Shown here: positions 1 through 64,000 of the stretch, one piece after another
How the letters are laid out: each line of letters opens with the position of its first letter
Numbering within the stretch: the first letter of the stretch is position 1
Origin: Psychrobacter sp. BI730
GTDB lineage: Bacteria; Pseudomonadota; Gammaproteobacteria; Pseudomonadales; Moraxellaceae
Assembly (NCBI RefSeq): GCF_013414195.1
Contig: NZ_JAATTV010000009.1
Location: 62,001-126,000, forward strand
Reading direction: 5' to 3'
Length of the DNA: 64,000 bases
The notes under the pieces: model-generated
What the model saw: the letters and a program-made list of their open reading frames with translations, nothing else
The model's database searches: none
What the model was told of the DNA's origin: nothing
Translations under genes and position numbers: made by a program

Positions 1-1830
1 GCCGTGACGTTTACGCTCACTTTCAGTTAAGTAGCGTTTACGAATACGTACCGCTTTTGGCGTTACTTCGACTAGCTCATCGTCTTGAATAAATTCAAGC
101 GCTTGCTCAAGAGTGAATTTCACTGCTGGCGTCAACGTCAATGCTTCGTCAGTACCACTAGCACGTACGTTGGTTAACTGTTTAGCAGTCGTCGGGTTAA
201 CAGTCATATCATCGTTACGAGAGTTAAGACCAACAATCATACCTTCATAAACTTCAAGCTGTGGCTCAGCAAACAACTTACCGCGTTTCTGTAGGTTAAA
301 TAGAGCAAAACCTAAGCAAGTACCGTTTGCCATAGAAACCAATACGCCATTAGAGCGACCACCAACATCACCGATCTTTTGTGGACCGTAGTGTGAGAAG
401 CTTGACGTCATGATACCGCTACCTGAAGTCAATGTTAGAAACTCAGAACGGAAACCGATCAAACCGCGAGCTGGGATCGTGGCTTCAATGCGCATACGAC
501 CTTTACCATCAAGCTCCATATTGGTCATCTCGCCTTTACGTAGACCGACCTGCTCCATGATAGAACCTTGATGCTCTTCTTCAATATCGAAAACAACGTT
601 TTCATATGGCTCTTGTAGCTTACCATCAACTTCTTTTACGATAACTTCTGGACCTGATACGCCCATCTCGAAACCTTCACGGCGCATGTTTTCGATAAGT
701 ACAGATAGATGCAGCTCACCACGGCCTGATACTTTAAATTTGTCAGGAGACTCAGTGTCTTCTACACGTAATGCTACGTTATGAATCAACTCACGCTCAA
801 GACGCTCACGAATGTTACGTGAAGTCACGAACTTACCTTCACGACCAGCAAATGGTGAATTGTTTACTTGGAAGTTCATAGATACTGTAGGTTGATCTAC
901 CGTTAGTGCTGGTAGCGCTTCAACGTTGTTAGGATCACAAATAGTATCAGAGATGTTTAGCGCATCGATACCCGTGATACAAACGATATCACCTGCTTGT
1001 GCATCTTCAACGTCAATACGATCAAGACCATGATAACCCATAATTTTTAGGATACGGCCGTTACGCGTTTTGCCATGCTTATCAATAACAGTCACTGGCG
1101 TGTTAAGTTTAACTTTACCACGTTGAATACGGCCAATACCGATTACACCAACAAAGCTGTTGTAATCAAGGCTTGAGATTTGCATACGGAACGGAGCGTC
1201 AGCATCAACCTGTGGAGGCTGAACAACGTCAACGATAGTTTTGAACAATGGGGTCATGTCGTCAGCTAAATCATCTGCTTCTAGACCTGCGATACCGTTC
1301 AATGCTGAAGCATAAACAACTGGGAAATCAAGCTGCTCATCGTTTGCACCTAGGTTATCAAACAAATCAAAGATTTGATCCATTACCCAATCAGGACGTG
1401 AGCCAGGACGATCGATTTTGTTGATAACAACGATCGGCTTTAGACCTTGTTCAAAGGCTTTTTGCGTCACAAAACGAGTCTGAGGCATTGGGCCATCAAC
1501 AGCGTCAACAACCAAAAGTACGCAGTCAACCATAGACATTACACGCTCAACTTCACCACCGAAATCGGCGTGACCTGGGGTGTCAACAATGTTGATACGG
1601 TATTCAGTTTCTGAAGTTTTATCTGTCCAGCGGATAGCTGTGTTTTTAGCCAAAATGGTAATGCCACGTTCTTGCTCAATATCACCTGAGTCCATTGCAC
1701 GCTCAGCAATGTTTGCACGGTCGCCAAAAGTACCAGACTGATGTAATAACTTATCAACCAAAGTTGTCTTACCGTGGTCAACGTGGGCAATAATTGCAAT
1801 GTTACGCAGGTGTTTGATATCGTTCGCCAT
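1..1830 (-). CDS. typA: Ribosome-associated GTPase TypA/BipA (3' end cut off)
   Basis: Translational GTPase of the EF-G/LepA superfamily that binds the 70S ribosome and assists ribosome assembly and stress or cold adaptation. The ATG at 1828-1830 opens a frame that stays open through base 1, giving 610 codons, so only a few C-terminal residues should be missing (the family is about 600-615 aa). The N-terminus has the P-loop [10 protein letters not shown], then the switch region [14 protein letters not shown] (G3) and NKID (G4). After this come the beta-barrel domain and the EF-G-like domains V and TypA C-terminal domain; the last visible residues are KRHG. No neighbour is close enough for a convincing operon. 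Identification is firm. Confidence 0.96.
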
Positions 1831-2179
1831 ATAAAATGCTCGTTTCGTCTTAAAAAAATGCAGTAGCAGTAAGCGCTGCTGAATAAACTTTCATCATCAA
1901 TCAGATAGATATTGAATCTAAGATGACGCAAAAAAGAATGCTATCAAATAAAAAAGTTCAATACAATCAAATATCTATACTGACGAATTCATCATACAGA
2001 TTGCTATGCTAATGTACATACTGTTAATTTACAGAATGTTTGGGTGGCTAGTATAACATTATTGATTCATAAATTTATGTAATAACTCACTTTTCTCAAT
2101 ACATAAATAAAAAAAAGCCACCCAATGGGTGGCTTTTTTTGTAACTGTATATTTTACTATACGGTTATTTTGCTAATAC
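1831..2179. other. Intergenic region typA-ompA
   Basis: 349 bp, AT-rich. It should hold the typA promoter and leader just upstream of 1830, though I could not fix -35/-10 hexamers. It contains the ompA terminator at 2111-2139. Nothing else recognisable. Confidence 0.5.
2111..2139 (-). terminator. Rho-independent terminator after ompA
   Basis: Perfect 7-bp stem GCCACCC/GGGTGGC with a 3-nt loop (2117-2133), flanked by an A run on one side and a T run on the other. It lies about 40 bp downstream of the ompA stop on the minus strand. The symmetrical A/T tracts would allow termination in both directions. Confidence 0.9.
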
Positions 2180-3454
2180 TTATTGAACAACCATATCTTT
2201 AGTTTGTTCAACAGTCATTGTTTTGTCACCAGTGATGATGGCATAAACACGACGGTTCATAGCACGACCTTCTTCAGTGTCGTTTGAAGCGATTGGGTTA
2301 TCATAGCCATAGCCTACAGTTGATAGACGGTTTGGAGCAATACCGAATTCATTAGTTAGCATAGATTTAACAGCAACGGCACGAGCTTCAGATAGACGTT
2401 GGTTATAACGTGCTGAAGGACCAGTCTTAGAAGCATGACCTTCTACACGAGCGGTAGAGTTAGGATACTCACGCATCTTCTCTGCTACTTTAGCGATTTC
2501 TGGCTTGTACTGGTTTTTGATAGCTGACTTGTCGTTATCAAAGAATACACGTAGTTCCATTTTCAGTTCGTCAGTAATGTCTACTGGTACTGGGCAACCG
2601 CGCTCATCAACTACAACGTTCATTGGAGTGCCTGGGCATGCATCGATGCTATCAGGTACGCCATCACCGTCAGAATCAAGATCAGCTTCAACAACAACTA
2701 CTGGAGTGTTGTCAACTACTGGCTCTTGCATAGGTGGTACTGCTACTGTAGGTGCTAGATGGCCACCTAGTACTACTTCTAGACCGGCCAAAGCCATGCC
2801 TTCCCACCAGTTGTTGTCAAAGTTATGAATCGCACGAGCTTCACCACGTAGGCTTAGCGCGTCATTGATGCGATACATAGCACCTAGACCTAGGTTACCA
2901 ATAGTGTCTTTAGAATTTGATACTTCAGTACCAGCAGCAACTACTTCACCGTTAGAGTTAGTATACTGTTCTTGGTTCTCTACTTTGATTTTAGACTGAC
3001 CAGCACCTACTAGTACGTATGGCTTAAGTGCGCTATCAGTGTAACCAGTGAATTCTTCAGTACCGATCAAGAAGTTACCAGAAATCATTTCTTGTTCGAT
3101 GTCAAAACGGTTAGCGCCAGACTTCGCTGAATCTTCAGAAGCCTCGCCATTAGCATCAGATACGCCATATTCTACTTGGAACTGAGTAGAAGGAGTAAGT
3201 TCGATACCTAGTGCTGCACCAGTGTATAAGCCACTTTCTTTAGCTACGCCACCGTTATCGTTACCGGCACGATCTGTATTGTTTTGCAGATTCTTACCAG
3301 TAGTAAGAACTTCACGCTGCTTGTCAGAGGTATCACTGAATTCTTCAGTCATGTGATAACCAAGTAACAATGGGCTGATAGTAACACCAGCATTAGCTGC
3401 CATCGGTGCAGCCGCTACAGCAACAAGGGCTAGAGCTATTTTATTCAATTTCAT
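2180..3454 (-). CDS. ompA: OmpA/OprF-family outer membrane protein
   Basis: Outer-membrane beta-barrel porin with a periplasmic peptidoglycan-binding domain; such proteins anchor the outer membrane to the cell wall. The 424-aa product starts with a Sec signal peptide of about 22 residues (cleavage probably after ANA). An N-terminal barrel domain follows, then a Pro/Val-rich linker near 240-256 and a thrombospondin type 3 calcium-binding repeat DLDSDGDGVPD at about 258-268. The C-terminal OmpA domain (about 300-405) contains VEGHASKTG and NQRLSEARA, and the peptidoglycan-binding Asp and Arg positions fall in this part. A strong ribosome site GGAGGA (3460-3465) sits just before the ATG. Monocistronic, with its own terminator. 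Confidence 0.93.
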   Translation of the reverse strand: MKLNKIALALVAVAAAPMAANAGVTISPLLLGYHMTEEFSDTSDKQREVLTTGKNLQNNTDRAGNDNGGVAKESGLYTGAALGIELTPSTQFQVEYGVSDANGEASEDSAKSGANRFDIEQEMISGNFLIGTEEFTGYTDSALKPYVLVGAGQSKIKVENQEQYTNSNGEVVAAGTEVSNSKDTIGNLGLGAMYRINDALSLRGEARAIHNFDNNWWEGMALAGLEVVLGGHLAPTVAVPPMQEPVVDNTPVVVVEADLDSDGDGVPDSIDACPGTPMNVVVDERGCPVPVDITDELKMELRVFFDNDKSAIKNQYKPEIAKVAEKMREYPNSTARVEGHASKTGPSARYNQRLSEARAVAVKSMLTNEFGIAPNRLSTVGYGYDNPIASNDTEEGRAMNRRVYAIITGDKTMTVEQTKDMVVQ

Positions 3455-4038
3455 GGACTTCCTCCAAAGGATAATTTTAGTGATGCATTAAGCAAAACCG
3501 ATTCTCAAGACGTACTAAGATAGACATCTCTTACGCATTTTAAGTTACAAAGCAAAACCAATTAAGGAGTAGCTTAGCGATTATTAATTCAGTTTACAAC
3601 TTTTTTCGTTAACGAGCTACACATTATTACACGATAATGTTGTAACTAAAACACAGTAAACAGTCTAAGTTACCCAGAACTAACACACCTTACGCTTCTT
3701 ATCTTTTACACATCAGTTTGCGATAGATGAGTAGTCCATTGATAGCTATTTTCTTGAAGCATTTTATTACAATTAGAATCTTTTCTCTATTGCTAATATC
3801 GTTCTTTCACTAATTGAAACATTTTTTGACAGTCGCTATATATTACATATATATTGTAAAAAACCAATATTCTTCTGAAAATCAAGTAATTAGCAATTAC
3901 ATCTGTCTTATATACAGTTAAGTCAGAAAAAACTTAAAGAATTTGGACAATTGGTGTGCTTAAAAGATAGTCAACACAAGGATGTGTGAGACGTTGTTTT
4001 CTACTTGAATGACAAATAGCTATAGGATGTAGCGCATT
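3455..4038. other. Long intergenic region between ompA and the pseudopilin gene
   Basis: 584 bp between divergent genes, very AT-rich, with many short A/T runs. It must carry the ompA promoter and a long ompA leader (the ribosome site is at 3460-3465) and the promoter of the gene at 4039. I found no open frame, RNA gene or clear hairpin in it. Confidence 0.5.
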
Positions 4039-4767
4039 ATGAACTTACTTAGTAAGGTACTGGCCCATTATAAGAGAATAGTCATTTTTACCTTTTGTTT
4101 ACCTATTTGTAGAAAAGGCAGGTATGGAATTGATAATTTCTTAGCTATTGCATCTAGGTTATTTAATAAACTATTGAAGTTAGTCAGTTATAGGAAATCA
4201 TCCCTTCAAAATAATAATATTTCAAACGCCAAACAATCAGACGGCTTCACTCTCGTTGAGCTAACTGTGACGACAATGGTATTAGGAATTATTGCAGCTA
4301 TTGCGGCGCCAAGTATCTTAACGCACTTAGCACGAATGGAAGCCCAAAGGGTCAAGCATCAATTAGAGAACACCTTATCCTTAGCAAAGGCCGAAAGTTA
4401 TATAAGTCGGCAGGATGTCTTGGTTTGTTTATCGAATGATGCACAGCAGTGCCATAGGAACAGTGATAAAACGCTTCTGCTATTCGTAGATAAAAATAAC
4501 AACAAGCATTTTGATTCTCAAGTAGATACCTTATTAACTCAGCAATCCTTAAACCTAAGATATAGTACAGTGAAGTTACGAGTTGGCGGTAGGCGTCACT
4601 ACACTAAATTTTGGGGTGATAGTGGCAGACCGCGAGGACACTTCGGTCATATAAAATATTGCCCTACCTCTTCTTATAACAAGTCAATGTACCAAATCTC
4701 TTTTAACCAATCTGGCATCGTCAAACATAAACTTAACGCAGACCATCCTACGAAATGTAATGGGTAA
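4039..4767 (+). CDS. FimT/GspH-like minor pseudopilin with an unusually long leader
   Basis: Predicted minor subunit of a type IV pilus or type II secretion pseudopilus. The prepilin motif G69|FTLVELTVTT (cleavage before F70, with Glu at +5) is followed by a hydrophobic helix to about residue 93, then a GspH/FimT-like globular domain. Near the C-terminus is the pattern SGRPRG..GHIKYC and a late Cys, as in FimT proteins. The odd point is the 69-residue leader: typical prepilin leaders are 6-25 residues. No in-frame ATG lies closer; one in-frame TTG occurs at 4174 without a visible ribosome site, while ATG 4039 has AGGA about 11 nt upstream. No other pilus genes are adjacent, so it is an orphan. 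It converges with pdxJ. Confidence 0.8.
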   Translation: MNLLSKVLAHYKRIVIFTFCLPICRKGRYGIDNFLAIASRLFNKLLKLVSYRKSSLQNNNISNAKQSDGFTLVELTVTTMVLGIIAAIAAPSILTHLARMEAQRVKHQLENTLSLAKAESYISRQDVLVCLSNDAQQCHRNSDKTLLLFVDKNNNKHFDSQVDTLLTQQSLNLRYSTVKLRVGGRRHYTKFWGDSGRPRGHFGHIKYCPTSSYNKSMYQISFNQSGIVKHKLNADHPTKCNG

Positions 4768-4787
4768 TGGATGCCATATATGCAAAA

Positions 4788-5561
4788 CTATTTATACATG
4801 GCCTCTTTCATCATTGTCACAGCGCTCTCCAGTCCTACAAACACCGCATCTGCAATAAGTGCGTGACCAATATTTAATTCATATATACCATCAATTTTTG
4901 CAATGGCATTCACATTGTCACACCTTAAACCATGACCTGCGTTAATAAGCAATTTATCGTCTATGCTCTGTGCTGTAGCTACTGCTTGTTCAATTCTTTT
5001 AAGTTCAGCCAACTGTGCGTCAGTATCATTTGCTAATCCTGCTTCAGCATAAGCACCCGTATGCAATTCTATCGCGTCTGCACTACATTCTATTGCAGCT
5101 GCAATCTGCTTATCATCTGGATCAATAAACAAAGAAACCTTAATGTTAGAGTCTTGTAGCTTATGAACATACTCTTTTAGAGACGTGACTTGCCCTGCAA
5201 CATCAAGACCACCTTCTGTCGTTAACTCTGCACGCTTTTCGGGTACTAGACATACCCAAAAAGGTTTAACTTCGCAGGCAATTGCAAGCATCTCATCAGT
5301 TGCGGCCATCTCTAGATTCATTCTCGTCGACAACTGCCCTGCCATTTCATAAACATCAGCATCTTGTATATGACGACGATCTTCACGTAAATGTATAGTG
5401 ATACCATCTGCCCCTGCCTTTTCGCACAGTAATGCAGCAGCTAGAGGACTTGGATAACTCACACCGCGCGCTTGACGAAGTGTTGCCACATGATCAATAT
5501 TCACGCCTAGCAAAGGTTTTTTTGAATTGTTTTCAGATGAGGTAGATACAGAGATACTCAT
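4788..5561 (-). CDS. pdxJ: Pyridoxine 5'-phosphate synthase
   Basis: Condenses 1-deoxy-D-xylulose 5-phosphate with 3-amino-2-oxopropyl phosphate to give pyridoxine 5'-phosphate, the last ring-forming step of DXP-dependent vitamin B6 synthesis; cytoplasmic TIM barrel. Diagnostic segments are [15 protein letters not shown] near the start, [23 protein letters not shown] and LINAGHGL. The frame could open at a TTG at 5579, but I chose ATG 5559-5561 because AAAGGA lies 6-7 nt upstream of it, giving 257 aa. It is the last gene of the rnc-era-recO-pdxJ run, an arrangement common in gammaproteobacteria. Confidence 0.95.
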
Positions 5562-5624
5562 AAAAAATCCTTTGGGCAATTAAGCCTAACTTATATAGTT
5601 GATACTACGATAATATTTGAGACT

Positions 5625-6416
5625 TTATTGATAGCGCTGCTGCTGCTGCCATAATAGACGGCTTTGTAGAGGCTGATAATCAAGCAAATGATCAATAAGA
5701 TGTCGATGTAGTTTGGACCAATGGTTCAGCGTCTGTTCAGTAATACCTAAACGTGCCATTTCTATGATATCCGCACCCTTAAAGACGGTCTGTCCAGACT
5801 CACTGGCTAAATGCTCAGACTCTTCATTATGTACCAATACAGGGAGCAAGCCGACATCCGGTAAAAAACGGTAAGTACAATCATACTCGATGGGATCTTC
5901 AACGTTGTCATGCGTTAACGTTAAAGTGAATCCTAATTCGGTAAATAGATACTGCTCAAACTGACGTAGACAGAGACGAAGCTCGCTATTACTTAAGGGC
6001 TGCTTGAGTTGTTGTAGACTGATTTGATAATGCTGCCACAATACAGGCATTGGGTCTTCAGTAGGTAACAGCCGCCACAGTATCTCGTTTATATATAGTG
6101 CGGCATACTGATGTTGGCCGCTGATATTAGCGTAAGGTACGGCTTCTAAGACAGCAGGTGCATTATCTTTTTGAACACCGTCTTTTTGAACACTGTCAGC
6201 TTGAGTTGTATCTTGCGAGGCAATATTAATTTGATTAAAGGTCTTTAGGTCGCGTTTACCAGTAGCAAAAAGCTGCAACGGCATAAATAGTGGCGCGCCC
6301 TTTTTTCCAACACCATGTATCACACCGTGTTGTTGAGAAAAAAGATAATACAAAGCGCGCTTTTCTTGATAAGGACGCTGATGCAATAAATACCCGACGA
6401 GCGCTTCATTACGCAT
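5625..6416 (-). CDS. recO: DNA repair protein RecO
   Basis: Recombination mediator of the RecFOR pathway; it helps load RecA on SSB-coated single-stranded DNA at gaps. The 263-aa product has an N-terminal OB-fold (starting MRNEALVGYLLHQRPYQE) and a helical C-terminal part typical of RecO. The product is longer than the E. coli protein (about 242 aa) because of a polar insertion near residues 77-97 containing the near-repeat SVQKDGVQKDN. The Cys zinc cluster found in some bacterial RecO proteins is not evident. It lies between era and pdxJ on the same strand, with gaps of about 60 bp. Confidence 0.92.
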   Translation of the reverse strand: MRNEALVGYLLHQRPYQEKRALYYLFSQQHGVIHGVGKKGAPLFMPLQLFATGKRDLKTFNQINIASQDTTQADSVQKDGVQKDNAPAVLEAVPYANISGQHQYAALYINEILWRLLPTEDPMPVLWQHYQISLQQLKQPLSNSELRLCLRQFEQYLFTELGFTLTLTHDNVEDPIEYDCTYRFLPDVGLLPVLVHNEESEHLASESGQTVFKGADIIEMARLGITEQTLNHWSKLHRHLIDHLLDYQPLQSRLLWQQQQRYQ

Positions 6417-6479
6417 TTTTTATTACCTAAATAGCTAAAAGGCAGACAGTACTTTTGCAGCGTCCGTTCTTAACCGCTA

Positions 6480-7595
6480 TCAATAGCCCAAACTGGTCAA
6501 CGCACGCTCGTCATCAGACCAACCACGTTTCACTTTGACCCACAGCGTTAACATGATTTTTTTACCGAATAACTGCTCCATATCTTTACGAGCATCCATA
6601 CCAACTTGTTTGATACGCTGACCTTTGTCACCGATAACGATGGCTTTTTGACCACCACGTTCAACATAGATAGTCGCATCGATGAAAGTACAAGCTTTGC
6701 GTGGACGCCCTGTCTTTGGATCAGTATGTGCAGGTTCGTCTTTAAACTCATCAATCTGTACCGTTAAATCATATGGCACTTCATCACCCGCACTACGCAT
6801 GATTTTTTCGCGAATGATTTCACTGGCCAAAAATCGCTCAGAGCGATCAGTGATTTGCTCTGTATCATAAATGGGAGCAGCAACTGGTAAATGTGAGGCA
6901 ATCACTTCTTGCAAACGATCTAAGTTTTGATTTTTTAGTGCAGATACAGGAACGATATCAGCAAAATCGAAACTATCGTTGAAGGTTTCGATAAGTGGTA
7001 GCACGCTGCCTTTATCTTTTAGAGTATCTGACTTATTGATAACCAAGACGACCGTTAGATTGGTCTCACCAAGCTTTTGCAAGGTCAATAAATCATCGTC
7101 ACGCCATTGATCTGAATCGACAACAAACAGTACTAAATCTACATCTACTAACGCCGATACCGCCGCTTTATTCATACGTTCATTGATAGCACGTACTTCG
7201 TTACGGTGAATGCCGGGTGTATCAACAAACACCGCTTGCATTTCATGGTTTGACAAAATGCCATGAATACGATGACGGGTGGTTTGTGGTTTGCGTGAAG
7301 TGATAGACAACTTTTGACCTAATAAGTGGTTCATCAAAGTTGATTTACCCACATTTGGACGTCCAACAATAGCGACATAACCTGCTCTAAAATCATCAGC
7401 CATACGAGCATTGCTACTTGGCGCAAAAAACTCTTCAATAGCCATATCATTGTCTAATGCAATATCTTCTGCATCAATACCATGAGTCTCTTCGGTAACT
7501 TCGATATTGTTCTGGCTTGAATCAATATCTGTATTTTCACCCAAATTTTGGGTGCTGTCTTCATTGTTTGATGGCAAATCAGTATGATTGCTCAT
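6480..7595 (-). CDS. era: GTPase Era with an acidic N-terminal extension
   Basis: Essential GTPase that binds the 3' end of 16S rRNA and assists 30S maturation. The GTPase domain has G1 GRPNVGKST (about 78-86), G3 DTPG and G4 NKSD; the C-terminal KH domain contains VIGDKGQRIKQVG. At 371 aa it is about 70 residues longer than E. coli Era. The excess is an N-terminal low-complexity acidic and Asn/Gln-rich segment (about residues 1-68) before the normal Era start. There is an internal Met at residue 65 just before the conserved part, so a shorter form is possible, but the ATG at 7593-7595 is used here. Follows rnc after a gap of about 200 bp. Confidence 0.95.
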   Translation of the reverse strand: MSNHTDLPSNNEDSTQNLGENTDIDSSQNNIEVTEETHGIDAEDIALDNDMAIEEFFAPSSNARMADDFRAGYVAIVGRPNVGKSTLMNHLLGQKLSITSRKPQTTRHRIHGILSNHEMQAVFVDTPGIHRNEVRAINERMNKAAVSALVDVDLVLFVVDSDQWRDDDLLTLQKLGETNLTVVLVINKSDTLKDKGSVLPLIETFNDSFDFADIVPVSALKNQNLDRLQEVIASHLPVAAPIYDTEQITDRSERFLASEIIREKIMRSAGDEVPYDLTVQIDEFKDEPAHTDPKTGRPRKACTFIDATIYVERGGQKAIVIGDKGQRIKQVGMDARKDMEQLFGKKIMLTLWVKVKRGWSDDERALTSLGY

Positions 7596-7791
7596 AAGTT
7601 AATCCTATAGGGTTTGTGACTAGCCGAACAGTCTTTGATGCTAAATTTATTTAGTCACCATTAAAAACGGGCTAGAGACATTTAAAGTTTTAAAATAAAT
7701 AATATGTGAGGTAGTTTTAATGTATGTTTTTCAGGCTATAAACCAATCTAAGCTAATACTCTGCATCTAAAAATGCATTAATAGACATCGG

Positions 7792-8589
7792 CTATACACG
7801 TTTTTTGGCAGATCCTGGCAATTTATGTAATTGGTTAATCATAAGCTCTGCTGCTTTCTGTTCAGCAATACGGCGGCTCTCACCAGATTCAGTAATATCA
7901 GGGCAATTATTGATATTGACGTGACAACGTACAACGAAAATTTGATGCGGTGCATTACCACGCGTTTCCATGAGCTCGTAGTTGGGCAAGTCAAACTGCT
8001 TAGATTGTAGCCACTCTTGAAGCCGACTCTTGGCGTCCTTCAATGCTTTTTGGTCATTAACATTATCAATCAAATCACCATACCAAGAGAGAACACATTT
8101 ACGAGTAATATCCATATCTTGGCTGTCTAAATAGATAGCACCGATCAGAGATTCTACCGCATCCGCCAGTATGGAAGCACGATTGCGACCGCCACCTTTG
8201 CGCTCACCTACTCCTAATATAAGATGGTTAGACAGCTCTAGGTTTTGGGCGATAATTACCAATGACTCTTGGCGCACCAATGTCGCACGCATACGCGTTA
8301 AGCGCCCTTCATTTTGACTAGGATAACGATGATATAAAGCTTCACCCACAATCATCCCTAACAGTGCATCACCTAAAAACTCTAGGCGCTCATAGTTCTT
8401 TTTACTATCAAATGAGCGATGCGTTAACGCAAGTTTAGGTAGGCTCAAGTCATTAAACTCGTAGCCTAACTTACGCGTTAATACTGCTAACCGCTGAATA
8501 AATTCTGAGCTAACAACAAGCGTGTCAACAGACGTACTATTTTTTTGGGAAGTAGGAACCGCTTGGGAATGGTGCGAAGTTGGTTTCAT
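7792..8589 (-). CDS. rnc: Ribonuclease III
   Basis: Double-strand-specific endoribonuclease that processes the rRNA precursor and structured mRNAs. The catalytic domain carries the signature YERLEFLGDALLG (about 66-78) and the second acidic cluster ADAVESLIGAIYLD. A C-terminal double-stranded RNA-binding domain with the ending SRRIAEQKAAELM follows. At 265 aa it is about 40 residues longer than E. coli RNase III, mainly through a Ser/Thr-rich N-terminal extension of about 28 residues. It sits between the DUF4845 gene and era, the usual order. Confidence 0.96.
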   Translation of the reverse strand: MKPTSHHSQAVPTSQKNSTSVDTLVVSSEFIQRLAVLTRKLGYEFNDLSLPKLALTHRSFDSKKNYERLEFLGDALLGMIVGEALYHRYPSQNEGRLTRMRATLVRQESLVIIAQNLELSNHLILGVGERKGGGRNRASILADAVESLIGAIYLDSQDMDITRKCVLSWYGDLIDNVNDQKALKDAKSRLQEWLQSKQFDLPNYELMETRGNAPHQIFVVRCHVNINNCPDITESGESRRIAEQKAAELMINQLHKLPGSAKKRV

Positions 8590-8691
8590 GCGTGGTTTAT
8601 GGTTATCCCTTCTGCTTGACAGATTTAGTTTAATAATATTATTTGATATATTTTATAAAATAATGAAAGCGCTATGTCGTACTATGATAGC

Positions 8692-9084
8692 TTACTCTGC
8701 TGTTGCCATCTCGATGTTACCTTCGAAACGGTTTACGATGTCGACATTGCTAAAAAAGTTATTAGTCACTGCATATTCTTTATAGATAGCCAATTGACCT
8801 GTTTTTTTATCCGTAAAGGTAAATACATCTTCCGCTTTAGTATCGTAATCTGCGTTAATTGATAACTGTTTGTTGACACGTTCAACAAATTGTTTGGCTG
8901 TCTCGTTATTATTATTGGCTTCTTTTAGCTGTGCACTTAATACCTTGGTCAATTGATAATCACCAATCTGAGCCGGTACGATAGCTACTATCAACTTAGT
9001 CGCAATACCTAGAAGTATAATAATGAGAACAACATTTGTCACACTGGCACCGCGCTGTATAGCCAAACCAGATAATTGCTGCAT
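8692..9084 (-). CDS. DUF4845 membrane protein
   Basis: Small (130 aa) protein with one N-terminal membrane segment (about residues 14-36, VTNVVLIIILLGIATKLIVA) followed by a soluble, probably periplasmic domain. Its size, topology and position between lepB and rnc match the DUF4845 family found there in many gammaproteobacteria. The function of the family is not established. The N-terminus, with a short basic stretch before the hydrophobic helix, superficially resembles a pilin-like segment but lacks the Gly-Phe and Glu5 cleavage motif. It probably shares the lepA-lepB transcript. Confidence 0.8.
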   Translation of the reverse strand: MQQLSGLAIQRGASVTNVVLIIILLGIATKLIVAIVPAQIGDYQLTKVLSAQLKEANNNNETAKQFVERVNKQLSINADYDTKAEDVFTFTDKKTGQLAIYKEYAVTNNFFSNVDIVNRFEGNIEMATAE

Positions 9085-9215
9085 TATGATATCCTTCTAA
9101 AGATAAACGACTATTTTGAATAAGTGTATAAATAATAAATAGCTATTAATTATTTAGCAACGATATTAGCATAAAACCATTATCAACCAGTCAACCTCTA
9201 GACAATCTCATAATC

Positions 9216-10118
9216 TTAATTGATAGTACCATTACGCTCAAAGGTTGGTAGATTAAGACCAGGAGGTTTATGCATCCAAATATAAACTGCCTTACCTGCT
9301 AGGTTTTCATCCGGAACGAAGCCCCAAAATCTACCGTCTGCACTGCGATCGCGGTTATCACCCATCACAAAATACTGATTTTCTGGCACGTCAATGCGCC
9401 ACTCAGTGCCTTCTGACTCTACCACCTCTGGTGATTGTTGTTGTAAAAATGGCGCGTACTGTGAACTGTTCATGCCATCTAAATAGCGCACGAGATGCTT
9501 GTTGTCACCTTGTACTTCTTCAAAATATTGTGCCGCATCTTCTTCTTGCTGACCCATTGCAGAAGCACTCTCCTCAGTCAGTACTTGACCTGGACCAACC
9601 TGACCTGGTAAGTATAGCTGTGAAGTCAATTCAGCATTTGCCGCGAAATCTACAGACTTAGTCTCAACAGGTACATCATTGATAGATAACGTGCCTTGAC
9701 TATAGCTTACGGTGTCACCAGGCAAACCGATAACGCGTTTAATATAATAAATGCTCGGGTTTTCAGGATAGCGGAACACTGCTACATCGCCATGCTCAGG
9801 TTCACCAGTATCTAGTACCTTATTATAAGTTAACGGCAAGCGCACGCCATATGCATACTTATTGACAGCAATAAAGTCACCCGTATATAGCGTCGGTACC
9901 ATAGACGATGATGGGATATTAAATGGCTCAATTAAAAATGAGCGTACTATCAATACCACTGCTAACACAGGAAAAAAGTCATAAGCCCAGCGAACCAGTA
10001 AGCCTTCTTGACCTCGACCACGAGTTTTGCGCTGTTTGAGCGCTAGCTTATCTAACAGCCAAACAATTCCTAGGACTATAGTTAACGGCACTAAAATTAA
10101 ATTAAAATCAAAATCCAT
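9216..10118 (-). CDS. lepB: Signal peptidase I
   Basis: Membrane-bound serine/lysine protease that removes Sec and Tat signal peptides from exported proteins. Two N-terminal membrane helices (about 5-22 and 48-65) precede the catalytic box IPSSSMVPTL (Ser at about 72), the lysine box YYIKRVIGLPGD (Lys at about 127), and the conserved VMGDNRDRSADGR..GFVP near the end. An insertion of about 60 residues rich in Gln/Glu lies between the catalytic lysine and the GDNR box. I chose the ATG at 10116-10118 (300 aa); a GTG at 10172 in the same frame would add 18 residues. It follows lepA, as in E. coli. Confidence 0.94.
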   Translation of the reverse strand: MDFDFNLILVPLTIVLGIVWLLDKLALKQRKTRGRGQEGLLVRWAYDFFPVLAVVLIVRSFLIEPFNIPSSSMVPTLYTGDFIAVNKYAYGVRLPLTYNKVLDTGEPEHGDVAVFRYPENPSIYYIKRVIGLPGDTVSYSQGTLSINDVPVETKSVDFAANAELTSQLYLPGQVGPGQVLTEESASAMGQQEEDAAQYFEEVQGDNKHLVRYLDGMNSSQYAPFLQQQSPEVVESEGTEWRIDVPENQYFVMGDNRDRSADGRFWGFVPDENLAGKAVYIWMHKPPGLNLPTFERNGTIN

Positions 10119-10220
10119 ACCAAATTGCCTATTAACGAGCGGTTTATCTAACACCTTTACGATAAGATCCACTACATTTGACTGTTATCTACAATGACTA
10201 TCTTAGGTTACGTTTAGCGA

Positions 10221-12020
10221 TTAGCTATCAACTTGCAACACAGCTAAGAAGGCTTCTTGTGGAATTTCCACGTTACCTACTTGCTTCATACGTTTTTTAC
10301 CAGCTTTTTGCTTAGACAGTAGCTTTTTCTTACGTGATACATCGCCACCATAGCATTTTGCTAATACGTCTTTACGCATGGCTTTTACCGTACTACGACC
10401 AATGATTTGGCTACCGATAGCTGCTTGAATGGCGACATCAAACATTTGGCGCGGAATCAGCTCTTTCATCTTAGTAACTAGAGCATTACCACGATAACGT
10501 GATTGGGTTTCGTGCACGATCATCGCTAAGGCATCGACTTTATCGCCATTGATTAGTACATCAACTCTCACCAACTTATCGGCTTGATAGCGCTCAAAGT
10601 TATAGTCTAACGATGCAAAACCACGTGAGACCGACTTTAAGCGATCAAAGAAATCCATGACAACTTCGCCCATTGGAATATCGAATATAAGCTGCACTTG
10701 TCGACCCATAAAACGCATATCAACCTGAACGCCGCGACGCTCAATACATAGCGTCATCACATTGCCTAAGAACTCTTGCGGTACTAAAATCTGACAGCGG
10801 GCAATTGGTTCACGGAACTCTTCAATGTTGTTTGGCTCAGGTAGATGTGATGGGTTATCTACATAGATTACATCACCGTTCTTTTTCTCAATTTCGTAAA
10901 TAACTGAGGGCGCTGTAGTAATCAAATCTAGATCATATTCACGCTCTAGACGCTCTTGGATAATCTCCATGTGCAGCATACCCAAGAAGCCACAGCGGAA
11001 ACCAAAGCCAAGCGCATCCGACGTATCTGGCTCAAAAAACAGCGAAGCATCGTTGATTTGCAGTTTTTGCAAAGCTTCACGGAATTTTTCAAAATCACTC
11101 GAATCTACTGGGAACATACCAGAATAGACTTGTGGCGTGACTTGTTTAAAACCTGGGATACGATCCACATCAGGGGTTTTAGCATGAGTGATAGTATCGC
11201 CTACCGGCGCTCCGGCAATATCCTTAATACCCGCAATAACAAAGCCGACTTCCCCTGCTTCTAAAACACCCGTATCTACAGGCTTAGGGGTAAAGACACC
11301 AATCGAGCCAACCAGATGTGCCTCTTGAGTCGATTTGATATACAACTTGTCACCTTTACGTATAGTACCTTCACGCACCCGTACCAATGAGACCACACCC
11401 AAATAATTATCGAACCAAGAGTCAATAATTAGTGCTTGCAATGGTGCTTCACGATCACCAGTTGGTGCCGGAATAAACTCTACTAGCGCTTCTAGCAGCT
11501 TATCAACACCCAGACCAGATTTGGCTGATACTCGCGGTGCATCAACTGCATCGATACCGATAATATCTTCAATTTCTTGAATGACGCGCTCAGGCTCGAC
11601 TTGCGGCAAATCAATCTTATTTAACACCGCCATGACTTCTAAGCCTTGATCAACGGCTGTATAGCAATTGGCCACTGACTGCGCTTCTACGCCTTGAGCG
11701 GCATCAACAACCAATAGCGCGCCTTCGCAAGCCGCTAATGAGCGCGACACTTCATAGGAAAAATCGACGTGACCCGGGGTATCAATAAAGTTAAGCTGAT
11801 AGCGCTCACCATTTGGATGATCATAAAACAGTGTTACTGACTGTGCTTTGATAGTGATACCGCGCTCACGCTCAATATCCATTGAGTCGAGTACCTGCGC
11901 CTGCATCTCGCGATCTTGCAAGGCACCGCACATTTGAATAAAACGATCGGCAAGCGTCGACTTACCATGATCAATGTGGGCAATGATTGAAAAGTTACGA
12001 ATATTGGCTAATGCAGTCAC
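10221..12020 (-). CDS. lepA: Elongation factor 4 (LepA)
   Basis: Ribosome-dependent GTPase related to EF-G that remodels or back-translocates stalled ribosomes and aids initiation. The 599-aa product has P-loop [10 protein letters not shown] (about 14-23), [20 protein letters not shown], and the LepA-specific C-terminal domain (QRKRMK-like basic stretch [15 protein letters not shown] near the end). Length matches the family (about 600). It is the first gene of the minus-strand run lepA-lepB-DUF4845-rnc-era-recO-pdxJ. A longer gap (362 bp) upstream suggests that the main promoter lies there. Confidence 0.97.
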
Positions 12021-12382
12021 AAAGCGCCTACTAAATTAAGGGTGATAGAGTAATAAAACTAAAAAATAAATACTGTCAGATGCAATTGATAACGTGCTTG
12101 TACTCTTTGAAGGTTAACCGTTATAACAAGCCGATCGGGCTAATACTACCGTCTAAAATCCATAGTCAAGCACATTAACTCTTATGCGTAGACATAAAAG
12201 AGTATTCTAGCAGTTTTCCACTGCAAAGTAAGGCGATTTTGTTAGAAGAGATGTGACTTACAGATGAAATGACAAGCTAAAAAAGGATAACGCAACAATC
12301 GTTACACTTGTTGAACTTCGTTTCTTTATATAGATACTATTATAATTACTATGACTTCTTAGAAACAAAAGCGAATAAATGA
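12021..12382. other. Intergenic region kpsS-lepA
   Basis: 362 bp. It should hold the lepA promoter and the 3' untranslated part of kpsS. An imperfect inverted repeat (ACTCTTATG/CATAAAAGAGT, 12178-12207) is present but lacks a T tract. No open frame or RNA gene was recognised. Confidence 0.4.
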
Positions 12383-13624
12383 CTAGGGTAAATTGGTTTT
12401 AGACATATCTACGTCTGTAGTTTCACTGCCATTTTGGTACAGATACTTATACATCCATGGCGATCTGCCATAAAAAGCACCATTTATTTGAGTTTGCTCT
12501 ATCAAGTACTCACGAAATCTCAAATAAAATTCATTATCTGGGCCCTTAGGCTGCTGCCAAAAATCATCAAGCGGCTTTTGATCTGTTAGCTTAGGAATAT
12601 CGTAAATTGCACGACCCATAACCTTAGTAGGTTTCTTATGATAAACCGACTGCAAGCCTGTCGTACTGTTAATAGTCACCATGCCAATACTACACTTCAT
12701 CAAAGTTGGCAGGTGCATATCACAACCATAGAAAACACGGTGAGATACTTGATAGCGCTCAGCTAGGCTAGCTACCAGCTCCCGATAGTCTCTATGACCA
12801 CGATCCAATGGATGATGCTTAAACACGAGTAACTGTTTTTGCTTAGCAAATTTTGCAAAGCTTGCGATAGACTCATCAATGAACTGTACCACATCACGAT
12901 AATCACTATGATGGGTAATCTGTGAGTCATTATGCACTTGCAAACTAATCAAAAAGTAATTGTTACTTTCTTGCTTGGTCAGTCTATTTTGCAATTGTTT
13001 GTCTGGTAAATACCCTCGAAGCTTCCGCCACGGTGCTTTTAACCAAGCGATGGCCTCTTGCCAGGCGGTCATACCACGATAATGCGAATAATGTGGATAA
13101 CGGCTTTTATAAAGCCAAGCAATAATGTAATAGACGATGGCTGCGATACTGAGGCGATAAAATCGATTATGTGTGTATAAAGGCTGATCATTGGCTTTCT
13201 TAAGCGCTTTAATCTCAGCAGTGTTTAGGCGTGAATAACCGTTAATCCCATGTTCTTGCAAGGTAATATAATCAGGACGTAGATACCCTTCTTCAAAAAC
13301 AAAAAATGAAATACCCAATTTTTCACTGATACACGCTGCTTGAGTATGATGCGGTCGACAATCGCCAAAACATACAATCGCATCAATGGCATTTTCTTTA
13401 ATGAACGCCTGCAACCAAGAAGAAAATTGCGCTAATGTATTGGTATATTCGTAGGTATTGTCGTGATGGTAAAAAAAGGCATCGCCTGCATTAAAATTGA
13501 TTTTGCTTACTTTAATGTCTTGAATTTGCAAGAATGACGAAAAGCGATTAAAAAACCCACCCATTTTCCCTTGTAGTAGCAAGACATGTCGATGAGTAAG
13601 CAAGTGAGACATCGAAGCTGCCAT
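12383..13624 (-). CDS. kpsS: KpsS-like capsule polysaccharide export/Kdo transferase
   Basis: Member of the Capsule_synth (KpsS/LipB) family. Enzymes of this family add the first beta-Kdo residue of the poly-Kdo linker to lysophosphatidylglycerol in group 2 capsules; cytoplasmic face of the inner membrane. Visible motifs: HVLLLQGKMGGFF at the N-terminus (family hallmark), CFGDCRPHH, FEEGYLRPDYITLQ and FKHHPLDRGHRDY, then GCDMHLPTLM and a TINSTTG loop. The 413 aa match KpsS. An internal Met at residue 5 (13612) just before SHLLTHRH is an alternative start. It is the last gene of the kpsMTEDCS run. Confidence 0.9.
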   Translation of the reverse strand: MAASMSHLLTHRHVLLLQGKMGGFFNRFSSFLQIQDIKVSKINFNAGDAFFYHHDNTYEYTNTLAQFSSWLQAFIKENAIDAIVCFGDCRPHHTQAACISEKLGISFFVFEEGYLRPDYITLQEHGINGYSRLNTAEIKALKKANDQPLYTHNRFYRLSIAAIVYYIIAWLYKSRYPHYSHYRGMTAWQEAIAWLKAPWRKLRGYLPDKQLQNRLTKQESNNYFLISLQVHNDSQITHHSDYRDVVQFIDESIASFAKFAKQKQLLVFKHHPLDRGHRDYRELVASLAERYQVSHRVFYGCDMHLPTLMKCSIGMVTINSTTGLQSVYHKKPTKVMGRAIYDIPKLTDQKPLDDFWQQPKGPDNEFYLRFREYLIEQTQINGAFYGRSPWMYKYLYQNGSETTDVDMSKTNLP

Positions 13625-13769
13625 AGTACTGGGCTACCATTAAATGAGAAAATAAGAGATAAAAATGAGAAAGGTCATGCAACCGTGCGAAAACACATAG
13701 CGTAAAAATGATTATACCGAAAAAGCACCTATTTGTCGCAATGCAATTATACGGTGCTACTCTGGTAAA

Positions 13770-16274
13770 TCAACGAGACATTTTACGCAATTTTTGTTGC
13801 CATCGATGACGTTGCTGCATAAAACGTGTGGTCGCGTGACGTTTAAACTTTGTAGGTAAAGACGAGTTCACAGTCTTAGCTGAACTATTTGAAGTACTAG
13901 CCATTTCAGATTGCGATTCTTCACTATTCGCAAGCAGATGCGAGTCTTTGAGAGGGTATAAATAATCGATCACCTGTTCTACTTGTGCTAATCCATAGCC
14001 ATCAGGCAGACGATACAACGGATAACATGTAAGCGCGCCATATATTAGCTGCTCAAAAGTCAAAGGTATATCTCGTTGACGTCTTTTTAGATAGGTAGCT
14101 TTTGGTAACGACTGCTCGTCAATATCTATGGTCAACCCCCAACCTGCATAAAATGGTAAACCATAGCAGGTGACGTCCAATCCACGCAGCAACGCTTCAA
14201 AACCAGTCAGTGAGCTGATCGTATGAACCTCATCCACCCATTCTAAACAATCAGGCATGGCAGTATCGTAGGCAACCGCTTGAACTTGTTGTAGATGAGC
14301 TTCTGATACCTTACCTGCTCTCAATCCTGCTTCGACATCAGGATGCGGCTTATAAATCAAATAAGCGTCTGGGTTATCTTGTCGTACACGTTCGATCAGA
14401 CCACTGTTTGTCTTTATTGTAGAGCCGCAGTACTGTACTGACAAATCGTCCTCTACCTGACCGATAATAAGAACGCGTCGTCTCCCAGATATTTTGGCAT
14501 CCTGCATCCACGAATTATTTTGAATGCTAGAAACATCTATACCCGCCCCAACATTGTATTTACTTACCCGCTGATTCAGCAGTTTATCTTGCAGTTTTTT
14601 TACGCGAAGACGCTGTTCAGAACTTAATGGCTGACAATTTTGCAGCAATGTTTCTAAGTCTGAAGGTTGGGTCGCATCGTAATAAATACCTTGTTTATCT
14701 ATGACAACAGACAGTGGCGCCAGTAAAGTAGCACCTAAACCATTTGATCGGATAAACCCATCTTCCATACAATAAATAGCTGGCATATCTAAGCTTTGTT
14801 CAGCAAGTTTACTCTGTAGCTTCTTCTGTACTTGCTGGCGTTTAGCCAAACCCCATACCAATAAAGGTTCGCTGAAATTGACACGGAAATGGTCTGGATG
14901 TAGAAGGTTTTTTAGACGCGGTTTTGGTTTAACGAATAATGTCGTACGCGGTAGGTCTGTAAAGGCTTTGACAAATGGCAACTTCCAACGACTAAATTCA
15001 TATACTGTTAAATCGCCTTCAAAGCGCGCTTGCCATCGCCGATTGGTCACTAGCCATTCGATGGCTGCATCGATATCACAAGCTTGTTTCGTTGCTGGAT
15101 CTACATAACGACTGTAATCAATATAAGCACTATAAAATAATGTTTCTAATGACGTTTCAAGCGTCTTATGTGACGTCGCAGGAAACATTGCTAAGTTCGA
15201 AAAACTTTTATTGTTGAGAAGTATCGCAGCTGATGCTAAACGACGTTTCTGAACTGATCTAAGTAGGTTTTTAGGTGCGTTAGTATCATCGGTCAGCCCC
15301 CAACCGCTGTACCAGCTGACCCCGAAGCAATGCACCTTTTTACCTAGCATTAATGCTTCAAAGCCCATATGTGAGCTGACAGTATAGACCTCACTTACTT
15401 GTTTAAGCAGCTCAATAGGATTGAGAGACTCAGTCAATAACCTAACGTTTTTAGGCAGCTTTAAGTTGGATAAGTAGCCTGATTTTGATGCAGGATGAGC
15501 CTTTATCCAAATATGGGCGTTAGGATGGTTGCGACATGCAGATTTTAGCATCTTCTTAAATTGACGTTTATTCGCACCAGCGCCTTTAACAGAGGCATCA
15601 CCCGCTACTTGGTCAATCAACAGGATATGTGATTGTGCAGCGTTTTCTTTTTCGTTAATATTTTCTTCATTAATCAATTTATCCAACGACGGACAATCGA
15701 TTATGGAATTATATTTACTCAGTTTTTCTTCGCATATATGTGCCATCAGATGATGAGCACGTGCCTCGCCTGCCGCGCGATCATTGCTAGTACTCTTGGT
15801 ACGCTCAACAATCAACTGCTCGAGGCGTGAGTGGTGCGTCACATCAAAGTAGATGCCAACATCATCGACAACCACGCTTAAACCATAGCGACTACTAATA
15901 CCTGAATCCAATGAACGCAAAAATCCATCTTCAATACTTAATGTATTCAGGTCCTGACGAGTGGCAGCTTTATCAGCTCGTTGAAAGCTTTTCTTGTGCC
16001 CCCATCCAATAAATGCCTCAAGTTGTGGTTTTTTCTTGCGATTTATCAGGCTTTGTTGCAAGCCTGACCATGGATACCAGCGTTGGATATCAGCTTGCAA
16101 TACTTGCGAGAGTAGCAAGTTATTGCGGCACATACCTTTACCAACTACTGCCAGTTGCTTTGGTGATTGGTACTGTGACGATGGCGAAAGTAGCGCATGA
16201 TCAGAGGTGGACATAGTAGATACCTTGATTTCATTCGCTGCTTCTTTTGCCATATCTTTGATACCTTTACTCAT
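13770..16274 (-). CDS. kpsC: KpsC-like capsule export protein with two Kdo-transferase domains
   Basis: Large family member with two tandem Capsule_synth domains. In characterised KpsC each half is a beta-Kdo glycosyltransferase, together extending the linker that joins the capsule to its lipid. The duplication is directly visible: SIEDGFLRS (about residue 133) in the first half and CMEDGFIRSNGLG in the second, and two copies of a DQVAGDAS/GQVEDDLS-like element with KPHPD or KAHPAS. Two copies of a GFEALLRG or GFEALMLG segment and of FYAGWGL or WYSGWGL confirm it. The 834 aa exceed E. coli KpsC (about 675), partly through an N-terminal extension and a basic Ser-rich tail. Confidence 0.92.
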   Translation of the reverse strand: MSKGIKDMAKEAANEIKVSTMSTSDHALLSPSSQYQSPKQLAVVGKGMCRNNLLLSQVLQADIQRWYPWSGLQQSLINRKKKPQLEAFIGWGHKKSFQRADKAATRQDLNTLSIEDGFLRSLDSGISSRYGLSVVVDDVGIYFDVTHHSRLEQLIVERTKSTSNDRAAGEARAHHLMAHICEEKLSKYNSIIDCPSLDKLINEENINEKENAAQSHILLIDQVAGDASVKGAGANKRQFKKMLKSACRNHPNAHIWIKAHPASKSGYLSNLKLPKNVRLLTESLNPIELLKQVSEVYTVSSHMGFEALMLGKKVHCFGVSWYSGWGLTDDTNAPKNLLRSVQKRRLASAAILLNNKSFSNLAMFPATSHKTLETSLETLFYSAYIDYSRYVDPATKQACDIDAAIEWLVTNRRWQARFEGDLTVYEFSRWKLPFVKAFTDLPRTTLFVKPKPRLKNLLHPDHFRVNFSEPLLVWGLAKRQQVQKKLQSKLAEQSLDMPAIYCMEDGFIRSNGLGATLLAPLSVVIDKQGIYYDATQPSDLETLLQNCQPLSSEQRLRVKKLQDKLLNQRVSKYNVGAGIDVSSIQNNSWMQDAKISGRRRVLIIGQVEDDLSVQYCGSTIKTNSGLIERVRQDNPDAYLIYKPHPDVEAGLRAGKVSEAHLQQVQAVAYDTAMPDCLEWVDEVHTISSLTGFEALLRGLDVTCYGLPFYAGWGLTIDIDEQSLPKATYLKRRQRDIPLTFEQLIYGALTCYPLYRLPDGYGLAQVEQVIDYLYPLKDSHLLANSEESQSEMASTSNSSAKTVNSSLPTKFKRHATTRFMQQRHRWQQKLRKMSR

Positions 16275-16328
16275 TGGTTTTGGTTAAATTCGTTCAACAG
16301 TCATCGTTAAGTCATGACTGGCTAACCG

Positions 16329-18101
16329 TTATAGATCTAAAACTACCTTGGCAGCAATTGCTAACTGATAAACAATCTGTGATAGACCGCGCGCAATCTC
16401 CACACGCTTAGTTTTGACTTTCGGTAATACCATAATCTCGTCACCCTGCTGGATACGATACGCAGTATTGACCACTTGGCTCGCTCCATTTTGATGAATA
16501 ATTAAGATATCCTTTGTATCAGCGTTATCAGAGAAACCACCAGAATTAGCCACATAATCCCCAACGGTATAGTCAGGATTAAAGGTAAGTGCCCCTTGTG
16601 CTCGTACTTGACCATTGACTGTAATGACTGATGTTTGGGCTGGTATCTCAATGATGTCGCCTTGTTGCAGAATAATATCTTGCCATGAGTTTGGTACCAC
16701 AACGATTTGACCATCGGTTTGTACATTACGAGCTTTGGCGACGAACTGTTTGACCAATGCTGCATCATCTTGACGTAGTGCAGCTTCTTCACGAGTCGTT
16801 GACTGGGTAGCAAGTGTTAGCTCTTCTAGACGATCGAGCGACTCGTTAATCATGCGTTTTTGTTGTTCAGCAACAGATTCGCGGTAGATTGTTAAATGCG
16901 TCAATTTCGCCAATGGGCTTGGCTGTAATTGTGGCACGATATCTTTTAGACGCGCGCCATATGGCACAACCATCGCGCCATTACCAGTATGCGCACCTTT
17001 TACCTGTACAGCGATGGTGCCTGCATAACGATCTGAGGTTACTACCATTTGATCGCCGTTATAGACAGGAACGTTTTGGGCTTCACTTAATGAGTAGTAC
17101 TCTGCCGTTTGTGCGCGCCCTGCACTACGAGTGATACTGACATTAGTAGCATTGGCTGCCGGATTAGACACTTGCAACACGTCACCAATAGTCAGATCAC
17201 TCACATCGAACTCGAAGGTATATTCGTTTTGAACTTGACCGCTTACCACAAATGTCTTTTTCTGTGGTGCCACGGTGATGACATCACCATCACGAAATGA
17301 AAAAGCCTGTAATTTACCTGCTAGCAAAAAGTCATATAAATTGACTTGCTGTAGCATTTGACCATTGCGCTTGATTTGAATGTCGATATAACTACCGCGT
17401 GTTGGGTCAACGCCGCCTGCTCTATCTAAATAAGACAATACCGAGTCTGCTGCTAGACCACCGTAATAGCCTGGCTGCTTAACAAAACCTGTGACGAATA
17501 CTTTAACGGGTTGCGCCTGCTCTAATGAAGCATAAACCCCTACATTCGAGCGGTAGATACGACTGACAGCATTTTTGACCACGTTTTGTAAGCTGCCATT
17601 TTGCACACCAGAGACGCGGACTGGTCCAACGTTCGGTAAGAAAATATTACCTTGTGGATCGACGGTCATGGTAGCAGCATACTGGTAAGCGCCCCACATT
17701 CTTACTTGGACGTTATCGCCAGGGTTAATCACATAACTGTCATTAAAGGTAGAGCCTGAAGTCGTCGAAAATGCCCCACGGAACAATTGCTCACCGAACA
17801 TCATATCTTGAGTTTTAATATCTTGATAAGGACGCGTGGTATTAATAACTGACTGACTTGGTAAGCTTGCTGCGTTAACCGCTTCTTGGGTTGTTGCTTG
17901 CCCTGGTACTGCCCCAGCAAATGCTTGGGTAGACACGTTAATATTGCTCTGGTTCTGAGATTGACTCATGTTATTACTGCTTGTGCCAAAGCCTGAACCT
18001 GATATTTGATCTGCATAACTGCTTGCAGCTGTTGCAGACATACTAGTCGCCGCCATTGCCAAACTTGTCGCTATCACGATAGAACGTGGTTTCATATTCA
18101 T
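16329..18101 (-). CDS. kpsD: KpsD-like polysaccharide export periplasmic/outer-membrane protein
   Basis: Capsule export protein of the outer-membrane polysaccharide export family, forming the periplasm-to-outer-membrane part of the export channel. The 590-aa product has a Sec signal peptide (about residues 1-26, ending SATA), then a Poly_export domain (YVINPGDNVQVRMWGAYQ) and SLBB beta-grasp domains (VFVTGFVKQPGYYGG, FVVSGQVQNEYTFEF, ITVNGQVRAQGALTF). There is no lipobox Cys, so unlike Wza it is not a lipoprotein, which fits KpsD. It lies between kpsE and kpsC, with a gap of about 55 bp on each side. Confidence 0.92.
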   Translation of the reverse strand: MNMKPRSIVIATSLAMAATSMSATAASSYADQISGSGFGTSSNNMSQSQNQSNINVSTQAFAGAVPGQATTQEAVNAASLPSQSVINTTRPYQDIKTQDMMFGEQLFRGAFSTTSGSTFNDSYVINPGDNVQVRMWGAYQYAATMTVDPQGNIFLPNVGPVRVSGVQNGSLQNVVKNAVSRIYRSNVGVYASLEQAQPVKVFVTGFVKQPGYYGGLAADSVLSYLDRAGGVDPTRGSYIDIQIKRNGQMLQQVNLYDFLLAGKLQAFSFRDGDVITVAPQKKTFVVSGQVQNEYTFEFDVSDLTIGDVLQVSNPAANATNVSITRSAGRAQTAEYYSLSEAQNVPVYNGDQMVVTSDRYAGTIAVQVKGAHTGNGAMVVPYGARLKDIVPQLQPSPLAKLTHLTIYRESVAEQQKRMINESLDRLEELTLATQSTTREEAALRQDDAALVKQFVAKARNVQTDGQIVVVPNSWQDIILQQGDIIEIPAQTSVITVNGQVRAQGALTFNPDYTVGDYVANSGGFSDNADTKDILIIHQNGASQVVNTAYRIQQGDEIMVLPKVKTKRVEIARGLSQIVYQLAIAAKVVLDL

Positions 18102-18156
18102 GAGTTATATTCCTTTCCTGATCTATCGATCATTACTGATATCTGGTTTTTCAAGA

Positions 18157-19272
18157 TTAGCTACGGTGATCACGGACAACTGCCATTACCAAACGTACAA
18201 ATCCGTATAGCATTAAGAGCAACGCAAGCGATGTCCAAATAAGATACGCTTGGCGCGGATAAGTTGCATCTTCAGCTTCGTAGGGCGTTGAGATCACAAT
18301 CAAGTTTTTCATTTTCTTGAATGCTTCTAGTCTTGATTTTTCAAGCGATGACAACGACAATTTATACAATTCGGTAGCAAAATCCACATCTGCCTTGATG
18401 GTCTCAAACTGTACCGCTTGACGGTTCAACTTGGTTGTATTTGGCGAGGTCAATTTGGTTTGTTCTTGAGTGATTTGCTCTTCAACGGCCTTTATCTGGC
18501 TTCTTAGTGAAACCACTTGCGGCGCATCTGGATTTAGATAACTGAGTAACTGGCGCTCTTCGGTACGCAACGAGCTTAATTGTGCTTGTAAGCTACCAAT
18601 TAACTGATTGACGATCTGTGCATTGGCCTGTGGATCATAGATTTCGTTTTCGTTCTGATAGTTTAATAGCTGCTCTTTGGCATCATTTAGGCGCTCTTCT
18701 GATTCATTTAACTGAGTTTCTGCAAACGCCAATTGATCACGAGCTACTTCTTGCGAAATACGGTTTACGAACTGTTCAGACTCTCCCAAGATAGCTTTGT
18801 TCAGCTCAAAAGCATACTTTGAGTCAAAGCCTTCTGTTGATACCGAAAGCACATAGCTCTGCTCATCGAGATCAATGTGAACCCGTTTCTTGAAGTATTC
18901 GAGCAAATCTTCCTGAGTCGCATCAGGATCGATTTCATAAATAGGGTCTGAACCATCAACATGGTAAGCTTCACGAAATTTAAACTTATTATCGAGTCGC
19001 TTCACCATATCATTCGACAAAATATACTCTGTCAAATAGGTCGCATCTTCTTTACTGGTACTATTAACGCCCAATAGAGCTGATAGTCCGCCACCAGATG
19101 GTACGCTAGACTCGCTAACCTGCTTAACCACTACATCTGCAGTAGAAACAAATCTTGGGTGGGCTATAGTCATGACATAGAATATCACCAACACCCAAGG
19201 CAAAATCACTAAGCCGATGAAAAGCGAAAAATTGAGTATGTTATTTTTTTGCTTTGTGGACATGCTTTTCAT
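18157..19272 (-). CDS. kpsE: KpsE-like capsule export inner-membrane protein
   Basis: Polysaccharide co-polymerase/export family protein that bridges the ABC transporter and the outer-membrane channel. Two membrane segments frame a periplasmic domain: about 16-36 (LFIGLVILPWVLVIFYVM) and about 344-362 (AYLIWTSLALLLMLYGF). The middle is a long coiled coil (about 170-300) rich in Glu/Gln. The 371 aa match KpsE. The start overlaps the 3' end of kpsT by 32 bp if ATG 19272 is used, or 23 bp if ATG 19263 (Met4) is used; neither has an obvious ribosome site, which suggests translational coupling. Confidence 0.9.
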   Translation of the reverse strand: MKSMSTKQKNNILNFSLFIGLVILPWVLVIFYVMTIAHPRFVSTADVVVKQVSESSVPSGGGLSALLGVNSTSKEDATYLTEYILSNDMVKRLDNKFKFREAYHVDGSDPIYEIDPDATQEDLLEYFKKRVHIDLDEQSYVLSVSTEGFDSKYAFELNKAILGESEQFVNRISQEVARDQLAFAETQLNESEERLNDAKEQLLNYQNENEIYDPQANAQIVNQLIGSLQAQLSSLRTEERQLLSYLNPDAPQVVSLRSQIKAVEEQITQEQTKLTSPNTTKLNRQAVQFETIKADVDFATELYKLSLSSLEKSRLEAFKKMKNLIVISTPYEAEDATYPRQAYLIWTSLALLLMLYGFVRLVMAVVRDHRS

Positions 19273-19912
19273 AAACTTTAATCGCTTCTGTTATATCATC
19301 AAACACATGTGCTGTCTGATCCATTAATACAATACCAATGTCGCAGCTTGCAGTTATATCTTTTAAACTGTGAGATACCATTAGTACTCCAGACGTTTCT
19401 TTTCGAGCCTTCAAAATCTCTCTTGATCTTTTTTTGAAGGCTGCATCACCAACAGCACCCACTTCATCAAGCATATAGTAATCAAAATCAAAAGCTAAAC
19501 TTAATCCAAAGACAAGCCTTGACCTCATACCAGATGAGTAACTACGTACAGGCATATCGAAATACTTACCGATATCTGCAAACTCTTCGACAAAACGAAT
19601 TTTTTCGTCGATATAAGGACCGCTTGAATAAAGACGACAAACAAAACGTACGTTTTGACGACCGGTCAAACTCCCTTGAAAACCACCTGCCACCCCTACT
19701 GGCCAAGAGATGGTTGAGTCGCTAATAATTTCACCGTGGTCTGGCTCATCAAGGCCACATATAATACGTAGCAAGGTTGACTTGCCCGCACCGTTACGAC
19801 CTAACAAACCAACACTTTGCTTATCACCAATGGTTAGATTCAAGTCTTTAAACAGATAATGCCGACCTTTTGTAGTCATAAATGACTTTGAAACATTCTT
19901 AACTTCAATCAT
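19241..19912 (-). CDS. kpsT: KpsT-like capsule export ABC ATPase
   Basis: ATP-binding subunit of the capsule export ABC transporter. The 223-aa protein has Walker A GRNGAGKST (38-46), ABC signature YSSGMRSRL, Walker B region YYMLDEVGAVGD and the H-loop MVSHSL. The DEVGAVGDAAF segment after Walker B is characteristic of the capsule/O-antigen exporters (KpsT, RfbE group). Length matches KpsT (about 219-224). It follows kpsM after about 57 bp and overlaps kpsE. Confidence 0.94.
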   Translation of the reverse strand: MIEVKNVSKSFMTTKGRHYLFKDLNLTIGDKQSVGLLGRNGAGKSTLLRIICGLDEPDHGEIISDSTISWPVGVAGGFQGSLTGRQNVRFVCRLYSSGPYIDEKIRFVEEFADIGKYFDMPVRSYSSGMRSRLVFGLSLAFDFDYYMLDEVGAVGDAAFKKRSREILKARKETSGVLMVSHSLKDITASCDIGIVLMDQTAHVFDDITEAIKVYEKHVHKAKK

Positions 19913-19969
19913 TTATTTACCATAAATTATCAATAACATGAATAAAATATCGATTAAATTTCAATCTAC

Positions 19970-20782
19970 TTACTTAGAACGTATCAGATCTTTTTCAACT
20001 GCTTTATACATCAGAAGCCCTAAAAAATTTATACCAATTGTCCACTCTAAAAAATAACCTATATCAATGTGATAGGAGGGATAATTTGGGGCTAGAGAGT
20101 GTTTTATAAGCTCCAAATTGTGCACTAATGGATTATATAACAAATAACTAAAATAAGGTTCTGGAACAATAAGTAAAGGGAAAATAACACCTGAAGTAAA
20201 ATATAGAATTGTAAAAAATATTGTTATTACTTTAGATATCTCACCACCATAATGTCCAACAACCATCATAATAAGCGCTGTGCCAAATCCAAATAAAAAA
20301 AGTGTTATCCAGCAAAAAATAACAATATGTAAGTTACCTAGACTTGGAAATATACCGAAAAAAGACAATCCAGCTAATAATAAGATAAAAGTAAAAAAAT
20401 AAATAATAAGTTCAAGAAATGAGCGAGCAATAATAACATCTATATGCCGAATTGCTCTATATATAAGCAAGCCACGATTACCTTCGACAGCACCTAGCGC
20501 TCTCGTTGCCATCTTTTGGAACATACGAAAAGGTACCATGCCTGCTACTAAAAATAACGAGAAATTCATACCTGGTATTAGGCGCTCACGAAAGGCACCG
20601 AAAATCACCAAGAATATTAGAATTTGAAAAATAACCTCTAACGGCGCCCATAAATAGCCCAAGCGATAGCCGCCGAAGCGCGTTTGGAGCTCACGCATTA
20701 GTAAAGCATGAAATGCGGCACCCATGACTTTAAGGCCACTACGATGCTGAACAGGACGATAAGGAGGTAATTGTATAGACAT
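19970..20782 (-). CDS. kpsM: KpsM-like capsule export ABC permease
   Basis: ABC-2 type permease forming the inner-membrane channel for the lipid-linked capsule. The product is 270 aa with about six hydrophobic segments, and the N-terminal cytoplasmic stretch ELQTRFGGYRLGYLWAPLEV is the usual ABC-2 signature before the first helix. It is the first gene of the run kpsM-T-E-D-C-S. Base composition is noticeably richer in A/T than in kpsD/kpsC. The upstream leader contains a direct repeat (20868-20916). Confidence 0.93.
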   Translation of the reverse strand: MSIQLPPYRPVQHRSGLKVMGAAFHALLMRELQTRFGGYRLGYLWAPLEVIFQILIFLVIFGAFRERLIPGMNFSLFLVAGMVPFRMFQKMATRALGAVEGNRGLLIYRAIRHIDVIIARSFLELIIYFFTFILLLAGLSFFGIFPSLGNLHIVIFCWITLFLFGFGTALIMMVVGHYGGEISKVITIFFTILYFTSGVIFPLLIVPEPYFSYLLYNPLVHNLELIKHSLAPNYPSYHIDIGYFLEWTIGINFLGLLMYKAVEKDLIRSK

Positions 20783-20867
20783 GGCGTTACAGGACTTTAC
20801 CGAAAACAGCCCCTATGATAAGTAAGCGCGACATAAGTTACAAGAATTAATCTGTACTTAGACAGAT

Positions 20868-20916
20868 AAATCTATGATTTAGTAAGAAATCTATGATTTA
20901 GTAAGAAATCTGTAAG
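20868..20916. repeat. 19-bp direct repeat in the kpsM leader
   Basis: Two perfect 19-bp units AAATCTATGATTTAGTAAG in tandem (20868-20886 and 20887-20905), followed by a partial third unit AAATCTGTAAG. It lies 86-134 bp upstream of the kpsM start codon, where transcription of the capsule operon probably begins. It could be an operator pair or a slippage product. Confidence 0.85.
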
Positions 20917-20981
20917 TAAATCACACCTAAAACGCTATCTATCAATTGCTTCTAGTTTATAAAACCACTTATTTTAGGCAA

Positions 20982-21013
20982 AAAAAAACCAATCTCGATA
21001 GATTGGTTTTTTT
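20982..21013 (-). terminator. Rho-independent terminator after tRNA-Met
   Basis: Stem AACCAATC/GATTGGTT with a 6-nt loop, extended by an A run and a T run (20982-21013). It lies 15 bp beyond the 3' end of the tRNA on the minus strand. The A/T symmetry makes it potentially bidirectional. Confidence 0.88.
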
Positions 21014-21027
21014 CGTACTGCTATATA

Positions 21028-21104
21028 TGGTGGCGATGAAGAGACTTGAACTCTTGACCTCACGATTATGAGTCATGCGCTCTAACCAGCTGAGCTACAT
21101 CGCC
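21028..21104 (-). tRNA. tRNA-Met (anticodon CAT), elongator type
   Basis: 77-nt cloverleaf with encoded CCA. The acceptor stem is GGCGATG/CATCGCC, the D-arm is GCTCAGCTGGTTAGAGC, the anticodon stem is CATGA/TCGTG with loop CTCATAA (anticodon CAT), and the T-arm is AAGAG-TTCAAGT-CTCTT. The overall sequence resembles elongator tRNA-Met. tRNA-Ile2 (CAT modified to lysidine) shares the anticodon loop and cannot be excluded by eye. There is a terminator immediately downstream. Confidence 0.93.
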
Positions 21105-21226
21105 GTTTTAGGCTGCACATTATGCCCAAGCTGTTGACTGCCGTCAACCCCTAATAAGCATTTTTTGCAAAAAAATGAATTTAATTCAGATTAATTGCAA
21201 CTATTACTATAACAAACAATAAAAAA

Positions 21227-21594
<368 letters not shown>

Positions 21595-21599
21595 GCGCT

Positions 21600-21605
21600 A
21601 GTATA
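21600..21605 (-). promoter_or_regulatory. Probable -10 box of the rnpB promoter
   Basis: TATACT on the minus strand, 6-7 nt upstream of the likely 5' end of RNase P RNA. No good -35 hexamer is visible at the usual spacing, so this call rests on the -10 box and its position only. Confidence 0.5.
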
Positions 21606-21666
21606 GCAAACTTATGACTGCCTGCGCATGTCTTTTGGATTTATTTTTGTGGACAATATAAATAAG

Positions 21667-22383
21667 CTAAACAAAATTTTCTGGCAGTGTTTCAATATTA
21701 CCGACCACATTATCTTTTAGATATGGTATCTGTAGCCAATGCGCTGCGGGATAATGATTGTCCAAATATTTTCGTAGAAATTCAATAGTGCTATTTGCGA
21801 TCTCAGTATCCGTTTGCTCAGCATCATCATGAATATGATTATAAATTACGCTATGTACTATTAATCCGCGCGACTTTATAGCTTCTAAACTCAGTAAAGT
21901 GTGATTGATGCTGCCCAATCGACCAGAGGTGACCAAAATAACTGGATAGCCTTGCTCGGCAATATAATCTAATATCAGTAGATTCTCTGTAATCGGCACA
22001 AGTAAACCACCTGCACCTTCTAGTAGTACCAGCTCATACTCAGATTGCAAACGCTTGGTGGCGTTAGTAATCATATCAGGATCAAGTGTTTCTCCTGATA
22101 ATTTAGTAGCCAAATGAGGAGACGCAGGCTTCTTATAACGATGAGCACAAGTCGTAAAATCGAGGTCACATGGCTGCAGAGGTATGTCCATTAATTGACG
22201 ATGCGTAATAATATCATCAGCAATATTCATCTCACCATTATCTGGATTTATCGATACGCCCGTTTGTACTAGCTTTTGAGTAATGACACTCACACCTTGT
22301 TGCATAAGCGCTTTGGCAAGCAGTCCAGTAGCATAGGTTTTACCAATATCGGTATCGATACCAGAAACAAATAAAACACTCAT
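21667..22383 (-). CDS. bioD: Dethiobiotin synthetase
   Basis: ATP-dependent carboxylase that closes the ureido ring of 7,8-diaminopelargonate to form dethiobiotin, the penultimate step of biotin synthesis. The P-loop VSGIDTDIGKT lies at the N-terminus, and the LLEGAGGLLVPI segment is diagnostic. An in-frame extension up to 22437 exists, but the ATG at 22381-22383 begins directly at the family start MSVLFVSG, has GAGGT upstream, and overlaps the bioA stop codon (ATGA), so it was chosen (238 aa). It is translationally coupled to bioA. Confidence 0.94.
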   Translation of the reverse strand: MSVLFVSGIDTDIGKTYATGLLAKALMQQGVSVITQKLVQTGVSINPDNGEMNIADDIITHRQLMDIPLQPCDLDFTTCAHRYKKPASPHLATKLSGETLDPDMITNATKRLQSEYELVLLEGAGGLLVPITENLLILDYIAEQGYPVILVTSGRLGSINHTLLSLEAIKSRGLIVHSVIYNHIHDDAEQTDTEIANSTIEFLRKYLDNHYPAAHWLQIPYLKDNVVGNIETLPENFV

Positions 22384-23705
22384 GGTTGACCTCGGTTTTC
22401 TAAATACGTACGCACTACTTTTAGCAGTGATTGGCATAAGGTAGTCAGCTCATCATCAGTAATCACGTAGGGTGGCATGATATATACCAGCTTACCAAAT
22501 GGTCTGACCCAGATACCATTATCAATCAATAAAGACTGAAATGTAGGCATATCGACTGCTTCATGCAACTCAATGACGGCGACTGCACCCAAACAACGTA
22601 CCTCGACAACACCGTCTAATAACGCAGCAGGCGCTAACTGCTGTTCCATAATAGTCTGCATGTTTGCGGTACGCGCTTCAATATCATAAGACATAATCAA
22701 ATCAATCGATGCACACGCAACTGCACAAGCCAGTGGATTGCCCATAAAGGTTGGGCCATGCATAAGGGCTGGATAGTCACTATTATGAATGGTATCGGCA
22801 ATTTTGCGGGTACATAACGTTGCGGCAAAAGTCATATAGCCACCCGTTAGCGCCTTGCCAATAGTCATGATATCAGGTCTGATGCCAGCATGTTCACACG
22901 CAAACAATTTACCACTACGGCCAAACCCAGTGGCGATTTCATCTGCAATCAATAGTACATCATGCTCATCGCACAGTTGACGCAGCAATTGCAGATATTC
23001 AGGACTATAAAAACGCATCCCGCCTGCACCCTGAATAATTGGCTCAATGATAAAACCCGCCAGCTGCTCACCATACTCTACAAAAAACTGAGCCAGCGTC
23101 TCACGTTCATCTACTGTCAATGCGCGATCAAAGCCAATGGGCGGCGCAGGGACGAAATGCTGCATCGGTAACTGCTTGCCATATAGGCTGTGCATACCAT
23201 TAACAGGGTCACAGACACTCATGGCATGCCACGTGTCTCCGTAATACCCTGAATGGGTTGATGCAAATTGTTGCTTGGTTGGACGCTTGGCAGCTACTTG
23301 ATATTGCAACCCCATTTTTAGCGCCACTTCTACCGCAATACTGCCACTGTCCGCATAAAAAATCGCGTCAAGTCCAGTAGGGACAATGTCGAGCAGTTTT
23401 TTGCCCAAATCTATCGCTGGCTGATGAGTCAATCCACCAAACATGACATGCGCCATTTTACCCAATTGCTTAGTCAATGCTTCATTCAGTTTTGGATGGT
23501 TATAACCATGAACGCTCGCCCACCATGACGACATACCATCGATCAGGCGCGTGCCATCTTCGGTAATGAGATAAATACCTTCAGCTCGATCGATTACGAT
23601 ATTAGAGTAAGTAGGTGGCAGGCTGGCATATGGGTGCCAAAGATGTTGCTGATCAAAGTCGTTTGTGACTTGGATAGATTGCGTGGTTGTTGTTTGCGTG
23701 GTCAT
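22380..23705 (-). CDS. bioA: Adenosylmethionine-8-amino-7-oxononanoate aminotransferase
   Basis: PLP-dependent class III aminotransferase that uses S-adenosylmethionine to convert KAPA to 7,8-diaminopelargonate in biotin synthesis. The N-terminal part HLWHPYASL and SSWWASVHGYNHP is specific to BioA; the PLP-lysine context is MTIGKALTGGYM, and DEIATGFGRSG precedes it. The 441 aa are slightly longer than E. coli BioA (429). It overlaps bioD by 4 bp. bioB, bioF and bioC are not in this window, so the biotin genes are scattered. Confidence 0.95.
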   Translation of the reverse strand: MTTQTTTTQSIQVTNDFDQQHLWHPYASLPPTYSNIVIDRAEGIYLITEDGTRLIDGMSSWWASVHGYNHPKLNEALTKQLGKMAHVMFGGLTHQPAIDLGKKLLDIVPTGLDAIFYADSGSIAVEVALKMGLQYQVAAKRPTKQQFASTHSGYYGDTWHAMSVCDPVNGMHSLYGKQLPMQHFVPAPPIGFDRALTVDERETLAQFFVEYGEQLAGFIIEPIIQGAGGMRFYSPEYLQLLRQLCDEHDVLLIADEIATGFGRSGKLFACEHAGIRPDIMTIGKALTGGYMTFAATLCTRKIADTIHNSDYPALMHGPTFMGNPLACAVACASIDLIMSYDIEARTANMQTIMEQQLAPAALLDGVVEVRCLGAVAVIELHEAVDMPTFQSLLIDNGIWVRPFGKLVYIMPPYVITDDELTTLCQSLLKVVRTYLENRGQP

Positions 23706-23760
23706 CGTGTTGTCCCTAAAACGTTGTAAACCCAGACGTCATCAATCGCTTATAAGTACT

Positions 23761-24036
<276 letters not shown>

Positions 24037-24104
24037 TCAGTCATATATGGCTGCTCCTTACTGTTTTAGCAAGTGCTAGCAGCATATCTTTGATGCAACA
24101 TCTT

Positions 24105-24674
<570 letters not shown>

Positions 24675-24874
24675 TCAAACTTAATACTTATCTGCTACAT
24701 TTGTCCTAACAGCTGATTTACCTTTTCACTAGAGGCTTTGATACAATAGGCAGTTCGACTCATCCATCTCATAATCGAAATAAAAAACAAGACCAGTTAT
24801 TGGATTAGGATGAGGAATTAGTGGGACTGATTAAATAAGGAGCCTATGTCTTAGGTCATCCTTATGGAGAAATT

Positions 24875-25351
24875 ATGTCAAAAAAATCAAAAAAGCCAGA
24901 TAATCAGATTTGCGCCAATAAAAAGGCGCGTCATGAGTATTTTATCGAAGAAACCTTTGAGGCAGGACTGGCATTACAAGGTTGGGAAGTCAAAGCCATT
25001 CGTGCAGGAAAAATGACGATTACTGAAGCGTACGTCATATTCCGTAATAACGAAGCCTTCTTGTTTGGGGCGCACATTCAGCCATTGCTATCGAGCTCAA
25101 CGCACGTTAGTCCAGACAGTATTCGTACCCGTAAACTGCTGCTGAACCGTCGTGAGATCGAAAAACTATCTGGGGCAATCAACCAGAAAGGCTACGCTTG
25201 TGTACCGTTGTCTTGTTACTGGAAAAACTCACTGGTGAAATGCCAAATTGGCCTAGCCTTGGGTAAAAAGCAACATGATAAGCGTAAAACACTAAAAGAT
25301 CGTGACTGGGAACGTGATAAGCAGCGCGGTTTCAAACAGCATTTAGATTAA
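24875..25351 (+). CDS. smpB: SsrA-binding protein SmpB
   Basis: RNA-binding partner of tmRNA in trans-translation, which rescues stalled ribosomes. The OB-fold core has [26 protein letters not shown] near the N-terminus (conserved family block, split here), then AHIQPL and a basic C-terminal tail ([21 protein letters not shown]) that folds in the ribosomal A site. The 158 aa match the family. GGAG lies 7 nt upstream of the ATG. It is divergent from coaD and has its own terminator; the ssrA gene was not found in the window. Confidence 0.96.
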
Positions 25352-25370
25352 GCACTATTTAATCTATATA

Positions 25371-25409
25371 AAAAAGGACGGCTCAATATTTACTGAGCCG
25401 TCCTTTTTT
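25371..25409 (+). terminator. Bidirectional terminator between smpB and rarD-like gene
   Basis: Stem GGACGGCTCA/TGAGCCGTCC (10 bp) with an 8-nt loop, flanked by an A run and a T run. It lies 20 bp after the smpB stop and also downstream of the converging transporter gene. Confidence 0.92.
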
Positions 25410-25465
25410 GTTGTTTGTGACGTTTAATAAAATAGTAACCTTTATAATATCTAGCCAGTGGCTTT

Positions 25466-26488
25466 CTATGCCATTTGCTCTTCTAGAGATGCTGCTGTCT
25501 TTCTACTAGCCTGACGCAATTGCTTAACACCATGAGCAATCAGACATGCAATACCTAGCCAAATCAGACCATAGCTATAGATCATCGCTGACTCAAATGG
25601 GTTGCCTAGTACGGTCACTGCCAAAATAAATAGCAACGCTGGCTCTAGATAGCTCATCATGCCATAGACATTAACTGGTAGCATTTGACTGGCATCAATA
25701 TTGGTCTTCATCGCCAAGACACTGAGCACACCCAAACCTACTAGCATCATGATAAAGAAACCAGAGCCACTAACCAATGCCAAACTGCTTGGAGCAAAGA
25801 AGAACAAATAAGCCAGCGCAAAGGGCGCAAATATCGTTAAATCAACCAATAATCCGGTCACGGCACCGATTCCCTGCAGTCGGCGTAAAATGTAGTAAAC
25901 GGGATACGTACCGCATACCCATAGCGTTGCCCAAGAGACACTTTGGGTACGGATAACTTCACTACCCACACCTAACGCGGCAAAGGCTACTGCCAACCAT
26001 TGCAGGCGGCTTAGTTTTTCGCCAAAGAGGACACAACCAAACACTACCATCATTAACGGGAATAAGAAGTATCCCATCGCGGTTTGCACACCTTGCCCAT
26101 TCACTGGCGCCCACATAAATAACCAAAATTGACTGAGAAATATCGGTGTAGGTAGTAGCAGCCAAGCCCATTGCTTAGCGCCTTTGAGCACTTTTAATTT
26201 ATCAATGTGCAATCCCAGACGTCCACTGACCATTAAGTATCCGACCAACGCTGCCCACATCGCGAGCATGCGCCAGATAAAAACTTGCGTCCCTGATAAT
26301 GGCGCTAAAAAACTGCTATAGGCATAGAGGACGCCAAATAGCACATTGGACAATATGGCAAAAGACACCCCTAATATCAGAGTGCGTTGTTGTGCACTAC
26401 CTGTCGTCCAAATCGCAGGTAGTGGCAAACGTGCAACAGTTGTTGCTAGCGTATTAGCGAATACATTGGAGAGCATTGAGATAGACAT
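25466..26488 (-). CDS. RarD-like EamA-family transporter
   Basis: Multi-pass inner-membrane protein (about 340 aa, roughly ten hydrophobic segments) of the drug/metabolite transporter superfamily. The pattern FAILSNVLFGVLYAYSSFL, VFIWRMLAMW and LFPLMMVVFGCVLFGEKLS matches RarD proteins (chloramphenicol-sensitivity protein group). Substrate unknown. The open frame can start at a TTG at 26527, but the ATG at 26488 is chosen; no clear ribosome site distinguishes it from the following ATG. It is divergent from an Lrp-type regulator, which may control it. Confidence 0.82.
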   Translation of the reverse strand: MSISMLSNVFANTLATTVARLPLPAIWTTGSAQQRTLILGVSFAILSNVLFGVLYAYSSFLAPLSGTQVFIWRMLAMWAALVGYLMVSGRLGLHIDKLKVLKGAKQWAWLLLPTPIFLSQFWLFMWAPVNGQGVQTAMGYFLFPLMMVVFGCVLFGEKLSRLQWLAVAFAALGVGSEVIRTQSVSWATLWVCGTYPVYYILRRLQGIGAVTGLLVDLTIFAPFALAYLFFFAPSSLALVSGSGFFIMMLVGLGVLSVLAMKTNIDASQMLPVNVYGMMSYLEPALLFILAVTVLGNPFESAMIYSYGLIWLGIACLIAHGVKQLRQASRKTAASLEEQMA

Positions 26489-26726
26489 GATAAGCACCGT
26501 AGCTATTAATAGATGATAAAAAACCAATTGCTAGCTCTTTTTTTAAAGCAGCTCTGATTGGTACAGTCTATTTTACTAGGGTGCTTTGATATATTATCTC
26601 TATATAGACGTATTTATGAATAATATTATCAAGGTAATATCATATAAATAGCTATTTTCTTACGTTAGCAATTTTAGTGATAATATTTATAAAATACAAA
26701 AACTTCGCTATTAAGGATATCCTGAT

Positions 26727-27194
26727 ATGAGCCATACTTTAGATAATATTGATAAAGCTATTTTGAACTTGCTGCAAGATGATGCGACATTACCGCTCAA
26801 AACTGTCGCAGAGCGAGTACATGTATCCATTGCGACGGCGCAGCGGCGCATACAGGCGCTGATAGATAGTGACGTGATTACCAAACAAGTCGCCATCGTC
26901 AATCCTGACAAAGTGGGCTATGGCCTGACAGCCGTAGTGATGATAGAAATGGAGCGCTCTAACACTTCAATGCAACATCGGTTTGAGCGCTTGATGGATG
27001 CGCAATCGCGAATCATGAGCTGCTATGAAGTATCAGGTGATTTTGATTTTATGTTGATGGTCAATGCAAAAAATATGAGCGACTATCATCAGTTCACGCG
27101 CAGCTTACTGACTTACGAAAATAATGTGCGCAATTTCAAAAGCCAGTTTGTGATGAACTTTACCAAGAGTGGAACCAAAATCACGCTAGATTAA
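26727..27194 (+). CDS. Lrp/AsnC-family transcriptional regulator
   Basis: DNA-binding regulator (155 aa). The N-terminal winged helix-turn-helix is clear: LDNIDKAILNLLQDDATLPLKTVAERVHVS with recognition part TAQRRIQALIDSDVI, and the C-terminal RAM (ligand-binding) domain includes VSGDFDFMLMVNAKN. Ribosome site AAGGA lies about 8 nt before ATG. It is divergent from the RarD-like transporter, with 238 bp between them, a typical layout for a local amino-acid-responsive regulator and its transporter target; the ligand is not known. Confidence 0.9.
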   Translation: MSHTLDNIDKAILNLLQDDATLPLKTVAERVHVSIATAQRRIQALIDSDVITKQVAIVNPDKVGYGLTAVVMIEMERSNTSMQHRFERLMDAQSRIMSCYEVSGDFDFMLMVNAKNMSDYHQFTRSLLTYENNVRNFKSQFVMNFTKSGTKITLD

Positions 27195-27358
27195 TTATAA
27201 TTTAACAGTCTCAGCTACACTTACCTATCATATGACAATGGATGATAAGTAGCTAAGTTACATATAAACACTGTACGATATTCACCAGACATCCGAGAAG
27301 AAATAAAAACTCGATAGTTAATTTCGTAAGCCCATTTGTTAGACAAGGAAGCCTAATC

Positions 27359-28108
27359 ATGATTGACCATACAAACGCTGATAACAACAACATGAAAGCG
27401 TTACTAAAACCGTCAAATTCAAAAAAGGTAATAGCAGGCGCTTTGTTTGCTACGGTACTAGCCAGCTCAGGCTGTGCGACCAGCTCGCTATTAGACAATA
27501 GCGGACACGTCACCACAAACACGACGAAGCAAATTCTGTCTGAAGATCAAATTGTTGCTTTTGGTCGTCCTGCGCAAGCGTTACCAAAAATACCAAACGC
27601 GTCAATGGTTATCGTAGGAGAAAAGAACAGCTACGTTCTCACCCAAGGTGGGATAGAAATGGTGAACTTACTGAGTAACCTCACGCAAAAAAACATTCAA
27701 GTGGATAACGACATGAGCTTTCATGTACCCAATAACGATGGGTACTTCCAAGGTGAGATGAAACTGTCTTATGCTAAATTAAAAGATGAGTTTGGGCGCT
27801 CAGACTATCAGTTCTTTTTGCAAAACAACGGTAAAGAGTGTACCTCAGCGAGCGATCAACGTATCAATGCTCAGCGCTTTTGTTTTAGCGTTCCTGTCAA
27901 AGGCGCTATCTATCCGCAAGTTAGTAACTTGGGGTTAATTCAGTCAAACTATCGCGCATTGACCAAACCATATACGGTGAGTTTTTATACACAAACTCAG
28001 CAAGATGTCGTCACTCGTAGCGGTCCAAATGGCGCACAAAAACTGGTACTGCTACCCTTTGCCCTCGCCTTTGACGTGGTTACTTTCCCGTTTCAGCTAT
28101 TAGATTAG
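27359..28108 (+). CDS. Putative lipoprotein of unknown function
   Basis: 249-aa protein not recognised. It carries a lipoprotein signal: hydrophobic stretch VIAGALFATVLA followed by lipobox ASSGC (Cys at about 39). The leader is long because the ATG at 27359 has AAGGA about 8 nt upstream, whereas the internal ATG at 27392 has no such site. The mature part is polar with no repeats or obvious motif; it ends with a hydrophobic segment LVLLPFALAFDVVTFPFQLLD, which could associate with membrane. A DUF lipoprotein of similar layout exists in related genera, but I cannot name it. Monocistronic as far as seen. Confidence 0.7.
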   Translation: MIDHTNADNNNMKALLKPSNSKKVIAGALFATVLASSGCATSSLLDNSGHVTTNTTKQILSEDQIVAFGRPAQALPKIPNASMVIVGEKNSYVLTQGGIEMVNLLSNLTQKNIQVDNDMSFHVPNNDGYFQGEMKLSYAKLKDEFGRSDYQFFLQNNGKECTSASDQRINAQRFCFSVPVKGAIYPQVSNLGLIQSNYRALTKPYTVSFYTQTQQDVVTRSGPNGAQKLVLLPFALAFDVVTFPFQLLD

Positions 28109-28153
28109 ATAGTTAACTATTATACCGCTCATCGTCTAGTATCAAGTTTCAGG

Positions 28154-28209
28154 CTACGTCATGAAAGCTACATCTTGAAAGCTACATCTTGAAAGCTACG
28201 TTATAAAAG
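28154..28209. repeat. 14-bp tandem repeat, four units
   Basis: Four 14-bp units in tandem: CTACGTCATGAAAG, two identical copies of CTACATCTTGAAAG, then CTACGTTATAAAAG. It lies in the 168-bp gap between the lipoprotein gene and the unknown gene after amtB (both genes end here). The function is unknown; strand slippage could change the number of units. Confidence 0.85.
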
Positions 28210-28276
28210 CCCCTTTATATAAGGTACGTTATCGAAAGGTATTCCATACTAAATCGTAACGTGCCTGCTTAATATT

Positions 28277-28927
28277 TTAGAATAACTTTTCGACCAGTGT
28301 TTTCGGGTAATTTTGTTTTGCCTTCTCTGCCGCTCGAAACATCATCTCATCTGCTTCGACAGGTCCTGTAACATCGCATAAGCATACATAAGCCAACTGC
28401 ATCAAATTATTTAACAGGTGCTCATTATCAGGTACAGACGGGCGATTGCCTTCTAAAAATTGACTAATGTTAAGGCTATGCCCTTTGAAGGTGCGCTCTT
28501 GCGAAACAGTTTGGTGCATGGTCAGAAATAGATTGCGACTTTCTGTTTCTGATAGCTGACTGCGCAGCGCTTCTATGACAGTATAAAACGCCAAAACCAA
28601 CTCAGAGACAGGAACTGGCACTTTGATTGCTTTATTATGGCTATTGTGACTATTATAACCATTGTGACTATCAGACTCGACTGTTTGCTGACTGTCCGTT
28701 TGCAACGTAGCCCAAAAGCCTTTCCTAATATCAGACTTATAAACTTGCAGCTCAGGATAGCGCCTTGTCGCATCCAAGACGCACTGTTGCATCATTTTTA
28801 CAGAGACAGTCGAGTATCGCTGCCACTGCGATTTAAGCAGTCGCACCTCTTCAGGATGTAGATAATCGGCAAGCACTTCTGCCATCGCAGTCACAGCTTG
28901 GTCTACGGATTGAGTATCAATATTCAT
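28277..28927 (-). CDS. Hypothetical protein translated directly after amtB
   Basis: 216-aa soluble protein that I do not recognise; no signal peptide or membrane segment. Its N-terminus is helical (ALADYLHPEEVRLL-like) with a basic RYPELQVYKSDIRKGFW stretch, and there is a short His/Asn-rich low-complexity insert (SHNGYNSHNSHNK) near 98-110. The start ATG is at 28925-28927, and its ribosome site GGAGAG (28933-28938) overlaps the amtB stop codon, so the two genes are almost certainly co-translated. It takes the place where a GlnK-type regulator would be expected, but it has no visible PII motif. Confidence 0.75.
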   Translation of the reverse strand: MNIDTQSVDQAVTAMAEVLADYLHPEEVRLLKSQWQRYSTVSVKMMQQCVLDATRRYPELQVYKSDIRKGFWATLQTDSQQTVESDSHNGYNSHNSHNKAIKVPVPVSELVLAFYTVIEALRSQLSETESRNLFLTMHQTVSQERTFKGHSLNISQFLEGNRPSVPDNEHLLNNLMQLAYVCLCDVTGPVEADEMMFRAAEKAKQNYPKTLVEKLF

Positions 28928-28937
28928 CAGCTCTCTC

Positions 28938-30326
28938 CTATAAATGCCGCTCGGTTAAACTCTTGGAATCAAACATTTGCTTCTGAAATTCAGGGTAACC
29001 AAGCTCTGCATGCTCGGTATAGTCAAGACCGCGCTGCTCATGTAAGCGGCTTGCTTTTAACCCAAAGCTTAGATCGATAAGCTTATACATTACCAGCCCC
29101 AATCCCAGTCCCCAGCCTAACGCCACGCCGACGCCCAACGCTTGTACGCCTAGCCGCGATAAGTTAAATAAATCTCCTGTATAGAATAATCCTGCTGCGA
29201 GCGTACCCCACGCCCCGCCAAAGCCATGTACTGCCACTGCCGAGACCACATCGTCTACTTTGAATTTTAATAACGCTTGCGACGATAGGATATACACCAC
29301 GGAAGCAACCGCACCGATGATGATGGCAAAGACAGGCGTTGTGGTCGCACAACCTGCAGTAATCGATACCAGACCAATCAAACTGGCATTAACACTATCG
29401 CTCAGCAAAATGGCTTTGTTAAGCGATCGGGAGATCAGCATGTAGCTCACCACCGCACTGACTGCTGCGACAAAAGTATTGATTGCGATTAGACCAATAT
29501 TGCCAGTGATAGACAATGTCGATCCAGCATTGAAGCCGAACCAACCAAACCATAAGATAAATCCGCCAAGCGCTAGCAACGTCATGTTATGCCCTGCAAT
29601 TAGCCTTGGCGTGCCATCAGGTGCGAAGCGGCCTAGCCTTGGGCCAATGACTAAGATACCTGCCAACGCCAACCAACCACCGATAGAATGCACGACAGTA
29701 GACCCAGCAAAATCAATAAAGCCAAGTTCAGCTAGCCAACCCGTGCCACCAAAATAACCACCCCATACCCAGCTGGCAAACACAGGATAAATAAATAGAC
29801 AAATCAAACATGCCGCTACCGCATAGCCGATAAATGAAACGCGCTCTGCCATTGCACCACTTGCAATCGTCACCGCTGTCGCTGCAAACATCATCTGAAA
29901 GAACATCAAAGCCCAGTCCATATTGGACAACGCGACTGGCATAAAATGATCCGTGCCGACGAATCCTGAATTATTAGTACCCATCATCAGCCCAAAACCC
30001 ACCAAGTAGAACGCCAGACCGCCGATACACATGTCAGTGTAATTTTTCATCATCACGTTTACCGCGTTTTTCGCTCGTACTGATCCGCTCTCAAGTAGAG
30101 CAAAACCTGCCTGCATAAAGAACACCAATACCCCGCCCCAGATAATCCAAGCGACATTTTGATATTCGAGCAGCTGTGCCACGGTCAATGTGTCAGTCTC
30201 AGCGGCTTGGGCGCTACCCATTGCTGCAAACAATACTGTACTTAGTACCAGCCTATTACTTAGCGATGACTGTGATCGTTTTAACAATGTCTTTATCGTG
30301 TCTAGTCCTACAGATGATGCTCTCAT
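28938..30326 (-). CDS. amtB: Ammonium transporter AmtB
   Basis: Amt/MEP-family trimeric ammonium channel of the inner membrane. After a signal peptide (ending GSAQA, about residue 42) come eleven membrane segments. Signature pieces: FFMQAGFALLESGSVR (first helices), FIDFAGSTVVHSIGGW carrying the first pore histidine and the preceding Asp, and VAVHGFGGAWGTLAAG with the second pore histidine. The frame could begin with GTG 30341, but GGAG before ATG 30324-30326 marks the start used here (462 aa). GlnK, its usual partner, is absent; a hypothetical gene follows instead. Confidence 0.94.
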   Translation of the reverse strand: MRASSVGLDTIKTLLKRSQSSLSNRLVLSTVLFAAMGSAQAAETDTLTVAQLLEYQNVAWIIWGGVLVFFMQAGFALLESGSVRAKNAVNVMMKNYTDMCIGGLAFYLVGFGLMMGTNNSGFVGTDHFMPVALSNMDWALMFFQMMFAATAVTIASGAMAERVSFIGYAVAACLICLFIYPVFASWVWGGYFGGTGWLAELGFIDFAGSTVVHSIGGWLALAGILVIGPRLGRFAPDGTPRLIAGHNMTLLALGGFILWFGWFGFNAGSTLSITGNIGLIAINTFVAAVSAVVSYMLISRSLNKAILLSDSVNASLIGLVSITAGCATTTPVFAIIIGAVASVVYILSSQALLKFKVDDVVSAVAVHGFGGAWGTLAAGLFYTGDLFNLSRLGVQALGVGVALGWGLGLGLVMYKLIDLSFGLKASRLHEQRGLDYTEHAELGYPEFQKQMFDSKSLTERHL

Positions 30327-30860
30327 TTTATCTCCAAACACTTATCCAGCTATTCAAATGTTATCGATGCACTATTTTTACTCATTGATGCACACAAATA
30401 AGCCCTAACAGGGTTGGAGCAAAACCTGTACCAAAATCTATTATTAGCAATTAAAGCAAGTTAAAAATGCAAGAGAACAAATGACCAGTTTCAGAAAAAA
30501 CAGTATTTTGATAATTATGCTTGCAACGATATGAGCATAAATTGAACTAGGACAGAGAATGCTCGTTAACAATAAGTTTTATGAAGCTGATAATGACCTT
30601 TATAGAATTAGTGATGAAAATAACAGCGTGACAGTTATAGCTAAGCTATTTTTACTATTATCTCGTGGTGCTGGCAGCTTACTTTGCATGAGCAGTTTAT
30701 CTCACGCTATCAATAACTTATCGGCAATCGCCACTCATAGAATAGGTCGCATAGTGAAGGCGATTCATGTTAAAATGAGCGCTTTTAAATTCGCCTTTAT
30801 TATCACTGGGTAATAAGGGCTGTATTTTTAGTGCCATTTTTCTAATTAACAGGTCCGCCC
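30327..30860. other. Intergenic region amtB-ygiQ
   Basis: 534 bp between divergent genes. It holds the promoters of amtB and ygiQ; I could not fix their hexamers. An inverted repeat AAGGCGA/TCGCCTT (30757-30763 and 30791-30797, 27-nt spacing) lies about 65-100 bp before ygiQ. An 84-codon frame at 30559-30813 was judged spurious. Confidence 0.4.
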
Positions 30861-33323
30861 ATGTCTGCCGATACCATCGCCCGCACTGCCTTTAAACAAG
30901 GCACCAAGCCACTTTACGATTATGACAAACACTGGGCGAGCTGCTACGAGCCAGCGCCTTATCTGCCGATGAGCCGCAAAGAGATGGACGATCTAGGCTG
31001 GGATGCTTGTGACGTCATCATCATCTCAGGTGATGCCTATGTCGATCATCCAAGCTTTGGTATGGCGATTATCGGTCGCTTGCTTGAGTCGCAAGGCTTT
31101 CGTGTTGGTATCATCGCGCAGCCAGATTGGAAGAGCAAAGACGCCTTTATGGAATTGGGCAAACCCGTCTATGCGTATGGCGTGACCGCGGGCAACATGG
31201 ACAGCATGATCAACCGCTATACCGCAGATCGTAAAATCCGTAGCGATGATGCTTACTCTCCTGGCAATGTAGCAAACAAACGCCCTGACCGCGCAGCTAT
31301 CGTCTATAGCCAGCGCTGCCGTGAAGCCTATCCTGATGTGCCAATTATCTTGGGCGGTATTGAGGGCAGTCTACGCCGTATCGCTCATTATGATTATTGG
31401 TCAGACAAAGTCCGCCGTAGTATCTTGCTGGATGCGCGTGCTGATGTCTTACTATATGGTAATGCTGAGCGTGCGATCGTCGATGTGGTACATGGTCTGT
31501 CTAAAGGCTATAGCTTTGAGCAAATGAGTAAACTGCGTGGCACCTCTTATCTGTTGACACCGACTCGCCGTCATTGGCAATCGGACATGACAGAAGTCGC
31601 CAGTAATGATGTTGATACCGTTGGCCGTGTCGATCCAATCATCAACCCTTATGTGATGACAGAAGATGTAGACCAATGCTCAATCGAGCAAGAAAAGCCA
31701 TCTGACTCCCCTGTTGGGCAAGCCATGCCGTCGTCCATTTCATCAATGTCGTCACAGTATCAGGGTTTTGTCGCTGAGCCAGTTGCCAATAAAGTCATCA
31801 ACGCCAATCAAGTAGACACCGACACGCAAGTAGTGCAAATGCGCGGCTTTGATAAGCCAAAGACCGCACGCAAGCACAAGATCAAGATGCCGCCCCGTGA
31901 GGAAACGGTGATTCGTCTGCCTGATTATGAGCATGTCAAATCTGACCCTGTACTCTATGCCCATGCCAACCGCATCTTGCATCTAGAGACCAACCCAGGT
32001 AACGCGCGTGCGCTTGTACAACGTCATAGCAGCGGTGCTGGTAACTCGCATACTTCTATCGATGTCTGGCTGAACCCGCCACCGATTCCACTCTCGACAG
32101 AAGAGATGGACTACGTATTTGACTTGCCATATGCCCGTCTACCGCATCCAAGCTATGGCGATGCGCGTATCCCTGCTTATGACATGATTAAGTTTTCGGT
32201 CAATATTATGCGCGGCTGTTTTGGCGGTTGTACCTTCTGCTCAATTACCGAGCACGAAGGCCGTATTATTCAAAACCGCTCAGAAGACTCTATCTTACGT
32301 GAAGTGGAAGCCATTCGTGATACCGCGCCTAACTTTACAGGTGTGATCTCTGATCTGGGCGGACCAACAGCCAATATGTATCGCCTCAATTGTAAAGACG
32401 AGACGATTGAAAAGAACTGCCGTAAGCCGTCTTGTGTCTATCCTGATGTCTGCGAAAACTTGCTGACCGATCATAGCAACTTGACCAAGCTATATCGCAA
32501 AGCCCGTGATATCAAAGGCGTGAAAAAAATCCTGATTGCCTCAGGCTTGCGTTATGATTTGGCAGTAAAAGATCCTGAATACGTCAAAGAGTTGGTTAGT
32601 CATCACGTCGGTGGTTATCTCAAAATTGCGCCTGAGCACTCTGAAGAAGGCGTGCTATCAAAGATGATGAAGCCTGGCATGGGCAGTTATGATCAATTCA
32701 AAGCTATGTTTGAGCAATTCAGCCAAGAAGCGGGCAAAGAGCAATATCTGATTCCATACTTCATCGCCGCCCATCCGGGTACCAAAGATGAAGACATGAT
32801 GAACCTTGCACTTTGGCTAAAAAGTCACGGATATCGCGCTGACCAAGTGCAGGCATTTTATCCAAGCCCGATGGCGACTGCGACCACCATGTACCACACG
32901 CACAAAGATCCGCTACATAAGGTCAGCCGTAGTGAAGGTGACATGGATATCGTCAAATCTGGCAAGCAGCGCAAACTGCATAAAGCGTTCCTCCGCTATC
33001 ATGACCCAAAAAACTGGGTACTACTACGTAAAGCCCTACAAGACATGGGCCGTAGTGATTTGATCGGTAAAAACCGTGGTTGCTTGATTCCACCATTTAA
33101 TGCCAGTTTAGAAGGCCGTGATGCAGCGCAGGACAGCTATCAATCAGCGCGCAAAAAGAATAGCCGTGTTGGCAATGATTCAGTGAAGCGCAGTAATGGC
33201 TCGTCAAACAACAGTGTGTCAGCTAAAGGTGCAGCAGGCAAAGGCATGGCGGGTAAGAAGAAAGTCAGCAAAGGCAATTTCCAGACTCAGCATACGGGTC
33301 TGCCACCGCGCAAAACCAAGTAG
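30861..33323 (+). CDS. YgiQ-family radical SAM protein
   Basis: Large (820 aa) radical-SAM enzyme of the YgiQ/UPF0313 family; reaction not established. The N-terminal domain is B12-binding-like in layout ([18 protein letters not shown]). The cluster site [13 protein letters not shown] (Cys at about 452, 456, 459 with CxxxCxxC spacing) lies mid-protein, followed by a second Cys set ([17 protein letters not shown]). Compared with E. coli YgiQ it has a long polar insert near residues 240-345 (Ser/Gln/Asp-rich) and a basic, Gly/Ser/Lys-rich tail of about 60 residues. The start has CAGGT upstream of ATG. It is followed by hairpins. Confidence 0.9.
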
Positions 33324-33652
33324 TATTCATAGCAAGTAATGTTCATAGTATAAAAATACATGCTCAATCTAGAGCATGTTAAGTAAAACAAAAAGTCGCC
33401 TATCAGCCACTCGTTGATAGACGCTTTTTTATGCACCAATTTTATAGACGCGCACTTCATAGCTAACACGGCTTACTTTTCACCATGTCGCAAATTGCAA
33501 GTTACATTAGACAGCGGTTGGGTAACGAAGCTAACAGGTAATGAACAATTTCTAACATTGAAATGGTTCGTTTTCGCTACTATAACCCTCATATGCTAAA
33601 CGCATCATTAAGAACAAGTAAATGACATCAGCGAAAAGCTTTGGAGAGCACT
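33324..33652. other. Intergenic region ygiQ-lipoprotein gene
   Basis: 329 bp. Two hairpins: ACATGCTC/GAGCATGT (33358-33379) and the terminator at 33390-33430. The second half is AT-rich and should contain the promoter of the lipoprotein gene at 33653; nothing else seen. Confidence 0.4.
33390..33430 (+). terminator. Terminator after ygiQ
   Basis: Imperfect hairpin: CTATCA/TGATAG with further pairing AAAAAG/CTTTTT around a small internal bulge, ending in a T run. It lies about 70 bp after the ygiQ stop. Confidence 0.7.
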
Positions 33653-34063
33653 ATGAAAATGATAACTAAAATTGCGACCACCCTACCAGTCCTTGCCTTA
33701 TTGAGCGCTTGTGCGACTACCGCACCCACTACCCCAGATGCAACTGATACGCCAGTTCCAGAAAAAGTAACCGCTGCCTATGATCGTATGGCACCAGCAC
33801 CATACACCTGTACCGATGACAGCAAAATCATGGCAAAGCAATCTATCAACAAAGAACAAGTGATGCTCAACGCTACCTTACCAAAAGTAAAATGGGCAGA
33901 GCAGCCAATCATCCTAAACGGTAAAGTGAAAGGCGAAGTCGCAAGCTATGTAAACGACTCAAACCCAGAAGTCGTCTATGCATGGCACATGAAAGGTGAC
34001 AAAGGTATCTTTGCGATGAAGTGGGCTGATGGTAAAGAATACCAAGTAAACTGCCAAATCTAA
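33653..34063 (+). CDS. Small lipoprotein, possibly MliC-like
   Basis: 136-aa lipoprotein with signal MKMITKIATTLPVLALLSAC (lipobox LSAC). The mature part has two conserved-looking cysteines: PYTCTDDSK near the start of the mature domain and YQVNCQI at the end. A WHMKGDKGIFAMKWADG stretch lies near the C-terminus. A C...W..kGd...C layout resembles the MliC (lysozyme inhibitor) fold, but that is only a resemblance. The ORF can be read from a TTG at 33641; the ATG at 33653 has GGAG upstream and was chosen. It has its own terminator downstream. Confidence 0.72.
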   Translation: MKMITKIATTLPVLALLSACATTAPTTPDATDTPVPEKVTAAYDRMAPAPYTCTDDSKIMAKQSINKEQVMLNATLPKVKWAEQPIILNGKVKGEVASYVNDSNPEVVYAWHMKGDKGIFAMKWADGKEYQVNCQI

Positions 34064-34112
34064 TCAATTAAAGATAAGCTCATATCGTAATAGACAAATA
34101 GTCGTAATAGAT

Positions 34113-34146
34113 AAAAAGCAGTCATTAAATAGTGGCTGCTTTTTTA
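34113..34146 (+). terminator. Terminator after the MliC-like lipoprotein gene
   Basis: Stem GCAGTCA/TGGCTGC (one T-G pair) with an 8-nt loop and flanking A/T runs, about 50 bp after the stop codon. Confidence 0.85.
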
Positions 34147-34208
34147 TGCGTGTTCGTTTGATACGTTTATAAAGACGGCTATAAAAACCAGTTCCAAATA
34201 GACGGTTG

Positions 34209-34315
34209 TACAGTCAGTTCAATATAATTTCGATAAAAGGAAACCGAGTGCAAGTTATACATTAGTATGCTTAGCGAGGATGACGATGTAGCGGATTTAT
34301 ATAGACTTGACTATA
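34209..34315. repeat. Palindromic element copy A (degenerate)
   Basis: Member of the ~105-bp palindrome family. The left arm contains CAGTCAGTTCAATATAA and the right arm, read in reverse complement, begins TAGTCAAGTCTATATAA. The conserved centre is partly kept: AAACCGAGTGCAAG on the left side and AGCGAGGATGACG on the right. It is the most divergent of the five copies and abuts copy B. Confidence 0.75.
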
Positions 34316-34421
34316 TGGTTGATTCAATTTAAAAGTAGTACAAGGCAGCCGAGTGCAGTTGTAACTGTGATACTTTAAGCGAGGTTAACGCTGTCATTCT
34401 TTTATAGAGGATTGACTCTAT
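34313..34421. repeat. Palindromic element copy B
   Basis: Centre shared with copies C and E: GGCAGCCGAGTGCAG and AAGCGAGGTTAACGCTG. Outer arms pair imperfectly: TTGATTCAATTTAAAAG on the left against TCAATCCTCTATAAAAG (reverse complement of the right arm). It directly follows copy A in the same orientation and lies about 100 bp upstream of a lipoprotein gene. Confidence 0.85.
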
Positions 34422-34525
34422 CAAAACTTACCATCTGATGTATTTCGCTAGAGAAGCACCAAGAAAGCTGTCAAAATAGCAGGTAAAGCAAATCAATCAT
34501 GACCAACAATCAAAAGGGTAACTCG

Positions 34526-35059
34526 ATGGCGAAGCGTCTGATAAATATGATGGTAATTGCAACGGCAAGCATGTGGGCGCTGACAGGCTGCGATAACGCT
34601 ACCGATTCTGTCGATGCCGCTGAGCAAACTGCGGAGACAACAGCAGATCCATCCGCCCCAGCAGCCGACACCATCGACTGGTCACTGGTAGATAGCGGCG
34701 AAAAGCCTGCTGACCCTACCAATTATAAGTATCCGTTTGCCATCGACAGTCAAAATGTCCGAGACTATGCAGATTACTTCAAAGTGGACGCTGCGACCGC
34801 TCAGCATAATCTGACGGTGAGCATGGCAAGTAACGAAGCGTTATCGAAAGCCTTGGATCAACTCAGCGAAACCTATGTCTCACACGAGCTAACCGATGGT
34901 AATGAAATGACGCTTATCATTCATACCACGACCGATGTTGCTGCCAGTACCTACGATTATGTGCTGTCTGATGACTTTGCCAAAGGGCTGGTATTACCTA
35001 TCGTGATACAGCCAGATGGTAAGAAAGGTGACGCAAAGGCGCATGGAGAAGTACCATAA
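34526..35059 (+). CDS. Putative lipoprotein of unknown function
   Basis: 177-aa lipoprotein with signal MAKRLINMMVIATASMWALTGC (lipobox LTGC). The first part of the mature chain is an Ala/Asp/Thr/Glu-rich linker (about 25 residues), then a folded-looking domain containing YKYPFAIDSQNVRDYADYF and a C-terminal IVIQPDGKKGDAK. I do not recognise the family. An upstream in-frame ATG at 34499 exists; the ATG at 34526 has AAGGG about 9 nt before it and is the better start. The palindromic elements lie in its upstream region. Confidence 0.7.
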   Translation: MAKRLINMMVIATASMWALTGCDNATDSVDAAEQTAETTADPSAPAADTIDWSLVDSGEKPADPTNYKYPFAIDSQNVRDYADYFKVDAATAQHNLTVSMASNEALSKALDQLSETYVSHELTDGNEMTLIIHTTTDVAASTYDYVLSDDFAKGLVLPIVIQPDGKKGDAKAHGEVP

Positions 35060-35161
35060 TAGCGTATTTACAAATTTAAAATAATAAAATTGCTCAAAGT
35101 GAAAGGTGTGCGGAATACTACTTGTGACCACTAAGTAAGTCTACTTTATAGGAAAAAATCG

Positions 35162-35926
35162 ATGCAAGATGACTATCCGAAATTTGCCACTGAAGAAAAC
35201 TTTAAGAAGTTCGTCGCAAATTTGAAGGGGATTACTGACTTAGATGAAGTAACCAAAACATTTTCAGATAAAGAAAAGGTTGCAGATTACCTTATTGATA
35301 ATTTGCTTGTCATTGAACTAAAAACCTTAAAGTCCAATCCACGAGATAAAGTTATAGGTTATGTGCAAAGTGAAACAGATAAAATTAATCAAGCTGAGGG
35401 ACTTCCTGTTTTTTATGGGCAACATAACTTTAGAGAAGCTACTCAAATACTACAAGATGGCGAAAAACTTACAACTAAGTTGGATAACCTGTATTTTAGA
35501 CAAATAGAAGAAGTAATGAGGAAGGCAAACAAACAAATAAAATCAACCATCAATAGCTTCGGCATGACTCATAATACATATGGATTTTTAACTATAATTA
35601 ATGAGCGTGCTGACTTCTATCAGCCTGAAATTTTGGCTGGTTACATTTGTAGAGAGCTTCTTAAAACGAATGTAGATGGAACGCCTAAATATTCAAATAT
35701 ACATCAAGTAGCATTTATTCAAAGTTCGTATAAGGTAAATGATATTAGTGACAACATACTAATACCCTGCCATTTTATTAAGAATTCGTTATTAGTAGAT
35801 ACAGAGTTAAGTAAAAAAGCTGAAGAAGTTATGATATTTTTTTGGAGTGAATTCGCAAGGTTCGTCGGAATTGAAAACTTTCATATCAAAAATCCTAGAG
35901 ATTTACCAGCTACAAAAATTATTTAG
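35162..35926 (+). CDS. AT-rich orphan protein, possible PD-(D/E)xK nuclease fold
   Basis: 254-aa soluble protein not recognised. Its coding sequence is much richer in A/T than its neighbours and its codons favour A/T endings, so recent acquisition is likely. Residues 43-55 read YLIDNLLVIELKT: a hydrophobic strand with D46, then E52-x-K54, the layout of PD-(D/E)xK nucleases. A helix-rich region follows (84-130), then a strand-like YGFLTIINERADFY. The match is by eye and could be chance. It stands alone, with no methylase or other defence genes next to it. The ribosome site is weak (AGGA about 9 nt upstream). Confidence 0.7.
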   Translation: MQDDYPKFATEENFKKFVANLKGITDLDEVTKTFSDKEKVADYLIDNLLVIELKTLKSNPRDKVIGYVQSETDKINQAEGLPVFYGQHNFREATQILQDGEKLTTKLDNLYFRQIEEVMRKANKQIKSTINSFGMTHNTYGFLTIINERADFYQPEILAGYICRELLKTNVDGTPKYSNIHQVAFIQSSYKVNDISDNILIPCHFIKNSLLVDTELSKKAEEVMIFFWSEFARFVGIENFHIKNPRDLPATKII

Positions 35927-36078
35927 AAGTAGTAATTTATTATAGTGTGCACTCAACGGCGCCATATAATGTATAGCAAATAACTGAAATCAATCCCTCG
36001 TGTAGACTATTTCACATATTTATCAGATAAAACTTATAGCCTAAAAACTCTTTTTGTAAAAAGTACATGAAGTGAATT

Positions 36079-36219
36079 CTACACCTCTACAATGTCTACC
36101 TTATCTCTATACAAGGCGATAGCCATACGCGAGGGACGAGCGCCGAGTAAACCATTAAAGAAAGACGGCTCATGACCCGCATATTCGCCCACTATTAAAG
36201 TAAGCGATGCTGAGGCCAT
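36079..36219 (-). CDS. Possible small protein or gene remnant, 46 codons
   Basis: Frame from ATG 36217-36219 to TAG 36079-36081. The predicted peptide starts MASASLTLIVGEYAG and ends with ALYRDKVDIVEV; composition is protein-like, with a balanced mix of residues. The ribosome site is poor (only an AAAAG-like stretch). It may be a small protein, a piece of a degraded gene or a chance frame in a dispersed repeat. It is too short to identify. Confidence 0.3.
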   Translation of the reverse strand: MASASLTLIVGEYAGHEPSFFNGLLGARPSRMAIALYRDKVDIVEV

Positions 36220-36280
36220 GCTTTTAAATCTTTTGCTCTTGCGCTAGGGACGGGCGTGTTATTAAAGTATGACCTAACCA

Positions 36281-36304
36281 GAAAATCCCCTCTAAGGGAT
36301 TTTC
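36281..36304 (-). terminator. Hairpin after ligA, probable terminator
   Basis: Perfect 9-bp stem GAAAATCCC/GGGATTTTC with a 6-nt loop, about 35 bp beyond the ligA stop on the minus strand. The T run is only four bases, inside the stem, so it is a weaker intrinsic terminator than the others in the window. Confidence 0.6.
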
Positions 36305-36335
36305 ACTTGCGAACCTAAAATTGCAGTGCAATTTT

Positions 36336-38489
<2,154 letters not shown>

Positions 38490-38525
38490 TCAAGATGTCG
38501 ATATGATAACAAGTTTGTAGGAAGC

Positions 38526-38560
38526 TCGGTATAGTCAATCCTATATAAATCAAATACCAT
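38526..38560. repeat. Possible solo arm of the palindromic element
   Basis: The stretch GGTATAGTCAATCCTATATAA (38529 onward) resembles the outer arm of the palindrome family, especially copies A and B. No matching right arm or conserved centre was found nearby, so it may be a decayed copy or chance. Confidence 0.3.
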
Positions 38561-38614
38561 GTCAGGCTTGCTCAGTCTACTATGGTTAGCATTTTGCAGA
38601 AACTATAGCTCATT

Positions 38615-38653
38615 AAAAAAGGCAAATAACGTTAATCGCTATTTGCCCTTTTT
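38615..38653 (-). terminator. Terminator after zipA
   Basis: Stem GGCAAATA/TATTTGCC with about an 11-nt loop and A/T flanks, between zipA (stop at 38718) and ligA. It suggests that ligA may have its own promoter. Confidence 0.8.
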
Positions 38654-38717
38654 ATGATTTCTGCTATTAAGCAGCTCTCAATATGTATAGCTTCTAACTT
38701 TCGTAGCTTTTAAAACG

Positions 38718-39734
38718 TTAACCCTCATAATCACGAACTTGGTTACGCAGTTGTTGCTTGTATTCAGGCGTGATTGGTTCGTTCTCTTCATCAAGCATAA
38801 TTGCATCAAGATCGCTTGCCATCATATAAGCAATGCTCATCATACTATCAAAGCTGCGCACGGCTTGTGGATGCGGCAATGACAAGAACACGACGATACC
38901 GTTATAGGTGTTGGTCGCAACACTATGCGGATCAAACGGTGCGATACCGCTATCAGTAATGCCCATCATACTAAACCACAGCATACCCGTGCCGTCTTTT
39001 TGCTCGTAGCGATGGAACATATTCATCGCGCCATAGCGTAGACCGTATTTATCAATCAATGCTAACAGATCACGACCACGGATAATCGCCGCTGGACGGT
39101 CACGATATTGGTGCGGCAAGATGGTGATATTGATATTGTCTTTGGCATTAATCAACGGGCCGTTTTGCGCATCATCACCTGACTCTGATAGATGCTGATC
39201 CAGTATCGGGCTATTATCATCGAAGCTTGGCTCTTCTGCCGTATCAATGGTTGGCATCAGACTATCGGTCGCTGACATTAGGCTAGAGAATGCATCAGGC
39301 TCTTGCTCGATATGCATCTGATCTGCGACTTCTACAAACTCAGCACTATCGGCACGGCGCTGCTCTTCTTGCCAGCGCGCGTAGTCGGCTTCATCGATGA
39401 CGTCATGGTCGTCAGCTGCTATATGGTCACGCTCAGCCGTTAGTTGAGCGTCAACGTTGGTATGCGCTTGCGTCAATGGCTCTTCTTCAACCACAGCATC
39501 CAAGTAACTACGATCTGGACCGATGCTCGTCTCGCCTGCGACCGTATCATCAAGGTCTGGCTGATCGACGATATTGCGCTCGTGACGCGGTATGATCGGA
39601 ATACCATTTTTATCATAATTGACCGCAGCAGCTTCGGTAGCACCGCGGCGCTTAAAGCTACGAATGACCATAAACAGCCCTGCGAGCACGATAAACGCGG
39701 CAATGGCAATCAATATAAACTGAATAACGGTCAT
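38718..39734 (-). CDS. zipA: Cell division protein ZipA
   Basis: Inner-membrane protein that tethers FtsZ at the division ring. One N-terminal membrane helix (about residues 4-24, IQFILIAIAAFIVLAGLFMVI) is followed by a basic patch KRR, a long acidic and Gln/Ser-rich linker (about 40-200), and a C-terminal FtsZ-binding globular domain (IRGRDLLALIDKYGLRYGAM to LRNQVRDYEG). Length 338 aa matches ZipA (about 330). The gene order smc-zipA-ligA is the usual one in related gammaproteobacteria. Confidence 0.93.
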   Translation of the reverse strand: MTVIQFILIAIAAFIVLAGLFMVIRSFKRRGATEAAAVNYDKNGIPIIPRHERNIVDQPDLDDTVAGETSIGPDRSYLDAVVEEEPLTQAHTNVDAQLTAERDHIAADDHDVIDEADYARWQEEQRRADSAEFVEVADQMHIEQEPDAFSSLMSATDSLMPTIDTAEEPSFDDNSPILDQHLSESGDDAQNGPLINAKDNINITILPHQYRDRPAAIIRGRDLLALIDKYGLRYGAMNMFHRYEQKDGTGMLWFSMMGITDSGIAPFDPHSVATNTYNGIVVFLSLPHPQAVRSFDSMMSIAYMMASDLDAIMLDEENEPITPEYKQQLRNQVRDYEG

Positions 39735-39949
39735 GATAAATACATCCTAGTATATATAACAAAAGGGAATACACAAACGAGCATAAATGGCAATATTCTA
39801 GCATGGCTGACCTATATCGTCACCACATTGTGTACTTTATAACCAGTATGCTGGACTGAGGTCAAGCTTATTTGCATTTATGCCAATTGATTGATTATAT
39901 TTGCATCGCGCTGATTCTCATAGCACTTTTAATGTCGACTATTTCACGC

Positions 39950-42900
39950 TTAGCTCTCTACGTAACGCGCAGCTTCATCAAGCGACACACTGACTAGTGT
40001 AGAAATGCCTGCACTTGGCATGGTAATACCTTTTAGCTCATCAGCAATTTGCATCGTCAGTTTATTATGACTGATAAAGATAAACTGCAAATCATCTGCC
40101 AGCTCATGGATGAGACTGGTAAAGCGCGCAACGTTTGCATCATCAAGCGGTGCATCGACCTCATCAAGCACACAGAACGGTGCAGGATGCTGCTTAAATA
40201 TCGCAAAAATCAAACTCAATGCAGTAAGGGTTTTTTCACCACCCGATAATACCGCTAAGCGACTATTACGTTTGCCCTTTGGCTGCGCCATTAAGGTAAG
40301 CCCTGCCCGCCATTGTTCGGACTTTGGCGTATTGGCTAGCATCTCATCAGTGTTCAACGTCAGGCTAGCTTGTCCACCGCCAAAGACTTTGGCAAATAAA
40401 TTGGCCAGCTCATTATTGACCGCATCAAGTGTCTGCATAAACAGCGTCTTGGTCGTCTCATCAATAGAGGCAATCGCTTCAGTCAATGTCTGCATACTGG
40501 CCGCGATATCTGCCGTCTGCTGTGCGAGTGGCTCTAGGCGTTCGTTCACCTCAGCCAACTCTGCGACTGCTGCCAAATTCACTGACCCAATCTTACTCAA
40601 TTGCTGGGTTAACTTGGCGCGCTCGGACTCTAGCTCAGCGATTTTGTCTGGACGGACGCGGCGATCATGAGCGATGAAATCTGCTAGCAAGTTTGAGACG
40701 CTTATGCTTTGTTGCGGTTGCTCTGCTTGCGCTTTATATTTATGACTTACACGATAATAAGCATCTAAAGCGCTCTGCGTGTGTGCGCTAGCATCCTCTA
40801 ACCGTGCCGCGCTTAATGCCAGCTCAGTAGCATGATGGGCAAGCTCGCTTTGCTGCTTTTGCAATGTATTTTGCAATGTATCAAATGCCGTCTGCTGCTC
40901 AGCGTACGTTTGTTTTAGTGCTGTTAGCGCAGTATCACGCTCATTCAATAGCACTTGCTGCTCATCGCGCGTTATTTGGGCAGACTGTAGCGCTGCTTGT
41001 AGCTCTGGCAGTTTAGTTTGCTGCTGCTCATGACGCGTCTGTAGACTTTGCTCATTCTCTAACGAGTTGTCGTGTTGCTCAGTTGCACGAGCCAGACTGC
41101 TAACACTATGTTCTAAACGCATCTCGTATTGCTGAATACGCAGCTGCAATGCTTGCCAAGCATCATCATCAGCTTGACGCGCACGGTTTAGCTCGCTGCG
41201 CTCAGCTTGCAGTTGCTGAGTTGTCGCTCGTGCTTCTGCTATTTGCGGCGTTAGCGTAGCAATCTCGCTTTCAATATGCTGTTGTTCTTGTTCAAGGGTT
41301 TGTTGCTCTTGTGCCAACTCTTGCTTTTCTTGCTCAAGCGTTGCTTTATCAGCGTTCAGGCGTTGGCTATCCGCTTGCAAGCGCTCGGCGTTAGCTCTCT
41401 CGGTAATTAATTGCTGCTGGTATTTATGCTTATCACGGGTTAACTGCTCGGCTTGCGCGCGCGTTTCTTCCAAGCTAACCATCAACGCATCATAATCGCG
41501 CTGATTTTTTGCAATAGATTTTTGCTGCTCTTGTATTTTGCTTTCAAACTCATCAAGTAAGTCTTCTAACGCTTGCAAACGCGTACGCTGTTGCAGACGC
41601 TGCGTGAGGAATTGGCTATTGCTATCGTTTTGCTCATCCTGTGCACCAGCGAATTTGCTTAAGTTAATGGTTCCATGACGACTGATGAGCCAACCATCTG
41701 CGGTGAGCAATATCGCTGATGGTGGTAATGACTTTAGAACATCAGTAAGTGTGTCAATCTCATGCTGCTGACTGGTCTCAAACTGCGCTGTATATATATA
41801 GCACTGCTGCCAAAGCGCTAATGTAGGCTGTTTAATCAACTGCGATAATGGCAACACTTTATCAATCAAACTATCTGGCAATTCGCTGATAAAGTCATGG
41901 TCACTAATATCATTTTGCGCCGTAGGCAACCATAGGCTATGACCTGTCTCTATTAGAGCTTTATCATTTGCACTGGCAGACGTGTTTTGTGCCGTTTGAT
42001 AAGTCAGTAAATCTGTAATGTCATGCTCAAGCGCTTGCCATAAGCTATCAGCACTTTGAGAAATACCGTTAGCGTTATTAGCGTCTGATTGCTTAATTTG
42101 ATTCGCTTGTTGGTTAGCAACCAGCACATGGCTGTCTAGCCATAATGCTAGGATACTATCGAGTAGCGGCGCATACTTCTGCCCTTTTGCACTTAGCTCA
42201 ATCTGCTCACGTAGCGTTGCAATAGCTAACGGCTGATGATGTATGCCATCGCTATCTGCATTATCTGTCTCGATAACTTTCGACTTTGCTGATTGCTTTT
42301 GTGTAGGTTTCGGATGCAGTATTTGATGCAGGGTATCGTATTCGCCTGCCAGCAGCGCATGACGCTTTTCATTATCGCTCAGCTTGCTCTGCTGTGCGTT
42401 TAGTCTCTGCTGCAAGCTGTGCGCTTGCGGTTGTATCTCAGACAAGCGTTCATCGACGGCTTCGCGTTGACGCTCAACTTGCTGCAACTGTGTGTTTAGC
42501 TCAGTGACTTGTTGTTCTAGCAGTTGACTTAGAACTTGCTCATCATCCGTTTTACTCACATCAGCACTGTCAGATGCAGACGGCGCTATAGACTGCTGTA
42601 ATTGCTGCCACAGATTTTGCCAGTTTTGCTCACGGCGTTGCCATTTATCATAGCTTTGCTGATGGCGTTTCTGTGCTTGAGCGTTAATGGCTTGCTGCTG
42701 CTCAAGCGAACGGGCTTTATCTTGTAAGCGTGACAGATTATTTTGCGTTTCATGCCACACGCGTTGTAGCGGCTGCTCATTGCGCTTATAGTTATCGCGT
42801 TTATCAGTTAGCTCAGTCAGCTGCGGGCGTAACGCTTCTAGCGCTTGATTCTGCTCAGCTTGTTCAGCTTTTAGGCGTTCAATATCAGCGAGTGATTGCG

Positions 42901-43894
42901 CACGCTGTTGAGCCAAGCCAGACAGTTGCTGCTCAATAGCTTTCAGCTGTGACTTAGCATCACTTAGCTTATGTTCCGCTTGTTGATAGCCGAGCTGCTG
43001 CTGATAGTGAGCGCTTTGAGCATCGTCTTTGAGCCATTGCTCTTGGTTGATACGAGCAGTGAGCTTGTCTTGCTGAGCTTTGAGCGTGTCATAATCGGCC
43101 TGTAGCGTTGATACTTCAGCAGCACTACGCTCATGCGCTACTTTCTGCTGTTGATGCGTTTGCTTAGCTTGATAGAGCTGCTGAATAGCGAGCTGCTGCT
43201 CGATATCAGCTAGTGTTAATGCCAACTCTTCATAACGCTGCGCACTAGCCGCCTGTTTAGACAGTGACTTTTGTTGGCGTAATAGCTCGCTTTGCATATC
43301 GTGCAGGCGCGCTAGATTGTCTTTTGTTCTCTCTAACTTCTTTTGTGTTTCTTCACGGCGCGCCTGATAGCGCGAGACACCTGCCGCCTCTTCGATAAAC
43401 TCACGCAGCTGCACGGGACTAGACTCAACAATGCGCCCAATCATGCCTTGCTCAATCACCGCATAGCTACGTGCACCCAGCCCTGTACCTAAAAACACAT
43501 CGACCACATCACGGCGACGACAACGCGTACCATTGATAAAATAATCTGAGCGGCCATCTTTATTTACCTGACGGCGAACCGATAGCTCTTGGTACAAGTT
43601 AAACTCGTGGCGAATGCCAGTCTGCTCATCTTGGGTATGCTCAAAAGTCAGCTCAACACTGGCGACACTTTTTGCTGTCTTATCCTGCGTACCAGCAAAG
43701 ATAACATCACTCATCGCCCCGCCGCGTAACTGCTTGGCTGAGGTTTCGCCCAGCACCCAGCGGATAGCATCAATCACATTGGATTTGCCACAGCCGTTCG
43801 GCCCGACGATGGCGGTGATACCATGACGAAAAGTAAAAGTGGTTGGATTGGCAAAGGATTTGAAGCCTGCCAGCTTTAGGGATTTTAAACGCAT
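39950..43894 (-). CDS. smc: Chromosome partition protein SMC
   Basis: SMC-family ATPase that organises and helps segregate the chromosome. The N-terminal head has the Walker A GPNGCGKSN (31-39) and the C-terminal head has the ABC signature LSGGEKTLTALSL and the Walker B/D-loop FCVLDEVDAPLDD. Two very long coiled coils rich in Gln/Ala/Glu frame the hinge in the middle. At 1314 aa it is longer than typical bacterial SMC (about 1150-1190). Extra residues appear as a Ser/Asn/Asp-rich insert just before the hinge and another in the hinge region. Confidence 0.95.
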   Translation of the reverse strand: MRLKSLKLAGFKSFANPTTFTFRHGITAIVGPNGCGKSNVIDAIRWVLGETSAKQLRGGAMSDVIFAGTQDKTAKSVASVELTFEHTQDEQTGIRHEFNLYQELSVRRQVNKDGRSDYFINGTRCRRRDVVDVFLGTGLGARSYAVIEQGMIGRIVESSPVQLREFIEEAAGVSRYQARREETQKKLERTKDNLARLHDMQSELLRQQKSLSKQAASAQRYEELALTLADIEQQLAIQQLYQAKQTHQQQKVAHERSAAEVSTLQADYDTLKAQQDKLTARINQEQWLKDDAQSAHYQQQLGYQQAEHKLSDAKSQLKAIEQQLSGLAQQRAQSLADIERLKAEQAEQNQALEALRPQLTELTDKRDNYKRNEQPLQRVWHETQNNLSRLQDKARSLEQQQAINAQAQKRHQQSYDKWQRREQNWQNLWQQLQQSIAPSASDSADVSKTDDEQVLSQLLEQQVTELNTQLQQVERQREAVDERLSEIQPQAHSLQQRLNAQQSKLSDNEKRHALLAGEYDTLHQILHPKPTQKQSAKSKVIETDNADSDGIHHQPLAIATLREQIELSAKGQKYAPLLDSILALWLDSHVLVANQQANQIKQSDANNANGISQSADSLWQALEHDITDLLTYQTAQNTSASANDKALIETGHSLWLPTAQNDISDHDFISELPDSLIDKVLPLSQLIKQPTLALWQQCYIYTAQFETSQQHEIDTLTDVLKSLPPSAILLTADGWLISRHGTINLSKFAGAQDEQNDSNSQFLTQRLQQRTRLQALEDLLDEFESKIQEQQKSIAKNQRDYDALMVSLEETRAQAEQLTRDKHKYQQQLITERANAERLQADSQRLNADKATLEQEKQELAQEQQTLEQEQQHIESEIATLTPQIAEARATTQQLQAERSELNRARQADDDAWQALQLRIQQYEMRLEHSVSSLARATEQHDNSLENEQSLQTRHEQQQTKLPELQAALQSAQITRDEQQVLLNERDTALTALKQTYAEQQTAFDTLQNTLQKQQSELAHHATELALSAARLEDASAHTQSALDAYYRVSHKYKAQAEQPQQSISVSNLLADFIAHDRRVRPDKIAELESERAKLTQQLSKIGSVNLAAVAELAEVNERLEPLAQQTADIAASMQTLTEAIASIDETTKTLFMQTLDAVNNELANLFAKVFGGGQASLTLNTDEMLANTPKSEQWRAGLTLMAQPKGKRNSRLAVLSGGEKTLTALSLIFAIFKQHPAPFCVLDEVDAPLDDANVARFTSLIHELADDLQFIFISHNKLTMQIADELKGITMPSAGISTLVSVSLDEAARYVES

Positions 43895-43960
43895 GAAGAG
43901 TCAATAAACTTAGCAAAAACAGGCGGCTATTCTACCTGAAATTGTAGTGGGTTTTTAGGG

Positions 43961-44902
43961 TTAAACTGCTAAGTGCATAAACGATTTTGATTCTAGGCTT
44001 TGATGGAACCCTCGTAATAGTTTTTGCTCCACTTGGCAGACGCTATTTTCTGCTAAGTAGCGATTATTAAACTCGATGAAGGCTGACCAAGAGATACTTG
44101 CTACTTCTAAGTGATCGACTATTTCTAACAGCTCTGGTCTTAGCAAATGCTGATACTTTCTTGGCCGTTTATGACATAGAGCCAGCTCCCGATCTACGAG
44201 CGTTTGCTTGTTTTGCTTTAGCGCGTCACCACCGATAAATAACAATAAAAACTTTGCCCCTTTATCGATAAAGCCTTTTTCTAATAAGTGCTCATACATC
44301 AAACAATACTTTAGGATTGGGTCTGGGTTTTTCCGACCAGCGAGTTTTAACTCATTCGCTATCAATACATTCCCCTGATGGTTATAGGCTAGGTTGTCCA
44401 TATACATGGCTTTTAGCTCTGTACTGTTTTCAAACATACCGCTATTACCATGTGTCGACCATGATCCACTCGGCTCAAAGCTGATAAATTGCTGATAAAA
44501 TAAGTTCAGATAAACATCACTGCACAAACTCAAAAAGATATCGAATTCTTTATTGAGATAGTCTTCAGAAAAGAACGTTACGCGGCGCACGGCTTCTCTC
44601 GCATTACAGATACCCATCGTTTGCGTTGAATACGTCTCTAGCTGCTCAGTTTCATTCATTTTTGTATTGAGCTTTTTGATGACTGATTGCTCAATCTCCT
44701 CTATATTTTTGTCCTTTAACTCTGGGTGGGCCGCCCATTCAATGATTTGGCGTACGTATTGCTTTTTAGTAATACCTAAAATACGCTGCGGCTCCCATGC
44801 CAAAAACTCTACCATATTAGAGAGACCCGTCGTCCATGATAACTGGTCTTTTAGATGATTCATTGAGCCGAAAACACGGCGGTATTTTTCTGCAGCTTTC
44901 AT
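43961..44902 (-). CDS. Orphan protein with an ExK motif
   Basis: 313-aa soluble protein of unknown family, between smc and a TauE-type permease. No signal peptide or membrane segment. Its middle contains the segment MDNLAYNHQGNVLIANELKL (about 168-187), which has D169, E184-x-K186 with hydrophobic flanks, followed by KNPDPILKYCLMYEHLLEKG, a layout that could be a PD-(D/E)xK nuclease core. This is an idea only. The ATG at 44900-44902 has no obvious strong ribosome site. It differs from its housekeeping neighbours in style and may be acquired. Confidence 0.7.
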   Translation of the reverse strand: MKAAEKYRRVFGSMNHLKDQLSWTTGLSNMVEFLAWEPQRILGITKKQYVRQIIEWAAHPELKDKNIEEIEQSVIKKLNTKMNETEQLETYSTQTMGICNAREAVRRVTFFSEDYLNKEFDIFLSLCSDVYLNLFYQQFISFEPSGSWSTHGNSGMFENSTELKAMYMDNLAYNHQGNVLIANELKLAGRKNPDPILKYCLMYEHLLEKGFIDKGAKFLLLFIGGDALKQNKQTLVDRELALCHKRPRKYQHLLRPELLEIVDHLEVASISWSAFIEFNNRYLAENSVCQVEQKLLRGFHQSLESKSFMHLAV

Positions 44903-44953
44903 ACTAATAATGTCTCACGGTTTGCATACTAATTTTATAAAAACTCATTATTG

Positions 44954-45760
44954 CTATAAAACACCCAATCCACTCAGTAACAACTGCCCTCCAGCAAATA
45001 TCAATAATATGCCAAATGCGCGCTTAAGCATGAGCGCAGGTAAGATATGGGCAAGCTTGGCGCCCACCTTTGCCATCGCAAAGCTGGCGACTGAAATAAA
45101 CAAAAATCCTGTGACATGGACAAACCCTATCGTACCCTCAGGCAGGTTGACCACGTCTTGACCGAACCAAGCAAAGCCCGCTGCTCCAGCCAAAGCAATT
45201 GGTAGACCACATGCCGCTGACGTGCCGACTGATTGTTTCATCGGAAGCCCTGCCCAATTTAAGAAAGGTACGGTCAAGCTGCCGCCGCCAATGCCAAAAA
45301 TAGAGGACGCCATACCAATGCCAGTACCTGCACCAAACTGGATGCCGGCCGATGGTAACGGTTTGCCCACCTGCTCTTTATTCGAAAAGAACAGCATTTT
45401 TAGAGCGACTAATAGCGCACCGAAACCAATGATAGCCTGTAGCGCCTGTCCATCAATCATATCCGCGATACCAGCGCCAACCAAACTACCGATGACCAAC
45501 CCAAGCGCCATCTTGCGCCATACTTCCCAGCGCACGCCGCCACGCTTGTTGTGTGCAGTCAATGAGCTGATTGAGGTCACTACGATAGTTGCCAGTGACG
45601 TCCCGATGGCCAAATGGGTGATTACTTCTGGCGAAAAGTCATAAGCGGTAAAAATCCAAACCAATGCGGGCACGATAATCATACCACCGCCGACGCCAAA
45701 CAGTCCCGCGCTGACACCTGCAAACGCGCCTGCAATCACAAACCACACATATAACATCAT
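44954..45760 (-). CDS. TauE/SafE-family sulfite exporter-like permease
   Basis: 268-aa membrane protein with about eight hydrophobic segments. It carries the family features: the glycine-rich N-terminal AGLFGVGGGMIIVPALVW, repeated in the second half as SSIFGIGGGSLTVPFLNW, and the T-S-[AL]-based TSLATIVVTSISS and GTSAACGLPIALAG. The two internal repeats reflect the inverted-duplication architecture of the family. It is predicted to export sulfite, organosulfonates or other anions; the substrate is not deducible. Divergent from birA. Confidence 0.9.
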   Translation of the reverse strand: MMLYVWFVIAGAFAGVSAGLFGVGGGMIIVPALVWIFTAYDFSPEVITHLAIGTSLATIVVTSISSLTAHNKRGGVRWEVWRKMALGLVIGSLVGAGIADMIDGQALQAIIGFGALLVALKMLFFSNKEQVGKPLPSAGIQFGAGTGIGMASSIFGIGGGSLTVPFLNWAGLPMKQSVGTSAACGLPIALAGAAGFAWFGQDVVNLPEGTIGFVHVTGFLFISVASFAMAKVGAKLAHILPALMLKRAFGILLIFAGGQLLLSGLGVL

Positions 45761-45932
45761 AGAACGAACCTTTTATAATACTGACTGGCACTATAGTACT
45801 CACTAGCGCTTAGGCGTGCTTAATTGTATTTGCCAAATCTCAACGCGACCTTTATGCTGTTTACTCGGTACTGTCTGACCGCAACAATCGCTCAGTATAT
45901 CAAAGTTTCCTTTAACCACATCGACTAAACTT

Positions 45933-46922
45933 ATGCCGCCACTCACTAGTTTTTCTACCTATTTATCCGAGCTCAATCACCGTCATGTGGCTAGTAGCGC
46001 CTCGACCAATAGTGAGCTGATAGAAGCCCTGCAAAACGGGGCGTTAGATGTCGCCACCGTACACGTTTTGACCGCGGAAACCCAAAGCGCAGGTCGTGGA
46101 CAGCACGGGCGCTCGTGGCAATCACCGCGCGGCAATGTCTATCTGTCGCTATACCATCCTGTGCATATGCCAATCAGTGGCTTATTATCGCTCATCATTG
46201 GTCTTGAGCTGGCAAAAATGCCCGTCATTCAGATGTTGAACGAGCAACTACAAGCGCAGGGACTGACGCCAATTGGTGTGAAATGGGCAAATGACTTGGG
46301 TTTTTATCAGCAAGCTCAGAGCCAATCTAAAGAACAATCCAAAGAGCAATCTATGACGGACAGCTCGGTATTGGATTCCGTATTGGATAGTGATGTAGCA
46401 AATCAGCGTACGCTACCCTTTAATAAACTGGCTGGGATTTTGATAGAGCCAGTGACGAAGGCTGGTAGGTTGATCGGTGTGGTGCTAGGTATTGGCCTAA
46501 ACGTACAGGCAGCACCAAAGCTCACCACACAAACGTCTGAGGGCATGAGTTACCAAGCGATTAGCTTACAAGACATTAATGAGATGCTGTCTTTAGAGAC
46601 ACAACCTGCGAGCCTACCAGACCTACCAATGCTCTATCAGCAGATGTGCAAAGCATTGATGGCGGCGATGACACGCTTTGAGCATTTGGGCATAGAACAG
46701 CCAACGGGTCATACTTATTATTTGGATAGTTTTTTGGAGCAGTTTGCGACGATGGATGCGCTATCAGGTCTACATTTGCGCGTCACCCAGGACTATAATA
46801 ACGAAGAAAAAGTCGTGACAGGAATCGCTTGCGGTGTCGACACACATGGCTGTTTGCAATTGCGCCAAGATAACGGTAAGATTTCTACGCTTTTTACTGG
46901 ACGCATCGACGTTATTTATTAG
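45933..46922 (+). CDS. birA: Biotin--protein ligase, catalytic form
   Basis: Activates biotin as biotinyl-AMP and attaches it to carboxylase lysines. The active-site loop GRGQHGRSWQSP and the LWPNDL-like GVKWANDL are present, with a C-terminal domain. The 329-aa product starts almost directly with the catalytic domain, so the N-terminal helix-turn-helix found in E. coli BirA is absent: it probably cannot repress the biotin genes itself. There is an insert with short repeats (QSKEQSKEQS, SVLDSVLDSD) around residues 130-153. It is followed by coaX after 59 bp, as in other gammaproteobacteria. Confidence 0.92.
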   Translation: MPPLTSFSTYLSELNHRHVASSASTNSELIEALQNGALDVATVHVLTAETQSAGRGQHGRSWQSPRGNVYLSLYHPVHMPISGLLSLIIGLELAKMPVIQMLNEQLQAQGLTPIGVKWANDLGFYQQAQSQSKEQSKEQSMTDSSVLDSVLDSDVANQRTLPFNKLAGILIEPVTKAGRLIGVVLGIGLNVQAAPKLTTQTSEGMSYQAISLQDINEMLSLETQPASLPDLPMLYQQMCKALMAAMTRFEHLGIEQPTGHTYYLDSFLEQFATMDALSGLHLRVTQDYNNEEKVVTGIACGVDTHGCLQLRQDNGKISTLFTGRIDVIY

Positions 46923-46981
46923 GCTTAGACAACTATATTGATGAACATCATCATTAACGAGCACTATATAAAGGGACTTTT

Positions 46982-47710
46982 ATGCTCTGGCTTGATCTTG
47001 GAAATACCCGCCTAAAATACTGGCTCACCGATGATATCGGACAAATAGTCGCGCATGATGCCAAGCAGCACCTGCAAGCGCCTGCCGAATTACTTATGGG
47101 TCTGACGGATCGCTTTGAGCGTTATGCGCCTGACTTTATTGGTATCTCATCGGTATTGGGTGACAATCTCAATGCCAAAGTATCAGAGACACTCAGTCGT
47201 TTGAATATTCCGTTTGAGTTTGTCCATGTCGATGCCGCACATGCGCTGATGAAAAGTGCTTACAATGATCAGCAGCTCGGCTGTGATCGCTGGCTACAGA
47301 TGCTCGGTGCGGTCGATAAGAAAAAACGCCAGTGTGTGATTGGTTGTGGTACAGCGGTAACCATTGATTTGATTGATCATGCTGAGCATTTGGGCGGTTA
47401 TATTTTCCCTAGCATCTACCTGCAACGTGAATCACTGTTCTCTGGTACTAAGCAAATCACTATCTCGAACGGTACTTTTGATAGCGTCAACCAAGGCTTA
47501 ACCACTCAAGACGCGGTACATCGCGGTATTTTGCTCTCTATCGTCGGCGCGATCAATGAGATTAGCCATCGTCACCCTAATTTTGAATTGATTATGACAG
47601 GCGGTGATGCAGCTATTATTTCGCAGCACGTTAATCGTCCAGTGCGCTTACGTGATGATTTATTACTAAATGGTTTGGCAAGATACTTTGATTATCGCAA
47701 TAAGTCTTAA
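46982..47710 (+). CDS. coaX: Type III pantothenate kinase
   Basis: Phosphorylates pantothenate in the first step of CoA synthesis. Features: LDLGNTRLKYW at the N-terminus (phosphate-binding), GCDRWLQMLGA and GCGTAVTIDLID (ASKHA fold). The 242 aa match CoaX. Type III enzymes are not inhibited by CoA and need a monovalent cation. AAAGGG lies about 7 nt before ATG. Follows birA, often as one operon. Confidence 0.95.
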   Translation: MLWLDLGNTRLKYWLTDDIGQIVAHDAKQHLQAPAELLMGLTDRFERYAPDFIGISSVLGDNLNAKVSETLSRLNIPFEFVHVDAAHALMKSAYNDQQLGCDRWLQMLGAVDKKKRQCVIGCGTAVTIDLIDHAEHLGGYIFPSIYLQRESLFSGTKQITISNGTFDSVNQGLTTQDAVHRGILLSIVGAINEISHRHPNFELIMTGGDAAIISQHVNRPVRLRDDLLLNGLARYFDYRNKS

Positions 47711-47743
47711 CCGCTTATAGATAATTCGGTTTAACGTTGACAC

Positions 47744-47779
47744 AAAAAAAGCAGCACGTTTTGAACGTGCTGCTTTTTT
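47744..47779 (+). terminator. Bidirectional terminator between coaX and ivd
   Basis: Perfect 10-bp stem GCAGCACGTT/AACGTGCTGC with a 3-nt loop (47751-47773), with A and T tracts on both sides. It serves converging genes. Confidence 0.95.
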
Positions 47780-47833
47780 ATTTTACTATTAGAAAATAGC
47801 TAACGTGTTTCTAGTTATTGCCACAATACTTTC

Positions 47834-49021
47834 TTATTTGGTCTCGTTAAACAGCTCACGACCGACTAGCATACGGCGAATTTCACTGGTACCTGCGCCA
47901 ATCTCATACAGCTTGGCATCGCGCCAGTAGCGACCAAGTGGATACTCGTTGGTATAGCCATTACCGCCAAATATTTGAATACCCTCGCCTGCCATCCATG
48001 TGGCTTTTTCGGCACACCATAGAATCACACTGGCACAGTCTTTACGCACTTCTCGACTATGACCAGCACCGCGCGCGTCCAACATATCGAGGTTTTTACC
48101 CACGGTATATAGGAAGCTACGACCGGCTTGCAGTATGGTATACATGTCCGCAACTTTACCTTGGATAAGCTGAAACTCACCGATGGCTTGACCAAACTGC
48201 TTACGATCATGGATATAAGGCACAACATTGTCCATCACTGCTTGCATGATACCAATAGGACCTGCAGCCAATACAGCGCGCTCGTAATCTAGGCCACTCA
48301 TCAATACCTTAACGCCTTCATTGAGACCGCCCAAGATATTTTCGCTTGGTACTTTTACATTATTAAAAGTCATCTCGCCAGTATGGCTGCCACGCATGCC
48401 GAGCTTGTCTAGCTTTTGTGCGGTACCAAAACCTTCCATACCTTTTTCAACGATAAAGGCCGTCATGCCTTTTACACCCATCTCAGGGTTGGTCTTGGCA
48501 TAGACCACCATTACGTCAGCATCAGGACCATTGGTGATCCACATTTTGCTACCGTTCAAAATATAGCTACCGTCTTTTTCTTCAGCTTTTAGCTTCATAC
48601 TAACGACGTCTGAGCCAGCGCCTGTCTCACTCATTGCCAATGCACCGATGAATTCACCGCTGATTAGTTTCGGCAGATATTTCTGCTTTTGTTCTTCAGA
48701 ACCATTACGTTTGATTTGGTTAATACATAGATTAGAGTGTGCACCATAGCTAAGCGCTACCGATGCCGAAGCTCGGCTAATCTCTTCCATCGCGACCATA
48801 TGGGCAACGTAGCCCATGTTGGAGCCGCCGTACTCTTCAGGAACGGTAATGCCATGTAGACCGAGGTCACCCATCTTCTGCCACAGATCCATTGGGAACT
48901 CATCACTGCTATCAATCTCAGCAGCACGTGGAGCGATCTCGTTTGCTGCAAACTGCTGTACGACATCACGTAGGGCGTCGATATCTTCGCCAAGTTGAAA
49001 ATTCAATCCAGGTAAACTCAT
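47834..49021 (-). CDS. ivd: Isovaleryl-CoA dehydrogenase
   Basis: FAD-dependent acyl-CoA dehydrogenase that turns isovaleryl-CoA into 3-methylcrotonyl-CoA in leucine breakdown. Substrate/FAD segments: [15 protein letters not shown] (FAD-binding), [17 protein letters not shown], and [38 protein letters not shown] at the C-terminus; the catalytic Glu lies in the helix before [10 protein letters not shown], by family comparison. 395 aa. It is the last gene of the minus-strand leucine cluster, with a 205-bp gap after the HMG-CoA lyase gene that holds palindromic element C. Confidence 0.93.
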
Positions 49022-49116
49022 AACTATTCCTTGTATATAAATATTTTTAATATCTTGAATTTTAATCTGTTTTTTAAAGCCAATATAACTGTATTTTTGA
49101 TACCGTTTTTAATGTC

Positions 49117-49222
49117 ATAGTCAATTTAATGTGAAAGTATGGCAAGGCAACCGAGTGTAGATGTATATCGAATACTTCAAACGAGGTTAACGCTGTCATA
49201 CCTTCACAGTGCATTGACTATA
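49117..49222. repeat. Palindromic element copy C
   Basis: About 105 bp in the HMG-CoA lyase-ivd gap. The left arm is ATAGTCAATTTAATGTGAAA; the right arm read in reverse complement is ATAGTCAATGCACTGTGAAG, so the two ends pair along about 20 bases with few mismatches. The centre is shared with B and E: GGCAACCGAGTGTAGATGTA and ACGAGGTTAACGCTG. The best-preserved hairpin of the family. Confidence 0.92.
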
Positions 49223-49226
49223 CTAA

Positions 49227-50147
49227 TTAAGACTGGCGTTTATTAATGATGGCACGTGCCACATTTGAGCCATTCGGACGCTTTAAGAACGCACTGATAC
49301 GCTCGCCTGCCACGACCAATTTTCCCAAATCGATACCTGTGCTAATACCCATGCCATGCAGCATATACACCACATCTTCAGTCGCGACATTGCCCGTTGC
49401 GCCTTTAGCATAAGGACAACCGCCCAAGCCAGCGACAGAGGTATCAAACTCACTCACACCCATCTGCAAGGCAGCCAAAGTATTGCTCAATGCTTGACCA
49501 TAAGTATCATGAAAATGACCCGATAGCATAGAGATATCGGCATACTCAAGTGCTGCCTGCAAGGCTCGTTGTACTTTGAGCGGTGTACCCACACCGATCG
49601 TATCGGCAATGCCAATCTGCTCTGAACCGATCTCAATCAAACGCTTGGTGACATACGCTACTTGGCTAGGGTCAATCTCACCTTCATAAGGACAACCAAC
49701 CGTACAAGAAATCACGCCACGTACTTTGATGCCTTGCGCTTTTGCCGCAGCAGCCACTGGCGCAAAACGTTCGATACTCTCATCAATACTACAGTTGATG
49801 TTTTTTTGACTAAAGGTTTCACTGGCTGAGCCAAAGATGACGATTTCATCAGGGCGATGTACGATGGCATTTTCAAATCCGCGCATATTGGGCACCAGTA
49901 CCGAGTAGCAAACGTCCGTCTGCCGCGTCGGTGCTAGTGCGTCGAGCAACGCGCTGTTATCGCCCATTTGTGGCACCCACTTTGGCGAGACAAAACTGGT
50001 CGCCTCTAACTTCTTGACACCCGCCGCAATCAAATCATTGATAAGCGTTTGCTTAACCTCAGTCGGCACCGTCATGGATTCGTTTTGTAGTCCATCACGC
50101 GGACTGACATCAACGATGCTGACATGGCTTGGATACGAATGGCTCAT
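49227..50147 (-). CDS. hmgL: Hydroxymethylglutaryl-CoA lyase
   Basis: Cleaves HMG-CoA to acetyl-CoA and acetoacetate in the last step of leucine breakdown. TIM-barrel enzyme with the family patterns VSPRDGLQNE near the N-terminus (metal-binding), KLEATSFVSPKWVPQM, SGHFHDTYGQALSN (metal-binding His) and the catalytic-Cys loop VAGLGGCPYAKGATGN. 306 aa. The ribosome site AAGGAC lies before the ATG. Also called liuE or mvaB in other genera. Confidence 0.95.
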   Translation of the reverse strand: MSHSYPSHVSIVDVSPRDGLQNESMTVPTEVKQTLINDLIAAGVKKLEATSFVSPKWVPQMGDNSALLDALAPTRQTDVCYSVLVPNMRGFENAIVHRPDEIVIFGSASETFSQKNINCSIDESIERFAPVAAAAKAQGIKVRGVISCTVGCPYEGEIDPSQVAYVTKRLIEIGSEQIGIADTIGVGTPLKVQRALQAALEYADISMLSGHFHDTYGQALSNTLAALQMGVSEFDTSVAGLGGCPYAKGATGNVATEDVVYMLHGMGISTGIDLGKLVVAGERISAFLKRPNGSNVARAIINKRQS

Positions 50148-50206
50148 ACTTGTCGTCCTTTTTGTTATTTGCCCTTTTATGAGACTTTTTTATTAGGCTT
50201 CGTCAG

Positions 50207-52306
50207 CTATGCGCTTTCGCTATCGATGCGCAGTAGCTCATCACCATCAGCGACCAAGTCACCTGCTGCAAATAATAGCTCTGCTACCACACCATCTGTC
50301 GGTGCGGTAATCGTGTGTTCAATTTTCATAGCTTCGATGACGGCAAGTGGTTCGCCTTTTTTCACAGTATCGCCAACAGCTACTTTGAATGCAACCACTT
50401 GTCCTGGCATTGGTGATTTCAAACTGCCAACTGCTGCTGTGTCTTCGCCCACATGTGCCATGATATCAATAAGCGTAATTTCATCACGTCCGCTATCTGT
50501 GAATACGTAGACTGTCTCGTTATTTACCCAGCTTTGGGCACTGATACGTGCACCATCTAACCATAAAGTATGATTGTGCGTGTCACTGCTATCATAGCTG
50601 ATCTGACCTTCATAAACCGTTTCGGTCTGAGCAGCCACATTGATATTGCTATCATCCTGCGTATTCGCGATTTTTTTACCAATGACGAGCGTAAAACTAC
50701 TGAGATTATCGCCGCCTTTTTTGCTATCAGTACAACTCGCATTATGCCAATTACTGATACGAGCGCTATAAGCCTGCTCATCATAAGCCAAGCTAAATGA
50801 ACGAGCATAATCGCTGTAAGCACGGAAACCCGTTGGCTTGCTAAATGGATCTGAGCTCTCCGTGGTCGCTTCGCTCGCAAGCTTCTGAGCAATAGCAGTC
50901 ACCACAAGCGTCGATAATCCAAGCGGATGCTGATCAAAAAGCTTATCCTGCTCACGTTCTATCAATGCCGTATCAAGATTGGCGTTGCTAAATGAATCGG
51001 TATTTAAAATATAACGCAAAAATGCCACGTTATTTGGCAGACCAACGATACGAGTCTGTGCCAATGCATGGTCTAGTCTCGCCAACGCTTGCTCGCGCGT
51101 AGGAGCATGCACGATAAGCTTGGCAATCATAGAGTCGTAAAAAGGACTGATCACATCACCCTCACGTACGCCATCGTCGATACGCACATCGGTAATGTTA
51201 AAGGTACTATGCTCAGGCTTTTGATAAGTGAATAAAGTTCCTGTCGCTGGCAAGAAATTATTGTCAGGGTTTTCGGCACAGATACGCGCCTCAATAGCAT
51301 GACCATTGATAACCAGATCGTCTTGCGTTTTTGGCAATGGCTGACCCGCAGCAACCAACAGCTGCCACTCGACCAAATCGACACCCGTAATGGCCTCACT
51401 AACTGGATGCTCAACTTGCAAGCGCGTGTTCATTTCCATGAAATAAAAATTCATAGAGTCTTCACGCTGCTCAACGATGAATTCAACCGTACCTGCACCC
51501 ACGTAATCAACCGCACGTGCTGCTTCGATTGCCGCTGTGCCCATCGCTTCACGCATGGCAGTATCAACACCGGGCGCTGGCGCTTCTTCTAGTACTTTTT
51601 GATGGCGACGCTGTACTGAGCAATCACGCTCAAACAGGTGCACATAATTACCATGCGTATCACCGAATACTTGGATTTCGATATGACGTGGTTTTAGCGC
51701 GTATTTTTCAACCAATACCTGATCATTGCCAAAACTGGTAATCGCTTCTCGGCGACAGGAGTCTAGCAGGTCAATAAAATCGCTGCTTTTTTCAACGATA
51801 CGCATACCTTTACCACCGCCACCTGCACTCGCTTTAATCAAGACAGGATAGCCAATACTATCGGCCTGCTGCTGCAAAAACTGTGCATTTTGGTTGTCAC
51901 CATGATAACCGGGGATCAGCGGCACGCCAGCCGACTCCATCAAGCGCTTAGACTCAGACTTACCGCCCATAGCGCGAATAGCATCTGCCGATGGGCCAAT
52001 AAATACCAAGCCAGCATCTTGGCAAGCCTGTGCAAAATCAGCATTTTCACTTAAAAACCCATATCCTGGATGAATCGCTTGGGCGCCCGTCTCAAGCGCT
52101 ATCGCAATAATAGCATCGCCTTTTAGATAACTGTCTTTCGGTGCCGAACCGCCTAAATAGATAGCTTCATCACAGACAGCCACATGTTTGGCCTCACGAT
52201 CCGCATCGGAGTAAACAGCAACGGTACTGACGCCAAGACGCTTAGCAGTCGCGGCCACTCGGCAAGCAATTTCACCACGGTTGGCGATTAGAATTTTAGA
52301 AAACAT
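50207..52306 (-). CDS. mccA: Methylcrotonyl-CoA carboxylase, biotin-containing alpha subunit
   Basis: Biotin-dependent carboxylation of 3-methylcrotonyl-CoA (leucine pathway). The biotin carboxylase part has ATP-grasp features (IKASAGGGGKGMRIV, VQRRHQKVLEEAPAP, EMNTRLQVEHPVSEAITG). The C-terminal biotin carrier domain has SPMPGQVVAF and VIEAMKIEHTI, with the biotinylated lysine at about K661. 699 aa, within the range for MCC alpha (650-720). It is expected to be a substrate of the BirA encoded in this window. Confidence 0.95.
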   Translation of the reverse strand: MFSKILIANRGEIACRVAATAKRLGVSTVAVYSDADREAKHVAVCDEAIYLGGSAPKDSYLKGDAIIAIALETGAQAIHPGYGFLSENADFAQACQDAGLVFIGPSADAIRAMGGKSESKRLMESAGVPLIPGYHGDNQNAQFLQQQADSIGYPVLIKASAGGGGKGMRIVEKSSDFIDLLDSCRREAITSFGNDQVLVEKYALKPRHIEIQVFGDTHGNYVHLFERDCSVQRRHQKVLEEAPAPGVDTAMREAMGTAAIEAARAVDYVGAGTVEFIVEQREDSMNFYFMEMNTRLQVEHPVSEAITGVDLVEWQLLVAAGQPLPKTQDDLVINGHAIEARICAENPDNNFLPATGTLFTYQKPEHSTFNITDVRIDDGVREGDVISPFYDSMIAKLIVHAPTREQALARLDHALAQTRIVGLPNNVAFLRYILNTDSFSNANLDTALIEREQDKLFDQHPLGLSTLVVTAIAQKLASEATTESSDPFSKPTGFRAYSDYARSFSLAYDEQAYSARISNWHNASCTDSKKGGDNLSSFTLVIGKKIANTQDDSNINVAAQTETVYEGQISYDSSDTHNHTLWLDGARISAQSWVNNETVYVFTDSGRDEITLIDIMAHVGEDTAAVGSLKSPMPGQVVAFKVAVGDTVKKGEPLAVIEAMKIEHTITAPTDGVVAELLFAAGDLVADGDELLRIDSESA

Positions 52307-52383
52307 AACTATCCCTGTGTCTTGTCGTTATTATTTGACGTCTTGTCTATTTACCCATTTGCCTATCATTGTTCTGCTACTAG

Positions 52384-53193
52384 TTAGTCTGCCATTAGCC
52401 AATCAGGTTTACGCTTTTGCAAAAAGGCTTGCACGCCCTCTTTGCCTTGCTTTGATGAGCGGATATCAGCGATACCTTTGACCGTGTCAGCAATCAGCTC
52501 ATCTGTAATAGGCGCACCCGCGACATCGTGTAATAGCTGTTTGCAGGTTTTTACCGCATCAGGGCTATTTTTGACGACCTTATTACAGAATGCAGCCACT
52601 TCATCGGCCAGCCCTTCTTCGCTAACACGCTCATGGATAAAACCAAGCTGACGTGCCTTTTTGGCATCAAATACTTCAGCACTTAAGAAATAACGCTGCG
52701 ATGCTCTAGCACCTAGCGCTCGGATAACATAAGGACTGATAGTGGCAGGGGCCAAGCCCAAACGCACTTCACTGAGGCAGAAATTAGCAATTTTGACCGC
52801 AATGGCTACGTCGCAAGCAGCGACTAGACCCATGCCACCTGCGTATACATCGCCTTGAATAGCCGCGACTGTTGGCTTAGGGCATTCATAAATAGTCTTA
52901 AGCATTTGCGCCAATTTATCAGCATCCGCTAGATTCTCTTCATAGCTATAATCTGCCATGGCACGCATCCAATTGAGGTCAGCGCCTGCACAAAAAGCCT
53001 TGCCAGCAGCGGCTAGCACAATGACACGTACCTCATCATCAGCACCAAGCGTATTGAACGCATCGGTTAGCTCAGCAATCATTTCATCATTAAAAGCATT
53101 ACGTATCTCAGGACGATTTAAGGTCACTGTCGCCACGTGCTGCTCGACGTTAACCAATAGGCTTTTATAATTTTTATTACTGTCTTTTTGCAT
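52384..53193 (-). CDS. liuC: Methylglutaconyl-CoA hydratase, enoyl-CoA hydratase family
   Basis: Crotonase-family protein that hydrates 3-methylglutaconyl-CoA to HMG-CoA, next to the carboxylase genes. The oxyanion-hole part AAGKAFCAGADLNWMRAMA and the second CoA-binding GDVYAGGMGLVAACDVAIA are clear, with LGLAPATISPYVI in the middle. The frame extends upstream to a TTG at 53226; the ATG at 53191-53193 was chosen (269 aa). The name rests on the crotonase motifs plus its place in the leucine cluster. Confidence 0.9.
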   Translation of the reverse strand: MQKDSNKNYKSLLVNVEQHVATVTLNRPEIRNAFNDEMIAELTDAFNTLGADDEVRVIVLAAAGKAFCAGADLNWMRAMADYSYEENLADADKLAQMLKTIYECPKPTVAAIQGDVYAGGMGLVAACDVAIAVKIANFCLSEVRLGLAPATISPYVIRALGARASQRYFLSAEVFDAKKARQLGFIHERVSEEGLADEVAAFCNKVVKNSPDAVKTCKQLLHDVAGAPITDELIADTVKGIADIRSSKQGKEGVQAFLQKRKPDWLMAD

Positions 53194-53235
53194 AACTTTC
53201 TCTATATTTTTTATGTAAATACTCAAACAAACTCT

Positions 53236-53349
53236 TGGTCAATCCATAATAATGTTAATACAAAGAAACCAAGTGCAAAGACTAAGCGTAGATGTACAAA
53301 TCGTACTTTAAATGAGGTTAACGCAGTAGTCGCTTATTATGGGGAGACT
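53236..53349. repeat. Palindromic element copy D (divergent)
   Basis: In the gap between the hydratase and MCC beta genes. Its outer ends differ from the other copies but pair with each other: left GGTCAATCCATAATAATG against right (reverse complement) AGTCTCCCCATAATAAGCG. Remnants of the centre: AAACCAAGTGCAAAG and AATGAGGTTAACGCAG. A short extra segment occurs in the left half. Confidence 0.75.
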
Positions 53350-53358
53350 TTAGAACGC

Positions 53359-54969
53359 TTACATTCTAAAGACACCAAATTTCGTCTCTTCAATCGGCGC
53401 GTTATAAGCCGCACTTAATCCTAACGCCAATACATTGCGCGTATCAGCAGGGTCAATCACGCCATCGTCCCACATGCGCGCGGTAGCATAATACGGATGA
53501 CCTTGCTCTTCATACATTTCACGAATCGGCGCTTTAAATGCGGCTTCGTCTTCGTCGCTCCACGCTTCACCTTTGCGATCAAAGTTATCACGTTTGACCG
53601 TTGCCAGTACTGACGCTGCTTGCTCACCGCCCATGACAGAGATACGCGCATTTGGCCACATCCATAAGAAACGCGGGCTGTAAGCGCGGCCACACATACC
53701 GTAATTACCAGCGCCGAACGAACCACCGACGATAACCGTGAACTTTGGCACTTTTGCATTAGCCACTGCCATTACCATTTTGGCGCCATGACGAGCGATA
53801 CCTTCATTCTCGTATTTGCGGCCAACCATAAAGCCTGTGATGTTTTGCAGGAATACTAATGGGATTTTGCGCTTACAGCATAGCTCGATGAAGTGCGTAC
53901 CTTTTTGCGCTGACTCACTGAACAAGATACCGTTATTGGCAATAATACCAACAGGCATCCCTTCGATATGAGCAAATCCACAGACCAGCGTCGTACCAAA
54001 GCGTGCTTTAAACTCATCAAAGGCACTGTCATCAACGATACGCGCGATGATTTCTCTGATATCAAATGGCTTGCGCTTGTCCGTTGGAATCACACCGTAT
54101 AGCTCTTTGGCGTCATAACGCGGCGGACGCGATGTGATTTGATTAGGAATGTTTTTTGCAGGGCGATTTAGATGGCTGACGATATTACGGGCAATTGATA
54201 GTGCATGCGTATCGTTTTGCGCTAGATGATCGACCACGCCCGACAGTCGGGTATGTACATCACCACCGCCCAAGTCTTCTGCCGTGACCTCTTCACCCGT
54301 CGCTGCTTTGACTAGTGGTGGACCACCCAAAAATATCGTACCTTGCTCTTTGACGATAATAGACTCATCACTCATGGCAGGAACATAAGCACCACCAGCC
54401 GTACAGCTACCCATAACCACAGCTATCTGCGGAATACCTGCTGCACTCAGATTTGCTTGATTAAAAAAGATACGGCCGAAATGTTCTTTATCCGGGAACA
54501 CATCATCTTGGTTCGGTAGGTTTGCACCACCTGAATCAACCAGATAAACGCACGGTAGATGATTTTCTTGAGCAATTTCTTGGGCTCGTAGGTGTTTTTT
54601 GACCGTCATTGGGTAGTATGTGCCGCCTTTTACCGTGGCATCATTACAGACAATCATACACTCGATACCATTGATACGGCCGATACCTGCAATCACGCCA
54701 GCAGCCGGAATCTCTTCGCCATACATATTATGTGCAGCCATCGGTGCCACTTCTAGGAACGGCGTGCCTACATCCAATAAACGCTCGACGCGCTCACGTG
54801 GTAACAGCTTACCACGCGCTAGATGCTTGGCTCGTGCGCGCTCTGAGCCACCTTGGGCAACTTTACGCAAGTGTACATACAGGTCATCGACTATCTCTTG
54901 CATAGCGGCACTGTTTTGCTGAAAATCGCTTGAGTTTGGACTCAGTTTACTGGTTATGATAGCGCTCAT
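53359..54969 (-). CDS. mccB: Methylcrotonyl-CoA carboxylase, carboxyltransferase beta subunit
   Basis: Transfers CO2 from carboxybiotin to 3-methylcrotonyl-CoA. Carboxyltransferase signatures are visible: [22 protein letters not shown] (start), [41 protein letters not shown] and [32 protein letters not shown]. The ORF starts at 54993, but AAAGGG lies before the ATG at 54967-54969, the better start (536 aa). Flanked on both sides by palindromic elements in the intergenic gaps. Confidence 0.95.
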
Positions 54970-55060
54970 GATATCCCTTTTTTTCTTATACATAGATACG
55001 TAGATGTGAGTAGCTTTTTATATAAATGATACTAACTACTATTTTTAAGCATTGCTCACA

Positions 55061-55168
55061 TATAGTCGATTCAATTTAAAAGTAGTACAAGGCAACCGAG
55101 TGCAGATGTATGTGTGATACTTCAAGCGAGGTTAACGCTGTAATACTTTTATAGTGAAATGAATATGG
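55061..55168. repeat. Palindromic element copy E
   Basis: In the 236-bp gap between MCC beta and the acyl-CoA synthetase. Left arm GATTCAATTTAAAAGTAGTAC pairs with the right arm, whose reverse complement is CATTTCACTATAAAAGTATTAC. The centre reads GGCAACCGAGTGCAGATGTA and AAGCGAGGTTAACGCTG, nearly identical to B and C. Confidence 0.9.
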
Positions 55169-55205
55169 TTAGTCTTTTGTTTTTTAGAGCAGATAAGTAA
55201 GCTTG

Positions 55206-56981
55206 CTACAAACCCAACTCTTCTTTCATTTGCTCAATGATTTTATATTTTTGAATTTTTCCAGTGATGGTCATTGGATATTCAGTCACAAAGCGATAGT
55301 AAGTCGGCACTTTATAGTGAGCGATATGCTCACTACAGAACTCGCGTACTTCCTGTTCAGTCAAGCAGCCAGGCTCTTTCGGAATAATCCACGCTGCCAG
55401 CACTTCACCATAACGCTCATCTGGTATACCCACGATTTGCACATCACGAATCTTAGGATGACGATAGAGATAATTTTCAATTTCTACTGGATAGATATTT
55501 TCGCCGCCGCGAATCACCATATCTTTACTACGGCCGACGATTTTTACGTAGCCGTCTTCGTCCATTGTGGCCAAGTCACCCGTATGCATCCAACCATCTT
55601 GAATCGCCTCACGCGTTTTAAAGCGGCTGCCCCAATAGCCTTTCATCACGGAATAGCCTCGTGTAAGCAACTCACCCGTCTCACCCAACGGGACAATTTC
55701 ACCTGTTTCTGTATCGACGACTTTGACCTCAAGCGCAGGCTGTACCAGTCCTACTGTCGAGACTTGTTTATCAAGTGGCGTGTGCTCATTGGTCTGGCAA
55801 GATACAGGACTGGTCTCTGTCATACCATAGGCAATAGTAACTTCGCTCATGTGCATCTTATCGATGACGCGGCGCATAACCTCAATCGGACAGCTAGACC
55901 CAGCCATGATACCCGTGCGCAAGGTCGATAAATCAAAGTTTTCAAACTCAGGATGGTCAAGCTCAGCGATAAACATCGTTGGCACGCCGTGCAGACCTGT
56001 ACACTTTTCTTCTTCGACTGCCTGCAATACGGTCAATGGCTCAAAGCCGTCGTTTGGATATACGATACAACCGCCATGCGTGAGAATCGCTAGATTACCA
56101 AGCACCATACCAAAGCAATGGTACAGAGGTACTGGAATACACAGTCTGTCCTCTTCAGTGAGGTTCATGGCTTCACCGATAAAGTAGCCATTATTTAAGA
56201 TATTACGATGGCTTAAGGTTGCACCTTTTGGTGTACCTGTCGTACCACTGGTGAACTGTACATTGATAGCATCGGTGTTTTTAAGCTGAGCTTGACGCTC
56301 AGCAACACGCGGATCGTTGGCATCGCCCTCGCTCATCCACGCAGAGAACTTTTGCATAAAACCGAAGGTCTCATCCGACTCTGGCTCATCAATCCAGATG
56401 ATGCGTTCAATCGTCGGAATCTCAACCAAATCAAGCTGAGTGTAATCTTTATGGTAAATTTCAGGACATAGCTCACGGATTAAACTTGCGTAATCACTGG
56501 TTTTGAAATGACGCATAAGCACGAGCGCTGAGCAGCCCAATTTATTTAAGGCATATTGCAACTCAAAAGTACGGTAGGCAGGATTGATATTAACGAGGAT
56601 GACGCCGACTTTTGCCGTGGCCAACTGCATGAGTAACCATTCAGCATTGTTGTGCGACCATATACCGATACGATCACCAATCTCTAATCCCATCTCAATC
56701 ATACTACTGGCTAGCTGATTCACTTGCTGCTGTAGCTCACGATATGTCCAACGGATATTTTGATGGCGGACGACCAGTGCTTCGCGCTCAGGATATTTGG
56801 AAACAATAGCATCAAAAAAGTCACCGATTGTCGCTTCAATCAGCGGTACATCAGGACCTTTATCATAGCTTTGAGTAAGTGGTGCATTGGCTGAGCGTGC
56901 GCCCATATTGATACTAGGAATATTGTTTAAAATAGTATCGAAGTCAACGCGAGTCGAATCGAAATCAGGAGTTTGAGTCAT
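55206..56981 (-). CDS. AMP-binding acyl-CoA synthetase of the leucine cluster
   Basis: ATP-dependent carboxylic acid:CoA ligase of the ANL superfamily. The P-loop motif [18 protein letters not shown], the [10 protein letters not shown] core and the C-terminal [16 protein letters not shown] hinge are clear; the final [10 protein letters not shown] has the catalytic Lys position. It is first in the leucine/isovalerate cluster, so it may activate isovalerate, 3-methylbutyrate or acetoacetate; the substrate is not proved. The frame begins at 57026, but ATG 56979-56981 with AAGGAC upstream is the better start (591 aa). Confidence 0.9.
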
Positions 56982-57351
56982 AACGAGTCCTTTCGTTTTA
57001 CTTTTTATAGTATTTATAAATAGCACTTATTAATAGCCTGCGTGCAAACCTTCTTCCTTGGGCAGGTCTTACATAGCATTCAGCTACTATAACGCCATCA
57101 ATGAAAGCCTGTCAATAATATCAATACATTATGTATCATTTAATTGGATAATCTGCCTTTCTACTTAGTAAAAAGTAACATAGAATCATGGCAAATATTT
57201 GACATAAAAAAGCCAGCCACATCATAAGGAATGGGCTGGCTTAATTATCAACACTGTCGTTTATCTAAATTGTCTGGAAAGCATCTAATAAAGGACATCA
57301 CTTATAGATGATGTGCTTTTATTAGTTTTTCTAAAGACGGTACTGCAATCG
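56982..57351. other. Intergenic region acyl-CoA synthetase-rubredoxin reductase
   Basis: 370 bp. It holds the promoter and leader of the leucine cluster (no clear hexamers) and the terminator of the rubredoxin reductase-like gene at 57206-57245. No further element recognised. Confidence 0.4.
57206..57245 (-). terminator. Terminator after the rubredoxin reductase-like gene
   Basis: Stem AAGCCAGCC/GGCTGGCTT with a 15-nt loop and a T run on the minus-strand side, about 110 bp after the stop of the gene at 57352. Confidence 0.85.
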
Positions 57352-58608
57352 TTATACTTTAGAAACTGCAGGCGCTTTAATCGTTACTGTTGCGCTAACA
57401 GCTTCATTATCATCGAGCAAATCCATGATTAGCTCATCATCATTCTCAGTCTTCACTTGCCAATTGCCCACTGCTTGCGGTACACCCGTCACCATCACAG
57501 AGATGGCTTTGTTCTTAAGGCGAATCATTGGCGGCTTATGATCATAGCCACTATGCTCATGACCTAAGATATCATCAGCGATAGTCGCGGCCTGCGCGCG
57601 TAATGGCGCAACATAACGACAAGCGACCCCATTGATAGACATACAGTCACCGATAGCATAGATATTCGCTGCATTGGTACGCAACGTCGCTGCATCCACC
57701 ACGATACCCGTACGGCGATCGAATTCCACACCAGCCGCAGCAGGTAATTGCTCATCGACTGTCAGACCTGTGCTGGCAATCACATGATCTACAATCAGTG
57801 GTTCAAGCGTCTGAAGATCAGCATTGTCTGAATCCGGTGATAACGGTGCATAGTCTACTTGTAGTTTCTCGGCATCTTCGCTGTCATCGTTATTGTCATC
57901 GTCATTGACGCGAGTAACAGCTGATACTTGATAACCACCTAAGAATTGAATACCTTGCGACTCGATCGCTTTGGCGATACGTGCGGTTGCTTTTGCTGGT
58001 AGCATCTGCGAAAGCGGTGCATCGTTTAAATCAATCAGTGTTACTTTATGACCAGCCTTGAGTAGGTCTTCTGCGATTTCTGTACCCACCATACCAGCAC
58101 CAACGATCGCAACGTGCTGACTACCTGTTGCTAGCTTCTCTTGTAACTGACCAAAGCGCTCGATATGATTGACGTGCCAGACCAAATCTTGCGGCAGGCT
58201 TTTAGGGAAAATAGGATGCGCACCCATCGCTAGTACCATTTTCTCATAGCCGATAGTCGTCAGTGTGTCATCTGACTGCGCAGTAGATCGCACCTGTACG
58301 GTTTGGCTCACTGGATCAATATCTGTTACTTGCGTATTGGCTAGCAGCATCACTTCTGCTGTCTTCGCCGCTTCGCTACCAAATGCCCGTACCAAGTCTG
58401 ATGCTCGTTTGTTTTGGCTGATTGCCATCGTCAACATCGGCTTATGATAACGGTCGCCACTATCAGCCGTGATTAATGTGATTGGAATCTCTGTGTCTTT
58501 GGCACGAATGGCATCAATGACATGCCAGCCTGCCAGTCCTGCACCAATAATAACCACACCTTTTTTTGCTGCTGTGCTCGATGCTACAGATAGGTTTTCT
58601 ACGCTCAT
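57352..58608 (-). CDS. FAD/NAD(P)-dependent oxidoreductase, rubredoxin reductase type
   Basis: 418-aa flavoprotein of the pyridine nucleotide-disulfide oxidoreductase group, similar in layout to rubredoxin-NAD(+) reductase (AlkT/RubB). The first Rossmann motif is VIIGAGLAGWHVIDAI, and the NADH-binding motif is VAIVGAGMVGTEIAEDLLKAG. AIGDCMSING marks the third FAD contact. No redox-active Cys pair is evident. The reductase could pass electrons to a rubredoxin or a similar carrier, but no rubredoxin gene is in the window. Confidence 0.85.
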   Translation of the reverse strand: MSVENLSVASSTAAKKGVVIIGAGLAGWHVIDAIRAKDTEIPITLITADSGDRYHKPMLTMAISQNKRASDLVRAFGSEAAKTAEVMLLANTQVTDIDPVSQTVQVRSTAQSDDTLTTIGYEKMVLAMGAHPIFPKSLPQDLVWHVNHIERFGQLQEKLATGSQHVAIVGAGMVGTEIAEDLLKAGHKVTLIDLNDAPLSQMLPAKATARIAKAIESQGIQFLGGYQVSAVTRVNDDDNNDDSEDAEKLQVDYAPLSPDSDNADLQTLEPLIVDHVIASTGLTVDEQLPAAAGVEFDRRTGIVVDAATLRTNAANIYAIGDCMSINGVACRYVAPLRAQAATIADDILGHEHSGYDHKPPMIRLKNKAISVMVTGVPQAVGNWQVKTENDDELIMDLLDDNEAVSATVTIKAPAVSKV

Positions 58609-58707
58609 ACAAACTCCAATATGGTTTATGAATTATTTTAATTATCAAAAATATTGACCGCTATTGTATCAGTAAACAGCCATTCACTCACCTATCTAGC
58701 AATTCAC

Positions 58708-59322
58708 TTAGTCAATATCGAACTCCATGCGATGCGCTGTTGCACGCATGGTTTCACTATCTATTAATTTTTCTATACAGTATAGACTTGCATGGATTCC
58801 TGCACTTATCCCCGCTGATGTGATGATATTACCAGTATCATCATTAGCATCTACAAAACGCGTATGCGAGATCACATCGATATCAGGATAGGATGCTAAA
58901 TTATCCAAATCCATCCAGTGCGTGGTTGCTGACTTACCAGTTAATAAACCTGCCTTAGCCAACAGCAACGCTCCTGTACACACTGAAAGCGTCAGCTCTG
59001 CCAAACTTGCTTGAGTGTTAATCCAATCAATTACCACCTTATTATATATTTCTGTTTTTTCGGCACCGTACCCACCGGGAACAATTAATACATCAATGTC
59101 TGGATGATTGGCAAAACTATAGTCAGGAATGACTTGTAGACCGTTTCTAGCAGATATCGTTGCTTGATGCTCAGCAATAGTGATAACCTTGAAGTGCTTA
59201 TCATCACTAGCAGAGGTAGCATTTTCAGCCAACGAAAACACCTCAAAAGGTCCTGCAAAATCCAATACTTCTACTTCATTGAATAGTAGTATGCCGACGG
59301 TTCGTTTTAGCGTCATATTCAA
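58708..59322 (-). CDS. DJ-1/PfpI family protein
   Basis: 204-aa protein with a class I glutamine amidotransferase-like fold. Nucleophile elbow SVCTGALLLAKAGLL (Cys at about 115), VLIVPGGYGAEK, and the following SATTHWMDLDNL (His) form the isonitrile hydratase/DJ-1 type active site. No DNA-binding domain follows, unlike AraC-type relatives. The function (detoxification, chaperone or hydratase) cannot be fixed. The gap to the next gene (rubredoxin reductase-like) is 99 bp. Confidence 0.88.
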   Translation of the reverse strand: MNMTLKRTVGILLFNEVEVLDFAGPFEVFSLAENATSASDDKHFKVITIAEHQATISARNGLQVIPDYSFANHPDIDVLIVPGGYGAEKTEIYNKVVIDWINTQASLAELTLSVCTGALLLAKAGLLTGKSATTHWMDLDNLASYPDIDVISHTRFVDANDDTGNIITSAGISAGIHASLYCIEKLIDSETMRATAHRMEFDID

Positions 59323-59719
59323 TCCTAATTAAGTTAATAACGTTAAATTAAATTAAACTCATCTATATTATGACTACTATCTTTTCAAACTTGTTTGGTT
59401 AATCAGATGAGCCATTTCATCTACCTTTGCCGTTTGCAACCTCTCTAATCATGCGACTATTCCCGCTCTATTTTCAGCGGCTTTATAGTCTCAAAGCTAT
59501 CTTATTCAAATTCCTTGTGTGTAAACATCACAAGCTCTAAATTGTTTTTCAAATAGCTATATAAAGAAAGCTCAATACAAAGCGCCCTATTAAAGATAGC
59601 GTTTAACTGTCTTTAATAAGGCGCTTTAGATAATTATTAGCAGTGGAAAGAAAAGTAAGCTTTAGAACATGTCTTTATCTTAGAAATACTGCTATAAACA
59701 ATCGTAAATTAAAGTGTAT
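59323..59719. other. Intergenic region between DJ-1/PfpI and glt operon
   Basis: 397 bp. It contains the promoter side of the DJ-1 gene (AT-rich) and the glt operon terminator hairpin at 59578-59630; nothing else seen. Confidence 0.4.
59578..59630 (-). terminator. Long hairpin terminator after the glt operon
   Basis: AAAGCGCC and TATTAAAGA on one side pair with TCTTTAATA and GGCGCTTT on the other, with one mismatch bulge and an inner loop of about 13 nt, giving a stem of about 17 bp. T tract is short. It lies about 90 bp beyond the stop of the last glt gene. Confidence 0.8.
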
Positions 59720-60523
59720 TTAATGATTTAAAATCTTCGATAAAAACATCTGCGCACGGTCACTTTTCGCGCCTTCAAAAAACTCATCCTTACTACAGTT
59801 TTCTACGATATGACCTTCATCCATAAAGATAATACGATTGGCCACCTGACTGGCAAAGCCCATTTCATGCGTCACACACATCATGGTCATACCATCACGA
59901 GTTAGCTCGACCATTACGTCTAGCACTTCTTGAATCATCTCAGGATCAAGCGCAGAGGTTGGCTCATCAAACAGCATTGCGACGGGATCCATGGCCAACG
60001 CTCGTGCAATTGCAACACGCTGCTGCTGACCACCAGAGAGCTCCGCTGGATATTTTGCCGCTTGTACTGTCAGACCAACACGGTCGAGATAAGCCATCGC
60101 TTTTTGTTTGGCCTCAGACTCTTTACGACCCAATACTTTGATTTGTGCCACGGTCAAATTATCAATAATAGTCAAATGTGGAAACAACTCAAAGTGCTGA
60201 AACACCATGCCAACACGACTGCGTAACTTAGGTAGATTAGTCTTTGGATCACCGACAGAGATACCATTGACCATGATGTCACCTTTTTGAAAAGGCTCAA
60301 GTCCATTCACCGTCTTAATCAAAGTTGATTTACCACTGCCCGATGGACCACAAACGACGACGACATCACCTTTATGTACATGCGCCGTACAGTCAGTCAG
60401 TACTTGAAAGTCTCCATACCATTTGCTGACATTAGATATCTCGATGACCATCTCATCACTAGCATGACCACTATTGGTAACCAGCCCGCCAAAGGCATTT
60501 AAGTACGTATCAGCATTGCTCAT
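59720..60523 (-). CDS. gltL: Glutamate/aspartate ABC transporter ATP-binding protein
   Basis: ATPase of the polar amino-acid ABC importer. Walker A GPSGSGKST, signature LSGGQQQRVAIARALAMDP, Walker B MLFDEPTSALDP and H-loop CVTHEMGFA are all visible. The frame starts with GTG 60526, but the ATG at 60521-60523 has AGGAG 6 nt upstream (267 aa). The N-terminal 27 residues precede the usual family start. Last gene of the operon. Confidence 0.93.
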   Translation of the reverse strand: MSNADTYLNAFGGLVTNSGHASDEMVIEISNVSKWYGDFQVLTDCTAHVHKGDVVVVCGPSGSGKSTLIKTVNGLEPFQKGDIMVNGISVGDPKTNLPKLRSRVGMVFQHFELFPHLTIIDNLTVAQIKVLGRKESEAKQKAMAYLDRVGLTVQAAKYPAELSGGQQQRVAIARALAMDPVAMLFDEPTSALDPEMIQEVLDVMVELTRDGMTMMCVTHEMGFASQVANRIIFMDEGHIVENCSKDEFFEGAKSDRAQMFLSKILNH

Positions 60524-60635
60524 CACTGGCTCCTAACCACATTATTTTCGATAATCATTATTTAAAAAGTTAAATCAAATACTCAAGCTCTTAACACTCA
60601 AAAGCGCAAGCGATAGCCGTATTAAAATAACTATA

Positions 60636-61304
60636 CTAAAACCGCAAACGCTTTTGTAATTGTTGCACACCAATAGAAGCACTTAAGCTAATCACAAAAT
60701 AGACAGCACCAGCACCTAAGATATACGGCGTGAGTAGTCCCATTAGTTCACCGCGAACATAGGCTGCGCGGAAAAAGTCGGTCAAACCAATGGCAAATAC
60801 CAGTGTCGTATCTTGGAATAAAATAATACATTGCTGCAAAATCAATGGCAGCATCTTACGAAAGGCTTGTGGCAAGATGACCAGACGCATGGTCTGCCCA
60901 TAAGTCATACCGAGCGCTTTTGCCGCATTGACCTGCCCGCTACCAATCGATTGAATACCAGCACGCACCACTTCTGAGAAATAAGCGGCCTCAAACATCA
61001 TAAATGCGACCACACAGGACGCAAACGCAGCATCGAGCTGCAGGTACTTACCCGCTACCCAAAGATAAATCATCGGTACGGCAAAGTAGAACCATAACAG
61101 TACTAATAACAGTGGCACAGAGCGGAAGTAATTGACGTATAGCTTTGCTGGAATCTCAAGCGCTTTGATACCTGACAAACGCATCAATGCCAGTACAGTT
61201 CCTAAACTAATACCGCCCAAAATAGCCAAAAACAGCACTTTTAAGGTGGTAAGCATGCCACCCATCAAACCAGGATAGGCTGTTGCCAATTCGGTCATAT
61301 TCAT
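60636..61304 (-). CDS. gltK: Glutamate/aspartate ABC transporter permease (GltK-like)
   Basis: Inner-membrane permease, 222 aa, about five hydrophobic segments, with the EAA loop pattern EVVRAGIQSIGSGQVNAAKALGM typical of polar amino-acid permeases (HisMQ family). Its ATG overlaps the stop of the preceding permease gene (ATGA) and GGGAGGT lies upstream, so translation is coupled. Confidence 0.93.
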   Translation of the reverse strand: MNMTELATAYPGLMGGMLTTLKVLFLAILGGISLGTVLALMRLSGIKALEIPAKLYVNYFRSVPLLLVLLWFYFAVPMIYLWVAGKYLQLDAAFASCVVAFMMFEAAYFSEVVRAGIQSIGSGQVNAAKALGMTYGQTMRLVILPQAFRKMLPLILQQCIILFQDTTLVFAIGLTDFFRAAYVRGELMGLLTPYILGAGAVYFVISLSASIGVQQLQKRLRF

Positions 61305-62047
61305 TTCTGACCTCCCGCAATAAGCCCAGGCACACGCAATTTACGTTCAATCAATCCCATAATAGCGATTAAGGATAAATTGAAAACCAAATAAATAATC
61401 GTCGCGTAAGTATATATCTCGATACTATTTTGAGTGTATTCGCTGATGGTTTTGGTTTGGCTAATCAGCTCCATTACCCCCACTAGCGAGGCCACAGAGG
61501 CGTTTTTAAAGCAGTTAGTCAGCTCAGAGCTGAGCGGTGGCAAGATAATACGAAATGCTTGCGGTAGCAGCACTTCTTTATAGACTTGTGGAATACTAAA
61601 CCCTAACGCGTAGGCTGCGTTAATCTGTCCATCAGGTAATGACTCTATACCCGTCCGTACCTGTTCCACGATACGAGCAGCAGTAAATAAGCCCAAACCA
61701 ATACTGGCTGATAACATGGCTGAGGTATTCGGAGACAAATCCTTATACCACCATTCTTGTATCGTTGGCGTGAGCCAGCCAGGGGCGATATAAAACCAAA
61801 AGAACAGTTGAACAAGCAGTGGGATATTACGAAAAAATGTCACATAAGCCGTACCGATTGCACGAGCGGTCTTGTTGGGCAAGGTACGCATGATACCGAA
61901 GATGGTACCAACGACCATCGCGATGGCCCAAGCGATACTGCCAATCAATAGCAGCCAGCCAAGACCAGTGATCATCCAATGGATATAGAGCTCGTTGCCA
62001 ATACCAGTCTGCTCAAAGAGCACACCCCAGTTCCAGCTATAATTCAT
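61301..62047 (-). CDS. gltJ: Glutamate/aspartate ABC transporter permease (GltJ-like)
   Basis: Inner-membrane permease of 248 aa with the EAA loop EQVRTGIESLPDGQINAAYALGF. The N-terminus contains a long hydrophilic stretch before the first helices, as in GltJ (about 246 aa). The ATG at 62045-62047 with GGAGAG upstream was chosen; the frame extends to a TTG at 62065. Overlaps gltK by 4 bp. Confidence 0.93.
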   Translation of the reverse strand: MNYSWNWGVLFEQTGIGNELYIHWMITGLGWLLLIGSIAWAIAMVVGTIFGIMRTLPNKTARAIGTAYVTFFRNIPLLVQLFFWFYIAPGWLTPTIQEWWYKDLSPNTSAMLSASIGLGLFTAARIVEQVRTGIESLPDGQINAAYALGFSIPQVYKEVLLPQAFRIILPPLSSELTNCFKNASVASLVGVMELISQTKTISEYTQNSIEIYTYATIIYLVFNLSLIAIMGLIERKLRVPGLIAGGQK

Positions 62048-62144
62048 GGTTGTCTCTCCGAGCAACGATTGATAAGCCTATACGTCAAATAAAATTACTG
62101 GCTATCTGAACGTATAGGCAAGCTATGTTGAGGGACAATGAGCG

Positions 62145-63119
62145 TTACTGCGCTGCTGCTCCTTTAGGCTGAGCGCTGTCATGCGGATTGGCAATCAAGG
62201 CCTTTAAGTTGTCTGACATCTCAAAGTTTAGATTGACGTTCTTCGGTGGGATTGGATTCAAGAACCACTTGTCATAAATGCTATTGATTTCGCCTGAGCT
62301 AAACACATTAGCAAGTGCTTCATCGACCACAGCTTTGAATTCAGGATCATCTTTACGCATCATACAACCATAGATTTCAAACGATTGCGGCGTACCGACG
62401 ATGACCCATTCATCAGGATTTTTTGCCTTGGCTTTTTCGCCTGCGAGCAATACATCATCCATCATAAAGGCATCAGCGCGACCATTCTCTAGCATTAGGA
62501 AGCCTTCACCATGATCTTTTGCTGAAATGATATTGGTATCCATTTTATTATCATCGTTGTACTGACGGATATAACGCTCTGAAGTCGTGCCTGCTGTCGT
62601 TACCAGAGTTTTGCCTTTTAGATCTTCAAAATCTTGAATACCAGAGTCTTTTTTGGTCAACAGACGCGTACCGATTTCAAAGAAACCGTTTGAGAATGCA
62701 ACTTGCTTTTGACGTTCTTCGTTATTGGTGGTTGAGCCACACTCAAAATCTACCGTGCCGTTTTGTACCAATGGGATACGAGTTTGCGAAGTAATTAGGT
62801 TATAGCGAACGTTAAGGTCTGGCATGTTTAGCTTTTGCTTAACGGCTTCAACCACTTTCATTTCCAAGTCGTGAGCATAACCAATCGGCTGATTAGGATC
62901 ATCAGCGATATAAGAAAAAGGAATAGAGGAATCACGGTGACCGACGACAATAGTGCCAGAGTCTTTGATTTTCTGTAACGTGCCGTTGGTGGTGGTTTCT
63001 GTCGTCGTTGCATCATCTGCTGGCGCATCAGTGCTGGTCTGGCTGCTGTTATTACATCCCGCTAAGCCTAATGCCATAACAGCAGCTAAAGTCAACGGTT
63101 TGGAAAATGAGTATGTCAT
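62145..63119 (-). CDS. gltI: Glutamate/aspartate-binding protein, lipoprotein type
   Basis: Solute-binding component of the importer, 324 aa. The signal peptide MTYSFSKPLTLAAVMALGLAGC ends in a lipobox (LAGC), so it should be anchored to a membrane; E. coli GltI is a soluble periplasmic protein. The mature part has the SBP family 3 features (GTIVVGHRDSSIPFSYIADD, LQKIKDSG, NGTVDFECGSTTNNEERQ, FMMDDVLLAGEKAKA). The frame extends further to 63194; the ATG at 63117-63119 with AAGGA upstream is the better start. First gene of the glt operon. Confidence 0.93.
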   Translation of the reverse strand: MTYSFSKPLTLAAVMALGLAGCNNSSQTSTDAPADDATTTETTTNGTLQKIKDSGTIVVGHRDSSIPFSYIADDPNQPIGYAHDLEMKVVEAVKQKLNMPDLNVRYNLITSQTRIPLVQNGTVDFECGSTTNNEERQKQVAFSNGFFEIGTRLLTKKDSGIQDFEDLKGKTLVTTAGTTSERYIRQYNDDNKMDTNIISAKDHGEGFLMLENGRADAFMMDDVLLAGEKAKAKNPDEWVIVGTPQSFEIYGCMMRKDDPEFKAVVDEALANVFSSGEINSIYDKWFLNPIPPKNVNLNFEMSDNLKALIANPHDSAQPKGAAAQ

Positions 63120-63495
63120 GAAATACATCCTTTTATCGCAAGATTGAGTGAGTGCTTGGACGACATAGGTCTGATTGACCAGACTGCCCCGCATCCGTAC
63201 GGTTGTTGCTGTTGTTTATCACAATGCAACTTAATGTTACTGTACAACAAATTTGCAGTAGAGGGTGAATTTTTTTTGAGAGAGTACATATTTATGAATA
63301 TATTTATATTCTGGCTACAAAATGTTGGCTCATAACGGTTATCTACTCAGAGCTTTGTACAAACAGCCGCTTGGTTGTTTAAGCTCGTTATTAACCTTTA
63401 CTGCTCATAATCGTCAAAACAGTCTGCTAAGTGAGATTGATAAATCGGCAGTAATCCCCATAAAGCAAACAACTTCTCTATACTACAAATGACTT
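63120..63495. other. Intergenic region glt operon-hslO
   Basis: 376 bp between divergent genes. It should hold the promoters of gltI and hslO. AT-rich near 63240-63330. I did not find a clear operator, riboswitch or RNA. Confidence 0.4.
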
Positions 63496-64000
63496 ATGAC
63501 TCAAGATATCCAAGTCCCAAATACGGACAGCCAAACTACTGGCAACCATGGCAGCAACGACATTCGCCAACGTTTCTTTGTTGAAGACTCTCCAGTGCGC
63601 GGTGATGTAGTACGCCTATCACGCAGCTACGCGAGCACGATTGCACAAAAGCCCTACCCTGAAGCCATCAAACGCTTATTGGGTGAGATGCTGACGGCAG
63701 CGAGTTTGCTAATCAGTACGGTCAAAATCAATGGTCGCCTATCTATTCAGTTGCAGTCATCAGACAGTGACAGCTTACTAAACTGGGCGATGGCAGAATG
63801 CGATCAAGACGGTATCATTCGTGCGCTTGCTAGCTGGAAAGGCGAGACGGATGAGCAAGTACAAGCGTGGGACAATATGACCCATGCCAAAGAAGCGTTT
63901 GCTGAACTTGGTGCGATGGGACAAGGCGTATTGTTTATCAATATTCAGCCTGATGGCGGTGAACCATACCAAGGTATCGTTGAGCGTAGCCATGACAATC
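63496..64000 (+). CDS. hslO: Redox-regulated chaperone Hsp33 (5' part, cut by window edge)
   Basis: Holdase chaperone activated by oxidation of C-terminal zinc-bound cysteines. The first 168 codons show the Hsp33 N-terminal domain: FFVEDSPVRGDVVRLSRSY, LGEMLTAASLLISTVKINGRL, WAMAECDQDGIIRALA and AFAELGAMGQGVLFINIQPDG. The Cys-containing C-terminus is beyond the window. An alternative ATG at 63489 is out of frame. The N-terminal 23 residues before RQRFF are longer than in E. coli Hsp33. Confidence 0.9.
   Translation, partial: MTQDIQVPNTDSQTTGNHGSNDIRQRFFVEDSPVRGDVVRLSRSYASTIAQKPYPEAIKRLLGEMLTAASLLISTVKINGRLSIQLQSSDSDSLLNWAMAECDQDGIIRALASWKGETDEQVQAWDNMTHAKEAFAELGAMGQGVLFINIQPDGGEPYQGIVERSHDN

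Follow-up and report, generated by a model that had tools for sequence, protein, structure and literature searches.

Three of the five gaps in a leucine-degradation gene cluster of Psychrobacter sp. BI730 are occupied by palindromic elements, which raises the question of whether these are hairpins that set the relative amounts of the enzyme subunits, by stabilising or cutting the mRNA, or mobile elements that inserted where the gaps were permissive. The cluster lies in a window of 64,000 nucleotides (positions 62,001 to 126,000 of contig NZ_JAATTV010000009.1), part of a 3.26-Mb genome assembled into 42 contigs. We compared it with the orthologous clusters of relatives, and its elements with insertion sequences and with published palindromic families. 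On the sequence evidence, mobile insertion is the better-supported reading and subunit tuning the weaker one. Very probably, the elements belong to a Correia-like family of miniature inverted-repeat transposable elements (MITEs), mobilised in trans by IS630-family transposases, and their presence in the cluster would reflect insertion history.

Palindromic elements of the cluster and their family

The cluster is encoded on the minus strand in the order acyl-CoA synthetase, carboxyltransferase, enoyl-CoA hydratase, biotin carboxylase-type subunit, HMG-CoA lyase and acyl-CoA dehydrogenase (acs, mccb, hyd, mcca, hmgl and ivd; Table 1), a synteny that is kept across 88 Psychrobacter loci, three of them incomplete. 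Apart from that of HMG-CoA lyase, the leucine-pathway names were assigned by context; the biotin carboxylase-type subunit scored over the cut-off of a general biotin-carboxylase subfamily model (NCBIfam). The promoter-like match upstream of acs is the highest of the region by consensus scoring. Over the window, Rfam returned only RNase P and one tRNA.

Table 1 Window coordinates of the cluster genes, the promoter-like match and the palindromic copies
Feature	Position	Strand	Description
Copy A	34206..34310	+	divergent copy, subfamily-3 end (TACAGTCAGTTCAATATAATTTCG...)
Copy B	34314..34420	+	107-nt element, tandem with A; 113.4 bits
Acyl-CoA dehydrogenase (ivd)	47834..49021	-	isovaleryl-CoA dehydrogenase by context; no NCBIfam model above cut-off
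Copy C	49116..49222	+	starts 4 bp past the HMG-CoA lyase stop codon; 109.6 bits
Hydroxymethylglutaryl-CoA lyase (hmgl)	49227..50147	-	over NCBIfam cut-off
Biotin carboxylase-type subunit (mcca)	50207..52306	-	MCC alpha by context
Enoyl-CoA hydratase family (hyd)	52384..53226	-	methylglutaconyl-CoA hydratase by context; start probably further in
Copy D	53234..53352	+	old, degenerate; in the hydratase/MCC beta gap; 40.5 bits
Carboxyltransferase subunit (mccb)	53359..54993	-	MCC beta by context
Copy E	55061..55167	+	core intact, one terminal repeat decayed (ends GAATATG); 127.8 bits
Acyl-CoA synthetase (acs)	55206..57026	-	first gene of cluster by transcription order
Promoter-like match TTGACA-18-TATAGT, 11/12	57086..57115	-	upstream of acyl-CoA synthetase; consensus match only

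Copy C lies in the gap between ivd and HMG-CoA lyase, D in that between the hydratase and MCC beta, and E in that between MCC beta and the acyl-CoA synthetase. Coordinates, repeat finder and covariance model agree with this placement, which the sequence-only reading had reported, and with its statement that the rest of the window copies (A and B, 34206-34420) are confined to one other intergenic region. Copies B, C and E were each found by the repeat finder, BLAST and the covariance model alike. Copy D was matched by BLAST with E over a 25-base piece only (E-value 1.15) and otherwise came from the covariance model, where it scored below B, C and E (Table 1). Copy A is 60% identical to B according to the repeat finder, was matched by BLAST only at an E-value of 2.14, was further recognised by its end, and is unlisted by the covariance model at an E-value of 0.01 or below.

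Folding of the copies as RNA gave z-scores against shuffles of -5.78 for C, -3.80 for E, -1.39 for D and -0.55 for B. C (-36 kcal/mol) and E are thus good hairpins on the gene strand and D and B are not. Since D is degenerate and folds not clearly better than its shuffles, the cluster gaps effectively hold two hairpins, not three. All five window copies share one orientation, which for C is antisense to the cluster (the family orientation being arbitrary); an orientation rule was rejected in view of the genome-wide distribution given below. The clustering itself is weak evidence, as at least three copies would fall within 6.15 kb somewhere in such a genome with a probability of 0.014-0.075 when 21-37 copies are placed at random.

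A BLAST search with E returned 26 genome matches below an E-value of 0.001, E itself included, or 37 further matches at an E-value of 10 or below, 25 of them below 0.001; these matches are not due to chance. Nineteen aligned copies have a mean column identity of 86% and a consensus that forms a 107-nt near-palindrome running from TATAGT to ACTATA. We surveyed the placement of 25 copies, excluding five weaker loci, and found all of them outside predicted open reading frames of at least 60 amino acids. Their neighbouring genes are tandem in 20 cases, divergent in three and convergent in two, and the copies between tandem genes are antisense in 12 cases and sense in eight.

The family is dispersed through the genus: the covariance model matched 94 of 105 Psychrobacter genomes. 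Outside the genus but within the bacterial family, 13 of 243 genomes had matches (three of g23, two of g29 and eight of g35; at most 11 places were scored per genome in this survey by genus). Ten chosen genomes gave between 1 and 111 matches apiece, numbers that may include second-strand matches of the palindrome. A class-wide sample (369 genomes) gave matches only in the BI730 genome and, among the 368 others, in G719, which lies outside the bacterial family and whose match is core-like and devoid of TATAG ends. Copy E had no match in the plasmid and phage collections, nor did a 701-bp stretch around it in the plasmid collection.

Presence and absence in orthologous gaps

To compare the same gaps between strains, as the sequence-only reading had proposed, we applied the family model (E-value of 0.01 or below) to the 88 Psychrobacter loci, after dropping L031 and L032 as repeats of L134 and L140. 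The elements proved optional. At the model threshold, 48 loci held none (two of these are incomplete), 21 held one, ten held two and nine held three. By gap, an element was present in 17 of 88 loci between acs and mccb (copy E in 15 and different insertions in L145 and L190), in 29 of 88 between mccb and hyd, in 1 of 87 between hyd and mcca, in 1 of 85 between mcca and hmgl and in 20 of 85 between hmgl and ivd. The two element-free gaps of the BI730 cluster do measure 59 and 77 bp, but their shortness explains nothing, since the hyd/mcca gap of L135 and the mcca/hmgl gap of L123 each hold an element.

Clean empty sites that retain a TA were found in the acs/mccb gap of L125, L128, L129, L132 and L133, which identifies TA as the target of E. 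In L128, the empty site reads ...GAAC-TA-TGTGAG..., and at the same place the carriers of E have the element flanked by a duplicated TA. In the hmgl/ivd gap, L133 has acquired an element independently, at a different TA that stands empty in L125 and L129. C is missing from 5 of the 14 E-carrying relatives in which the gap is visible (L111, L112, L113, L115 and L120), and in L141, L155, L167 and L169 it has shrunk to a stub of both ends, the scar of an internal deletion. At the unlinked locus L003, the element is present in 12 of 14 relatives and precisely absent from two (G113 and G070). For D, no clean empty site was found in the orthologous gaps of the relatives.

These empty sites, TA duplications, independent insertions and deletion scars support insertion into permissive gaps, one of the two explanations put forward from the sequence. 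The other, that the hairpins set relative subunit amounts, received no positive support: D folds poorly, 48 of 88 clusters lack elements and C is absent in 5 of 14 cases. A regulatory set of three was likewise rejected as the main reading, as the full set occurs in nine of 88 relatives and D is decayed. Absence from the same gaps of close relatives together with unchanged expression had been named as the finding that would argue for neutral insertions; the first half was observed, and the comparison bears on that half alone.

Copies C, D and E are accordingly best described as copies of a non-coding MITE of ~107 bp, which enters TA dinucleotides with a net insertion of ~105 bp and duplicates the TA, as seen at several sites. 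Copies would last in the gaps between genes, where they cause little damage, and those of the cluster would therefore record past insertions and not a planned regulatory set, with a presumably near-neutral effect on cluster expression.

Candidate mobilisers and likeness to Correia elements

The most likely mobilisers are IS630-family transposases acting in trans, whose insertion sequences (ISs) have similar ends. The domain PF13358 is encoded in 84 of 105 Psychrobacter genomes, and close relatives of a protein at the edge of two contigs of the BI730 genome occur in 61 of the 105. TATAG ends 905-916 bp apart were found at 26 of 29 IS630-type loci examined. The G1-type locus L334 has two overlapping reading frames with an IS630-type helix-turn-helix and a DDE domain, and carries the IS630 transposase signature (NF033545 with 112 bits against a cut-off of 100, PF13358 and PF01710). 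The BI730 genome itself contains members of groups G1 (L234 and L235, contig-edge fragments), G3 (L232, 906 bp) and G6 (L230 and L231).

Typical MITE ends share 25, 25 and 26 of 30 bases with IS 3' ends, values that none of 20000 shuffles reached in each case (shuffle maxima 23, 23 and 24). Of 22 MITE ends tried, five were misregistered and left uncounted; for the 17 others the best group was G1 in seven cases, G2 in six and G3 in three, with one tie between G1 and G5. Two of the end-matching groups, G1 and G3, reside in the BI730 genome. The runner-up groups trail by one or two bases (25 vs 24, 25 vs 23 and 26 vs 25), and a pairing of MITE subfamilies with particular IS groups is suggestive; the general end similarity between the MITE and IS630-family elements is the solid part of this comparison. 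Eight family-bearing genomes (G009, G015, G017, G024, G033, G063, G068 and G102) gave no PF13358 match at an E-value of 0.001 or below. This counts against the proposed mobiliser, which these genomes lack at present; transposition there must be past or have drawn on another source.

The closest described counterparts are the Correia elements of Neisseria (CREE, NEMIS), which include a class of 104-108 bp, are near-palindromes with TATAG ends and occur in many, mostly intergenic copies with ~105 bp inserted at TA (or CA) targets (PMC2649163, PMC2229807). According to these descriptions, the Psychrobacter family shares their length class, near-palindromic layout, TATAG ends, TA target and multi-copy intergenic placement. 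To obtain Correia sequences for comparison, published patterns (PMC2649163) were searched in viral contigs, which yielded natural elements of 69 to 156 bp. In the 21 Correia-bearing loci, the Neisseria uptake word GCCGTCTGAA occurs 80 times against an expected ~0.3, and at least once in 19 of them; a 5-kb piece of one source contig, L254, had no match in the phage collection. Aligned end to end with the three Correia elements that are 106-107 bp long, the Psychrobacter consensus has 76, 77 and 80 identical columns out of 110. For each of these elements, none of 2000 shuffles reached the alignment score in any of three kinds of shuffling: plain, palindrome-preserving, and palindrome-preserving in the interior with the ends fixed. 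A profile search detected two of them (E-values 6.4e-7 and 5.8e-5), the third of that length giving 0.24, and the 155-bp Correia class gave about 0.1 or worse. Against that longer class the consensus scores 53, below two unrelated MITEs (72 and 80).

Unlike Correia elements, the Psychrobacter copies fail the strict 26-bp Correia repeat pattern, and their host belongs to another branch at class level. With up to three mismatches allowed, the pattern had no site in the window, whose copies have 8-12 mismatches; the best Psychrobacter copies have 6-12 and all tested copies at least six. We call the family Correia-like for this reason, and the same distance may explain why published pattern searches, which allow 3-5 mismatches, missed it. 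Elements of three other genera of the bacterial family are 105-108 bp long, mostly have TATAGTC ends and contain core words common to both element families. Among 17 chosen sequences, identity between genera reaches 0.68 for the core and 0.86 and 0.75 for the terminal seven bases, against 0.52 and 0.41 for the arms.

The family is thus Correia-like in length class, TA target and near-palindromic layout and has a related core. Common descent, the more likely source of this likeness, has to be weighed against convergence, that is, short AT-ended palindromes becoming alike because they serve similar transposases. Related transposases would by themselves lead one to expect similar ends, the Psychrobacter-Correia core (0.60) is only slightly more similar than the arms (0.54), and the core-like match in G719, outside the bacterial family, lacks TATAG ends. 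Correia ends also score only modestly against Psychrobacter IS ends, which leaves a Psychrobacter-type IS as mobiliser of Correia itself only suggestive. Convergence is nevertheless rather unlikely: with 14 bases fixed at each end and interior pairing preserved, none of the 2000 shuffles was as good (maxima 76-80 against 97-109), and three other Psychrobacter MITEs from the same gaps, with shared ends and other cores, score 50-59 against the 106-107-bp class where the family scores 109. Furthermore, the same-orientation alignment beats the reverse one (109 vs 70), and a central GTACAAATAGTAC is common to Correia elements and other genera of the bacterial family.

Other known systems are likened by description. 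The RUP element of Streptococcus pneumoniae is a 107-bp MITE with a TA target, and its ends resemble those of the resident IS630-Spn1, of the IS630 family (PMC2229807). Candidatus Thiomargarita nelsonii has TATAG-ended MITEs of Correia-like structure with a link to IS630, whose interior is significantly divergent from Correia (PMC4853749). MITEAba12, from Acinetobacter of the same bacterial family, likewise has ends that match a transposase, but this MITE makes 9-bp target duplications, has ISAba12-type GGCTTTGTTGCACAAA ends and is unrelated (PMC6382973).

Constraint on the copies and alternative explanations

We calculated mean pairwise differences between species, ignoring gaps and leaving indels uncounted. 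E differs by 0.017, the rest of its gap by 0.031 and fourfold sites by 0.214 (16 species); E is thus far slower than fourfold sites, unlike a purely neutral insertion, and this counts against the MITE explanation. The corresponding values are 0.104, 0.166 and 0.321 for C (17 species) and 0.088, 0.213 and 0.370 for D (28 species). Orthologous copies at two control loci gave 0.039 (flanks 0.055 and 0.082) and 0.060 (flanks 0.037 and 0.054), which makes E the quietest of the copies compared. A divergence scan placed E in a quiet stretch of ~400 bp that spans the gap and the start of mccb, the starts of acs and mcca being likewise quiet.

These values bear on the reading of the hairpins as regulatory parts of the operon, in which RNase III cutting or protection of mRNA ends sets the amounts of the neighbouring enzymes. 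For Correia transcripts, processing by RNase III has been reported (PMC10969869, PMC2649163). The good folding of C and E on the gene strand speaks for it, as do the low divergence of E despite its decayed terminal repeat, the larger differences at both control loci, and an unconserved acs/mccb gap (0.231) in the 12 more distant species that lack E. Among close relatives, however, five species that lack E keep the same gap (0.047 vs 0.27-0.29 at mid-gene fourfold sites), and within the E-carriers the element-free hyd/mcca gap is as quiet as the acs/mccb gap (0.028 vs 0.024). The first 40 codons of mccb (0.014), acs (0.027) and mcca (0.055) are equally quiet, most relatives' clusters are without elements, and the hairpin of D is decayed. 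Covariation was also rejected as evidence of pairing: four pairs have changed on both sides, and the two strongest, in nine and seven sequences, split two subfamilies and may reflect the ends of two IS groups and not RNA pairing. Overall, we regard a regulatory role as unlikely; the best case for one is E alone, as an insertion that was exapted. We read the alignments as a conserved leader that contains E; exaptation of E is possible, as is local recombination behind the quiet stretch. The signal of selection on E is suggestive and inseparable from gap conservation in near relatives, and its regulatory role is an unproven candidate.

Two further explanations concern the nature of the elements. 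They might act as portable promoters, with the terminal TATAGT as a -10 box or the end TTGACT as a -35 box for the next gene; Correia elements have been described as promoter carriers with a 'Snyder' promoter layout (PMC2649163), and at C a native TTAATA stands 18 nt before the terminal TATAGT on the gene strand, in that same layout. Such a role is very unlikely, given that promoter-like matches are rarer than in shuffles (14 vs a mean of 22.7) and that TTAATA-18-TATAGT at C matches 9 of 12 positions. REP-type palindromes moved by a REP-associated tyrosine transposase would also be short, palindromic, intergenic and multi-copy. REP units, however, are 20-40 bp long and go with an associated tyrosine transposase, whereas the present elements measure 107 bp, have terminal repeats and IS630-like ends and duplicate a TA, which makes this identity extremely improbable.

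Research on Correia elements goes back to the 1980s and has dealt with two human pathogens. They have been called unique to Neisseria (PMC5039591), and their mobilising mechanism has been stated as not determined (PMC2649163). In the literature searched, which left subscription journals and ISfinder outside its scope, no Correia-type elements were reported in Psychrobacter, and no paper combined 'Correia element' and 'Psychrobacter'. The family described here is thus probably a Correia-like, IS630-mobilised MITE family that is new for Psychrobacter in that literature. As a tentative extension, which we put forward as conceivable more than as expected, Correia elements may be one branch of a superfamily of Moraxellaceae and Neisseria, whose conserved palindromic core repeatedly acquires different IS630-family ends, rides their transposases and is kept for a function of its own in transposition, as RNA or for the host. 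If so, E would be such a core taken into service upstream of MCC beta. Related elements that lie beside similar-ended IS630-family elements in free-living, cold-adapted bacteria would provide a harmless laboratory setting for a direct test of the mobiliser. Finally, the cluster warns against taking palindromes between operon genes for regulators before the same gaps have been compared in relatives.

Conserved sequence around the leucine-degradation genes

Comparison between species revealed a striking conservation of silent sites at the starts of mcca, mccb and acs relative to mid-gene fourfold sites. The inverted repeat upstream of MCC beta immediately adjoins copy E, the Correia-like MITE in the acs/mccb gap, and is also found in near relatives that lack this copy; it is possibly a leader or operator. 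Genomes G106 and G088 each have an MCC beta gene broken into two pieces with stops. An Rfam search of the window matched only the RNase P RNA and one tRNA.

Features of the window and MITE-bearing gaps in other species
Feature	Location	Remark
tRNA	21031-21104	Rfam
RNase P RNA	21226-21592	Rfam
Strong intrinsic-terminator-like hairpin	47745-47779	Between last cluster gene and convergent neighbour
Conserved start, mcca	52209-52328	
Conserved start, mccb	54846-54966	
Conserved inverted repeat GTGAGTAGC...GCATTGCTCAC	55003-55066	Upstream of MCC beta
Conserved start, acs	56697-57116	
146-, 147- and 130-bp MITEs	L123 mcca/hmgl, L159 mcca/hmgl, L165 acs/mccb	

Related elements in other genomes

The covariance model of the ~107-bp family found most matches, 111, in the 2.2-Mb genome G350 (genus g35, also of the Moraxellaceae) among the ten genomes counted. 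Further MITE families of 146, 147 and 130 bp occupy gaps of the leucine cluster in other species; they end in TATAGTC, but their cores are unlike that of the Correia-like family. Finally, two palindromes in G719, a genome from a different bacterial family of the same class (L265, 1400-1720), carry the Correia-like core words CAAGGCG...GCGAG...AACGC, with TATAG ends absent from both. The Correia-like core may be more widely distributed than the TATAG ends.
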